From Moorena sp. SS36440bin_2 (GTDB lineage: Bacteria; Cyanobacteriota; Cyanobacteriia; Cyanobacteriales; Coleofasciculaceae): DNA of 59,228 nucleotides. The stretch's first letter is position 1, and every line of letters starts with the position of its first letter. Shown here piece after piece: positions 1 through 59,228 of the stretch. The stretch covers positions 1 through 59,228 of the forward strand of contig WTKN01000097.1 in assembly GCA_011524395.1 (NCBI GenBank). Reading direction: 5' to 3'. A model generated the notes under the pieces. That model was given only the letters and a program-made list of their open reading frames with translations. It did no database searches and was not told the origin of the DNA. The position numbers and the translations under genes are program-made.

Positions 1-26
1 AAAACTCAAAGCCTTACGATGTAAGG
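1..26 (-). terminator. Weak candidate terminator hairpin
   Basis: Read on the minus strand, CCTTAC-ATC-GTAAGG forms a 6-bp stem with a 3-nt loop, followed by CTTTGAGTTTT. This resembles a weak intrinsic terminator about 135 nt after the last stop codon. The stem is short and the T tract is interrupted, so it could equally be the end of a mobile element. Confidence 0.25.
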
Positions 27-62
27 GTTACAGAGATTCGTAGTAGGAAATTAATTTTGTTT

Positions 63-97
63 AGGTGCTTAACATCCTTGTCACCCCATGAGGTGCT
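63..97. repeat. Partial copy of the TTGTCACCC repeat
   Basis: The segment begins AGGTGCTT and continues to TTGTCACCCCATGAGGT. It matches the element at 140-173 apart from about nine extra bases between AGGTGCTT and the TTGTCACCC core. Two adjacent copies suggest a dispersed repeat family rather than a unique site. Confidence 0.5.
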
Positions 98-139
98 ACA
101 TTATGAAGTGCGGAATGTGGGTTGTAAACCTTTATATCA

Positions 140-173
140 CAATGGTTTTGAGGTGCTTGTCACCCTGTGAGGT
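140..173 (+). repeat. Left copy of operon-flanking inverted repeat
   Basis: This 34-nt element begins CAATGGTTTTGAGGT and includes TTGTCACCC. The reverse complement of 55563-55596 matches it at 29 of 34 positions by direct comparison. The two copies therefore bracket the 12-gene operon in inverted orientation. This copy overlaps the end of the last gene and supplies its final codons. A dispersed repeat or decayed transposon ends are both possible. Confidence 0.6.
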
Positions 174-3100
174 CACCCCCTGAGAACTGTTGTAATTCTT
201 CAATCTCTTTGAGAATAGATATTTCTAGTTCCTCTTCAGATAATTGAATGATTTCTGATAATTCTGATGAACTTTGAGATATGAAATCATTTTTACTGGT
301 TAATTTAAGTTCCTCTAATAAATAATTAACCAAAACTTTTAAGTTGGGATATTTAAAAATTAAAGTTGATGGTAAACTGCAACCCAAACTTTTCTGCAAA
401 GAATTTTTAATTTCCATAGCCATTAGCGAATCTATGCCTAAGTCAAAAAAACCTTGTTTCAAGGAAATTTTTTCAGGTGCATCTAATCCCAGTATTTGAG
501 CTACTTGCTTGCGCACATGAGTAATTAATAATTCCCGACGTTTCTCAACTGCTGCCATCTCAAGTTCTTGAATCAATGCAGATTTTTTAGAAAGTGATTG
601 CTCTGTCGAAATAAAACTTTCTAAAAAAGGACTTATTACCTCACCAGAAAAATTCCTCGAAAACTGAGACCAGTTAATGGGGAACACTGCTACTTGTGGT
701 GTTTTTCCAGATAACAACTTACCCAGTGCCTTCATACCTTGGTATGGAGTAATAACACCTATTCCTCTTTCCTGTATCCGATTCTGATGTTCGCTAGCTA
801 AACGAGCTGCCATCCCAACTTTATCCCATGCTCCCCAATTAATACTCAATCCTGGTAAACCCATTCCCTGACGATGGTGAACTAAAGTATCCATGAAAGC
901 ATTGGCTGCAGCATAGTTTCCTTGACCTGGTGAACCTAATAAAGAAGCAGTAGAGGAGAAACAAACAAAAAAGTCTAAAGTCATATCTTGAGTAAGTTTA
1001 TGCAAGTTCCAAGTACCTTCCACTTTAGGAATCATAACCTGGTAAAACCTTTCCCAACTCATATGTTGCAACATTCCATCATCCAAAACTCCAGCAGTAT
1101 GAATTACTCCTTTGAGTGGAAGCTGAGATTCTTGAATATACTCCAGAATCTTAACTACATTATCTTCCTGGGAGATATCCCCTAATACAACAGATATTCT
1201 CGTCCCTTTTTGTTCCAATTGTTCGATAGTTTTGGTAGCCACTTCTGATGGAGAACTACGTCCATTTAACACAATATGTTCCACACCTTGGTCTACTAGC
1301 CACTGTAAAATCTCTAATCCTAATGCTCCTAAACCTCCTGTAATTAGGTAACTTGCTTTTGATTGGATAGACAACTGCTTATCTATATTTCTGTCTAGAT
1401 TTTGTTGTTGGCGCATTAGTCTGGCAACATAACGTACTCCCTGACGGTAGGCTATTTGATCCTCTGAACTAGAAGATGATAGCTCCTGATATAAAACTTG
1501 AGTTGCTTCCTCGGAACTATAATTAGGATCGAAATCGACTCGCTTACAAACTAACTCTGGATGTTCCAGAATCATTGCTCGCCCTAACCCCCATAAAACT
1601 CCCTGTTGCGGTTGGACTACTTCCGTAGCACTCAAAACACTCTGACTTCCTTGAGTAACTAACCACACTGGAGGTAAACGAGTTTCCGCTCCCTGAATCA
1701 ACCCTTGTAAAAGATGTAAAATCCCACAACAACTCACTTCTTGAAATCTTTTTAACTCTTCCAAAGAAAGAGATTGATTATTTTCATTTAACCCCCACAA
1801 ATAAACAATCCCTTTAATTTCAGTATGAGCTTGAAGTAACTGTTGAAAATCTTCTGCTTGAGTAGGATTAACTTGATAAGATTGAGAGTTAAATTGCTGA
1901 TACTTTGAACCAGGAAATACCGAAATACATTTTTGACCTTGCTCTTCTAGAGTATCTACTATTTCCGCAACTAAGTTATTTGCAGGCATAAACAGTAACC
2001 AACAACCAGTTTCTGTTACACTCATAGAATCAGAATTTAACTCAATAGCTTTCTCTAGCCATTGCATTTCATAAAACCAATCGCTAATATCTGTATCTAG
2101 ACTTTTCAGAATCATTTGCGGATTAGCTTTTCTGCTTTCAAAACCTTGACACATTGCCAAGAGCTGACCATTTCCATCAAATAGCTGCATATCTACTTTC
2201 AGTCTTTCTTGGTCTGATTCCTCGGTCAAATCAATATAAGTATGACACCACAACTTATCGTCAATTGGAGACTGATAAAAAATGAATTTGTCGATACTAA
2301 AGGGAACAAAAGTTTCCACCTCTTTCCCACTCTGATTTAAAAGAAATGTACTTACGCTTTGAAAGCAAGAATCAATCAGTGCCGGATGTAGTTGATATTC
2401 GGCTGCATCCTTAATTACCTTTGGGGTTTTAATTTCGCACAATACCTCACCATTTCCTAGCCATATTTTATCAATCCATTGGAAACTCTCTCCTAGTTCA
2501 ATTTTTATATTTTTGATAGCTTCATAAAGCACTTCATTATGAATTTCTTGACGACAGCGTTCTTGAATCTGCTCAAGGGATATCAATGGTTTCTGGCTAT
2601 TAGTTGGAGAAATATGACCAGTTGAATGAACAGCCCAAGAACTGACTTCCGGAATGCTATCGTATAATGTAGCCATCATCTGGGAATTAGTTTCCGCTCC
2701 TAAACTTATGGCTTGAAATAAATATGAGTTATCTTTTTTGCTCAAAACCACCTGGACTCTGGAGGCTTTTCCTTTCTGAATGGCTAGTGCTTCTGGAAAA
2801 ATAATCCCTTCAAGCTGATACTCTTGATTTGAGAAAGTCAAAGATACTGCTGCTAACAACAGGGAGATATAAGTCGCACCAGGAACCACAACTTGTTTAT
2901 ATACAATATGGTCTGCTAAAAATGGCAGTGTTTTAGTGCTGAAATTTGATTCAAAGAAAATATCTTTTGATAGAGGAGATTGAAACTTTCTTTCAATCAA
3001 AGGATGTAGTTTAACGGAAGCTGATTTTTGCAGGCGCAAATTATTGGCTGTTTCCAACCAATAGCGTTGTCTCTGAAATGGATAGGTAGGTAACAACACC

Positions 3101-5865
3101 TTCTGGCAGTTGTAGTTTTTGTTAAATCTTGACCAATCTACTTTCACTCCTCGTACATACAACTGCCCTAAACTCAATAACATCTGTTCCCATTCATCCA
3201 CTCCAGGAGACATCGAAGCTAACCATACTCCAATATCTTCCATGTCTTTTGGCATACACTTTTGCCCCATATCCAACAAAATTGGCTGAGGTCCGATTTC
3301 TAAGAAGACTTCATATCCATTGCTCAACAAAGTGTTGATCCCTTGGGCAAATTTCACTGGTTGACGAATATGATTTACCCAGTATTGAGCTGAACTTATG
3401 CTCTCATCAGCCTTTTGCCCAGTAACATTAGATATAATTGGAATCCGAGGTCGATTGTAAGTAATTTCATTAGCAACTAATTCAAATTCTGCCAAAATCG
3501 GTTCCATCAATGGTGAATGAAAAGCTTGAGATACCTCTAATCGTTTAGTTTTAAATCCTTGGAGTTCCAGAATTTCTATGATTTCATCAATAACTTCAGT
3601 TGTGCCAGAAATTACTACATTTTCTAGGCTATTGATAGCTGCGATGCTAACTGTAGGCTTGGCCAAACCTGCTTGTGAGGTATAGGAAGTAATTACCTCT
3701 TGCACTTGATTCTCTGATGCTAATACAGCCACCATCTCTCCCTGAGAAGGTGACTTTTCCATTAACCTACTTTGGGCAGCAATCAATTTTAGAGCATCTT
3801 CTAAACTAAATACTCCTGCTATAGTTGCTGCCACATATTCTCCTAAACCATGACCGATCGCTACATGAGGCTGAACTCCCCAAGATTGCCATAATTTAGC
3901 TATTGCATATTCAATAGCAAATAGAGTAGGTTTAATATAGGCAGTTTGATCTACTAAAGATGAAGCCACCTCATCTGTTGAAATAGGATAGAGAACTTCA
4001 AGTAATGGTTTTTCTATCTGTGAACTTAGAATTTGGTTACATTCGTCAATTACTTGGCGGAATAGGGGTTGAGTTTCATATAATTCCTGTCCCATATTGA
4101 CATACTGACTACCTATACCTGTGAATAGGAAAGCTACTTTTGAGGTGTCAGTGCTATCAGGTAACTCACCTGAGAACACTCCAGTTATTTTCTCAGCTAG
4201 TGAAAATTTGCTGAGTTTCTCACTTAATTCTTGTCGATTGGAAGCAATAACTGCTAATCTATGATTAAAATCGGCTCTTCCTGTATTAGCAGTGTAACAA
4301 ACATCTGCAAATATTAATTCCTGATGAGTTATTAGTAAATTGTTATAACAATTTACTAACTCTTGAAGAGCAGATTCTGTCTTCGCCGACAGTGTAAACA
4401 AATAAGGTGGACGCTCTAAAAATTCTTCTGTTTTGTCTGTTGAGTCTTGAATATTGCCTATAATTGGCGCTTCTTCCAAAATTATATGGGCATTAGTGCC
4501 ACTAATAGCAAAAGAACTAACCCCTGCTACTCGTTGATTATTTGGTGATGACCAATGAATTTTTTCAGTGGGAACTCTGAGGGGTAACTCCTCCCAATTG
4601 ACGTATGGATTCAGTTTTTTCAGATGCAGATGAGGAACAATCTCTTGATTTTGCAGTTGTAGAACTACTTTCATCAAACCAGCAATTCCAGCAGCAGACT
4701 CTAAGTGACCAACATTTGTTTTCACTGAACCAATCATTAACGGATTTTCCAGATCGTGACCTTGCCCAAATATGCTAGCTAAGGCTCTCACTTCTATTGG
4801 GTCTCCTAAAGAAGTTCCTGTACCATGAGCTTCTACATAACTCACTTCAGATGGCTTTACATTTGCTGCTTTGAGAGCTTGGTCAATAAGCTTTTCTTGG
4901 GCTAGTTTATTCGGTACTGTTAGCCCACTGCTGGCACCATCATGGTTGACTACAGAACCTCGAATCACAGCCAAAATCCGGTCGCCATCTTTTTTGGCAT
5001 CTGATAGACGTTTAAGTACCAAGATACCACATCCCTCTCCCCTGCCATAGCCATCAGCAGCAGCATCAAAAGTTTTGCAGCGACCATCAGGAGAAAGAGC
5101 CTTTAATCTTGATAGTGCAGTAGTTATTAGAGGAGAAAGAATCAATTGCACTCCTCCTGACAAGACTAAATCAGCCTCTCGCGATCGCAGACTCTGACAA
5201 CCATGGTGTATTGCTACTAGAGAAGCTGAACACGCTGTATCAATAGCTACTGATGGACCTTGTAAACCCAGGAAATATGATAAACGCCCTACTGCATAAC
5301 AAAAGCCATTTCCTGTACCATCATAGGGACTAAGATTTTCGAGTTGGTCTATGCCCAAATGCATATAATCATTATGAACCATACCCACATACACTCCTGT
5401 TTGAGAGTCTTTTAGTTCCTGTGGATTAATTCCTGCCCTTTCTAAAGCTTCCCAGGTTACTTCCAAAAGTAAACGTTGCTGTGGATCGAGACTAGCAGCT
5501 TCTCGAGGAGAGATGCTAAAAAACTGAGCATCAAATTTATCAACCTCGGACAACAAAGCTGCATGACGGACATACATTTTCCCAGGAGCATCAGGATCTG
5601 AATCATAATAATCATCAATATCCCAACGTTCAGGAGGAATTTCTACAATACCATCTTTACCATTACTCAATAACTCCCAAAATTGTTCTGGATTGTTAGC
5701 ATTCCCAGGAAATCTACACCCCATGCCAATAATAGCAATAGGTTCAGTTTGGGAATACTCCATTGCTTCGAGCTTAGTTTTCATATCTTCCACAGCTTTC
5801 AAAGCTCTTTTTATGGGAGATACAGACGGCTTTTTTTCTGGATTATTAGCTGCATTCATAGTCAT
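160..5865 (-). CDS. PKS module L: KS-AT(inactive?)-DH-KR-ACP
   Basis: This is a 1901-residue type I polyketide synthase module that would add one ketide and process it to an alkene. An N-terminal class 2 docking helix pair (about 15-42) is followed by KS (about 42-470, Cys212 in DTACSAS, with EAHGTGT and the GHLE histidine). AT spans about 570-880, DH about 965-1240 (His986, Asp1165), KR about 1490-1700 (Tyr1651, B-type LDD motif), and ACP carries Ser1813 in GIDSL. A C-terminal docking helix starts LSEEELE. The AT looks dead: the GHSxG nucleophile is Gly673 (GHGLGEY), GQGSQ has become GIGSQ, and the usual SHAFH reads SQAFH. It starts 4 nt after K. As the last gene it has no downstream partner, so its docking tail probably pairs with A or with a protein encoded elsewhere. 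The last residues (GDLTG) are encoded by the flanking repeat. Confidence 0.93.
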   Translation of the reverse strand: MTMNAANNPEKKPSVSPIKRALKAVEDMKTKLEAMEYSQTEPIAIIGMGCRFPGNANNPEQFWELLSNGKDGIVEIPPERWDIDDYYDSDPDAPGKMYVRHAALLSEVDKFDAQFFSISPREAASLDPQQRLLLEVTWEALERAGINPQELKDSQTGVYVGMVHNDYMHLGIDQLENLSPYDGTGNGFCYAVGRLSYFLGLQGPSVAIDTACSASLVAIHHGCQSLRSREADLVLSGGVQLILSPLITTALSRLKALSPDGRCKTFDAAADGYGRGEGCGILVLKRLSDAKKDGDRILAVIRGSVVNHDGASSGLTVPNKLAQEKLIDQALKAANVKPSEVSYVEAHGTGTSLGDPIEVRALASIFGQGHDLENPLMIGSVKTNVGHLESAAGIAGLMKVVLQLQNQEIVPHLHLKKLNPYVNWEELPLRVPTEKIHWSSPNNQRVAGVSSFAISGTNAHIILEEAPIIGNIQDSTDKTEEFLERPPYLFTLSAKTESALQELVNCYNNLLITHQELIFADVCYTANTGRADFNHRLAVIASNRQELSEKLSKFSLAEKITGVFSGELPDSTDTSKVAFLFTGIGSQYVNMGQELYETQPLFRQVIDECNQILSSQIEKPLLEVLYPISTDEVASSLVDQTAYIKPTLFAIEYAIAKLWQSWGVQPHVAIGHGLGEYVAATIAGVFSLEDALKLIAAQSRLMEKSPSQGEMVAVLASENQVQEVITSYTSQAGLAKPTVSIAAINSLENVVISGTTEVIDEIIEILELQGFKTKRLEVSQAFHSPLMEPILAEFELVANEITYNRPRIPIISNVTGQKADESISSAQYWVNHIRQPVKFAQGINTLLSNGYEVFLEIGPQPILLDMGQKCMPKDMEDIGVWLASMSPGVDEWEQMLLSLGQLYVRGVKVDWSRFNKNYNCQKVLLPTYPFQRQRYWLETANNLRLQKSASVKLHPLIERKFQSPLSKDIFFESNFSTKTLPFLADHIVYKQVVVPGATYISLLLAAVSLTFSNQEYQLEGIIFPEALAIQKGKASRVQVVLSKKDNSYLFQAISLGAETNSQMMATLYDSIPEVSSWAVHSTGHISPTNSQKPLISLEQIQERCRQEIHNEVLYEAIKNIKIELGESFQWIDKIWLGNGEVLCEIKTPKVIKDAAEYQLHPALIDSCFQSVSTFLLNQSGKEVETFVPFSIDKFIFYQSPIDDKLWCHTYIDLTEESDQERLKVDMQLFDGNGQLLAMCQGFESRKANPQMILKSLDTDISDWFYEMQWLEKAIELNSDSMSVTETGCWLLFMPANNLVAEIVDTLEEQGQKCISVFPGSKYQQFNSQSYQVNPTQAEDFQQLLQAHTEIKGIVYLWGLNENNQSLSLEELKRFQEVSCCGILHLLQGLIQGAETRLPPVWLVTQGSQSVLSATEVVQPQQGVLWGLGRAMILEHPELVCKRVDFDPNYSSEEATQVLYQELSSSSSEDQIAYRQGVRYVARLMRQQQNLDRNIDKQLSIQSKASYLITGGLGALGLEILQWLVDQGVEHIVLNGRSSPSEVATKTIEQLEQKGTRISVVLGDISQEDNVVKILEYIQESQLPLKGVIHTAGVLDDGMLQHMSWERFYQVMIPKVEGTWNLHKLTQDMTLDFFVCFSSTASLLGSPGQGNYAAANAFMDTLVHHRQGMGLPGLSINWGAWDKVGMAARLASEHQNRIQERGIGVITPYQGMKALGKLLSGKTPQVAVFPINWSQFSRNFSGEVISPFLESFISTEQSLSKKSALIQELEMAAVEKRRELLITHVRKQVAQILGLDAPEKISLKQGFFDLGIDSLMAMEIKNSLQKSLGCSLPSTLIFKYPNLKVLVNYLLEELKLTSKNDFISQSSSELSEIIQLSEEELEISILKEIEELQQFSGGDLTG

Positions 5866-5869
5866 ATTT

Positions 5870-8800
5870 TTAATATCCCATGCTATTTAATGTATTCATC
5901 AATTTTGCTTCAGCTTCTTCATCAGATAAACCTTGCAAATCTATTTCTTTTTCGTTGACATCAGTATTTAGTGTAATCTCACTATCATTCTGCTCGAATG
6001 ATTTCCATCCCATTATTTCCTCACAAAAATATTGAGATAACTTTTCAATCGTAGGATATTCAAAAGCTAATGTTGTTGGCAAGGAAATTCCTAATTGAGA
6101 TTGTAGTCGGTTATTTAATTCCACTGCCATCAGAGAATCCATACCCATTTCCACAAATCCCAAATTTGGTTCTGGTAATTTAGTTGAATTTAAACCCATA
6201 ACTTTAGCGACTTCTGCTTCCAAATGAGTTTTGAAAATTTCTGGACGTTCTGTTTCTAGCGCCCCTTCTAATTTTTCCATAATTGTTCTGTCTATCTGGG
6301 GCTGAAATTCTAATTCCTGTTCTGATTCTTTGTTTTCTAACAGTTTCCAAAGTAGTGAAAAATTCTGGCCAAAATTAAAATTTTCTGAGACAACAGACCA
6401 CTGTGCCGATAAAACTCCTACTTGTCCAGTTGTAGATTGCTTAAGTAGCAGTTGCTCTAATGCTACCACACCATCTGCTGGGTCTATAGAACTTATCCCT
6501 GTTCTTCTAATACGACTCTGATGTTGATTAGCTAAACTATCGACCATTCCCCCTTGTTCCCAAGGTCCCCAATTAATACTCAAACTAGGTAATTTTAGAC
6601 TAGAACGATAATGAGACAACCCATCCATGAATGCATTAGCTGCTGCATAATTTCCTTGACCTGGTGAACCTAGCAATGAAGCTATAGAAGAGAAACAAAC
6701 AAAGAAGTCTAATTCCAAATTTTCCGTTAGTTTATGTAAATACCAAGTTCCTTCTAACTTTGGTGCCATCACTTGAGTAAATTGCTCCCAACTCATCTGT
6801 TGCAATACACTATCACTCAATGTTCCTGCACTATGAATCACACCTTTTAATGGAGGCAAAGATGTTTGAATATGCCTAAAAATTTCTATCGTATTTTGTT
6901 CATTAGATATATCACCAGACCAAGTAACAATGGAAACTCCTGTTGCTTCTAATTCTTCAATCCTTTTTTGCACCTCCTGAGAAGGTTTACTTCTACTCAT
7001 CAACACAATATTTTTAGCTCCTTTGTTTGCCATCCATTGAGCTGTATGCAATCCTAAAGCACCTAATCCTCCAGTAATTAGATAGGTAGCATCTGAAGAC
7101 AATGAAATTTCTCGAGCTTCTTTAGTCACTTGTTTAACTAGACGAGCTACATAAGTTTTTCCTCCCCTGATAGCAAGATGGTCTTCTGCTACATTATTAT
7201 TAGTTATAATATCCAGTAGCATTTTCTCTTCATCCTCTAGATTTTCTGGGTTTAAATCAACCACTCCACCCCATAGTTGGGGATGTTCTAAAGATATCAC
7301 TCGACCTAAACCCCACAGAGGTGCTTGAGCAACTGTTACTTTCTCTGTAGGAGAATAAACTGGTTGAGCGCCTCGGGTTACTAACCATAATTTGGGTGAA
7401 CTGGAAAAGGAATTTTTGACTATAGCTTGTAACAGATGGAGTACACTGCCACACCCCCAAAGTTGTGATGATTTTAAGCTACTAATAGTTAAATCTTCAG
7501 TAGTAGGAGCATTTAAGCTCCATAAATGGATTACTTGTGCTAGAGGATATTTGCTTGTTTTCAGTATTTCCTGATATAGTTGTTCAAACTCTTCAATCTG
7601 AGAAGGATTCAGGTAAAAAATTCCTGTTTTTTGTTTTTGATAACAATCGGATATATAAACTAAACTACATTCATGGCCTTGATTTTTTAATTGATTTGCT
7701 ATTGCCGTTGCTACTCCTGTAGAATCAGCAAAAATCAACCAATGACTTGGCTGATTATCATTACTTTTTTGCCCAATTTGTTTGATTTCTTTCCATTGAA
7801 CTGCATAGAACCAATCTTTCAGTTTAGTTTCTGCTAATTCTTTTTGATTTTCTCGAACTATTATTTTTAATATATCGGGTAATAAATTTAATTCTTCTGG
7901 TGAAAAATTATAAACTTTTTCTAAGTGTTTTACTAAAGTATTAGTATCTCCTTGATTAATTAGCTGCATTAAAACACTGGTATTCTCTGACGCCTTGCCA
8001 GTATTTTTTACTTCCCTAATATATTTTTTATTATCGGTATTTTCAATCCAATAACGTTGCTTCTGAAAAGGATAATTTGGTAAAATAACCTTTTGAAAAG
8101 CATAATATTCGTAAAAGTTTGACCAATCGACAGAAACACCTTGCACATACAATTTTCCTAAGCTAGAAAGCATTTGTTGCCACTCATCCACTATTGGACG
8201 TATTGAAGGTAGCCACACTCCGAAATCTTCTGGCAAACACTGTTTACCCATTCCTAACAAAATAGGTTTGCAGCCAATTTCTAAGAAAACTTCATATCCT
8301 TGACTGTGCAAATTTTTCATGCTCGCAGCAAATTTTACAGGTTTGCATATATGATCTACCCAATACTGAGCCGTAACAATGCTACTATCTGCCTGAAGCC
8401 CTGTCACATTTGAAATCAATTTAATTTCTGGTAGATGGTAATTTACTTGTTCAGCTATTGCCTGAAACTCGGCTAACATTGGTTCCATCAATGGTGAATG
8501 GAAAGCATGAGATACTTGTAACTGTTTTGTTTGAATTTCTTGAGATTCAAGAATAGCACATAATGATTGAATCGCCTCAGACTCACCAGAAATAACCACA
8601 CTCTCTGGCCCATTAATGGCTGCGATCGCTACCTTTTCTCCAGACGACTCCATCAGTAACCGCACCTTTGACTCCGATGCCATCACTGCCACCATTTCAC
8701 CACCCATGGGCAAATTTTGCATCAACCTAGCTCTAGCAGCTACCAACTTCAAACCGTCTTCTAAACTGAAAATTCCCGCTACTGTCGCTGCTACATATTC

Positions 8801-10792
8801 TCCCAGACTGTGACCCATGACTACATCAGGTTTAACCCCCCATGATTCCCATAACTTAGCCAGGGCATATTCTATGGCAAATAAAGCAGGTTGAGTATAA
8901 ACTGTTTGTTCTAGTATAGATGAATTTGCTTCATCTGTTACCGAAGGATAAATAACAGACAGTAGTGGTTGGTCTAAAACTGAACTCAAAATTCGATCGC
9001 ATTCGTCTAGGGATTCACGAAAAACTCTATGAGTTTCATATAGTGACCTTCCCATATTCAGATACTGGCTCCCCTGGCCTGTGAACAGGAATGCCACTGG
9101 CAGAGATTGGTTATTTTTTCGGAGTTGCCCTTGAAATAATAATGCTTCTTCTGGATTAGTTTGCCATCTCAGTAACCTTTGAGCTAATTCTTCTTGGTTA
9201 GAAGCTATAACTGCTAACCGATAGCTAAAATTAGCTCTTCCTGTATTTGCTGTGTAACAAATGTCTCCTAGTTCCAAATTTTGATGATTTTCCAAGTAGC
9301 TTTGATAACTACTGACTAAATCTTTTAAAGCATTCTCAGTTTTAGCTGACAATGTTAATATATGAAAAGGAAACTCCAGGGATCGATCGCCTTTAACTGG
9401 AATAGGTGCTTGTTCCAAAACTATATGAGCATTAGTACCACTAAAACCAAAAGAACTTACCCCTGCTATCAGACTTTCATCCCCTGAATGCCAAGGAGTA
9501 AGTTGAGTAGGAATAACTATTGGCAACTCTTCCCAATTTATATAAGGATTTGGCTGCTTAAAATGCAAATGGGGAACAATTTCTTGATTTTTAAGTTGTA
9601 ATACCACCTTCATCAAACCAGCCACCCCTGCTGCTGCTTCCGCATGACCAATGTTTGTTTTTATAGAACCAATCATCAACGGTTTCGAGAGAGAATGAGT
9701 TTTGCCAAACACCCTCCCTAAAGCCCCCACTTCAATTGGATCTCCTAAAGAAGTTCCAGTACCATGAGCTTCCACATAGCTAACTTTCTCTGGCTTAACT
9801 CTAGCTTTTTCCAGAGTTTGACGAATCAGAGTTTCCTGTGACGTACCATTAGGCACTGTTAGACCACTGGTATGACCATCCTGGTTGATAGCACTCGCCC
9901 GAATAACTGCGAGAATATTATCGCGATCGGCAATAGCATCACTCAGTCGTTTGAGAACTACAATACCACATCCCTCACTGCGAACAAACCCATCCGCTAA
10001 AGTATCAAATGTCTTACAACGACCATCTGATGACAGCATATTAGCTTTAGAATGATTAATAGTAATCAATGGTGAAATTATGAGATTTACTCCTCCAGCT
10101 AGAGCTAAATCACTCTCTTTATTTAGCAAACTAGAACAAGCCAAATGTATGCTCACCAACGAAGAGGAACAAGCCGTATCTATCGCCATATTTGGCCCCA
10201 TTAGTCCTAAAGTGTAAGAGAGTCGCCCAGCAGCAGTACAATGGGCATTACCACTACCAAAATAGGCATTAATTTTTTGAAGATCGGAAACAATGAGCTG
10301 ACCATAGTCACCACCACCAATACCAATAAAAACACCAGTCTTAGTCTTAGCTAGTCCGTCAGGGTTAATTGCAGCATTTTCTAGAGATTCCCAAACAACT
10401 TCCAATAATAAACGTTGTTGAGGATCGAGAAAAAGGGCTTCTTTAGCAGAGATGCCAAAGAAAAGTGCATCAAACTCCTCTAGATAATCGACAAAACCAC
10501 CATAACGAGTAGACATTTTCCCTGGAGTTTCTGGGTTAGGGTCATAATAATCCTCAATATCCCATCGGTTGGATGGAACTTCAGTTATAGCATCTCTTCC
10601 CTGACGTAAAAGATTCCAGAGGTCTTGTGGATTAGATACACTACCTGGGAAACGACAACCCATACCAACAATAGCTATGGATTCAGTTTTTGATTTTTCT
10701 AGTACATCCAACTTTGATTGCAATTGCTCAATTACGAGAAACGAGCGTTGCAAAGGAGTTAGTTGTTCTATTTTCTTTGATGAAATTTCCAC
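5870..10792 (-). CDS. PKS module K: KS-AT-KR-ACP
   Basis: This 1640-residue module should install a malonyl-derived unit and leave a beta-hydroxyl, as it has KR but no DH, MT or ER. It has an N-terminal docking helix (LTPLQRSFLVIEQL), KS with Cys208 in DTACSSS, and AT with Ser662 in GHSLGEY and malonyl-type HAFH. A linker replaces the DH, and KR carries Tyr1382 in [10 protein letters not shown] has Ser1553 in GMDSL, and a C-terminal helix starts LSDEEAEAK. The start is GTG at 10792, chosen because a near-perfect AGGAGG lies 10 nt upstream. That is the strongest ribosome site seen in the operon and follows its only long gap. Confidence 0.95.
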   Translation of the reverse strand: MEISSKKIEQLTPLQRSFLVIEQLQSKLDVLEKSKTESIAIVGMGCRFPGSVSNPQDLWNLLRQGRDAITEVPSNRWDIEDYYDPNPETPGKMSTRYGGFVDYLEEFDALFFGISAKEALFLDPQQRLLLEVVWESLENAAINPDGLAKTKTGVFIGIGGGDYGQLIVSDLQKINAYFGSGNAHCTAAGRLSYTLGLMGPNMAIDTACSSSLVSIHLACSSLLNKESDLALAGGVNLIISPLITINHSKANMLSSDGRCKTFDTLADGFVRSEGCGIVVLKRLSDAIADRDNILAVIRASAINQDGHTSGLTVPNGTSQETLIRQTLEKARVKPEKVSYVEAHGTGTSLGDPIEVGALGRVFGKTHSLSKPLMIGSIKTNIGHAEAAAGVAGLMKVVLQLKNQEIVPHLHFKQPNPYINWEELPIVIPTQLTPWHSGDESLIAGVSSFGFSGTNAHIVLEQAPIPVKGDRSLEFPFHILTLSAKTENALKDLVSSYQSYLENHQNLELGDICYTANTGRANFSYRLAVIASNQEELAQRLLRWQTNPEEALLFQGQLRKNNQSLPVAFLFTGQGSQYLNMGRSLYETHRVFRESLDECDRILSSVLDQPLLSVIYPSVTDEANSSILEQTVYTQPALFAIEYALAKLWESWGVKPDVVMGHSLGEYVAATVAGIFSLEDGLKLVAARARLMQNLPMGGEMVAVMASESKVRLLMESSGEKVAIAAINGPESVVISGESEAIQSLCAILESQEIQTKQLQVSHAFHSPLMEPMLAEFQAIAEQVNYHLPEIKLISNVTGLQADSSIVTAQYWVDHICKPVKFAASMKNLHSQGYEVFLEIGCKPILLGMGKQCLPEDFGVWLPSIRPIVDEWQQMLSSLGKLYVQGVSVDWSNFYEYYAFQKVILPNYPFQKQRYWIENTDNKKYIREVKNTGKASENTSVLMQLINQGDTNTLVKHLEKVYNFSPEELNLLPDILKIIVRENQKELAETKLKDWFYAVQWKEIKQIGQKSNDNQPSHWLIFADSTGVATAIANQLKNQGHECSLVYISDCYQKQKTGIFYLNPSQIEEFEQLYQEILKTSKYPLAQVIHLWSLNAPTTEDLTISSLKSSQLWGCGSVLHLLQAIVKNSFSSSPKLWLVTRGAQPVYSPTEKVTVAQAPLWGLGRVISLEHPQLWGGVVDLNPENLEDEEKMLLDIITNNNVAEDHLAIRGGKTYVARLVKQVTKEAREISLSSDATYLITGGLGALGLHTAQWMANKGAKNIVLMSRSKPSQEVQKRIEELEATGVSIVTWSGDISNEQNTIEIFRHIQTSLPPLKGVIHSAGTLSDSVLQQMSWEQFTQVMAPKLEGTWYLHKLTENLELDFFVCFSSIASLLGSPGQGNYAAANAFMDGLSHYRSSLKLPSLSINWGPWEQGGMVDSLANQHQSRIRRTGISSIDPADGVVALEQLLLKQSTTGQVGVLSAQWSVVSENFNFGQNFSLLWKLLENKESEQELEFQPQIDRTIMEKLEGALETERPEIFKTHLEAEVAKVMGLNSTKLPEPNLGFVEMGMDSLMAVELNNRLQSQLGISLPTTLAFEYPTIEKLSQYFCEEIMGWKSFEQNDSEITLNTDVNEKEIDLQGLSDEEAEAKLMNTLNSMGY

Positions 10793-11027
10793 TGATTTTA
10801 TACCTCCTACATTTCTGTGTAAAGTTGGCCTCGCCCGGTTATCTTGGCTTTTTCAGCTCGACACACTAGCTTTTCAAATCTCTTTGCTTGTTTAATGCCG
10901 AACACTCTTAGGTCGAAACTGGCCACGCATCCCGACGTATTCTGACCAAAATAACGTTTAATTATCACTAAGTGGGCTGGACTAACCATTTAAACGACTT
11001 GAGCGTTTTGGTTAGATTTGTGGTTAG
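10793..11027 (-). other. 235-nt gap between modules J and K
   Basis: This is the only long gap inside the operon. It has inverted repeats GACTAACC (10980-10987) and GGTTAGTC (11022-11029) near its J side, the second touching the stop codon of J, and a further CTAACC copy between them. A 60-codon open frame spans 10807-10989 but has no recognisable domain and no clear ribosome site. The body looks locally more GC-rich than typical intergenic DNA here. It may be a small non-autonomous mobile element or a structured RNA segment; neither is shown. Confidence 0.4.
10803..10808 (-). promoter_or_regulatory. Strong Shine-Dalgarno site of module K
   Basis: AGGAGG on the minus strand lies 10 nt before a GTG start codon and decides the start of K. 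The other genes in the operon mostly rely on overlap or very short spacing and have weaker sites. K may therefore be translated independently of J. Confidence 0.75.
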
Positions 11028-14000
11028 TCACTCATTTATAAACAAATTCAATTTTTGGTTAATTAAATCTTCTAACTGCTCTTCTGAAAGCTCTTTTGTC
11101 TTGTCTATCAACTCTTCTTGTTTTTTACTATCCTCACTTTCTTTTGTTTCATTAACTAAACTTTGACTATCTTTTATTTTTAGCACTTCTTCAGCTAAAT
11201 AATCTACAAGTTCTCCCACTGTAGGATAGTCAAAAGTTAGAGTAGATGAAATAGAGCAATCTAAACTATTTTGTAATTTATTTCTCAACTCTATAGATGT
11301 CAGAGAATCCATTCCCAAATCAAAAAAACCAGCTTTTAAACTAATCAAATTCTCACTACTCATACCCAATACCTGACTGACCTGACGACAAACATGAGTG
11401 GTTAACAGTGAATATTTCTGACTAGGCAAAGCTTCTTTTAATTGTTCTAAAAAATTTATTTTAGATACCGATAAAGTTTCAACTGGTTCTTTCCAGTCTC
11501 TTAAAAACATCCATTTAGCGGCTTGTTCTTGCCATGCTGGCCAATCAATCGGTACTACTCCCACTTCCACAGCTAAATTACCCATCAGTAAATTGAGGGC
11601 CTCTAATACCTGAGTTGGATTAATGGCCCCCATACCTCTCAACTTGACCATAGTATCTGCACCTATTTCCGCTGCTGCACCCACTTGAGATATTGCACCC
11701 CAATGAATACTCAATCCTGGCAATCCCATACTTTGACGATGATAGGCTAAAGCATCCATAAAAGCATTAGCTGTACTATGGTTTCCTTGACCAGCAGAAC
11801 CAAACAAAGATGCAATGGAAGAAAACATCACAAAAAAGTCTAATGATTGTGTTTTGGTCAATTGATGTAAATACCAAGCACCTTGCACTTTAGGTTTCAT
11901 TACTTTTTCAAAGCTTGACCAAGTTTGATTCTTTAGCACTCCATCGGATAAAACACCTGCTGCATGAATCACTCCTGCCAGGGGAGGAACTGAATTATTT
12001 ATGTTAGAAAATAACCTAACCATAGATTGCCATTCAGATACATCAGCCAGCTCAAATACTACCCTAGCTCCCATTTGTTCCAATTCTGTTAACTTCTCAG
12101 TTGCAGCATCATCTGGCGGACGACGCCCCACTAGCACTAAATGTTTAGCTCCCTGTTCTATCATCCAACGAGATACCAATAATCCCAAACCGCCTAAACC
12201 CCCGGTAATCATGTAGCTGCGATCCGCTTGAAACTTGACTGGTATTTTAACTTTAGTCAAATCGCTTCTGACTAATCGTGGCACATAACGACTGTTTTCT
12301 CGTAAAACCACTTGGTCTTCTATATCCTCTGACCAAATTTCTGAGCAAAGCCTTAATGCTTTTGTTTCTAAACTCTGTTCTGGCTCTAAATCAATTCTGA
12401 CGCAATTTAACTCAGAGTGTTCTAAGTTAATCACTTTTCCTATTCCCCATATAGAAGATTGTGCAACTCCAGCTAGAGGATAATTATTTGTTACTGATTG
12501 CGCTCCTTGAGTAACTAACCATAATCGCGGTAGTTGAGATAATTCCATTTTGACTAATGCCTGCACTAAGAATAAAGTGCTGCCAGTTCCCAACTGGGAT
12601 AATCTTTCTAATTCCTCACCACTGAGATTTATAGCTACTCCACTTTCCATCGTCCAACATTGCACTACCCCATGAAAATTAGATGAGTCGATTCTGATTT
12701 GAGCTACCAGTTGCTCAAAATCTTCGGGATTGTTGGGATTAATCGTAAATTCTTCAGGGGCAAGTTGCCGATATTCCTCTGCTGCCCACACTAATTTACA
12801 TACATCCCCTTGACAACGCAATTGAGTAGCTAAGTTCTCAGCTACTCCTTCTTTATCTGCAAAAATCAACCAATCTTTTGATGGTGTCGTAGAATCTGTT
12901 TCTATTTCAGCCGTAGTGGCTACAATTACAGCTTGTTCAGATAACACTTTTGGCACTTTTGAGGTATCTGGCAAACAAACTACTTCGGAAAAACCAGTTT
13001 CACTCAGTAATTGCTTCCACTTAGGGCGAGTTAGTAGACTATGATTGGGGCGCAACTCTAAGTCTTCATATTTCCACCACCCTTCTAACAATCCAAAAAT
13101 TAAATCTATCCACCTGTAACGAGTTGTTCCTTCTAATAACACCAATATTCCCCCTGGTGCTAATAGCTTTCTCACATTCGCCATAGTTTCACTCATTCTC
13201 GTGGTAGCATGGAGAACATTAGCTGCAATTATCACATCAAACTGGCCTTCCTTTAAACCTTGGCTTGTCGGTTCTACCTCTATATCCAGAGTTTGATAAC
13301 TTACAAATGAATAATCTTGGAATTTCTCCTGAGCTTTGGCAATGAATAAAGAGCCAATATCCGAGAACATATATTGAGTTTGATGAGATGGCAGATGAGG
13401 TAATACATAACTAGCTGTACTTCCTGTTCCTGCTCCTATCTCTAAAAACCTTACTCCTCTGTCTGGGGGTAATTGCTCCAAAGCTTTAATTACTGATTGC
13501 TCTACTAGGGCATTCATCACCTTAGCTGTTGGTGATTCTGCATATAGTTGAGCTGCTGTCGTGAAATCACCTGATGGAAACAGCACTTCTACTGGATTTA
13601 ATGCTCCTCGCATCACATTACCTAGAGACTCAGCACAACGATGGCCAAGAGTCAATTCAGCTTGAGCTTGAGGATATTGACTCAGTAAACTCTGATTTTT
13701 TAGCCCTGGGTTAACTTCATCTAAAATTTTTAATACTCTCCACTCCTCTGAGGTTGAGTCTAGAAAACCTTCCTCTGCCAGAATCTCTAAAAGACGGTTC
13801 AAAAGTCGCTTATGGGTAGGAATTATCCCTAAATTTTTAGCAATAGAATCTGTGGAAAAACTGTCCCCTATCTCATAAACCCATCCCATTTGTTTAAATG
13901 CTTGTATGACATACTCGACACTCAATTCTTCTAAGTAAGTGAGAATTTTTTCATAAACTTCTAAATTTTCTACAGAGATTAATTCTGTTAAATTTTTATT

Positions 14001-17000
14001 GACTTCCTGCTCTATTTGTGCAGGTCTCAATAAGCATTTTGCATCTAACTGATTACCAAAACGACCTTGAAAATGCCATTTTAATTCATATAGCCAATCA
14101 CTTAGACTACTAATATCTAGTTGTTCCTGATGCTGGTTCACTAACAGTTCTAGAATTTTAGGTAATATTTCTATTTCTGTTGGGGATAGTTCTCCAACTT
14201 TCTCCAGTTCTTGAGCTATTTTTTTAGTATTACCTTGGTTGAGTAAATCTACAATTTGAGTTGTTTTGTTATTGCTAACCCCAAGACTATTATTTTGCAG
14301 TTGGTCTGTTGTAGTTTCGATCCAATAACTCTGCCTTTGGAAGGGATAAGTTGGTAATACTATTTTCTGACGAGTGTAATCTCCATCGAATCCTGACCAA
14401 TCTGGTTTAACTCCTCGTACATATAACTGCCCTAAACTCAATAGCATCTGTTGCCATTCATCTACTCCAGGACGCATTGAAGCTAACCATAGCCCTACAT
14501 CTTCTTTTATGCACTGTCGCCCCATCCCCAACAAAATTGGCTTTGGTCCGATTTCTAAGAAGACTTCATATCCGTTGCTTAACAAACTGTTCATACCTTG
14601 AGCAAATCTCACTGGTTGACGAATATGAGTTACCCAGTATTGAGCTGAACTTATACTCTTATCGGCCTTTTGTCCAGTAACATTAGATATAATCTGAATT
14701 TGAGGTTGATTGTAAGTGAGTTGATTGGCCACTAATTCAAATTCTGCCAACATCGGTTCCATCAACGGTGAATGAAAAGCATGAGATACCTGTAATTGTT
14801 TAGTTTTAATTTCTTGGGATTCTAGACTATTACATAATGTCTTAATGACTTCACTTTTACCGGAAATGACCACACTTTCCGGTCCGTTTATTGCAGCAAT
14901 GCTGACAACATAATTTGCTAATCCTAATTTATTTATTAGTAGCTGTACTTGTTCTTCTGATGCCATCACTGCCACCATTTCTCCACCAGAGGATAACTGC
15001 TGCATTAACTGACCTCTAGTAGCAATGATTCTCAAACCATCTTCTAAACTGAACACCCCGGCCACTGTTGCTGCTACATATTCTCCTACACTGTGACCCA
15101 TGACTACATGAGGCTTAATACCCCAGGATTGCCATAATTGAACTAGAGCATACTCTATGGCAAATAGTGCTGGTTGCAGATAACTTGTTTGGTCTAGTAG
15201 AGATGAATCTTTTTCATCTTTTGGATAAATAATTGATAGCAGAGAATATTCTAAAATCGAAATCAAAATCTGGTCGCATTCGTCTATGGCTTGACGGAAT
15301 ACTGGAGCTTGCTGATATAGCTGCTGTCCCATGTTTAAATACTGGGAACCTTGACCTGTAAATAAAAAAGCAATTTTTGGTGAACTTGTGTTGTTGGATA
15401 ACACTCCTTCAAATAGTCCAGCTACTTCCTCTTTAGTACCAAAATTGCTGAGTTTTTGTAATAATTCCTGCTGGTTAGACGCGATCGCAGCTAATCTATA
15501 ATCGAAGTGTCCTCTTCCTGTATTCGCTGTGTAACAAATGTCCGCCAGTTCTAATTCCGGATACTCTTCTAGGTGATTTTTATAACGACTAGCTAATTCT
15601 TCGAGAGCTGTTGCAGTTTTACCTGATAGAGTAAATATATGACATGGGCGCTCTTGACTATCCTGGGGCGTATTACCTTTGATTTGAGTGGGTGCTTCTT
15701 CTAAGATTATATGAGCATTAGTACCACTTGCACCAAAGGAATTAATTCCAGCAATTCTACTACCTTTTTTTACCTCCCAAGAAGTTAGTTCAGTTGGCAC
15801 TACCAGTGGAGTATCTTCCCAGTTAAACTCAGTTGTAGGATTCTTTAGGTGTAGATGAGGTACTATCTGTTGATGCTGTAATTGCAATACAGTTTTGATT
15901 AATCCTGATACCCCTGCGGCTGTTTCTAAATGACTAAGATTAGTTTTTACCGACCCCACATTTAAAGGTTGCTCTCTAGAATCATCTTTCCCAAAAACTC
16001 TTGCCAACGATCTTAGCTCTATAGGATCTCCTAAAGGAGTTCCTGTGCCGTGAGCTTCAATATAACTTATATCCGACGGCTCCAGTTTTGCCATCTTGAG
16101 AGCTTGACGAATTACCTTTTCCTGAGAAAAACCGTTAGGAACTGTCAAACCGCTACTAGGCCCATCGTGATTAATAGCAGAACCTCTAATTACTGCTAAT
16201 ATATTATCTCCATCTGCTTGTGCATCTGATAGACATTTGAGTAAAAGCATTCCGCATCCTTCCCCCCGACTCATACCGTCAGCAGTGGCATCAAAAGTTT
16301 TGCAACGACCATCAACCGACAACATTTTTGCTTTGGAAGTGAGAATCATGCTATCAGGTAGCAAAATGAGATTCACTCCGCCAGCTAAAGCCATTTTACA
16401 TTCCTTCTGTCGTAAACTTTGACAGGCTTGATGAATTGCTACCAAAGAAGATGAGCAAGCAGTATCTATAGACATACAAGGCCCTGTGAGTCCAAAAGTA
16501 TAGGCAATACGTCCGGCTGCCACATTTAAGGGTAGTCCAGTTATTGCATAATTGTCCAGGTTGGTGTTAGATAGATGTTGACCGATTTTTCCATATTCGT
16601 TAATAGTAATACCTACAAATACTCCTATGGAACTACTATTCAATCGTTCAGGGATGATTCCAGCATATTCAAATGCTTCCCAACTAACTTCTAGTAGTAA
16701 GCGATGTTGTGGATCGATACTGAGAGCCTCTCGAGGTGAAATCCTGAAAAATTGAGGATCGAATTGCTCTACCTGTTCTATAAATCCTCCCAAACAGGTG
16801 TACATTTTTCCTGGAGTTTCCGGGTCTGGATCGTAGTATTTATCTATATCCCAACCTCGTTCGGGAACCTCTGTTATAGCATCAATTCCATTAGACAGCA
16901 ATTGCCAAAATTGCCTGGGGTCGTTTGCTTCACCTGGAAAACGACATCCCATACCAATAATAGCAATTGGCTCTGTCATGGAATACTCTTGTTTTTTCAG

Positions 17001-17081
17001 TTTTGCTTTCAACTTCTCAATTACTACAACTGAGCGCTGTAATGGAGATAATTCATTTGAACTATTTTCTTCTTTTTTCAT
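11028..17081 (-). CDS. PKS module J: KS-AT-cMT-KR-ACP
   Basis: This 2017-residue module should add an alpha-methylated unit. An N-terminal docking helix (LSPLQRSVVVIEKL) precedes KS (Cys209), and AT has Ser664 in GHSVGEY and malonyl-type HAFH. The C-methyltransferase spans about 1110-1410, with the SAM motif EIGAGTGST near 1211 and ANVLHAT. KR is at about 1605-1800 and ACP carries Ser1926 in GMDSL. A C-terminal docking helix starts LSEEQLED. The KR keeps the GGLGGLG cofactor motif, but its catalytic tyrosine is His1768 (GNHSTAN), so ketoreduction is uncertain. The same change occurs in A, with which this KR shares the unusual GRRPPDDAA segment. The start codon directly abuts the stop codon of I. 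Confidence 0.94.
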   Translation of the reverse strand: MKKEENSSNELSPLQRSVVVIEKLKAKLKKQEYSMTEPIAIIGMGCRFPGEANDPRQFWQLLSNGIDAITEVPERGWDIDKYYDPDPETPGKMYTCLGGFIEQVEQFDPQFFRISPREALSIDPQHRLLLEVSWEAFEYAGIIPERLNSSSIGVFVGITINEYGKIGQHLSNTNLDNYAITGLPLNVAAGRIAYTFGLTGPCMSIDTACSSSLVAIHQACQSLRQKECKMALAGGVNLILLPDSMILTSKAKMLSVDGRCKTFDATADGMSRGEGCGMLLLKCLSDAQADGDNILAVIRGSAINHDGPSSGLTVPNGFSQEKVIRQALKMAKLEPSDISYIEAHGTGTPLGDPIELRSLARVFGKDDSREQPLNVGSVKTNLSHLETAAGVSGLIKTVLQLQHQQIVPHLHLKNPTTEFNWEDTPLVVPTELTSWEVKKGSRIAGINSFGASGTNAHIILEEAPTQIKGNTPQDSQERPCHIFTLSGKTATALEELASRYKNHLEEYPELELADICYTANTGRGHFDYRLAAIASNQQELLQKLSNFGTKEEVAGLFEGVLSNNTSSPKIAFLFTGQGSQYLNMGQQLYQQAPVFRQAIDECDQILISILEYSLLSIIYPKDEKDSSLLDQTSYLQPALFAIEYALVQLWQSWGIKPHVVMGHSVGEYVAATVAGVFSLEDGLRIIATRGQLMQQLSSGGEMVAVMASEEQVQLLINKLGLANYVVSIAAINGPESVVISGKSEVIKTLCNSLESQEIKTKQLQVSHAFHSPLMEPMLAEFELVANQLTYNQPQIQIISNVTGQKADKSISSAQYWVTHIRQPVRFAQGMNSLLSNGYEVFLEIGPKPILLGMGRQCIKEDVGLWLASMRPGVDEWQQMLLSLGQLYVRGVKPDWSGFDGDYTRQKIVLPTYPFQRQSYWIETTTDQLQNNSLGVSNNKTTQIVDLLNQGNTKKIAQELEKVGELSPTEIEILPKILELLVNQHQEQLDISSLSDWLYELKWHFQGRFGNQLDAKCLLRPAQIEQEVNKNLTELISVENLEVYEKILTYLEELSVEYVIQAFKQMGWVYEIGDSFSTDSIAKNLGIIPTHKRLLNRLLEILAEEGFLDSTSEEWRVLKILDEVNPGLKNQSLLSQYPQAQAELTLGHRCAESLGNVMRGALNPVEVLFPSGDFTTAAQLYAESPTAKVMNALVEQSVIKALEQLPPDRGVRFLEIGAGTGSTASYVLPHLPSHQTQYMFSDIGSLFIAKAQEKFQDYSFVSYQTLDIEVEPTSQGLKEGQFDVIIAANVLHATTRMSETMANVRKLLAPGGILVLLEGTTRYRWIDLIFGLLEGWWKYEDLELRPNHSLLTRPKWKQLLSETGFSEVVCLPDTSKVPKVLSEQAVIVATTAEIETDSTTPSKDWLIFADKEGVAENLATQLRCQGDVCKLVWAAEEYRQLAPEEFTINPNNPEDFEQLVAQIRIDSSNFHGVVQCWTMESGVAINLSGEELERLSQLGTGSTLFLVQALVKMELSQLPRLWLVTQGAQSVTNNYPLAGVAQSSIWGIGKVINLEHSELNCVRIDLEPEQSLETKALRLCSEIWSEDIEDQVVLRENSRYVPRLVRSDLTKVKIPVKFQADRSYMITGGLGGLGLLVSRWMIEQGAKHLVLVGRRPPDDAATEKLTELEQMGARVVFELADVSEWQSMVRLFSNINNSVPPLAGVIHAAGVLSDGVLKNQTWSSFEKVMKPKVQGAWYLHQLTKTQSLDFFVMFSSIASLFGSAGQGNHSTANAFMDALAYHRQSMGLPGLSIHWGAISQVGAAAEIGADTMVKLRGMGAINPTQVLEALNLLMGNLAVEVGVVPIDWPAWQEQAAKWMFLRDWKEPVETLSVSKINFLEQLKEALPSQKYSLLTTHVCRQVSQVLGMSSENLISLKAGFFDLGMDSLTSIELRNKLQNSLDCSISSTLTFDYPTVGELVDYLAEEVLKIKDSQSLVNETKESEDSKKQEELIDKTKELSEEQLEDLINQKLNLFINE

Positions 17082-20000
17082 TTAATCTACCTCCATTAGT
17101 GCTTCTAGTTCTTGGTTAATTATATTTTCTAAATTTTGATCTGATAGTTGCTTGATATTGCTTGATATTTCTGCTTCTATATCGTGTTCATTTGGCATTT
17201 GATTCGGTTTGACTTTTTCTGGCTCCGATGATTTCCAATGCAGTATCTCTTCTATTATGTATTCAGCCAAACTTAAAACATTAGAATGCTCAAAAATCAA
17301 CGCTGTAGGTAAAGAACAACCTATACTATCCTGTAGTCTATTTTTTAGACCAACAGCCATCAAAGAGTCCATACCCATATCGAAAAAACCTTGCTCTGGG
17401 TTAGGAAGTTCAGACTTTCCTACATATCCCAATACATTGGCTACTTCAGCTTGAAGGAAACCTATCAAAAGTTCATAGCGTTCATTTTCTGGTGCTGATT
17501 CCAATTTTTTCCATGACTGTGCTGCTGGACTTGAACCTCGATCTGCTAAATTCTGCGATTGTACCTCAATGTTTTCTAAAAGTAAACTTCTAGTGGTACT
17601 CTCGTAAAGTTGCTTAAATATTGACCAGTTCATGTCAGCAACTATTATGTTAGGAACATTCTGACTTATTAGTCTTGTCGCAACTTCAAGAATATCTGTT
17701 GGCTCCGTAACATTTAATCCTACTCCTATTGTTTGTTGCTGGGCTTCAGGTGAAGAGAAAGCCATCCCACCACTAGCTAAAATTCCTACATTAACTGTTA
17801 ACCCTGACAAGCCAAGGCTTTGCCGATAATGAGCAAAAATATCAAGAAAGTGATTAGCCGCAGCATAATGAGCAAGACCTTTTGAACCAAATATAGGTGA
17901 CATAGAAGAGGGGCTGAAGAAAAAGTCTAGGTTCATATCCAAGGTTAGTTCATGTAAAATCCATGTTCCCAATACCTTAGGACCTAAAACTAAATCCAAG
18001 TCATTAGGAGTAATACATTGTATAGGTTTAGCTTGACTAACACCTGCTAGATGAAAAATCCCTTTCAGTTGTGGACAATAACGTTTAACTTTGTTTAAGA
18101 TCGTGGACATCTCTTCTTGATTTGAAACATCGGCTTGGAATACCAACACTTCAGCTCCTAAGTTCTCCAAATAATCGATCGTCTCCTGGGCTGCATTTGA
18201 AGGAGCACTACGTCCTATCAAAACCAGATGCTTTGCTCCACCCTCCACTATCCAGCGAGCTGTATTAATTCCAAAATGACCAAGGCCACCTGTTATTAAG
18301 TAAGTGGCATCAGGAAGAAAATCTATAGGCTTAGTTTCTTTTGTCAATTTCTGACTATGTACTAAGCGAACAATATAACGTTTTCCACCTCGAAAAACGA
18401 TTTGGTTTTCTCGATCTTGACTCTCTAGTTCCCTCAATAACTGCTTGGCTGTATCTTCAAGACCAACTTCACTATCTAAATCTATAAGTTTGCTTGATAT
18501 ATCTGGAAATTCTGTAGCTATAACCCTTCCTAAGCCCCAGACAGGTGCTTGAGGTGGAGAGGGAGGAACCACTTCTGAACCTACTTTTTGTACATTTTGA
18601 GTTACAAATCCCAGGAATGGCAAAGAGGATGCTGTAATTTTAGTAACTGTTTGCACCAAATTTAGTATGCTTGTGACTGAGCGTAGCCGATCTTTCTGTA
18701 AGGAAGCAACAGTTGTTTCTTGACCTGACTTCACATCTAAACTCCAAAGATGGATAATACCACGACATGGGAACTGATTTGTTTCTAATACTCCCTCAAT
18801 CAGTTTCTGTAAACTTTCTTTGTCTGCCGGGTTAAGATAAATTTCATCTGTATTTTGAATCTGAGATGTTTCGCTACAACGAACAATAATACAACTCTGT
18901 TGTTGCTGTTTGAGCAATTCTACTAACTTGTCAGCAACTCCAAGGCTATCTGCAAATATAATCCAACTGCCAGGCTCTTTATTCAGAAGAAATGAAGGTT
19001 TTTCTTCGGTTTCAGATATCGGCTGGGGTTGCCATTGCATCTCATATAGTAACTCTGAATAATCATCTGCCAAACTGCTGTTGTCAAGTAAGTTATTAGC
19101 TTTATGCATCTGCAAACTATTAACTTCAACCAGTAAGTTACCTTCCAGATCGAATATACGAACATTACCCTCAATTGAATCTTCTTCTCCATCTAAAGAA
19201 GTAGGCAAGGCTGCATAGCTGAACACCTCATCCTTTATTGGTTTATGAACTTGAATATTCTTGATACCTATGGGAAGATATACTGATTCAGTATTCGTAG
19301 ATATTAATGCTGCTCCCATCACCTGATGACAAGCATCCAAGAGTGCTGGATGAATTTTAATTGAATTATGGGAGACATTTTTAGCAGGAATTTTTACTTT
19401 AGCTAGAGCTTCATTTTGACCTAACCAAAGGCTTTCGATTCCCTGATAATTTTCCCCTAGTTGCATTCCAGATTTATCTAAATAGGCATAAAACTCTTGG
19501 GCTGATTTTTGGTTGATACATCGGTTTTTAATTTCTGGAAGAGTATTTTCGACGTGAGATATCAGTTGTGTCTCATCTTTTTCTGCTTGTATGGCTTGGG
19601 ATGAAATGCCATTGGTTAAGTTAGTCAGTTGTGTCTCATCTTTTTCTGCCCCTATAGATTTTGATGAAATGTCATTAGCCAAGTTAGTAGGAAGTTTATC
19701 AAATACCCTTACCTGGGCATTGTAGATTTCTCTAAGTCGATCTAGATAAGGTAGATGTTCTAGAATTAACTCCTTACTTTGACCAAGATCGAGCAAACAG
19801 GCTATTTCATTAACTCCAATAGCATCTAGTTCTTCTATCAGATTAATACAGGTTTCCGGTGTTCCAATTAATCCCCTAGAAGAAGCAAATCCTTCATATA
19901 AAAAATTAACAAATTCGTCCATGTCTTTTTCAGACATCTTGACTTTATCTGGATTATAACCTCTACTCTGGGGTACACCTTGTGCAAATAACTTAAAATT

Positions 20001-20765
20001 AGACTTAATATATTCACAATAAGGACCCCGTATCAATTCCCTTACCTGGTTAAAATCCTCACCAACAAAGGTATGTAACATCATTGATACTATTCCTGTA
20101 TCAGGATCGAATCCATAATCGGCTCTATTTTGACGATAAAGGGCAATTTTTTTGGTTAATTCCTCTATACTTTGTTGACCTAGTAAAGAAGTTAAAATAT
20201 TCGCACCAATTTGTCCTGCTGTAGCGAATGTTCTGGGGCTACTAGCAGCAGTAATCCAAGTAGGTAGTTCTATTTGAACTGGTTTAGGATATATTCTGAT
20301 ATCGACTAAATTGCCATTTCCACTTTTAACTTGAATTGACTCTCCTTGCCAAAGTTTTCTAACCGTTTCTACACCAATAAATAATTCATTATGACGCTCT
20401 TTATATTTTTCAGGAAACATGGCAAAATCATCAGGATTCCATCCAGGGGCAAAAGATATACCCACTCGGCCACCAGATAAATTATCCACAATAGACCAAT
20501 CTTCAGCAATTCTAATTGGGTGATGTAGAGGTAAAACTAAGCTTCCTGATTGTAATCTGACTCTCTGAGTTTCTCTAGCTAATGCAGCATTTATCACTGA
20601 AGGATTTGGATATATACCACCAAATTCTGTAAAATGACGCTCTGGTGTCCACACACTAGAGAAATTATGCCGATCAGCGAACCGAGCACTTTCTATGACT
20701 AGGTTGTATTTATTTCCTATCAAACTATCTTGACTGCTACCAAAGAGCATTAAACCAAACTGCAT
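17082..20765 (-). CDS. PKS protein I: LLM-half DH-KR-ACP
   Basis: This 1227-residue protein completes the module begun by H. Residues 1-345 are a luciferase-like flavin monooxygenase of the natural-product type (SVWTPERHF near 40, NLSGGRVGISFAPGWNPDDF). Such domains in PKS/NRPS lines hydroxylate or oxidise carrier-bound chains. After a linker comes the second hot-dog half of a dehydratase (about 415-590, HPALLDACHQ with Asp477). KR follows (about 755-990, Tyr967 in HYAAAN), then ACP (Ser1134 in GMDSL) and a docking helix (LSDQNLENI). KS, AT and the first DH half are on H, encoded 33 nt upstream. The KR is atypical: FSPSSM replaces the usual FFVCFSS run, and NVG replaces NWG. An AGGA site precedes the ATG. 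Confidence 0.9.
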   Translation of the reverse strand: MQFGLMLFGSSQDSLIGNKYNLVIESARFADRHNFSSVWTPERHFTEFGGIYPNPSVINAALARETQRVRLQSGSLVLPLHHPIRIAEDWSIVDNLSGGRVGISFAPGWNPDDFAMFPEKYKERHNELFIGVETVRKLWQGESIQVKSGNGNLVDIRIYPKPVQIELPTWITAASSPRTFATAGQIGANILTSLLGQQSIEELTKKIALYRQNRADYGFDPDTGIVSMMLHTFVGEDFNQVRELIRGPYCEYIKSNFKLFAQGVPQSRGYNPDKVKMSEKDMDEFVNFLYEGFASSRGLIGTPETCINLIEELDAIGVNEIACLLDLGQSKELILEHLPYLDRLREIYNAQVRVFDKLPTNLANDISSKSIGAEKDETQLTNLTNGISSQAIQAEKDETQLISHVENTLPEIKNRCINQKSAQEFYAYLDKSGMQLGENYQGIESLWLGQNEALAKVKIPAKNVSHNSIKIHPALLDACHQVMGAALISTNTESVYLPIGIKNIQVHKPIKDEVFSYAALPTSLDGEEDSIEGNVRIFDLEGNLLVEVNSLQMHKANNLLDNSSLADDYSELLYEMQWQPQPISETEEKPSFLLNKEPGSWIIFADSLGVADKLVELLKQQQQSCIIVRCSETSQIQNTDEIYLNPADKESLQKLIEGVLETNQFPCRGIIHLWSLDVKSGQETTVASLQKDRLRSVTSILNLVQTVTKITASSLPFLGFVTQNVQKVGSEVVPPSPPQAPVWGLGRVIATEFPDISSKLIDLDSEVGLEDTAKQLLRELESQDRENQIVFRGGKRYIVRLVHSQKLTKETKPIDFLPDATYLITGGLGHFGINTARWIVEGGAKHLVLIGRSAPSNAAQETIDYLENLGAEVLVFQADVSNQEEMSTILNKVKRYCPQLKGIFHLAGVSQAKPIQCITPNDLDLVLGPKVLGTWILHELTLDMNLDFFFSPSSMSPIFGSKGLAHYAAANHFLDIFAHYRQSLGLSGLTVNVGILASGGMAFSSPEAQQQTIGVGLNVTEPTDILEVATRLISQNVPNIIVADMNWSIFKQLYESTTRSLLLENIEVQSQNLADRGSSPAAQSWKKLESAPENERYELLIGFLQAEVANVLGYVGKSELPNPEQGFFDMGMDSLMAVGLKNRLQDSIGCSLPTALIFEHSNVLSLAEYIIEEILHWKSSEPEKVKPNQMPNEHDIEAEISSNIKQLSDQNLENIINQELEALMEVD
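19563..19688 (-). repeat. 63-nt tandem duplication in the LLM-DH linker
   Basis: Two in-frame copies of 63 nt (19563-19625 and 19626-19688) encode 21-residue repeats, each containing AEKDETQL. The duplication lengthens the linker between the monooxygenase and the second DH half. The copies differ at several bases, so the event is not very recent. Confidence 0.8.
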
Positions 20766-20798
20766 ATTTTTTATCCTAATATTAATGTTTGACTATAG

Positions 20799-23700
20799 TT
20801 ACTGATGATTCAAGGTAATCTTTGCGGTCGCACATAAAGTCCAATTTGGTTGAATTGATTGTTTTTGGATTCGACAGCTATAAACATTAAAGGACATTAA
20901 ATTATCAAACTCATCAGGATAAAGGATAGTTTGTATCTTTTGATTTTTTGTTTCAGATAAAAAGAGAGGTTTATGTAGTATCAAATCATTGATAGCATTA
21001 CATTCCACCCCAAAAACGATTTCTGCAACAGCCAAGCCCATTTCTATATAAGCAGTGTGAGGCATTAGCACAGAGCCTAAAGAACGATTATCTTTAATGT
21101 ATAATAAAAATTGATCGTCAACCTCAGTTTCCCAAATATAGGTATTTGGAAGATGAGCCAAATTTTTCAATCGATAACCTAAAAGAGGATGTTCCTTGTT
21201 ATGACTTTGCTGTTGCCAAAGTTCTAATCCATTTACATCTGATTCTGATTTCGTAGTTTCTAACCAATATCGTTGCCGTTGGAACGGATAGGTAGGTAAC
21301 ACTACTTTTTGACAGTTGGATTTCCTGTAGAATCCTGACCAGTCCACCTGCACTCCTTTAACATACATTTGTCCTAAACTAGAGAGCATCTGTTGCCAGT
21401 CTTCCACTCCAGGACGCAAAGAGGGTAACCAGATACTCTCTTTTGATACACACTGTTTCCCCATGCCCAACAAAGTAGGTTTCGGTCCAATTTCCAGGAA
21501 AATTTCATATCCAAGTTTCTGCAAAGTCTCCATACTTTGATAAAATTTTACTGGTTGTTGCACATGATTAACCCAGTATTTAGATGTAGTTATATTCTCA
21601 TCTGCTTGTAGTCCAGTAACATTTGATATAAGTGGAATCTCAGGCTGATTATAGGTCACTTGATTAGCTACTGCTGCCAACTCTGCCAACATTGGTTCCA
21701 TTAACGGTGAATGGAAGGCGTGGGATACCTCTAGTTGTTTGGTTTTAATTCCTTCAGCTTCTAAGCTACTCACCATGGTCTTCATGGCTACTGATTCTCC
21801 AGAAATGACTACACTTTCTGGTCCGTTTATTGCTGCAATACCTATTTTGGTGTCTGGAGCTATCAGGGTTTTCACTATTGATGCCGATCCCATCACCGCC
21901 ACCATCTCTCCTCCACTAGGCAACTCTTGCATTAACCTACCCCGCTCGGCTATCAGTTTCAGACCATCTTCTAAACTGAAAATCCCTGCTACTGTTGCTG
22001 CTACATATTCTCCCACACTATGACCCATGACTATATCTGGTTTGATTCCCCAGGATTGCCATAGTTGGGCTAGAGCATATTCTATCGCAAATAGAGCAGG
22101 TTGGGTATAACCTGTTTGACTTAATAGAGATGAGCTGGATTCGTTTTCATTTATAGGATAGAGAATTTCTTTGAGGGTGGTTGCAGACAACCACCCTAAG
22201 ATTTCGTCACATTTATTAATAGCTTCTCGGAATACTGATGATTCTTCATATAGTTCTTTTCCCATATTTACATATTGGGAACCTTGCCCTGTGAATAAAA
22301 AGGCTATTTTCGGTGGAGTGCTATTGTTGGGCAGTTTTTCTGAACAGATTCCTGCTACTTCTGCACCTCCTTGATACTGTTCTAATTTTTCTACTAATTC
22401 TTGTTGGTTAGTAGCGATAAGAATTAGTCTATGATTAAAGTCGGCACGTCCAGTATTTGCTGTGTAGCAAATATCCCCTAACTCACTTTCATTGTTTTCT
22501 TCTCCTAGATAATTTTGATAGCGAACTACCAACTCAGAAAGTGCTTTTTCCGTTTTTGCTGAGAGAGTTAATAAATGCAACGAATGTTCTAAAATATCTG
22601 CCTCTTGCAGAGGAGCTACCCTATCATTATTACTTCTAACTTTTGACTTATGAAGTCTGACTTCTAGCGGTGCTTCTTCTATGACTATGTGAGCGTTCAC
22701 ACCCCCTATTCCAAAAGAGCTAACTCCTGCTCGTCTAGGAATCTCTTCCCCTGATTCTGTTTTTAACTTTTTCCATTCTTGAGTTTGATCAATTATGTAA
22801 AATGGACTATCTTTTAAATTAATGCGTGGATTTAATTCTTTAAAGTTAACAATATGTGGCAATTTTTTATGCTTCATTGCCAAGAGGACTTTAATCACTC
22901 CAGCAATTCCCGCAGCTCCTTCCAAATGTCCAATATTACTTTTCACTGCCCCCAAACCACAATAGGATTTATTTGACTTTCCTAACCCATATTGCTGATG
23001 TAGTTGTTTAAATCCTCGTTTGAGAGCGTTAATTTCAATGGGGTCTCCCAAAGGTGTACCCGTACCATGAGCTTCTATATAAGATACTGTATTGGGTGGA
23101 ATATTAGCTTTAGTATAGGCAGAACGCAAAACTTGAGATTGAGCATAAACATTGGGAGATGTTAAGGTTCTAGCTTTACCTCCATGATTTATAGCACTCC
23201 CTTTGATTACGCCGTAAATATGATCGCCATCTCCTATCGCTTTCTCCAATGATTTTAATAATATTACTCCTGCCCCCTCTCCCCGAACATAACCATCAGC
23301 ATCACTGTCAAAAGTTTGGCATTGTCCAGTAGGAGACAACATCCCCAGTTGACTCATTTGGATATATGTTGTAGATGTAAACAACACACTGATTCCACCT
23401 ACAAGTGCCATTTCACATTCCGATTCTTTGAGAGAATTAATAGCATAATGAATCGCTACCAGAGAACTTGAGCAAGCTGTATCTATGGGAATACTTGGGC
23501 CGTGAAAGTTGAAGTAGGAAGAAATGCGATTGGGAATCATACAGGTCCAAGTTCCTGTACCATTGTGTCCCTCAATGTCTTCTTCGCTTTTGTTCATCAA
23601 TAGAATTGAATCATAATTACAAGCTCCGATGAAAACACCTACATTACTTCCTGATAGTTGAAATGGTGAATACCCTGCATCTTCGATACAAGACCAGCTC

Positions 23701-24026
23701 AACTCCAGCATCATTCTCTGTTGCGGATCTAAGCTTGTTGTTTCTCTAGGAGAGATACCGAAAAATTGGGCATCAAACTGGTCTACTCCTTCTATCAGTC
23801 CTCCCCACTTGCTGATACTTTTATTTGGTTGCTCAGGAGTGGCAGAATAATACTTCTCTACTTTCCACCTTTGGGAAGGAATTTCACTAATACTATTAAC
23901 TCCTAATTCAAGATTTTGCCAAAACTGGTTGTGGTCATTCGCTCCTGGAAATCGACAAGCCATACCAATAATGGCTATTAGATCGCTCTGGTATTCCTGA
24001 TTCATCATCACCTTTACACTCCTCAT
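20799..24026 (-). CDS. PKS protein H: KS-AT-first half of DH
   Basis: This 1075-residue protein starts almost directly with KS (about 17-450, Cys185 in DTACSSS) and has no class 2 docking helix. That makes it the best candidate for the first extension module. The KS differs from the others (GHNGTGTWTCMIPNRISSYF, LTSPN) and resembles KS domains of hybrid lines such as microginin-type synthases. AT has Ser670 and malonyl-type HAFH. The C-terminal 120 residues are only the N-terminal hot-dog of a DH, and its catalytic His is Asn980 (DNRSLGSVLMP). The chain then stops, and the second half lies on I. The start codon overlaps the stop of G by 4 nt. Starts at 24008 or 24005 are also plausible, as AGGAG lies about 10 nt before the former. 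Confidence 0.92.
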   Translation of the reverse strand: MRSVKVMMNQEYQSDLIAIIGMACRFPGANDHNQFWQNLELGVNSISEIPSQRWKVEKYYSATPEQPNKSISKWGGLIEGVDQFDAQFFGISPRETTSLDPQQRMMLELSWSCIEDAGYSPFQLSGSNVGVFIGACNYDSILLMNKSEEDIEGHNGTGTWTCMIPNRISSYFNFHGPSIPIDTACSSSLVAIHYAINSLKESECEMALVGGISVLFTSTTYIQMSQLGMLSPTGQCQTFDSDADGYVRGEGAGVILLKSLEKAIGDGDHIYGVIKGSAINHGGKARTLTSPNVYAQSQVLRSAYTKANIPPNTVSYIEAHGTGTPLGDPIEINALKRGFKQLHQQYGLGKSNKSYCGLGAVKSNIGHLEGAAGIAGVIKVLLAMKHKKLPHIVNFKELNPRINLKDSPFYIIDQTQEWKKLKTESGEEIPRRAGVSSFGIGGVNAHIVIEEAPLEVRLHKSKVRSNNDRVAPLQEADILEHSLHLLTLSAKTEKALSELVVRYQNYLGEENNESELGDICYTANTGRADFNHRLILIATNQQELVEKLEQYQGGAEVAGICSEKLPNNSTPPKIAFLFTGQGSQYVNMGKELYEESSVFREAINKCDEILGWLSATTLKEILYPINENESSSSLLSQTGYTQPALFAIEYALAQLWQSWGIKPDIVMGHSVGEYVAATVAGIFSLEDGLKLIAERGRLMQELPSGGEMVAVMGSASIVKTLIAPDTKIGIAAINGPESVVISGESVAMKTMVSSLEAEGIKTKQLEVSHAFHSPLMEPMLAELAAVANQVTYNQPEIPLISNVTGLQADENITTSKYWVNHVQQPVKFYQSMETLQKLGYEIFLEIGPKPTLLGMGKQCVSKESIWLPSLRPGVEDWQQMLSSLGQMYVKGVQVDWSGFYRKSNCQKVVLPTYPFQRQRYWLETTKSESDVNGLELWQQQSHNKEHPLLGYRLKNLAHLPNTYIWETEVDDQFLLYIKDNRSLGSVLMPHTAYIEMGLAVAEIVFGVECNAINDLILHKPLFLSETKNQKIQTILYPDEFDNLMSFNVYSCRIQKQSIQPNWTLCATAKITLNHQ

Positions 24027-27000
24027 TTTTTATCAAGACATTTTTGAAGTTTTTGAGCCAATACCTGAACATGAGGTTGAGTCATCATTGTTAGATGATT
24101 TCCAGGAATATTATAAACCTCAACCGGTTGTTTTAAAAAATTATGCCAACCTAATGTTGGCTCTTTTAAGTTTTCCAAGTTGGCCTTATAAGCTTCCCAC
24201 AAGGCGGGAACTTGATTTATATATCCATATTCTGCTTGAGTATTATTGAACTCATCAGTTCGGAAAAGAATTATTTCTGTTGGAGAGACATTCTCTGGTA
24301 AATAGTCATCTATAGCAGTCAAATTTGTCTGAAAAACTTTCATAAAAGCACGAACTTGATTAATATTTGCTTGAGTTGGCATCATATCAAGTTGAATTAA
24401 TTTTTCTTTGAGATATTCAAATTGCTCGTCTAATGAAAGAGATTCGATATATTCACGGGGTATATTGATTTCTCGACCTGATAACTCTTGAACTTGAGAA
24501 ATCAGCAAAACTATCCAATCTGTATCATCCAATACTCGAAAATAAAAATTCTGATACTCAGGAATAGGTGCGCTAGTGTCAAAAATAGCCACTAAACCTA
24601 CCTCATAATTAGCCTTAATTAGCTGTTGAGCCATTTCAAAAGCTACCTTACCTCCAAAAGAATGACCACCAAGGAAATAAGGGCCTTGAGGTTGAATAGT
24701 TTGAATAAATTGGATATATTGAGAAGCAATATCTTGAATGTTTGTTAATGGATCAAACCCATCATTTAGTCCTTGAGCTTGTAGTCCATAGAAAGGTTGT
24801 TCTTGATCTAAGTGGCGAGCCAGATCATAAAAATAAATCAGGTTCCCTCCAGCTCCAGGTACACAGAAAAAAGGTGGCTTGGAGCCAGTAGCTTTGATAG
24901 ATACTAAGGGAGACCAAGAAATATCCTTTCTTGAAGAACGCAAAAGATTAGCTAACTTTTCTATAGTTGGATTTTGGAAAAGTGTAGCTAAAGATAAATA
25001 CTGATGAAATTTTTGCTCAATTTCAGCCATCAGACGAACAGCTATCAAAGAATGACCGCCTATATCGAAGAAATCGTTTGTCACTCCCATTGGAGTAATA
25101 TTAAAAATACGCGACCAGATTTGGGCAAGTTCAATTTCTATATTGTCCCGAGGAGGGACAAACTTTCCTTCCATAGCTAAATATGATTCTGCTGTAGGTA
25201 AAGCTTTTCGATCTATCTTGCCATTAGAAGTCAATGGTAATGCTTCTAAAAATACAAAGGCAGATGGTATCATGTAATTAGGTAATTTCTGTTGCAAATA
25301 AATTTGTAAGTCTTCACTATTTAACGACTGGTCTTTAGTAACAACATAAGCCACCAATCGTTTATGACCAATATTATCTGCTCGAGCCAGAACCAAAGTT
25401 TGTTGTATTTGAGAATGAGCCAATAGTACTGATTCAATTTCGCCTAATTCAATGCGGAAACCCCGAATCTTGACCTGGTTATCAACCCGACCCATGAATT
25501 GAATATTACCATCTGGTAAATAACGAGCTAAGTCTCCAGTTTTATATAGTTTTGGACTTTTTACTTTTAATTGAGAATATGTGAACGGATTCGGAATAAA
25601 ACTACTCAAATTTTTATCAGGATTGTTAATATACCCAGAGCTTAGACATTCACCACCAATATATAAATCCCCTGTTACCCCAACTGGACAGGGATTAAAA
25701 TACTCATTGAGAATATAATACTGTGCATTCTGGATCGGTTTGCCATAAGGAATACTAACCCATTCTGGGCAAACTTCTTTTATAAGATAGTAATTTGACC
25801 AAACTGTTGCTTCTGTGGCTCCACCTAAACTAACTATTTCAACATTTGGAAAAGATTCCTTGATAATATTTGGTAATCCTAAAGGAATCCAATCACCACT
25901 TAATAAAACTAACTTTAAATAATTACAAGTATAATTTTTTGACTGAAGCAACGGTACAAGTTGTTCTAAAGCTGCTGGAGCTGAATCCCAAAAAGTTATT
26001 TGATAATGAGATAATAAATTGATTAATTCTTCTGGCTCTTTACGTTTTAATTCAGATACAATATAAATTGAACCACCAGCAGCTAAGAGGCCAAAAATAT
26101 CATAAACTGATAAATCAAAAGTGAGAGGAGTAATAAATAAAAGACGATCATTATCTCCTATGTCAAAGGTTTTATTTACCCAATCAATGACATTAATTAC
26201 AGGTTTGTGGCGAACAAGCACCCCTTTTGGTTTCCCTGTAGAACCAGATGTGTAGATTGCATAAGCCAAATTGCTTGAATCAACATTACTGACAGGATTC
26301 TGGTGGCTATGAGAAGCGATCGTCTCCCAATCATTATCCAAACATACCAACTGTATCTGATTCTTTGGTAAAGACTTCAATAAAGACTTAGTAGTAACTA
26401 ATACCCCTGCATCAGCATCTTCCAATATATAAGCTAACCGCTCTAATGGATAATTGGGTTCAAGAGGCACATAAGCACCACCTGCTTTGATAATCCCCAA
26501 AACTCCCACTACCATTTCTAGAGAACGCTCCACACAAATACCCACAAACATTTCTGGTTTTACTCCTAAACTTTGTAGGTAGTGAGCTAATTGATTTGCT
26601 TTTTGATTCAGCTGAGCATACGTCAATTGCTCCTGTTCAAATACCACCGCTATTGCATCAGGATTTTTTTCTACTTGCTCCTCAAATAACTGATGAATAC
26701 ATTTATATTGGGGATACTCACTATCAGTATCATTCCATTCCACTAACAACTGATGACGTTGAGTCTCAGTTAACAAAGGTAGAACCCCTATTTTCTGCTG
26801 AGGATTAACCACAATCTCTTCTAACAAAGTCTTAAAGTGGTCTGCCATTCGGACAATAGTCTGATGATTAAATAGGTCAGTATTGTACTTGAAAGTCCCA
26901 ACCAAAGAGGATATCCCTTCTTTCATTTCCAAATCTAAATCAAACTGACCTTCTTGCTGAGGAATTTCAAAAGGTTGTAATTTAAGTCCTTTCTGATCTA

Positions 27001-28279
27001 CAACTTCATCCCCAAAAATTTTTTGCATATTCTGCAATTGTCGGAAGTTCTGTAAAGCAAATAAAGCCTGAAATATAGGCGGGCGACTAGGTTCTCGCTC
27101 TAGTTGCAATCTTTCTATCAGTAACGGAAAGGGAAAATCCTGGTGTGCTAGTGCTTCCAATACTGTACGACTGACTTGACTGAGGAATTCTAGAAAACTT
27201 GGGTTACCTGAAAGATTTACCCTAATCACCACAGGACTCACAAAGTAGCCAAAAATTGGTGTAAATTCCTGCTTAGTTCTACCTGAAGTTGGAGAACCAA
27301 GTAAAATATCCTCCTGTCCAGTATAACGATATAAAAGGACTTGAAAGGCAGCAATCAAAACCATATAAAGACTTCTCTCTTCCCTTTGAGCTAATTCCTT
27401 CAGTTGTGCCGATAGCTTCTGAGATAATTGGAAGTGATAGGAAGCACCATTATAAGTTTGTATCGATGGTCGTGGTCGGTCGGTGGGTAAATTAAGTACA
27501 GGTAACTCTCCTCCTAGTTGTTTTTGCCAGTAGTTCCAAAGTTTTTCCCCTTGAGGACTATTCAACATATCTTTTTGCCAACGGACATAATCCACATAAG
27601 AATGCTTGAGAGGTTCCAGAGATGGTTTAATTCCTGAGTCTAATGCTTGATAAACCATTCCTAACTCTTCCACCAAGACTAAAACAGACCAAGCATCTGC
27701 TACAGTATGGTGTATTGTTAGCAAAAGGATATGTTGATCTTCAGAACAATTGAACAAAGACACCCGCATCAATGGTTCTTTTTCTAAATCAAAGGGTTGC
27801 TTGCTGTCTTGATATACTCTTTGATGAAGTTCCTCCTCACTCAAACCGGAAGTATCTATTTGCTGAATCTCTATGGAGTTGCTTTGATGTACTTGTTGAA
27901 TTGGTTCCTTACCATGTTTAGGGAACGTAGTACGCAATAGAGGATGACGATCAATTAATATCTGTAAAGTTTTCTCCAAAGTCGTAACATTCAACTCAGA
28001 ACAAATACGACAAGTAAATGCTATATTGTATGCTACGCTTTCAGGTACTAATTGCCACAAAAACCATAATGCCCGTTGACCATAAGATAAGGGATAAACA
28101 TTTAAAATATCTGGATTATCACTTAGTAATTTTAATATCTCTATTTTGTGTTCCTTGAGTTGAGCTAATACTGAATCAGTTGACTCATCATTCGGAGCAC
28201 GATAACGTAGTTTTTCCCCTTGAGTCCATAATTGCCAACCTTTAATTGAAAGTTCTTGCAATAATTGAATTAAATTCAT
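24023..28279 (-). CDS. NRPS module G: TubC-C-A-PCP-TE
   Basis: This 1418-residue module adds an amino acid and releases the product. It has a TubC-like docking domain (1-50, LLQELSIKGWQLW), then a condensation domain (about 60-490, HHTVADAW with His191 and Asp195). The adenylation domain spans about 515-1010 (YTSGSTGKPKG, GGATEAT, YKTGDLARYL, NGKIDRKAL). PCP carries Ser1077 in GGHSL and the type I thioesterase Ser1207 in GHSFGG with His1395. By eye the specificity residues read D-L-Y-D-L-S-L-V-W-K, close to the cysteine code, and LSGDWIP with GGATEA fits that clade. The C domain is ordinary, not a heterocyclase. It overlaps F by 4 nt and very likely takes the chain from F. Confidence 0.95.
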   Translation of the reverse strand: MNLIQLLQELSIKGWQLWTQGEKLRYRAPNDESTDSVLAQLKEHKIEILKLLSDNPDILNVYPLSYGQRALWFLWQLVPESVAYNIAFTCRICSELNVTTLEKTLQILIDRHPLLRTTFPKHGKEPIQQVHQSNSIEIQQIDTSGLSEEELHQRVYQDSKQPFDLEKEPLMRVSLFNCSEDQHILLLTIHHTVADAWSVLVLVEELGMVYQALDSGIKPSLEPLKHSYVDYVRWQKDMLNSPQGEKLWNYWQKQLGGELPVLNLPTDRPRPSIQTYNGASYHFQLSQKLSAQLKELAQREERSLYMVLIAAFQVLLYRYTGQEDILLGSPTSGRTKQEFTPIFGYFVSPVVIRVNLSGNPSFLEFLSQVSRTVLEALAHQDFPFPLLIERLQLEREPSRPPIFQALFALQNFRQLQNMQKIFGDEVVDQKGLKLQPFEIPQQEGQFDLDLEMKEGISSLVGTFKYNTDLFNHQTIVRMADHFKTLLEEIVVNPQQKIGVLPLLTETQRHQLLVEWNDTDSEYPQYKCIHQLFEEQVEKNPDAIAVVFEQEQLTYAQLNQKANQLAHYLQSLGVKPEMFVGICVERSLEMVVGVLGIIKAGGAYVPLEPNYPLERLAYILEDADAGVLVTTKSLLKSLPKNQIQLVCLDNDWETIASHSHQNPVSNVDSSNLAYAIYTSGSTGKPKGVLVRHKPVINVIDWVNKTFDIGDNDRLLFITPLTFDLSVYDIFGLLAAGGSIYIVSELKRKEPEELINLLSHYQITFWDSAPAALEQLVPLLQSKNYTCNYLKLVLLSGDWIPLGLPNIIKESFPNVEIVSLGGATEATVWSNYYLIKEVCPEWVSIPYGKPIQNAQYYILNEYFNPCPVGVTGDLYIGGECLSSGYINNPDKNLSSFIPNPFTYSQLKVKSPKLYKTGDLARYLPDGNIQFMGRVDNQVKIRGFRIELGEIESVLLAHSQIQQTLVLARADNIGHKRLVAYVVTKDQSLNSEDLQIYLQQKLPNYMIPSAFVFLEALPLTSNGKIDRKALPTAESYLAMEGKFVPPRDNIEIELAQIWSRIFNITPMGVTNDFFDIGGHSLIAVRLMAEIEQKFHQYLSLATLFQNPTIEKLANLLRSSRKDISWSPLVSIKATGSKPPFFCVPGAGGNLIYFYDLARHLDQEQPFYGLQAQGLNDGFDPLTNIQDIASQYIQFIQTIQPQGPYFLGGHSFGGKVAFEMAQQLIKANYEVGLVAIFDTSAPIPEYQNFYFRVLDDTDWIVLLISQVQELSGREINIPREYIESLSLDEQFEYLKEKLIQLDMMPTQANINQVRAFMKVFQTNLTAIDDYLPENVSPTEIILFRTDEFNNTQAEYGYINQVPALWEAYKANLENLKEPTLGWHNFLKQPVEVYNIPGNHLTMMTQPHVQVLAQKLQKCLDKK

Positions 28280-31200
28280 AGTTCTCCTTCTATAAAATCA
28301 CTATCATCTACATAAATTGGATTGATTTGAGTATCATATTCCAACTCAATATATTGAGTTTCATTATTTTGAGTTAGTTGTTGATTAATCTCATTTGCGA
28401 TTACAGCAATCGTTACTCCCTCCATAAATAATGTAATAGGAATATCTATTCTCAAATCATTATTAATCTGATTTCGCAATTCTAAAGCCATCATAGAATC
28501 CATCCCCATCTCAAACAAACCTTGTTCTACACTTGGTTTTTGAGATACTTTTAACCCCAGGATTTTCCCTAAATGTCCTTGAAGGTAAGTCTTTAACAAA
28601 CTCACGCGCTCATTTTGTGATGCAATCTCTATCTTTTGTATAATTTCAGATTTGCGGTTGACACCTGAGAATTTTGTTTCCTGTGATTCTACTTTAATCT
28701 CCTCTAAAAGTAACCGCCGTTTTCCTACCTCATATAGTGGTTTAAATAAATTCCAATCGACATGAGCTACTGTTGTCTGTGGATTACCACTCATCCATAA
28801 CTGCTCTAAAGCGGCGATTCCTTCTTGCGGGGATAAAGGTTGAACTCCTCTTTTTCTCAATTCCCTCAACTGCTCTTCATCAGCCATACCGCCATTGCTC
28901 CAAGGTCCCCAATTAATGCTTAGACTAGGTAATCCTAAAGCTTGACGGTAATAAGCTAGACTATCTAAGAAATAATTGGCAGCTCCATAATGACTTTGAC
29001 CGAGAGACCCCCAAACTGCAGCAATAGAGGAAAAGTTGACAAAAAACTCCAGTTCTAGCTCTTTAGTCATTTGATGCAGAACCCAAGCACCTATAACTTT
29101 AGGACGTATTACTGATTCTAAATGGCTGAGTTCCATCTGCTGTATTAGTTGATATGTTCCCACACCAGCAGCATGAACAATTCCTTTCAGAGGTGGCATA
29201 GAAGTTTCTATTTGCTGAAACACCCTTTCAACTTCTTCAAAATGGGACACATCAGCTTGAGCCATAACTACTTCTACACCCTGTTTTTGTAAATCATTAA
29301 TAGTTGACTGCGCCTGTGGGGAAGGTTGACTGCGGCCGACTAACACCAGATGTCTGACTCCTTTGCCTACCATCCATTGAGCGGTATGCAAGCCTAAAGC
29401 ACCAGCACCTCCAGTAATCAAATAGGTGGCATCTGAGGAAAATGATACTACAGGAAAAGTTTGGGAAATTTGCTTAACTAAACGAGGTACATAAGTCTGT
29501 TCTTCTCGTTGAGCTATATGGTCTTCTTCTTGGCTATTTGTGAGTAATTCTAGAAGTGTCTCTACTTCGTTTTTGGGACTTTGTGGATCTAAATCTACTA
29601 ATCCTCCCCATAGTTGAGGATGTTCTAGAGAAACAACCCTACCTAAACCCCATAAGGGTGATTGAGCCACTGCCAATTCTTCAATATTGGAACATACAGG
29701 TTGAGACCCTCTGGTTACTAACCATAGTTTCGGTGAAGTAGAGTTAGAGTTTTTGACTAAAGTCTGGATTAAGTTTACCACACTACCACATCCCCAAAGT
29801 TGGGATTCCTCTAAGGAAGTTATTGTTAAATCCTTGGGATCGCCTATATCTAAACTCCATAAGTGAATTACTTTTTGTAGGGGTAATTGACTGGTCTCTA
29901 TAATGGTTTGATAAACTTGTTCTAATTCTTGAAGATTAGAGGGATTAATTTGATAACTTCCTGTCTCTAGTTTTTGAGTAGTCTGTATTCCATAAACTAA
30001 AGTGCATTCATGTCCCTGCTGTGTTAATTTTGTGGCCAAGGCTTTTCCTACTCCTGTGGTATCCGCAAAAATTAACCAGTGACTTAATTCTTGGTTTTGA
30101 TTTAATTTATTATTTTGTTCTAGTTGCAACTGAAGATTTTGAGGTCGCCATTCTAGTTGATAAAACCAATTTTTAATATCTCCTAAAAGCTGCTTTTGCA
30201 TAACATTCCAAATGGCTTGGAATGTTACACGTTTTCCAATTATACCTTCAATTTCTGCAACTATTGCTCCTGATTCATCAAACAGGCAGACATTTAAGTT
30301 TGAAGTTTCTTGACTACCAGTGTCTTTGTTTGATGCGTAACTCCATACTTTAGAGTCACAAGAACGATATAATTGTAAACGTTCTACCTTAACTGGTAGA
30401 TAAATATCATCAGGATTCTCTCTCTCAACACCATATGCTACACCATAGGATGAATGTAGACTAGCATCAAACAAAACTGGATGCACTTTATACTTTTCTA
30501 TTTCTGCACATACTTCTGGGGATAATTCAATAAAGCCTAGGGTATTTTCTCCTACTTTCCAAAGTTTTTTTACTGCTTGAAACTTAGAACCATAATTCAG
30601 ACCTAATCCATCGAGTTCCTGGTATAAACCATCAACAGGAACTTCAATATCGCACTGTTCTTTGAGAGTAGACAAGTCTTTAGAACTAGCTTCAGATATT
30701 GTTTTACCTTGAAGTATTTTACCAGAAGCGTGCAGAATAGATGATTTATTGTCTTGTTCGCTTGAACTGAAACTAAAAATTTCAAAAATATAAGTATTAG
30801 TTACCGAAGGTTTTAAAACTACTTGAACTGTTTTCGGTTGCTCCTCTGGAAATATCAAAGCTTGAAAAATGGTAACATCTTCCAAAATTAAACTATCCGA
30901 TTTAAAAGCTACCGATCCAGCAGCTAAAGCTAATTCCAAATGACCAGTTCCCGGTAATACAGCTTGGCCAAAAACTCGATGATCGCTTAAATAAGGTTCT
31001 TCATAAATACTTAACTGAGATTCAAAACGCTGTTCTTTTTCGACACCAGCTAGGTGAAGTTTTTGACCTAGTAAGGGATGTAGATTTTTATGTCTGGATC
31101 TAAGTTGTTTTTTATATAAACCATTCCTAAGCTCTATCCAATAGCTTTCTCTTTGAAATGGATAAGTAGGTAATGGTACTTTCTGACAGTTAGAGTCTCT

Positions 31201-33900
31201 ATATAATCCTGACCAATTGACTACATATCCATTAACATACAATTGTCCTAAACTAGAAAGCATATGTTGCCAGTCTTCTACCCCTGGACGTAAAGAAGGC
31301 AAATACAAACTCTCTTTGGCCACACACTGTTTTCCCATGCCCAACAAGGTTGGTTTCGGTCCTATTTCTAGGAAAGTTTCATATCCTAGTCCCTCCAAAG
31401 TTCCCATACTTTCAGCAAATTTTACTGGTTGGCGTACATGATTCACCCAGTATTTTGCTGTGGTTATACTCTCATCTGCTGGCAATCCAGTCACATTAGA
31501 TATGAGTGGAATTTCAGGATGATTATAGGTTACTCGATTGGCTACTTTTTCAAATTCTGCCAACATTGGTTCCATCAATGGTGAATGAAAAGCATGAGAC
31601 ACCTGGAGCTGTTTAGTTTTCCATCCTTTAGATTCTAGGTCTTCGCGAATCTGGTTAATGGCCTCACTGGCTCCAGAAATTACTACACTTTCTGGCCCAT
31701 TTATGGCAGCTATCCCAACTTGCTTACTATAGTTAGCGATCGCCTCTGACACCTGAGCTGCTGATGCCATCACTGACAACATTTCACCACCTGCAGGTAA
31801 ATTTTGCATTAATCTGGCTCTAGTGGCAATCAGTTTCAGACCATCTTCTAGACTAAAAACTCCTGCTACTGTTGCTGCCACATATTCACCCACACTATGC
31901 CCCATCACCACATCTGCTTGAATACCCCAAGATTCCCATAACTTAGCTAAACCATATTCTATGGCAAATAGAGCGGGTTGGGTATAAGCTGTTTGGTCTA
32001 GTAGAGATGAATCTAAGTTATTTGTAGCTTGAGAATATATAACTGACAATAGCGATCGATCTAGAAACAAACTGAGTATTCGATCGCATTCATCTAAAGC
32101 TTGACGGAAAACGGGTGCTTGTTCATACAGTTGCCGTCCCATATTCATATACTGAGAACCTTGCCCCGTAAATAGAAAGGCAATTTTTGCCGAACTCCTG
32201 CTGGACTGTTCTCCCTGGAAACCCCCAACTACTTCTGACCCTGATTTATAACCTATAAGTTTTTCAGCTAATTCCTGTTTGTCAGATGTCAGAATTCCTA
32301 GACGATAGTGAAAATGGGCACGTCCGGTGTTGGCAGTATAGCAAATATCTGCAAGTGCCAATTCCGGATGATTTTCGAGGTGATTGTAATAACTATCAAC
32401 CAAGTCGTCCAGAGCTTTTGGAGTTTTTGCAGAAAGAGTTAGTAGATGAAATGGACACCTGCCTAAATCTTCATTTTCAGTCTTTGATGTAGGAATTGTC
32501 TGCTGTTGGGGTGCTTCTGCCAACACTATATGAGCATTAGTACCACTAGCTCCAAAGGAACTCACCCCTGCAATTCTAATGCCGTCTTTAACTTCCCAAG
32601 GTATAGCTTGATTTGGCACAACCACCGGAAACTGCTTCCAGTTAAATTTAGAGGTAGGATTATTCAAGTGTAAATGAGGAGGTATCTGTTTATGCTGCAA
32701 TTGCAAGATTACTTTGATCAGAGCTGCAACCCCAGCAGCCGATTCAGCATGACCAATATTTGTTTTTAACGACCCTATCTTCAATATTTGTTCCCTGGAG
32801 CGTTCTTTTCCAAAAACATTGGCTATAGACCTCAACTCAATGGGATCTCCTAAAGAAGTTCCTGTACCGTGGGCTTCAATATAACTTACCTGAGATGGTT
32901 CCACTTTTGCCATCTCTAGAGCTTGACGAATTAACTTTTGCTGGGAGTTGCTATTGGGAACTGTAAACCCACTACTCGGTCCATCCTGATTGACAGCTGA
33001 ACCTCGAATTAATGCCAGGATCCTATCTTGTGATCTAATTGCATCCGATAGACGTTTAAGCACCACTATACCACAACCTTCTGCTCGACCAATACCATCT
33101 GCTGTTTCATCAAAAGTCTTACAACGACCATCTGGTGAAAGCATTTGAGCTTTAGAACCCCCAATCATACTACTAGGGGATACAATTAGGTTGACTCCTC
33201 CAGCTAATGCCATTTGACACTCTTGTAGTCGCAAGCTTTGACAAGCTTGATGAATAGCAACGAGGGAAGAGGAACAGGCTGTATCTATAGCCACACATGG
33301 ACCAGTAAATCCAAATGTATAAGAAATCCGACCTGCTGCCGCATTGAGGGGGAGCCCAGTAACACCATAGGGTGCAATATCATCTAATTCAGCTTGTGTA
33401 ATTATTTCTTTATAATCATTTACAGTAATACCAACAAAAACTCCTGTAGACTCACCTTGTAACCGTTGTGGAATGTGCCCATAATTTTCCATTGCTTCCC
33501 AACTGACTTCCAGAAGTAACCGATGTTGTGGATCGATACTGACAGCTTCTCGAGGTGAAATCCCAAAAAAATGAGGGTCAAATTGATCTATATCCTGCAA
33601 AAATCCACCATAGCAGGTATACATTTTTTCTGGAACGTTTGGATCGGGGTCGTAGTAAGCATTAACATCCCAACGTTTAGCAGGAATTTCTGTAATAGCA
33701 TCAACTCCATCAGATATAATTTGCCAGAATTTATCGGGGTTATTTGCACCTCCAGGAAAGCGACAAGCCATACCGACAACAGCAATTGGTTCCGTTTGAG
33801 ACTTTTCTAAGGCTTCTAATCTAGCCTTTGCTTCTTTTAGGGCTAAAAGAACCTGTTTTGATGTTGATAGTTTTTTATTTTTATCAAGTGAATTGTTCAT
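28276..33900 (-). CDS. PKS module F: KS-AT-DH-KR-ACP
   Basis: This 1874-residue module should produce an alkene from a malonyl unit. It has an N-terminal docking helix (STSKQVLLALKEAKARLEAL), KS with Cys209, and AT with Ser669 and HAFH. The DH is canonical (about 955-1230, His974 in DHRVFGQAVLP, Asp1145). KR carries Tyr1638 in HYGAAN without an LDD motif, and ACP Ser1802 in GMDSM. Unlike the other PKS proteins it ends not in a docking helix but in an acidic tail (YVDDSDFIEGEL). Such tails bind TubC-type domains, matching the N-terminus of G. ATGA overlap couples F and G. Confidence 0.95.
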   Translation of the reverse strand: MNNSLDKNKKLSTSKQVLLALKEAKARLEALEKSQTEPIAVVGMACRFPGGANNPDKFWQIISDGVDAITEIPAKRWDVNAYYDPDPNVPEKMYTCYGGFLQDIDQFDPHFFGISPREAVSIDPQHRLLLEVSWEAMENYGHIPQRLQGESTGVFVGITVNDYKEIITQAELDDIAPYGVTGLPLNAAAGRISYTFGFTGPCVAIDTACSSSLVAIHQACQSLRLQECQMALAGGVNLIVSPSSMIGGSKAQMLSPDGRCKTFDETADGIGRAEGCGIVVLKRLSDAIRSQDRILALIRGSAVNQDGPSSGFTVPNSNSQQKLIRQALEMAKVEPSQVSYIEAHGTGTSLGDPIELRSIANVFGKERSREQILKIGSLKTNIGHAESAAGVAALIKVILQLQHKQIPPHLHLNNPTSKFNWKQFPVVVPNQAIPWEVKDGIRIAGVSSFGASGTNAHIVLAEAPQQQTIPTSKTENEDLGRCPFHLLTLSAKTPKALDDLVDSYYNHLENHPELALADICYTANTGRAHFHYRLGILTSDKQELAEKLIGYKSGSEVVGGFQGEQSSRSSAKIAFLFTGQGSQYMNMGRQLYEQAPVFRQALDECDRILSLFLDRSLLSVIYSQATNNLDSSLLDQTAYTQPALFAIEYGLAKLWESWGIQADVVMGHSVGEYVAATVAGVFSLEDGLKLIATRARLMQNLPAGGEMLSVMASAAQVSEAIANYSKQVGIAAINGPESVVISGASEAINQIREDLESKGWKTKQLQVSHAFHSPLMEPMLAEFEKVANRVTYNHPEIPLISNVTGLPADESITTAKYWVNHVRQPVKFAESMGTLEGLGYETFLEIGPKPTLLGMGKQCVAKESLYLPSLRPGVEDWQHMLSSLGQLYVNGYVVNWSGLYRDSNCQKVPLPTYPFQRESYWIELRNGLYKKQLRSRHKNLHPLLGQKLHLAGVEKEQRFESQLSIYEEPYLSDHRVFGQAVLPGTGHLELALAAGSVAFKSDSLILEDVTIFQALIFPEEQPKTVQVVLKPSVTNTYIFEIFSFSSSEQDNKSSILHASGKILQGKTISEASSKDLSTLKEQCDIEVPVDGLYQELDGLGLNYGSKFQAVKKLWKVGENTLGFIELSPEVCAEIEKYKVHPVLFDASLHSSYGVAYGVERENPDDIYLPVKVERLQLYRSCDSKVWSYASNKDTGSQETSNLNVCLFDESGAIVAEIEGIIGKRVTFQAIWNVMQKQLLGDIKNWFYQLEWRPQNLQLQLEQNNKLNQNQELSHWLIFADTTGVGKALATKLTQQGHECTLVYGIQTTQKLETGSYQINPSNLQELEQVYQTIIETSQLPLQKVIHLWSLDIGDPKDLTITSLEESQLWGCGSVVNLIQTLVKNSNSTSPKLWLVTRGSQPVCSNIEELAVAQSPLWGLGRVVSLEHPQLWGGLVDLDPQSPKNEVETLLELLTNSQEEDHIAQREEQTYVPRLVKQISQTFPVVSFSSDATYLITGGAGALGLHTAQWMVGKGVRHLVLVGRSQPSPQAQSTINDLQKQGVEVVMAQADVSHFEEVERVFQQIETSMPPLKGIVHAAGVGTYQLIQQMELSHLESVIRPKVIGAWVLHQMTKELELEFFVNFSSIAAVWGSLGQSHYGAANYFLDSLAYYRQALGLPSLSINWGPWSNGGMADEEQLRELRKRGVQPLSPQEGIAALEQLWMSGNPQTTVAHVDWNLFKPLYEVGKRRLLLEEIKVESQETKFSGVNRKSEIIQKIEIASQNERVSLLKTYLQGHLGKILGLKVSQKPSVEQGLFEMGMDSMMALELRNQINNDLRIDIPITLFMEGVTIAVIANEINQQLTQNNETQYIELEYDTQINPIYVDDSDFIEGEL

Positions 33901-33965
33901 TTATTCCTTAAACCTATTCTAATTAATTAATTGACTGTTACCCATTAATATAAATTAAGTACCAG

Positions 33966-35321
33966 TCATTTCTTCACCATTTTGACCCCAGTCGCCGGAG
34001 CCAGAGCAATACTTCTTCTTTTAATTTTTTCAGGATTAAAATTAGCTAAATTTAACTTATAATTAGACATAATAGTTGCTAGAACTAATTTCATTTCAAA
34101 TTCTGAAAAAGCAGCTCCTATACAACGTCTTGCTCCTCCACCAAAGGGAAAAAATTCATAGGAATTAAATTTTTTTTCTAAAAAACGTTCTGGCTTAAAT
34201 TGCTCATGGTCAGGATAGATATCTTCTCTTTGGTGTGTGAGATAAATACAACCAAATATAGTGCTTCCTACTTCAAGGTGATATCCCATCAATTCAACGG
34301 GTTTTTCGACTTTTCTAGCTACAGTTAACATCGAAACCGGATAAATCCGTAAGCTTTCTTGACAAACTGCGGTAAGATAGGGAAGTTTAGCTATATCAAC
34401 CGGGCTAGCATTGGAGTGTAAACCAGATAACTCTTGTAATAACTTCTCTCGTACCTTTGGTAAATAATGTGTCCAATATAAACTCCAGGTCATGGCAGTT
34501 GCCGTAGTTTCGTGGCCAGCAAACAAAAGGGTTAATAATTCATCCCGTAATTCTTGATCGCTCAAATAATTTCCAGTTTCATCCTTTGCTGACATCAGCA
34601 AAGAAAGAATATCAGTGCGCGAGGAATCAGGGTAAGTACGACGATCGCTTATTTCTGTGTATAGTAATTTATCAATCTGTTGACGCAGCTTAATAAACTT
34701 CCCCCAGGGACTCCAATCCCCTAGGTCCCATTGTAAAAAGGAAAAAAAGATAACTGAGTTGGTAAGAGGAGAACTGAAAATATCTAACCAAGTGATCAAT
34801 AATTGCTTAATTTCCTGATAACGTTTCCCCTCATAAAAGCCAAAGACTGCCTGAATAATTACTTGTAAAGAGATGCTTTGCATTTTTGAGTGGGCAATAA
34901 AATTGCTGTTTTGGGGGATAGCATCAAACACTTGCTTAGTCAGCTTGATAATCAACTCACCGTAGGCTTTCATCCTTTCCCCATGAAAAGGAGGAATTAG
35001 AAGTTTACGACGTTTCTTGTGAGCATCACCTTCTAACATAACGATAGATGTATCCCCAAGCAACATCGATAATGGTTGATTAAACTTGCTTGGGGTGCTA
35101 AATTCATGGCCATCTTTAGTAAAGATCTGTTGCAATACTTGGGGGTTACTGACAATTACAAAAACAGAATCATCCCTGTTAAGGTTAATTTTGGTTGCAA
35201 AAATATCGCCATGGCATTTAGCTGCTCTTTCCATAAAGCCGGTCGGGTCTCTAATCCATTGAATTGTTTGGAAAAAAGAGGGAGCTTTAGAAACTCGAGG
35301 TATGATTGAATGAGTTGCCAT
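33966..35321 (-). CDS. Cytochrome P450, CYP110-like
   Basis: This 451-residue soluble P450 is probably a tailoring oxygenase acting on the polyketide or on the released product. The I-helix has AGHETT (about 267-272), the K-helix ESLRIYP, and the haem loop FFPFGGGARRCIG with Cys400 as the iron ligand. The N-terminus (FFQTIQWIRDPTGFMER) lacks a membrane anchor and resembles the cyanobacterial CYP110 family. Gaps of 65-70 nt separate it from D and F, within the same operon. The substrate cannot be read from sequence; hydroxylation or epoxidation are both possible. Confidence 0.92.
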   Translation of the reverse strand: MATHSIIPRVSKAPSFFQTIQWIRDPTGFMERAAKCHGDIFATKINLNRDDSVFVIVSNPQVLQQIFTKDGHEFSTPSKFNQPLSMLLGDTSIVMLEGDAHKKRRKLLIPPFHGERMKAYGELIIKLTKQVFDAIPQNSNFIAHSKMQSISLQVIIQAVFGFYEGKRYQEIKQLLITWLDIFSSPLTNSVIFFSFLQWDLGDWSPWGKFIKLRQQIDKLLYTEISDRRTYPDSSRTDILSLLMSAKDETGNYLSDQELRDELLTLLFAGHETTATAMTWSLYWTHYLPKVREKLLQELSGLHSNASPVDIAKLPYLTAVCQESLRIYPVSMLTVARKVEKPVELMGYHLEVGSTIFGCIYLTHQREDIYPDHEQFKPERFLEKKFNSYEFFPFGGGARRCIGAAFSEFEMKLVLATIMSNYKLNLANFNPEKIKRRSIALAPATGVKMVKK

Positions 35322-35390
35322 TATTCAAAAAATATATTCACCATTATGTAGATTTAAAAATTGGGATAAGTACCTCAAGAGGCAGCTTTA

Positions 35391-36677
35391 TTAAATTCTA
35401 CAATATCTGGTTAGGTAAGATATTGTTTTTTCAGCCAGCATTTCTATTGTCTTGTGACTAATTAGTGGCTGACAGTATAAAAAATTTAACATCATTGATT
35501 CTTCAAAAGTTAAAGCAGCACTAAAAAAAGTATTTTCCATTGAAAATTGTACAGCTACAGCCAAACTTATTTCCTCTAGCTTTAAAGAACCATAATTTGA
35601 TGGTATTTTTACATAACCTAAGTTAGTAATACCAACAGAGCAAGGAGCTTTAGGCATATTATTATCATAATTACTAATTAAAGACTCTAATATTTGTTTA
35701 GATTCAAATATCACATCAGTTTCTAACTTTTCTTTGACTATTTTAGTAATTGCTCTAGCTAACTCCCAAAATGATTTATCTTCTATTATTTCATGGATCG
35801 TATATAAAGATGACGCTAGCAATGCTAGATCATGATTACTAATAGGTGGATTTATCCTTTGTCTTAAATTGATAGCTGAAAAACAAGATAAAAATAAATT
35901 TTTATCTTTATCTTTAATCTTATCAGCAACTGCCAACATCATAGCTGCACATAAAGCACCATTTACGGTTGCATGTTCTTCCTTACAGGAACTGATAATT
36001 ACCTTAGTTATCTCAGGAGCTAATTTTTTATGGACTAATCCAGTCTTGCGTAGTTCTAAAGGTAAGTCTTGTTCAACTTCTAGAGTTTTTATCTCTTTAT
36101 CTATTTGCTGATTGTGCCACTTAATTTCAACTTTAGGCAATAAATCATCTAAAGATGGAAGCATAGGCAACTTAGAAATACTAGGAATTTTATTTTCAGA
36201 CAAAATCTGACCGCAAATACTCAAGAGTTCAGACATTAAATAGACTATTGAAATACCATCACAAATAATATGTTCCAGTGTAATTATTAAGTAGTTAACA
36301 TTGCTATCAAGAGTTTTTATTAAAACAGCTCTCATTAAAACTTTTTCGCTGTCAATTTGATTATTTATCTCTTCTATAGCAACTGATTGCCAATCTTCAG
36401 TATTTAGATTCTCAATTTCAACGATACGCAAAGGAATTTTTGGCGTTCCTTCAGTTTTAAAGTGTAAATCACCAGGCGAACCAATAATGTGACAATTCAG
36501 GAAAGGATGGCGAATTTGCAATAAGTCTAAAGCTTGTCTAAGAATTTTTTCTGTAAGGCCACCTCCAACTCGACTTATTGTTACGAGATTTCCTGATATA
36601 GAGCGAGTTAGCATTTTCATTGCTTCCTCAAAAGGAATCAGTTTTCTATTTTCAGTTACATTCATATCAACTGTCAT
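35391..36677 (-). CDS. Stand-alone condensation-like acyltransferase
   Basis: This 428-residue protein of the condensation/carnitine acyltransferase fold is similar in size and layout to PapA-type acyltransferases that esterify polyketide hydroxyls. Its active-site motif reads EHIICDG, with His136 and Asp140 matching the HxxxDG core; the first His of the usual HH pair is Glu. No carrier domain or adenylation domain is attached. Its place inside the operon, 16 nt after C and before the P450, suggests that it esterifies the product or transfers an acyl or aminoacyl group from a carrier protein. Orthodox alcohol acetyltransferase activity on a small substrate is an alternative. Confidence 0.75.
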   Translation of the reverse strand: MTVDMNVTENRKLIPFEEAMKMLTRSISGNLVTISRVGGGLTEKILRQALDLLQIRHPFLNCHIIGSPGDLHFKTEGTPKIPLRIVEIENLNTEDWQSVAIEEINNQIDSEKVLMRAVLIKTLDSNVNYLIITLEHIICDGISIVYLMSELLSICGQILSENKIPSISKLPMLPSLDDLLPKVEIKWHNQQIDKEIKTLEVEQDLPLELRKTGLVHKKLAPEITKVIISSCKEEHATVNGALCAAMMLAVADKIKDKDKNLFLSCFSAINLRQRINPPISNHDLALLASSLYTIHEIIEDKSFWELARAITKIVKEKLETDVIFESKQILESLISNYDNNMPKAPCSVGITNLGYVKIPSNYGSLKLEEISLAVAVQFSMENTFFSAALTFEESMMLNFLYCQPLISHKTIEMLAEKTISYLTRYCRI

Positions 36678-36693
36678 ATCTAAACTCCAAAAT

Positions 36694-39600
36694 TTATTGT
36701 TCGTTTAACAAGACCGATAAGTCTAATAATTCTTGAGCAATTGATGCCTCAACATCATCTTCAGACAACTGTTCTACTTCTGATAACAGGTTGGCTTTTT
36801 GTTGTTCAGCTACAGACAATTTATAATTATCTGTCTTTTCTAATTTCCAATTCAATACCGTGTCAGCAATATATTTAGCTAAACTGATAATATTGGGAAA
36901 TTCAAAAGCTAATGTTTCAGGAAGAGAACAATTCAGACCAAGTTGAAGTTTATTCCTAAGTTCAACCGTCATCAGAGAGTCTATACCCATGTCAAAAAAA
37001 CCTTGTTCTGTATCCACTAAGTGAGAGTCTTTTATTCCTAAAATTAGCGCTACTTCATCTTGAATATAAGCAATTAATTTATGATAGCGTTCTTTTTCTG
37101 ATGCTACTTCTAATTGTAATAAAATGTCATGTTTTTGTTTTAATAATTCATCTCTAACCTCCTCAGGTTTAGTTTCTATTTCTGCTAAAAGTTTTCGGTA
37201 TTTTTTGGCTTGATATACTGCTTTGAACTTACTCCAGTTCACGTTAGCTACCACTGTTTGAACTAGATTAGTTTTCAAAAGCTCACCCAGTATGTTAAAT
37301 CCTTGCTCTGGCTGTAATTCATCTAATCCAATCTCCTTCATCCATTGGACATAGACTGCTTCGGAAGCCATACCACCAACACCAAGACTTCCCCAATTGA
37401 TACTCAATCCAGGCATTCCAATAGAACGGCGATAATAAGCTATTGTATCCAGGAAATGATTAGCTGCGGCATAAACTGACTGATTTTTACTTCCCCACAC
37501 TGATGCACCAGACGAAAAACAAATGAAAAAGTCTAAATCTACTTTCTTAGTCAGTTGATGTAAAATCCAAGAACCTACTATCTTCGGAGGAAATATAGAT
37601 TTTATATTTTCAAATTCGACATCTTCTATTGCAGATAGTTTAGATACACCAGCAGCATGAATAATCCCTCTTAAGGGTTGCTCTACAGTATTAATTTGCT
37701 TAATGATTAAAGACATCTTATCCAAGTCAGTGACATCAGCAGAAAATACAGTTACCTTAACCCCACTATTTTCTAAAGATTGGATGAATTCGATATTTTT
37801 ACCTACCTCACTATTCCAATAAAATCTGTCCCATTCTTCCCTGGGAACAATTCCTTTACGCCCTATCAATACAAGATGTTTTGCTCCCTGTTGTGCCATC
37901 CAATGAGCTAATTTCAATCCTAAGAAACCTAAACCCCCAGTGATTAAGTAAGTACCATCAGATTTAAACTTAAAATCTTGAAATTTTGTATCAATATCAA
38001 TATTAGGGATGAGACGAGCTATATAGCGCTTTCCATTCCGAAAAGCAACATGATCTTCATCATCTGAATCTCTAATTTCTGAGATTAATGTAGCTACTAA
38101 CTTATCATTAGATATATTAGGTTCTAAATCAATCATTCCACCCCATAGCTCAGGGTGTTCGAGAGAAATGACTTTGCCCATTCCCCATAAAGGAGACTGA
38201 GCTAATCCTGGTAGAAAACTATTAATACCAAGAACTGGCTGAGAACCTTTGGTTACTAACCATAAGCGCAGTTTTTGCGAAAATTTAACCTTGAGTAAAG
38301 CTTGAACTAATGATAAAAGAGCCACACATCCTAGCTGGGAATTTTCTTCCAAATTTTCTAGTGTTAGGTACTCGATGTCTAAGGTATTTAAGCTCCACAA
38401 ATTTAATATTTCAATTGAACCTGTTATGTCTGGTGTTAGTTTGGCCAGTAGTTGCTCAAACTCTTCTGGTTTGTGTGGGTTGATTGTATATTCTTCTGGT
38501 GTCAGTTGTTGATATTCTGCTCCTGGAAATATAAACCTACATACTTCTCCTAATACTCCGAGTTGAATAGTTAACTGTTGAGCTGTCTCTCGGTTATCGA
38601 CTAGGATTAACCACTCTCTCTTTCCTGTTATTGGCTCTTCTTTGGGAATTTCCTCAGCCTTGGCTACTATAAGTGTCTGATGGGATAGTGCTGCTGGTAC
38701 TACCTCGGCCTCTGGCACTGTTACTATTTGAGTAAATCCTGTTTCTGCCAACAATTGCTTCCATGTTGAGCTACTCACTAAAGGATAATCCCCACGCCAC
38801 TCTACATCTTTGAACTTCCACCATCCTTCTAATAGTCCAAATATTAAATCTGGTACTCTTTGACGGGTCGTCCCTTCTAATAATACCAACATTCCTCCAT
38901 CTGCTAGCAAGCTTCGCACATTAGTTAGAGTCTCTTTGATGGATGTAGTGGCATGAAGTACATTCGCGGCCAGCACAATATCGTATTTTTGCTTCTCTAA
39001 TCCCTGAGTTGTGGGATCTACTTCTATATCTAAAGTTTGATAGCGGACAAAAGGATAATCTTTGAACTTATCTTGAGCTTTTGTAATAAATAATCCGCCT
39101 ATATCGGTGAACAGATATTCCGTTTGTTCTGGTGGTAACTCTGGTAGAATATAACTCGTAGTTCCTCCTGTTCCTGCACCTATTTCCAGTAGCCTTATGC
39201 CTCTATCTCGTGGTAATTTATCTATAGCTGCTGTAATAGTTTTCTGGACTATAGTATTCATTAACTTAGAAACAGGAGATTCTGTATAAATTTGGGTCGT
39301 ATCAGTCAAATCACCCTGTGGAAATACCAGTTGTACTGGGTCTAATTCTCCTAGCAGTACTTTACTCAATTGAGATGCGCAACGGTGTAGAATATTAAGT
39401 TCTGAACTTGTCTGAGGATACTGATTTAGTAGCAAATGACGTTGTTTTTCTGGATCTGCCCTGTTTAATGTGTGTAATACTTGCCACTGCTGTTGGGTGA
39501 AACGAATAATCCCTAATTCTTCCAGAATTTGCAGTAGACGATTTAAAAGTTGTTGATGGTTAGAAACTACACCTAATTCTTCAGCTACTGATTTTGTGGA

Positions 39601-42600
39601 AAATGTTTCTCCTGGTTGGTAATTCCAGCCTAGTTCCACAAATGCTTGAACTATATACTCGCCACTCAGCTTTTCTAAGTGAGTAGAGACTTCTTTATAG
39701 TATTCCCAATCTGTTTTAGGGACTGATTCTATAATAGAATTACCGACTTTATGCTGGGTAATTTCTACTGGTGTCCGCAGATAATCCCTAGGAGCTAATC
39801 TACCAAAACGAGCTTGATTTTTCCATTGAACTTCATAGATAAAATCTTTAATGCTAGCTACCGTTAATTCTTGTTGATGCTCTTTAACGAGCAAATTCAA
39901 TATTTTCGGTAGTAAATCAACTTCTGATGGAGAAAGATTACCGATTTTTTTAAGTTTTTCAGCCAATTTATGAGTTTCCCCTTCATACAGAGACTCAATT
40001 ATTGGAGTGATTTTCTTTTCTCCTACAAAAAATTCTTGCGGTTGGTGTTCATTGTTTAAGTCTTCTATCCAATAGCGTTGTTTTTGGAATGGATAGGTAG
40101 GCAACATTAGTTTCATACGGGAATAATTGCGCTCAAATTCACACCAGTCTAAATTAATTCCCTGTACATACAATTGCCCTAAACTAGAGAGAATTTGTGA
40201 CCATTCCTCTACTCCAGGACGGATTGAAGGTAAACACAATCCTATATCGTTCGGTATATATTGTCCAACCATCCCTAATAAAATTGGTGATGGTCCTATT
40301 TCTAAAAATACTTCATATCCTTGGCTGAGTAGATTCTCCATGCTTTGGTAAAACTTCACTGTTTTACGTATATGCTCCACCCAATATTTAGCTGTAGCAA
40401 TGCTTTGATTCGCTAATTCCCCTGTGACATTAGATACAAGTGGAATCCGGGGCTGATTATAGGTAACTTGTTTTGCTACTGCTTCAAAGTCAGCTAACAT
40501 TGGTTCCATTAATTTTGAATGGAAAGCATGGGAAACCTGTAACCTTTTGATCTTGATTCCTTCAAATTCAAAGGTGCGACACAATTCCCTAATGGCTTCA
40601 CTTGCTCCAGAAATTACCACACTTTCAGGCCCATTAACTGCCGCGATCGCCACATCAAAGGCATAAGGACTAATTATTTCATCTACTTTCTCCTTTGATG
40701 CCATTACAGAAACCATTTCTCCTGTAGAAGGTAACTGTTGCATTAAACTTCCTCTGGTCGCAATTAACTTCAGACCTTCTTCTAAGCTCAAGACTCCTGC
40801 TACAGTTGCAGCCACATATTCACCTACACTATGACCGAGAACTATATTAGGTTCAATCCCCCAAGATTTCCATAACTCAGCTAAGGCATATTCAATAGCA
40901 AATAAAGCTGGTTGTGTATAATTTGTTTGGTGTAATAAAGATGAATCCTTATCCTTGGCAATTTCAGGATAAAGAACTTTTAGCAGAGGAACTTGCAAAT
41001 AAGAACGTAGTATTTCGTCACATTTGTCTAGAGCTTGACGAAAAACAGGCTGAGTTTCGTATAGTTGCCGTCCCATATTGATATACTGAGAACCTTGGCC
41101 TGTAAACAAGAAAGCTATTTTCGGCGCCGTATAACTACTAGACAATTGTCCTTGGTATAGTCTTACTTCTTCCTGGCCAGAAGTAAAGTTATTTAATTTT
41201 TCTGCTAATTCTAGTTCATCAGAAGCAATAACAGCTAGACGATGGTTGAAGTGGGCACGTCCTATATTAGCTGTGTAACAAATGTCTGCTAATTTTGATT
41301 CTGGATAAACTTTTAAGTAATGTTGATAACGAGTAGCTAATTCTTTAAGTGCCTTTTTAGTTTGAGCAGACAAAGTTAATATATGGAAAGAACGATCTGG
41401 TCTTGCCTCACTTTTAATTTTTGAGGGAGCTTCTTCTAGGATCAAATGGGCATTAGTTCCACTCATGCCAAAAGAACTAATTCCAGCGATTCTTGGTTTT
41501 CCCTCACTATCCCAAGGAATTAATGTAGTCGGAATTTTGATTGACAGTTCATCCCAAGCTAAATGGGGATTAGGTTGTTTGAAATGTAAATGAGGTGGGA
41601 TTTTCTGATGCTGGAGGATTAAGGCTGTCTTGATCAGAGATGCTACACCTGCTGCTGCTTCTAAGTGTCCCAAATTTGTTTTCACTGAACCAACTACTAA
41701 AGGCCGATCGCTTGGACGGTTTTGGCCGTATGATGCTGCTAAAGCCTCTATTTCTATGGGGTCTCCTAAAGTTGTTCCTGTACCGTGAGCCTCTACATAG
41801 TCGATCTGATGGGATTCTAACTGAGAATTTTTCAATGCTTGTTTAATTACATCTATTTGAGCCATGCCATTAGGAACAGTCAGACCACTACTAGGTCCAT
41901 CATGGTTAATCGCTGAACCTCGTATTAGTGCGAAAATTCGATCGTTATCAGCAATAGCATCAGACAGACGTTTGAGGGCTACAACACCACATCCTTCACC
42001 AAATCCATAGCCATTAGCAGAAGCATCAAAAGTCTTACAACGACCATCAGCCGCAGCTCCTTTCAATTGGCAGCGACCAATCATACTTAAGGGAGATAAA
42101 ATTAGATTAACTCCACCTGCTAATGCTAAGTTACACTCTCCTAAACGTAGACTCTGACAAGCTAGATGCGCTGCAACTAAAGAAGATGAACAACTGGTAT
42201 CTAACTGTATATTTGGTCCTTGCAAACCGAGTAGATGAGAGATGCGACCTATGCCCAGACTTAGATTTGCGCCAATAACCGCATAAGCATCCACATTTTG
42301 TGGATTGTTTTCATTGATACTCAACTTGCCATAGTCTTCTGTACAGATGCTCATAAAAACACCTGTTTTACTATTTCTCAGTTTCGTCCATGATTGTCCG
42401 CCATTTTCAAGTGCTTCCCATGTAACTTCTAAAAGTAGCCTATGTTGCGGATCTAGAGATACTGCTTCCCGAGGCGAAATTCCGAAAAACTGGGGGTCAA
42501 ACCGATCTACTTGGTGGATAAATCCACCCTCTCTGGTGTAAGTCTTCCCTGTTTGGGGGTCTGGGTCATAGTATTGAGCAATATCTCCACGGTCAGGAGG

Positions 42601-42816
42601 GAGCACTGTAACAGCATCTATTCCATTAGACAGTAGATGCCAATATGTAGATGGGTCGTTAGCACCACCAGGAAATCGACAACCAATACCAACAATAGCG
42701 ATTGGTTCTGTTTTGGCTTTATTGACTGCTTCTAGTTTCGCTTGTACTTCATTAAGCACCTGAAGCACTTGTTTAGATAAGGCATTTTTTTGGGTAGTGT
42801 CTGAAATATTGCTCAT
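36694..42816 (-). CDS. PKS module C: KS-AT-cMT-KR-ACP
   Basis: This 2040-residue module should give an alpha-methyl, beta-hydroxy unit. It has an N-terminal docking helix ([20 protein letters not shown]), KS with Cys209 in DTSCSSS, and AT with Ser663 and HAFH. The C-methyltransferase lies at about 1110-1400 (EIGAGTGGT near 1209, ANVLHATTS). KR carries Tyr1782 in VYAAAN and an extra loop with [10 protein letters not shown] after the GRK motif. ACP has Ser1947 in GIDSL, followed by a docking helix (LSEDDVEAS). The MT domain is nearly the same as that of A over long runs, which points to module duplication or gene conversion. One base separates it from B. Confidence 0.95.
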
Positions 42817-42817
42817 T

Positions 42818-45800
42818 TTAATTTTCGCCTTTCAGTAAATTTTGGATGGCTTGAAGTTTTGCTGTAATAGCATCTGAAGCTTCATCTAGAGATTGTGGAT
42901 TTAGTTCTAAATCTTCTAATACATTTAACTTTTCTTGGTCTTTACTGTTTTCAACATCAATTTCTTTAACTAACCCTCCTGTAAAAATCTTTTCAGTTAG
43001 GTACTCAGTCAAATCTTGAATATTAGAAAAGCTGAACAAGGTAGCTGTTGATATCGAACAACCTAAACGAGCGTGCAACATATTTCTCAACTCAATTGCC
43101 ATCAAGGAATCCATACCCAGATCAAAGAATCCTAATTTGGGATCTGGAAGTTGAGATGCGGGAAGTCCGAGTAATTTACCAAGTTTAGTTTGAATGTAAC
43201 TAATCAGAAGTTGCTGGCGATCACTTTCTGGTGCCTTGATTAGTTGTCCTAAAAATTCGTCCTTCTGAATTTCTTTTTCTGAGTCTGTTAAAGCAAAATT
43301 TTCTAATGATACAGTATTTATCCCACTAGGCAAGTGTTGCAAAAACTGATGCCAATTTATGGGAAACACTCCTACTTGGTTAACCTGTTTTAATAACAAT
43401 TCTTCTAATACCTGGCAACCTTGTTCTGGCTCAATTGCACTCATTCCAGTTTTCCCAATCAGACTTGGAGCTTGAGCGCTCAAACGAGCTGCCATTCCTC
43501 CTTTGCCCCACATTCCCCAGTTAATACTTAATCCATGTAATCCCATTCCTTGGCGATAGTGAGCTAAAGCATCCATAAAAGCATTAGCGGCGGCATAATT
43601 CCCTTGACCAGCAGAACCAATTAGGGATGCTATTGAGGAGAAACATACAAAGAAATCCAACTGTAACCCCTGGGTTAGCTGATGTAAATGCCAAGCACCT
43701 TGAACTTTAGGAGCCATCACTTTCAGAAAACGCTCCCAATTCATTTGCTGTAGAACCCCGTCATCTAAAACTCCGGCTGCATGAATCACACCTCGCAATG
43801 GGGGGAAAGATTTTTGTAGCTGCTCTATAATATTCGCTACATCTTGTTTCTGGGAAATATCTCCTTGTTGAACTAAGATTTTGGCTCCAGCTGTTTCAAG
43901 CTGCAAAATTATTTTCTGAGCAGTTGCTGATGGAGATCGACGTCCAGTTAATACGATATACCGCGCTCCTTTTTGAACCATCCATTGGGCTACTTCTAAT
44001 CCTAATGCTCCCAGACCACCAGTAATTAAATAACTGCTTTTTGCGTCTAGAACAAATTCTTCCGTAGCCAGACTAGCACTTTTTTGTCGGCGTATGAGTC
44101 GAGCTACATATCGAACTCCTTGACGATATGCAATTTGATCTTCAGAATCGGGATTTGAGATTTCCCTAACTAAAGCTGGTACTGCTTCTGAAATATTTGC
44201 CCTGGTTTCTAGATCGATACGTCTACATTGAATTTCTGGATGTTCCTGTGCAATTACTCGACTTAACCCCCATACAGGTGCTTGTTGCAGTTGCACTATT
44301 TCTGAATCTGTTTCTAGGTGCTGTGCTCCTTGGGTAACTATCCACAAAGGGGGTATTTTTGATGCGGTGACCAATGTCTGCAATAGATATAAAACACTAC
44401 CACAACCGAGTTTTTGAGCAGTTTCTAAATCCTCAATTGAGGAACTCAGGTTCCAAAGGTGGACTACCCCTTGCAATTTGCTATGATTGCTCAAAACTTC
44501 CTTTAATAAGTGTTTAAATCCTTCTGGCTCTAAGGGGTTAAGTTGATATTGCTGTTCGTGTAATTGCTTGTAGCTTACACCAGGATAAACTAAAATACAA
44601 TGTTTGTTCTCTTTTGTCAAGGCTTTGGTCAATTCTTGAGTCAAATCATTAGGCTCCCCGAATAGCAACCATATTCCTGGCTCATTCTGAATATTACCTA
44701 AGGTTAAGTCTTTCTGGCGATCTTTGAGGGGTTTCCATTCTAGTTCGTAAAGCCATTGATTGATCGCTACCTCAGAGTAGGAGAGCAGTTGATTCAGAAT
44801 TTCTTGGTTAGACTGATAAATTTCCTCTACTGATCGATGTTCTTGTTTCTGAGCATTCAGTAGTACATAACTGGCTAATTCTTTACGGAGCAATTTTCCA
44901 AGCTGATTATAGGAATGAAAAGCTGCTCTCAGATTATCGTCAGGATTTTGACGATACAAATTATTACTATTTTCTTCAAATTCAGGATCGTATAGGTAGT
45001 TAGCTATCTCCTGACTGATATCTATAGCCCTAATTAGCTGCAAATGATTCTGAGATAGTAGTTCATTCCAAGACTGTTTAGTAATAAAATAGGATGAGGT
45101 TTGCTCATCATCTATGTCTAAATCACTGTTGGCAATGAAATCAGCCAGCACTAAGAATCCTTGTTCGTTAATATGATTACCTATATTGGAGAATAAATCA
45201 TGTTTATTCTTGATGTGATGAGCTACTTCAAATCCAAATACCAAATCGTAGCTTTCAGGAAACTCATCTTTGGAGCTATCTCGATTAAAAAATTTTACCC
45301 GTTCTTGAAGTTGACAAGCATTAATTTTATCCATGGCAAATTTAGCTTGTTCAACAGCAATTGTATAACCAGTCAGTTGTAGATGTGGGTGATTTTTGGC
45401 TAATTTGATTAAATCAGAGCCATATCCACAACCAAAATCTAGAACTTTCTGGCATAATGAGAAATTAACCTTGGCAAAACACAATTCTCTCAATTCTTGC
45501 TGTGCTGCTAGAGCAATCTCCCTAAATCGTTCTAAAAAAGCTGGATCGATAGACAACCTTAACCAAGAAAAACCAGGGACTATTTCTGGAAAAATACCAA
45601 ATGTTAGGAATACTAGATCGGTATGTTCTTGTTCATCCTTTACTAATCCTTCTGTCACACTTCTCAAGGCATTGTAGTAGTCACTAACTACGCCATCTTC
45701 TTTTACCACATTTTTGTGTCTATCAACTAGGATATTTAATAACTTTGGTAGTAATTTTTTATCATCTTCTGTGAGAACTTCTGCTAAACTTATCTCCTGG

Positions 45801-48673
45801 GTTAAACCCTCAATGTCTCCCTGATTTATTAGGTCAATAATTGAGCTAGATATATTTTCATAAATGTTAGGTTTATTTATATTTAGAGAATTTTCAATCC
45901 AATATCGTTGCCTTTGGAATGGATAAGTTGGCAACACTACTTTCTGAAAGATATAATCTCGATACAATCCTACCCAATTTACGTTGATACCTTGTGTATA
46001 TAACTGTCCTAAACTAGATATAATTGACTCCCATTCTGCTAATCCAGGACGTAAAGAAGGCAACCAAATACCTACATCTTCTGGTAAACACTGTCTTCCC
46101 ATACCTAACAAAATGGGCTTTGGTCCACTTTCTAGGAAAATTTGATACCCTTCTTGATGCAGGGTTTTCATACCTTGAGCAAACTTGACAGGTTCACGTA
46201 CATGATTTACCCAGTATTTTCCTGTAGCAATACTCTTATCTGCTCTCGTTCCAGTTATATTTGATATTACTGGTATTTGAGGTTGATTTATTCTGAGTTG
46301 ATTAACTACTGCTTCAAAGTCAGCCAACATTGGTTCCATCAATGGTGAATGGAAAGCATGAGATACCTGTAATTTTTTGGTTTTGATTCCTTCAACTTCT
46401 AGGGTATTACACAGTGCGCCAATGGCCTCACTTTCCCCTGAAATTACTACACTTTGGGGTCCATTAATGGCTGCAATACTTATGCCAGGTGCGGTCAAGG
46501 TCACTTTGTCTACATAGGCACTAATCAGCTTATTCACTCGCTCTTCTGATGCCATCACTGCTACCATTTCACCCCCGGACGGTAACTTTTGCATCAATTC
46601 TCCCCTAGCAGCTATTAGTTTCAGACCATCTTCTAAACTGAAAATTCCTGCTATAGTTGCTGCCACATATTCCCCTACACTGTGACCCATCACTATATCT
46701 GGCTTTATGCCCCAAGATTGCCATAACTGAGCTAGAGCATATTCGATCACAAATAGCACGACTTGGGTATTAGCGGTTTTGTCTAATAAAGATGAATCAA
46801 TTTCATCTGTTTGAGGATATAAAATTGACAGCAGCGGTTTTTCCATCTGCGAACGAAGAATTTGGTCACATTGATCGACAGCTTGGCGGAATATTGACGC
46901 TTGTTGATAAAGCTGTTTTCCCATATTCACATACTGAGAACCTTGACCTGTGAATAGGAATGCCACCTTGGGGGTACTAATTTGTCTAATTTGTCTTTTA
47001 AATACTCCTGTTGCTTCTGCTTGTTTGTTTGTCCAATTGCTAAGTTTTGTAACTAATTCCTGTTGGTTAGAGGCGATGACGGCCAGTCTATGCTCAAAAT
47101 GGGTACGTCCTGTATTGGCCGTGTAACAAATATCGGCTAGGTCTAACTCTTGATGAGTTTCCAGATAACTGTGATAACAACTTACTAACTCATCAAGCGC
47201 TTTTTCTGTCTTCGCCGATAAGGTTAACAAATTAATGGGACGTTTTAAGGAGTCTTCAGGTTGGATTTTTGACTTTTTATTTGCAATTTCACTGGGTGCT
47301 TCTTCTAAAATCATGTGGGTATTAGTTCCACTAATTCCAAAAGAACTAATCCCAGCCAGTCTTTTTCTTTCTCCTTTTAACCAAGCCTTTTCTTCAGTAG
47401 CTACTATTACTGGTATGTCATTCCAGGGAATACGAGGTGATGGTTGTTGCAAATGTAGGTGAGGTGGAATTTTCTCACTTTGTAGAGCTAGCACTACTTT
47501 AATTAAACCGGCAATTCCTGCTGCTCCTTCTAAGTGACCAATATTGCTTTTCACTGAACCGATGACTAAAGGCCGATCTTGGGTTCGATTTTTACCATAC
47601 ACAGACGCTAAAGCTTCTACCTCTATCGGATCTCCCAGAGGTGTACCTGTACCATGACATTCTACATAATCCACATCAGTTGGCTCAACCTGAGCATTAC
47701 TTAGAGCTTGGCGAATTAGTTTTTCTTGGGCAGGCCCATAAGGGACTGTTAAATTACTACTTGGACCATCATGGTTAATTGCAGAACCTCGAATCATAGC
47801 AAGTATGTTGTCACCACTTGCTATTGCATCCGACAAGCGCTTAAGTACAACTACTCCACATCCTTCTCCTCTTCCCATACCATCAGCAGAAGCATCAAAT
47901 GCTTTACAACGTCCGTCTGCAGAGTGCATTTTCGCACTAGATTCCAATAGACTTACCTCTGGGGTTAACATCAAGTTAACCCCTGCTACTATTGCTAGGT
48001 CGCACTCTTGATTGCGTAGACTTTGGCAGGCTAAATGACAGGCCACTAAAGAAGATGAGCAAGTAGTTTCTACTGTTAAGGTGGGTCCATGTACTCCTAG
48101 AAAATGAGCCACTCTCCCTGCTGCTGTAGCCGCATCACTGGCAAAGAAAGGTTCTATTCTACCTGAATTTTTGATTAATTGGGCATAGTCGTAGGTCATC
48201 ATCCCCAAAAATACACCTGTTTGGCTACCTATTAATTTTGTAGGGGATAAGGCACTATATTCTAAACTTTCCCAAATTACCTCTAGAAGTAATCTTTGCT
48301 GAGGATCAAGCCAATTTGCTTCTCGAGGTGAAATTCCGAAAAACTGCGGGTCAAACCGATCTACTTGGTTTAAAAAATTACCATAGCGGGTATACATTTT
48401 CCCTGGTGTATTTGGGTCTGGGTCATAATAAGTATCAATATCCCATCTATCCTTTGGTATTTCACTTCTACCCTCCATACCATTAGACAATATTTCCCAA
48501 AAAGCTTCTGGACGATCACTACCTCCAGGAAATCGGCAACCTAAGCCAATAACTGCAATTGGTTCCGTTAAAGCATTTTCTAAATTCTGGAGTTTAGCTT
48601 TGGTTTTTCTTAACTCAACTAATGCCTTCTTTAATAACTCAATATCATCGATTTTACTGGTATTATTGCTCAT
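42818..48673 (-). CDS. PKS module B: KS-AT-MT (O-MT type?)-KR-ACP
   Basis: This 1951-residue module has an N-terminal docking helix ([18 protein letters not shown]), KS with Cys205 in the unusual context ETTCSSS, and AT with Ser665 and HAFH. Its methyltransferase (about 990-1290, motif [11 protein letters not shown] near 1077, then VAHHIKN) is unlike the C-methyltransferases of A, C and J. It resembles O-methyltransferase domains of cyanobacterial assembly lines. With KR (about 1548-1720, Tyr1693, LDD motif) and no DH, the beta-hydroxyl would become a methoxy group. ACP has Ser1856 in GMDSL. The C-terminal helix differs somewhat from the others. It follows A by 24 nt without a clear Shine-Dalgarno site. 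Confidence 0.92.
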
Positions 48674-48697
48674 TTTTTTGAGGATTAAAGGATTAAT

Positions 48698-51600
48698 TTA
48701 ACTGTTTAGTTCTAGTTCTTGAGCTAGTAGTTCAAGTATCTCATCTTTAGATACATTCTCTAACTCTGTAGTTTGAGTCTCTAATTCTGTGATTTTTTCT
48801 TCTGTTGTTTGTTCTATACCAGAAAAATAAGACTTTAAACTATTTTCTATTAAATAATCAGCAAGCGCTTCTACTTTAGGATAATTGAAAACAACATTTG
48901 AAGCGATAGAAAAGCCTAAACTTTTTTGCAGACGACCTTGAATTTCTACAGCCATTAGTGAATCCATACCCTGTTCAAAAAAGCCTTGTTTGATATCAAC
49001 TTGTTGCTGTGGACTTAAGCCCAATACTTGAGCTACCTGATAACTAATATGATTTACTAAAACCTCTCGTCGCTCACTGGGCAAAGTAGCTACTAACTGC
49101 TCTATAAAATCTACTTGGGATGTTGATGAAGTTTGGACATTTTTTCTAAACTCCATAAAAAATGGGGATTCCGTAGCTCTTTCCTGGCAAGTTGACCAGT
49201 CAAGTGGTACTACCCCTACTTCTACACTTGAACTATAGATTAGTCTTTCTAAGGTTTCTAAAACCTGATCTGGGGCGATCGCGCCCACACCCTGGCTTTG
49301 TCCCCTAATATCTGCACCTAGTTCAGCTGCTTTACCCACTTGAGATACTGTGCCCCAATTAATACTCAATCCTGGTAATCCCATGCCTCGGCGATGATAA
49401 GCCAAAGCATCAAGAAAGGCATTAGCCGCACTATGATTTCCCTGACCTGGAGAACCGAACAAAGATGCTATTGAAGAAAACATGACAAAAAAGTCTAATG
49501 ACTGGTTTTGAGTCAATTGATGCAAATTCCATGCTCCTTGGACTTTGGGTTTCATTACTAGATCGAATTTTGACCAATTTTGGTTCTTTAAGACTCCATC
49601 TGATAATACACCCACTGAATGAATTATACCTTTTAATGGTGGTAAAAATTGATTAATGTTCGATAACATTCTCTTCATCGATTCATATTCCGACACATCC
49701 CCTTGTTGCACCGTTACTTCAGCCCCAGCTTGTTCTAACTGTTTTAATTTAGTTTGGGCTGCATCATCTGGGGGACGACGTCCTACTAATACCAAATACT
49801 TAGCTCCTTTCTCCACCATCCAGCGAGCTACGACCAATCCCAAACCTCCCAGACCACCGGTAATTAGATAAGTTTTCTCTCGATCGAAGCTAATAGGTGT
49901 TTCCCTTGGAGTATAGTGGGCATTTACTAACCGAGCTACATAACGAGCATCCTCTCGCAGAGCCACCTGGTCTTCTGTCTCTTCTGACGATATTTCTGAC
50001 CACAGTGTTAACCCTTGACGATCGACACTTTGGTTTGGGTCTAAATCAATCCGCACAGAATTTAGCTCTGGGTGTTCTAAGGAAATCACTTTTCCCATGC
50101 CCCATAATGAAGATTGTGCTATTCCTGGTAGTAAATCACCGTTTTTGACTACTGGCTGCGATCCTTGGGTAACTATCCATAATCTTGGATATTGAGAGAA
50201 TTCTGCTTGAACTAATGCTTGAACTATTGACAATGTTGTACCACAGCCGTACAGAGATAAAGTTTCTAGCTCCTCACTGCTGATATTGGTATCAATTCCT
50301 ACTTCAGTTGTCCAACATTGAACAACTCCATATAAATTTGGTGAGTAAGTTACTAGTTGAGTTAACAGTTGCTGAAAGTCTTCTGGTTTCTGTGGGTTAA
50401 TAGTATATTCTTCTGGTGTCAGTTGTTGATATTCAGAACCGGCAAATACTAACCTACATACTTCTCCTGTTTTTCGTATTTGACTTGCTAAATGTTGAGC
50501 TATTCCTTGGTTATCTGCTAGAATTAACCAGTCTTTCTTTCCTGCTGTTTTATTCTCATCTGCAATTTCCTGTGCCCTTGCTACTATTACTGCCTGATGG
50601 GACAATACTTCTGGTAATATCTCTATCTCTGGTATTGTTTCTACTTCTCCAAAACCTGTTTCTTCCAGCAACTGCTTCCATTTCAATACACTTAGTAAAG
50701 GGTAATCATGTCGCCACTCTACGTCTTTGAATTTCCACCATCCTTCTAATAGCCCAAATATTAAATCCGGTACTCTTTGACGAGTCGTAACTTCCAATAA
50801 TACCAATATTCCTCCATCTGCTAACAATTTTCGCACATTGCTTAAGGTTTCTTTAATTGAAGTTGTGGCATGAAGCACATTGGCTGCAATAATGATATCA
50901 TATTTCTGGTTCTCAAATCCCTGGGGGGCGGGGTCTATTTCTATATCTAGGGTTTGATAACGAATAAATGGATAATCTGAGAATTTTTCTTGAGCTTTTG
51001 TGATAAATAATTTTCCAATATCGGTGAATACATATTCAGTTTGTTCTGCTGGCAGCTCTGGCAGAATATAACTGGTGGTTCCTCCTGTTCCTGCTCCTAT
51101 TTCCAACAACCTGATTCCTCTATCTCCTGGTAATTTCTCTATGGCTGCTGTAATCGTTTTTTCTACTATGGTATTCATTAACTTAGATATAGGAGATTCT
51201 CCATAGATTTTGGTAGCATCTGTTAAATCTCCTTGAGGAAATACCAATTGTACTGGGTCTAATTCACCTCGCAACACCCTACTCAGTTGAGATGCACAAC
51301 GGTGTAAAAGATTAATTTCAGGTATTTTCTGAGGGGACTGATTTTGTTGTACTGGGCTAATTCGGTTTAATGTTTGCTGAACTTGCCACTGCTGTTGAGT
51401 TAAACAAACAATCCCTATTTCTTCAAGAATTTGCAGTAGACGGTTCAATAGTTGTTGATGGTTAGACACAACACCTAAGTGTTGAGCTACTGAGTCTAGA
51501 GACAATTTCTCTCCTGGTTGATAATCCCACCCTAGTTCTACAAACGCTTGTACTATATACTCTGCACTCAAGTTTTCTAAGTAAGTAAAAGTTTCTTGGT

Positions 51601-54600
51601 AGTGTTCTAAATCTGTCGGGGGTAATGATTCTATAATCGTATTGCCAACTTGCTGCTTAATTTCTAATGGTGTTAGCAGGTAATCAGCAGATAGTAAACT
51701 ACAAAAACGAGCTTTAGTTTTCCATTCTACTTCATAAAACCAATTATTGATATCTGATTCTAGAGTTGTTAGCAACAGTTGCGGAGTCGCTTTTCTGCTT
51801 TCAAAACCTTTAACCATAGCTACTAAATGCCCATTTTTATCTAGTAACTGTATGTCTGTTTTCAGGGTATTTTCTAGAGGTGATTGACTTTTGTCTACAT
51901 AGCCATGACACCAAAGTTTATTACTTTCTGGAGGACTATAAAAAATAAATTTTTCAATTCTGAATGGGACAAAGGTTTGATTGTCTTTACTACTATGATT
52001 TAAGCTCAGTGCAGTTAAACTTTGAAAGCACGAATCAAGCAGGGTTGGATGTAGTTGATACTTGTCTATATCCTGGAGTATCTCTGGCAATTTCATTTGG
52101 CACAGAACTTCTCCATCTCCTAGCCATACTTGATTAATCCATCGAAAACTCTCCCCTAATTGAATTTGTCTGTTCGATATCTCCTGGTAAATTTTTTCAC
52201 TCTCTATTTTTTGATGACAACGAGATTGAATTTGTTTAACACTTACTATTATTTTTTTGTTATTACTTGGAATAATTTTACCTGTAGTATGAACAGCCCA
52301 AGAACTGAATTGTTGAGTATTATTTGAATTATTTTGAACCTGAGATTTAACATCTCCATCAAAGCTGATAACTTGAAATGAGTAAGCTCCATCCTGTGGA
52401 CTCAAAGCTACCTGGATAGTACGTATGCCTTGTTCTCGAATTGCTAGACCTTGGGGAAAGATAATATCCTCCAACTCCCATTCTTGAGTGGGAAAGCTTA
52501 GAGATGCTGCTGCCAATAATAGACAAATATGACTAGCTCCAGGAACTACAATTTTTTGATATACGCGATGGTCTGCTAAAAATGGAAGTATCTTGATACT
52601 GAAATTAGACTCAAAGAAAATATCCTTTGAAAGAGGAGATTGGAACTTTTTATCAATTAGAGGATGGAGTTTAACCGAAGATATTGCTTTTGAATCGCTC
52701 CTAACTGTTTCTTTCCAATAACGTTGCTTTTGGAATGGATAAGTGGGTAAAACTACCTTACTACGATTAAACCCCCGGTCAAATCCTGACCAATCTATCT
52801 GCGCCCCCCGTACATATAACTGTCCCAAACTATCAAGCATTTGTTGCCAATCGTCTATTCCTGGACGTAAAGATGGTAACCATATTTTTTGATTATCTGG
52901 CAAACACTGTTGCCCTAGACTTAACAGAATTGGCTTTGGTCCTATTTCTAGGAATACTTCATACCCTTGCTTGGCTAAAGTTTTGATACTTTGGGCAAAT
53001 TTTACGGGGTTTTCCACATGATCTACCCAGTATTGAGCTGTGGTAATTTTTTGAAAAATCTTTTCTCCAGTTACATTTGATATTATGGGAATTTGAGGCT
53101 GATTGTAGGTGACTTCTTTGGCTACATTTTCAAAGGCCACTAACATTGGTTTCATCAGAGGAGAGTGGAAAGCGTGAGAAACTTCTAGATATTTAGTTTT
53201 TATTCCTTCATTTTCTATTCTTCGATTAAGTTCCTCAATGAATTCACTAGCTCCAGAAATAACTACACTTTCAGGTCCATTAATAGCTGCTACTGCTACT
53301 TTTTCTGCATAAGGGGTAATCAGTTGATTCACTTTTTGCTCTGATGCCATTACAGCAAGCATTCTACCTTTAGAGGGCAATTGCTGCATCAATTTGGCAC
53401 GAGTCGCAATCAGTTTTAATCCATCTTCTAGAGTGAAAACTCCTGCTATACACGCAGCTACATATTCTCCTACACTGTGACCTAGGACAACATCTGGTTT
53501 TATTCCCCAGGATTTCCATAACTCAGCTAAGGCATATTCAATAGCAAATATAGCAGGTTGAGTATAAGCTGTTTGTTCTAATAGACTGTAATTTGAATCC
53601 TGTACATCTTGGGAATAAATAACTTTTAGCAGAGACTTTTCTATATAGGAACTTAGGATTTGGTCGCATTTATCTAATGCTTTCCTAAAAACCGGTTGTG
53701 TTTGATACAGTTGCCATCCCATATTTTGATACTGGGAACCTTGACCGGTAAATATAAATGCTACTTTTGTGGAACTTTCACCACTATATAACTGCCCAAA
53801 TAATACTCCTGTAACTTCCTCTTTTGCTTCCAAATTACTAAGTTTTTTAACTAATTCTTGTTGGTCAGAGGCGATGACTGCTAATCTGTGCTTGAATTGA
53901 TTGCGCCCTATATTTGCTGTGTAACAAATATCGGCCAGTTCTAATCCAGGATGAGTTTCTAGATACTTTTGATAACGACTTACTAATTGATTAAGTGCTT
54001 TTTCTGTTTTCGCTGAAAGGCTTAATATATGAATTGGACGCTCTAATGAGTCTTTAGCTGTAACTTTTAATTGAATTGGAGCTTCTTCCAATAAAACATG
54101 GGCATTAGTACCACTCATTCCAAAGGAACTAACCCCTGCAATTCTTGGTTGCTCTCCACGTGGCCAGGGCATCGGTGAGGTAGGAACAACCAAAGGAAAT
54201 TCATTCCAGGGTATATGAGGATTGGGTGTATAAAAGTGTAAATTGGGTGGTATTTCTTCGTGATGCAGTGACATTACGACCTTAATCAGACTAGCTATTC
54301 CAGCTCCTGCTTCTAGGTGGCCAATATTCGTTTTAACAGAACCAATTGCTAAAGGATTCTCCCAATTGCGATGTGGATCGCATAATACCGATGCTAAAGC
54401 TCCTACTTCAATTGGATCTCCCAAGGATGTCCCGGTACCATGAGCTTCTACATAGCTCACCTGAATTGGCTCTACCTTGGCATTTTTTAGAGCTTGATGA
54501 ATTAATTTCTCCTGAGCTATTTGGTTAGGAACCGTTAGACCACTGCTCGGACCATCATGGTTGACTGCCGAACCTCGAATCACAGCCCAAATTATATCTC

Positions 54601-55486
54601 TATCATTAATGGCATCCGAGACTCGCTTCAGTATAACGACTCCACAACCCTCACCTCGACTAAACCCATCTGCTGAGGCATCAAAGGTCTTGCATCGACC
54701 ATCCGGTGAAAGTGCTTTAGCTGTTGACAACAATATTGTTCCTTCCGGTAAAAGGTTAAGGTTGACACCTCCAACTATTGCCAAATTACACTCCCGATTT
54801 CGTAAACTTTGGCAAGCAAGATGTACAGCTAATAAAGAAGAAGAGCAGGATGTATCAATTGACATACTAGGACCTTGCAAGCCAAGAAGGAAGGAAAGAC
54901 GTCCTGAAGCAAAAGATAAACCACTCCCTGTACCATCATATATATTTAGTTGTTCATACTGATTAGAGTCTGATAGTGCCAATCTAGCATATTCTATTTG
55001 TGAAATACCAAAAAAAACTCCTGTTAAACTATTCTCTAAATTTTGAGGTGCTTGTCCCATGTTTTCTAATGCTTCCCAACTAACTTGTAACAACAAACGG
55101 TGTTGAGGGTCAAGGCTGAGAGCTTCTTTAGGAGAAATGCCAAAAAACTGGGGATCAAATTGATCTATATGATGTTGATGTAAGAACCCACCAGCACGGG
55201 TGTAAACTTTGCCAAGCGCTTCAGGATTAGAATCGTATAAATCATCAAGATTCCAACGATCTGAAGGAATTTCAGTAATAGTATCTACACCATGATGTAA
55301 AAGATTCCAAAAATGCTCTAGAGTATTTGCGTCTCCAGGGAAACGACAACCCATACCGACAATAGCAATTGGTTCTTTTTCATTAAAGCGTTCATACGAA
55401 GCTAGCTTGATTCGTGCATCTTTCAAAGCTAAAAGTGCTTTCTGTAAAGGAGAGAGAGATTGTTTATCTTGGTCTTGTATATTCAT
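48698..55486 (-). CDS. PKS module A: KS-AT-DH-cMT-KR-ACP
   Basis: This 2262-residue protein is the first operon gene and the largest module. It has a docking helix pair ([18 protein letters not shown]), KS with Cys214, and AT with Ser671 and HAFH. DH spans about 955-1245 (His973 in [11 protein letters not shown], Asp1151). The C-methyltransferase lies at about 1335-1640 (EIGAGTGGT near 1463) and KR at about 1870-2050. ACP carries Ser2176 in GMDSL, and a docking helix ends the protein. The KR has His2018 in place of the catalytic Tyr (GNHSAAN), as in J. If that KR is inactive, the DH would have no hydroxyl to remove. The DH is nearly the same as in L and the MT as in C, so this module looks like a recombinant. 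No loading domain precedes the KS. The ATG at 55486 has no strong ribosome site. Confidence 0.95.
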
Positions 55487-55562
55487 CAGGACTTACGTAA
55501 AGACGCTATATATAGTACACTATTGTATAATAATTCTGGCGATCTTTTATGATCTGGAATTT

Positions 55563-55596
55563 AGCTCACCGGGTGACAATAACCTCAAAACTATTG
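55563..55596 (-). repeat. Right copy of operon-flanking inverted repeat
   Basis: On the minus strand this reads CAATAGTTTTGAGGTTATTG and continues with TCACCC. It pairs with the element at 140-173 at 29 of 34 positions, in the opposite orientation. It lies 76 nt before the start codon of A, so it could also act as a regulatory site. Confidence 0.6.
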
Positions 55597-55621
55597 TTGG
55601 ATAGTGGGACTTGCACAACTT

Positions 55622-55771
55622 TTAACCCCAAATATAGCCCAAACTGTTTGTGTGAGAGGCAAATACGTCACGATTGTTAGTAAACCAATTACAAAAACGT
55701 AAATAAATAGCTGTATAAAAAGCTAAAAAAGCATAAGTAAATTTATTAAAAGCTTGATTTCCCCATTGCAT
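55622..55771 (-). CDS. Possible 49-residue ORF, unrecognised
   Basis: A short frame starts MQWGNQAFNKFTYAF and ends NSLGYIWG. A TAAGGG lies a few bases before its ATG. I do not recognise it. It is aromatic-rich and could be the C-terminal scrap of a transposase, given the other mobile debris next to it. It may not be expressed. Confidence 0.2.
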   Translation of the reverse strand: MQWGNQAFNKFTYAFLAFYTAIYLRFCNWFTNNRDVFASHTNSLGYIWG

Positions 55772-56022
55772 TTGTATTACCCTTAACTTATGATAAATAA
55801 AAAAAATGACGTTTTATGATCCATTTATATGTTACTTGATATTATTTTAATCCCAAGCATATTTTAGCCTCTCGGTAAAAAAAAACTATATCCATTTTAT
55901 GTTTGAGTAGATATTTAATATCCATTAATATGTAACTTTTAAACTATCAACATTGGTATAAAATAATCCATTTCTGTTGCCTCATCTATAGAACTAGCAT
56001 TCATAGCGATAGCAAAAGTTTT

Positions 56023-56830
56023 TTATCTTTGAAGGCGTGAAATTGAACCGTTACATTTGTTTAAGCAAACTGTTTTTGGTTTTTCTAAACTTAAACTAAC
56101 TTGCTCAAATTTATATGTTGGTATGCTTTTAGCTAATTCATATATTCTAGTTTGTATTTCTTCAGAGGATTTTTGTTTAACTACTATTTTTATTTTTGCG
56201 ATTCCTCCTAAATATTTTAATTCCCTTTGTTCGAGTTTTTTCATAAATGTTGTATTATTACCATAACCAGCATCAATTAAAACTATTCCTGGACGATAGC
56301 TTCTCCTGAAACTGCGGTCTATTAGCTCTATTCCTAGATCTTGCTTTTTATGAAATAATTTGTCATATTTTACCTCTGGTAAATAACTTGAATGTTGATA
56401 TAACTTAATATCTAAGGATAAACTTTTTTTTTCATCATAATTAATAATGAGTTGTTACGGTTACTATTCCAGTATATATTTTACCGATTTTTTCAATGTA
56501 TTGTCGGCCTAATTTAGACGTAAAATTACAACTTTTTCGGTGTCCATAATCGTCTAAAATTAAACTAAATCCTCTCTTGGATTTGGTTTGATAACGTTTA
56601 TTAATTATTTCTAGGCGACGTTGATTGATTTGACTAGTCTCCCAAGGAGAATCTGCGATGAAATGATGTAACCGATTATAAACTACTCCAATAGAGTTAT
56701 TGGCCATTTGAGATATGTTTTTACTTTCAATATCCCCTAGTAATCCACCAAAATAATGGCGGAATCCTCTTTTTTTTTTGGGGGGGGGTTCCCAACAATA
56801 ATCAATAAACTGCCCTTGTGGAATATTCAA
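56023..56830 (-). pseudogene. Broken IS701-type transposase
   Basis: These are the remains of a DDE transposase of the IS701 group. The N-terminal part (129 codons, 56830-56441) has the family pattern GLLGDIESKNISQMA, HHFIADSPWE, LILDDYGHRK and RQYIEKIGKI. At about 56440 the frame breaks: VTTHY is followed by a stop, and the frame then resumes out of phase as YDEKKSLSLDIKLYQ. It continues through VLIDAGYGNN and ELKYLGGIAKIK to a stop at 56023. About 270 codons remain against roughly 400 in intact members, so the C-terminus is missing. A run of ten T and nine G (56770-56788) lies near the 5' end. Confidence 0.8.
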
Positions 56831-56839
56831 AATTCGTCT

Positions 56840-57559
56840 CTAAATTTCTTCATTGTTAAGTTGGATATTTTCTGAATAAAAAAATGTTTTTAGTGCTATT
56901 AAATTAATTAAATATTCAATTTGTGTCCTTGCAACTAAGTATTTACCAATATCATTCAAGCATATATAATTCTTGTAATTCGTTTTTTTGCTGTATTTTT
57001 CGACGTTTATCGAAATCTTATCAGCCCATTCTTTAGCTATAAAGAATCTTGATAATTCTTCTCGGATATTAGGAATTACACCAAATAATAAAGGCCTTTT
57101 TTCATCTAATTCTAATAAATTATGCTTATGAAGCGCCAGCATAATTGGTATTATTAAAACCCCATATAATAAATCTACAATCGTTCTATCATTAATATGC
57201 CACTGCTGTTTATAAAGCTCTATCCAACTTTTCATAACAGCAGACTTTTCTTGTCCCAGTAAGTATGATTCTATAGGTAGATTGTATAACTCTAATATTT
57301 CTTCAGGAATGGACCAGCAAGCTTGAGAATTGTCTGTGAGGGAGTATTCATCAACTTCATTTTTTGATAGCCAACCTAGGAATTGCATCCTTCTTAAGGA
57401 TACTTGCAGATGACCCGTATTTGCCCCTAGAGTATTAGCTATTTGCTGGTGGGTTCTTTTTTTTTGTTTTATTAACTTAAATAATCCTTTTTCTCTACAG
57501 GCTAAGATTACAGGAACAGAAACAAAGCCATGTTCGTAACGATTAATTAACTCCAGCAT
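56840..57559 (-). pseudogene. Truncated SxtA/AprA-type loading methyltransferase N-terminus
   Basis: This 239-codon frame starts with MLELINRYEHGFVSVPVILA and contains CREKGLFKLI, LGANTGHLQVSLRRM and IIPIMLALHKHNLLEL. From memory this closely follows the N-terminal lid region of SxtA and of the loading-module methyltransferases of AprA and GphF. There the region is followed by a SAM-binding core, a GNAT domain and a carrier protein that make starter acyl units. Here homology fades after about residue 210, at IGKYLVAR, and the frame ends just before the transposase relic. The catalytic core is absent. It is probably a dead fragment of the operon's old loading gene. An unrelated sxtA-like gene remnant is the alternative. 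Confidence 0.65.
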
Positions 57560-57673
57560 TTTTTTATATACTATTTATTAGATTTTTTGCTTTTAATATC
57601 ACTTATTATCTGGATACCCGCAGGCAGTTTCCATCAAACTAAGCCAGTGAGTCACCCCACTGATTCGTCTCTA

Positions 57674-57708
57674 GAACCGTACGTGACAATGCACGTATCA
57701 TACGGCTC
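57674..57708 (-). ncRNA. Group II intron domain V hairpin
   Basis: The minus strand reads GAGCCGTATG at one end and CACGTACGGTTC at the other. These form the conserved domain V stem with the AGC catalytic triad. It is 35 nt rather than the usual 34, and the distal loop is altered, which fits decay. A domain VI-like stem (CAGTG/CACTG) follows toward 57633. Confidence 0.75.
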
Positions 57709-57753
57709 CTCATTACAGTACAATCCTTGACAGTTGCTCCTCTAAAACTGATT

Positions 57754-57924
57754 TTAATCTAATTCGTTAGAACTAAGTTTCTTTCCGTGTTTGGTATCGT
57801 GACAATGTAGGTGTAATAATTCCAGATTTTTATCTTTGTTTTTTCCACCTAGTGCGCGTGGTGTTATGTGATGCTTTTCCAATAAATCTCCGTATCTGAA
57901 AGTAAGACCGCTCTGCAAAGGGTC
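57754..57924 (-). pseudogene. HNH endonuclease end of intron protein
   Basis: The in-frame remnant includes GLTFRYGDLLEKHHITPRAL, then GGKNKDKNLELLHLHCHDTK, and ends ELD-stop. This is the HNH endonuclease domain that closes many cyanobacterial group II intron proteins. The upstream codons, including reverse transcriptase and maturase, are deleted. The CxxC zinc-binding part is not seen. Confidence 0.75.
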
Positions 57925-58128
57925 CTAATTCTGCCCTGGTGCCAGCTTGCTTGCTGGGAGCTTTCCGCTCGCTTGGTGTGGCCAAGGTAGGGAGTCACCT
58001 GTCTCCTCAGGAGTGGGACTTTCACCCAAATCCAGAAGATAGTTAGGAATTTTGAGGTTGGTACCTCGCGACTCCCCTAACCCATACCCCTCTAGAAACT
58101 AGAGGCTCTTGGTTAGAACGAGCCGCAC

Positions 58129-58780
58129 TTTATCATCACCTCTACACTGCTCTATAAAACTGATACAAAACGTCAGCTAACCTGAGCATCTGATCATGTT
58201 TATTTACTGCTGACCCTGAGACCGTCGGCGGTTACTCACCCACAGGAATTAAAGTCAATATCACCGTATTTTTTGATCCTTAGAATTAGGTTTAAATATC
58301 GATATTCCACAAATTAAAACTCCAGTTTAAAAACCATCTGCTCCTGGCTGTTAAGCTATCATCTTTTTATGTTTGATATTAAGTTTGAGCTTTATTTTGT
58401 TATGATTGACATCATGTGTTTGTTTTGATAATTCACTAGCATATTATCATATGGGCTGATTAATAACTTTTGGTATTCTATCCTTATTCTTTGATAAAGT
58501 CAAGACTATATTTTTTGGGAGGGACGAAAATAGTTATAAAGCCGATATGACAAGGGATATAGCTCTCATCTTTATTAAAAAACACTCCTATTTATTAGGA
58601 TTAAGTTTCATAAATTATTGTTTACAATCAATAAGTTAATGGCTAAATTTAACCAGGGTAAGATCATATAATTTAGTAAAAAATGTACTTGACAAAAGTT
58701 TCAAAATAGTATCCTTTATAGCTAGCAGGAAACAAAGCTTGTAACATATAGCAATCCTAAATCATTGTCTTGATCCAGCG
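58129..58780. other. Intergenic stretch, nothing recognised
   Basis: About 650 nt of AT-rich DNA have no long frame, RNA gene or repeat that I can identify. The part next to the intron (58129-58260) is less AT-rich and would be its 5' exon. A TTGACA at 58689 on the plus strand has no gene behind it. Confidence 0.5.
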
Positions 58781-58845
58781 CGGTCATGGGGGTGTTTCCC
58801 CCATGACCGTAATGGTACGTTTTCCGTAGGCGAATTTAATTCGCC
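58781..58845. repeat. Double palindrome element
   Basis: A perfect 12-bp stem (CGGTCATGGGGG/CCCCCATGACCG, 58781-58792 and 58798-58809) with a 5-nt loop is followed by a second palindrome, GGCGAATTTAATTCGCC (58829-58845), flanked by CCGT/ACGG. Elements of this look are often dispersed in filamentous cyanobacteria, near mobile DNA. It could also act as a bidirectional terminator. Confidence 0.7.
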
Positions 58846-59177
58846 ACGGGTCGCACCTCTGCATCGCTTGTAAAATCAATGGAATTCTTAAAAAATATCT
58901 GCAACTACGGTATAACGTGCCTTCTGCTTTCTGCATCCTGCCTTAAAGCAGCCGATCTGACGGGATGACAACCAACCCAGAAGCCTTATGGATTGCCAAT
59001 TAGAGCAACTTGTGGTATTAAAATAATGCTGACTGGGTAACAAGGAAGCTAGAAGGTAGGCTGAATCAGAGTCATAGCTCTTTAGTTGCCAAAATATTTT
59101 TGCCAATTTGTGTAACAATATATCTTTGAAACTATAATATAGCGTTTCCTACTCTAGTCAGGTAAATCTAAATTTTC
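58846..59177. other. Intergenic stretch, no gene supported
   Basis: About 330 nt lie between the palindromes and the heptad repeat. A 76-codon frame on the minus strand (58888-59118) is rich in Ser, Leu and Cys. It includes simple repeat-like DNA (CCTTCTGCTTTCTGCATCCT) and has no recognisable domain, so I do not call it a gene. Confidence 0.5.
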
Positions 59178-59228
59178 TTCCCGATTCCCGATTCCCGATT
59201 CCCGATTCCCGATTCCCGATTCCCGATT
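59178..59228. repeat. Heptad tandem repeat TTCCCGA
   Basis: At least seven perfect copies of TTCCCGA run to the right edge, so the array may continue outside the window. Heptad arrays of this kind are common in intergenic DNA of filamentous cyanobacteria and vary in copy number between strains. Confidence 0.9.

Follow-up and report, generated by a model that had tools for sequence, protein, structure and literature searches.

In Moorena sp. SS36440bin_2 the linker that connects the two hot-dogs of a polyketide synthase (PKS) dehydratase (DH) is occupied by a luciferase-like monooxygenase (LLM) domain, the chain is cut at the boundary between the first DH half (DHn) and the LLM, and this layout is conserved in further cyanobacterial genomes. 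The two genes concerned, H and I, probably make up a single extension module, KS-AT-[DHn / LLM-DHc]-KR-ACP, in which a scaffold DH seats an alpha-hydroxylating LLM. LLMs within PKS modules are already known; what appears to be new is that the DH of a PKS module with its LLM in cis is split and mostly inactive. Both genes belong to a PKS/NRPS cluster on the minus strand of the window, i.e., the whole stretch of 59,228 nucleotides that was analyzed, which is an entire contig (C224) of an assembly of 7.75 Mb and 441 contigs.

Gene H (20799..24026, minus strand, as for all following features of the module) encodes a KS (residues ~15-450), an AT (~573-895) with an HAFHS motif, which we take to be of the malonyl type, and the first hot-dog of a DH (~946-1075). 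The DHn half with its upstream linker forms the C-terminus (20802..21254, PF21089, E 7.3e-18), the PKS_DH_N match covering residues 946-1050 of the 1075-residue protein, which stops 25 residues further on. At the position of the catalytic His of the DH stands Asn980 (codon AAT, 21087..21089). Gene I (17082..20765) contains the LLM, the second DH hot-dog, a KR and an ACP, and Pfam assigns Bac_luciferase to residues 1-319, PS-DH to 409-558, KR to 820-997 and PP-binding to 1104-1170. The LLM (19731..20765) belongs to the MupA/Atu3671 family TIGR04020 and matches positions 1-341 of the 341 of this model with 465.3 bits at a cut-off of 244.45. It is followed by the second DH half (DHc, 19041..19583, PF14765, E 1.4e-27), in which the aspartate, Asp477 (19335..19337), is kept, so that the His-Asp dyad is incomplete. 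In the KR (17766..18311) the TGGLG, Lys, Ser, Tyr and Asn motif positions are present by eye, and the ACP (17241..17468) carries its serine in a DSL motif. Together H and I thus hold KS, AT, LLM and ACP, and the motif strings of KS, AT and ACP were found. As a side observation, the KS of H begins at about residue 15 (23900-24026, minus strand) and leaves no room for an N-terminal docking region, which is likewise the case in the relatives Tri (L013, a Trichodesmium MAG), G686 and G791.

To place the break, both halves were compared with the DH double hot-dogs of the curacin synthase. DHn of H matches residues 8-135 of the CurK DH and 3-127 of CurF, DHc of I matches CurK 146-286, and the break therefore falls in the linker between the hot-dogs. 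The CurK-matching parts make up nearly a whole double hot-dog; both halves are present, but on two chains, with two stops and a new start in between. In difference to the curacin DHs, the H/I version is interrupted by the LLM and a gene boundary, and its His is exchanged for Asn. The two genes lie in one frame but are separated by in-frame TAA and TAG stops, the second of them in the 33 nt intergenic stretch (20766..20798), which also holds an AGGA-type ribosome-binding site ahead of the ATG of I. An earlier note on this DNA had read H as ending after the first hot-dog, I as starting with a complete LLM followed by the second hot-dog, the break as lying exactly between the halves and Asn980 as replacing the catalytic His, and all of this is borne out by the matches above. 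It had also made its reading depend on the C-terminal part of H being a DH half, which, by PF21089 and the CurK match, it is.

To determine how widespread the arrangement is, genomes were searched with I or a part of it. As the earlier note had proposed, KS-AT-DHn followed by LLM-DHc-KR-ACP was looked for, and the split layout, more generally KS-AT-(MT)-DHn and then LLM-DHc-(MT)-(KR)-ACP, was found in 12 further genomes. The resulting 13 cyanobacterial genomes (the window, Tri, G030, G688, G716, G686, G791, G725, G727, G728, G700, G788 and G289) represent 9 genera, 4 families and 2 orders; domains were called by BLAST against those of the window and, for Tri and G030 only, by Pfam. The distance between the genes varies from -4 to 565 nt, and in 9 of the 13 pairs they do not share a frame, the start of the G788 gene being taken as the first methionine of the LLM. 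G642 was left out of these pairs, since its contig ends 45 nt upstream of the LLM ATG, before any DHn could show; an in-frame stop lies upstream of this ATG. With residues 1-562 of I as query, matches over LLM and DHc were obtained in 4 of 388 genomes of the order (E <= 1e-60), whereas the family of G030 gave 11 of 217 (E <= 1e-120), the phylum-wide sample 3 of 386 including the window (E <= 1e-118) and the family of the window itself 3 of 20 (E <= 1e-40), of which two match in the LLM only. The whole of I matched in 2 of 386 genomes across the phylum (E <= 1e-150), and the search with residues 1-562 did not find the split layout in the three other genomes of the window's genus. Because so few genomes match in order, family and phylum, the layout is rare and patchy.

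Some LLM of the same kind is carried by 71 of the 388 genomes of the order. Most loci read among these show an ACP followed by an LLM, an LLM beside C or A domains, or a free-standing LLM, and in L104 and L134 A domains are interrupted by the same LLM family (A-LLM-A). One cluster of G030 (C92; L010, L011) holds three LLMs: besides the one in the split DH, there is one within a KS-AT-LLM-KR stretch and another next to an A domain. In G700 (L123 3-5285) the order is KS-AT-MT-DHn, with the MT before the DH half and not after it. For G688, which has an acyl-ligase-like start, hassallidin was considered as the product, since hassallidin has a 2,3-dihydroxy acyl unit. However, where hassallidin calls for nine A domains, the stretches of G688 that were read show six behind the starter, and this product is therefore not claimed.

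The KR is a variable part of the layout. None was found in Tri (Pfam) or in G788 and G477 (BLAST against the window's domains), where DHc is followed directly by the ACP, by ACP-TE and by MT-ACP, respectively. Since Tri is a MAG, its missing KR could be a matter of assembly. G686 has its KR and ACP on an additional, overlapping ORF, possibly owing to a frameshift.

The interrupted DH also exists on one chain, in two proteins. G477 (L098) shows KS-AT-DHn-LLM-DHc-MT-ACP and the Acidobacteriota MAG L014 shows A-ACP-KS-AT-DHn-LLM-DHc-KR-ACP; a search of the family of G477 gave no further one-chain form (1 of 9 genomes, G477 itself). LLM modules without DH are present as well, by Pfam in the Opitutae L028 and L045 and, by BLAST only, in the second LLM modules of L014, L028 and L045. 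Their DH has perhaps been lost, and because the related Opitutae modules show none by Pfam, a DH is not always needed beside an LLM. In L014 and L045 two LLM modules follow each other after an AMP-binding starter domain, which suggests neighbouring 2-hydroxy units, while L028 is cut at the contig end; the second Opitutae LLM module has no AT by BLAST.

To trace the origin of the arrangement, trees were computed for the LLM and for the DH halves. In a 51-row LLM tree the DH-embedded LLMs and 5 of the 6 rows labelled KS-AT-LLM-KR form one group (100/100); the 14 split rows, among them that of G642, stand on one side of it (84/79), and both fused forms group with five DH-less forms (99/92). When the DH halves were joined, the 14 embedded rows (without G289) grouped apart from 50 intact rows, two of which are copies of window rows (97/86; 98% of 200 bootstraps). 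For DHn alone the support of the embedded group is only 47/70 and DHc alone gives no single group. PuwE was not among the rows of these trees. A 10-row alignment shows a gap at the LLM site in the intact DHs of window genes A, E and K and in two from L013. Because embedded rows group together, DH and LLM trees favour a single event that put the LLM into the DH linker. Since the joined halves support this and each half alone does not, we hold one origin of the embedded DH with moderate confidence.

For the function of the module we propose the following order of steps. DHn of H would pair with DHc of I as a mostly inactive double hot-dog, which would join the two chains and bring the LLM close to the ACP. 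Using reduced FMN and O2, the LLM would then hydroxylate the alpha carbon of the beta-ketoacyl-ACP, and the KR would subsequently reduce the ketone. As no dehydration would follow, the module is predicted to deliver a 2,3-dihydroxy unit, and relatives without KR a 2-hydroxy-3-oxo unit. The activity of the DH may have been lost because an active DH would act against the 2,3-diol. Somewhat more tentatively, with slightly less than an even chance, we suggest that the hot-dogs of the dead DH, being on separate proteins, have become a split-domain docking device that joins H and I and seats the oxygenase in all 9 genera.

The state of the DH was analyzed at its catalytic residues. Among 14 embedded DHs the His position is occupied by His in 4, Tyr in 9 and Asn in 1, and among 15 (G642 contributing DHc only) the Asp position by Asp in 4, Glu in 7, Asn in 3 and His in 1. 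The dyad is kept in 2 of 14 embedded (Tri and G030) versus 46 of 47 intact DHs (Fisher p 6.5e-10, uncorrected for relatedness). G289 also keeps both residues by eye, which raises the embedded dyads to 3 of 15 and adds a fifth His to the 4 in 14. Judged by these residues, inactivation is a trend among embedded DHs with Tri, G030 and G289 as exceptions, and the idea that the DH is dead in every member was rejected. As Tri, the nearest relative of the window, keeps the His, inactivation probably happened more than once. The motif proline is conserved in 13 of 14 DHn.

Selection was estimated from 7 pairs out of 10 genomes, which are not all independent, three of them being among G725, G727 and G728. 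Omega is 0.09-0.44 for DHn and DHc and below 1 in all 7 pairs, indicating purifying selection on both halves; for the LLM it is 0.09-0.18, and the DH halves are higher in 13 of 14 comparisons. By this measure the DH halves are constrained, although less so than the oxygenase. In Tri, G788 and G477, where no KR was found, a DH would have no substrate unless a KR acts in trans, and the halves remain nonetheless. The halves could be passive remnants of the insertion, with the LLM acting and H and I associating by other contacts while the halves stay unpaired, and the loss of one or both dyad residues in 12 of 15 embedded DHs would suit this, as would the DH-less modules of the Opitutae and, from BLAST only, the second module of L014. 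We regard this as unlikely, as passive remnants would not account for purifying selection on both halves, their retention across 9 genera and in modules without a detected KR, or the conserved proline. For the scaffold role that the earlier note had given the DH, the mostly lost dyad, omega below 1 and halves kept without KR argue in favour, and the intact His and Asp of three relatives against; the role is retained here as a probable one.

Known systems were compared to judge the chemistry and the novelty of the module. In interrupted NRPS adenylation domains an auxiliary enzyme is inserted inside a core domain; here it is a PKS DH that takes up the insert, and the chain is, in addition, divided over two genes. 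The closest solved sequence to the LLM of I is the oxygenase domain of PuwE of the puwainaphycin synthase (6ket), a member of the same LLM family that matches along the full domain with E 1.2e-118. In PuwE an aminotransferase and the oxygenase stand between PKS and NRPS modules, whereas in H/I the LLM is inside the DH; the available part of PMC4219810 ties the aminotransferase and monooxygenase to a 3-amino-2-hydroxy acyl unit. MupA, the namesake of TIGR04020, works in trans-AT PKSs as a separate enzyme that a bimodule with a KS0 recruits in trans, while the LLM of I is built into a cis-AT module. According to the accessible text of PMC10952193, MupA hydroxylates the alpha carbon only of the beta-ketoacyl-ACP, before ketoreduction, and by analogy this order would fit LLM and then KR in I. 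The earlier note's expectation of an oxidised unit instead of an alkene is consistent with this chemistry, and for the H/I module it is carried over from MupA. Module 9 of palmerolide, a trans-AT PKS, has an LLM within the module as proposed alpha-hydroxylase, and no split DH is mentioned for it in the part of PMC8739492 at hand. The same part ascribes Baeyer-Villiger insertion or oxidative chain shortening to the LLMs of calyculin and mandelalide, and the LLM of I might do such other chemistry; this is improbable, since the KR follows in most members and PuwE, the closest solved relative, is tied to a hydroxy acyl unit (PMC4219810, in part). In the open-licence literature, as far as its texts were accessible, LLMs occur within PKS modules, but neither an LLM inside a DH nor a comparable split DH was found, which agrees with the earlier note knowing of no such synthase; many subscription papers, including the hassallidin paper, lie outside this scope. 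The accessible part of the nocuolin paper (PMC5333925) has no interrupted DH.

Alternatively, the re-assembled DH could be active in some members and convert a 2,3-dihydroxy intermediate via an enol to a 2-oxo unit. Tri, G030 and G289 have the residues for this, G030 and G289 also a KR, but the window has Asn980, 12 of 15 lack one or both residues and no KR was found in Tri, which leaves this very improbable. An assembly error, a frameshift or a decayed gene as the cause of the split, which the common frame and the distance of 33 nt might suggest, has next to no probability, and a nonsense mutation or assembly error was rejected: two stops and the AGGA site separate the genes, gaps and frames vary as given above, and because 12 other genomes show the identical boundary, chance and assembly error can for practical purposes be excluded.

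In order to look at the fold, two AlphaFold2 models were built of the fused chain of L014. The AT was kept as alignment anchor, because AT-less or AT-shortened alignments put DHn on the LLM; model 1 was made from alignment A2 and model 2 from the largest of six fully consistent sets among 36 trial row sets. Model 1 has a mean pLDDT of 63.6 and a pTM of 0.42, and the AT dominated the 50 Foldseek matches listed. Model 2 reached 75.3 and 0.44, a pTM that leaves the domain placement open, and shows the strand-helix elements expected of both hot-dogs. Its LLM matched 6ket (target TM 0.79), and among the 50 of 1587 matches listed, the other rows were headed by AT or whole-PKS chains.

Elsewhere in the window, a C-A-PCP-TE protein with thioesterase is encoded in mid-cluster just before H (24023-28279, minus strand), and gene order and chain order probably differ. 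A P450 and a PapA-like acyltransferase between PKS genes (33966-36677, minus strand) are likely tailoring enzymes. At 56840-57559 (minus strand) lies an AprA-type starter methyltransferase fragment (AprA_N and winged helix), whose match to 7uci is confined to residues 4-184 of that 713-residue chain; a DDE_5 transposase fragment (56441-56830) follows, an HNH fragment (57754-57918) lies upstream, and the starter gene looks broken.

If the proposed reading of H and I is true, a modular synthase gains an oxidation step by an oxygenase entering the DH linker; the DH then tends to lose its chemistry while selection goes on acting on its sequence, and two proteins may come to be joined at the cut. 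A reading gene by gene could mistake H for a KS-AT-DH that lacks an ACP and lead to the prediction of an alkene. KS-AT-DHn followed by LLM-DHc would then be a signature by which to search for clusters with a possible 2,3-dihydroxy acyl unit in their product, and the arrangement would be a possible template for putting oxygenases into cis-AT modules.
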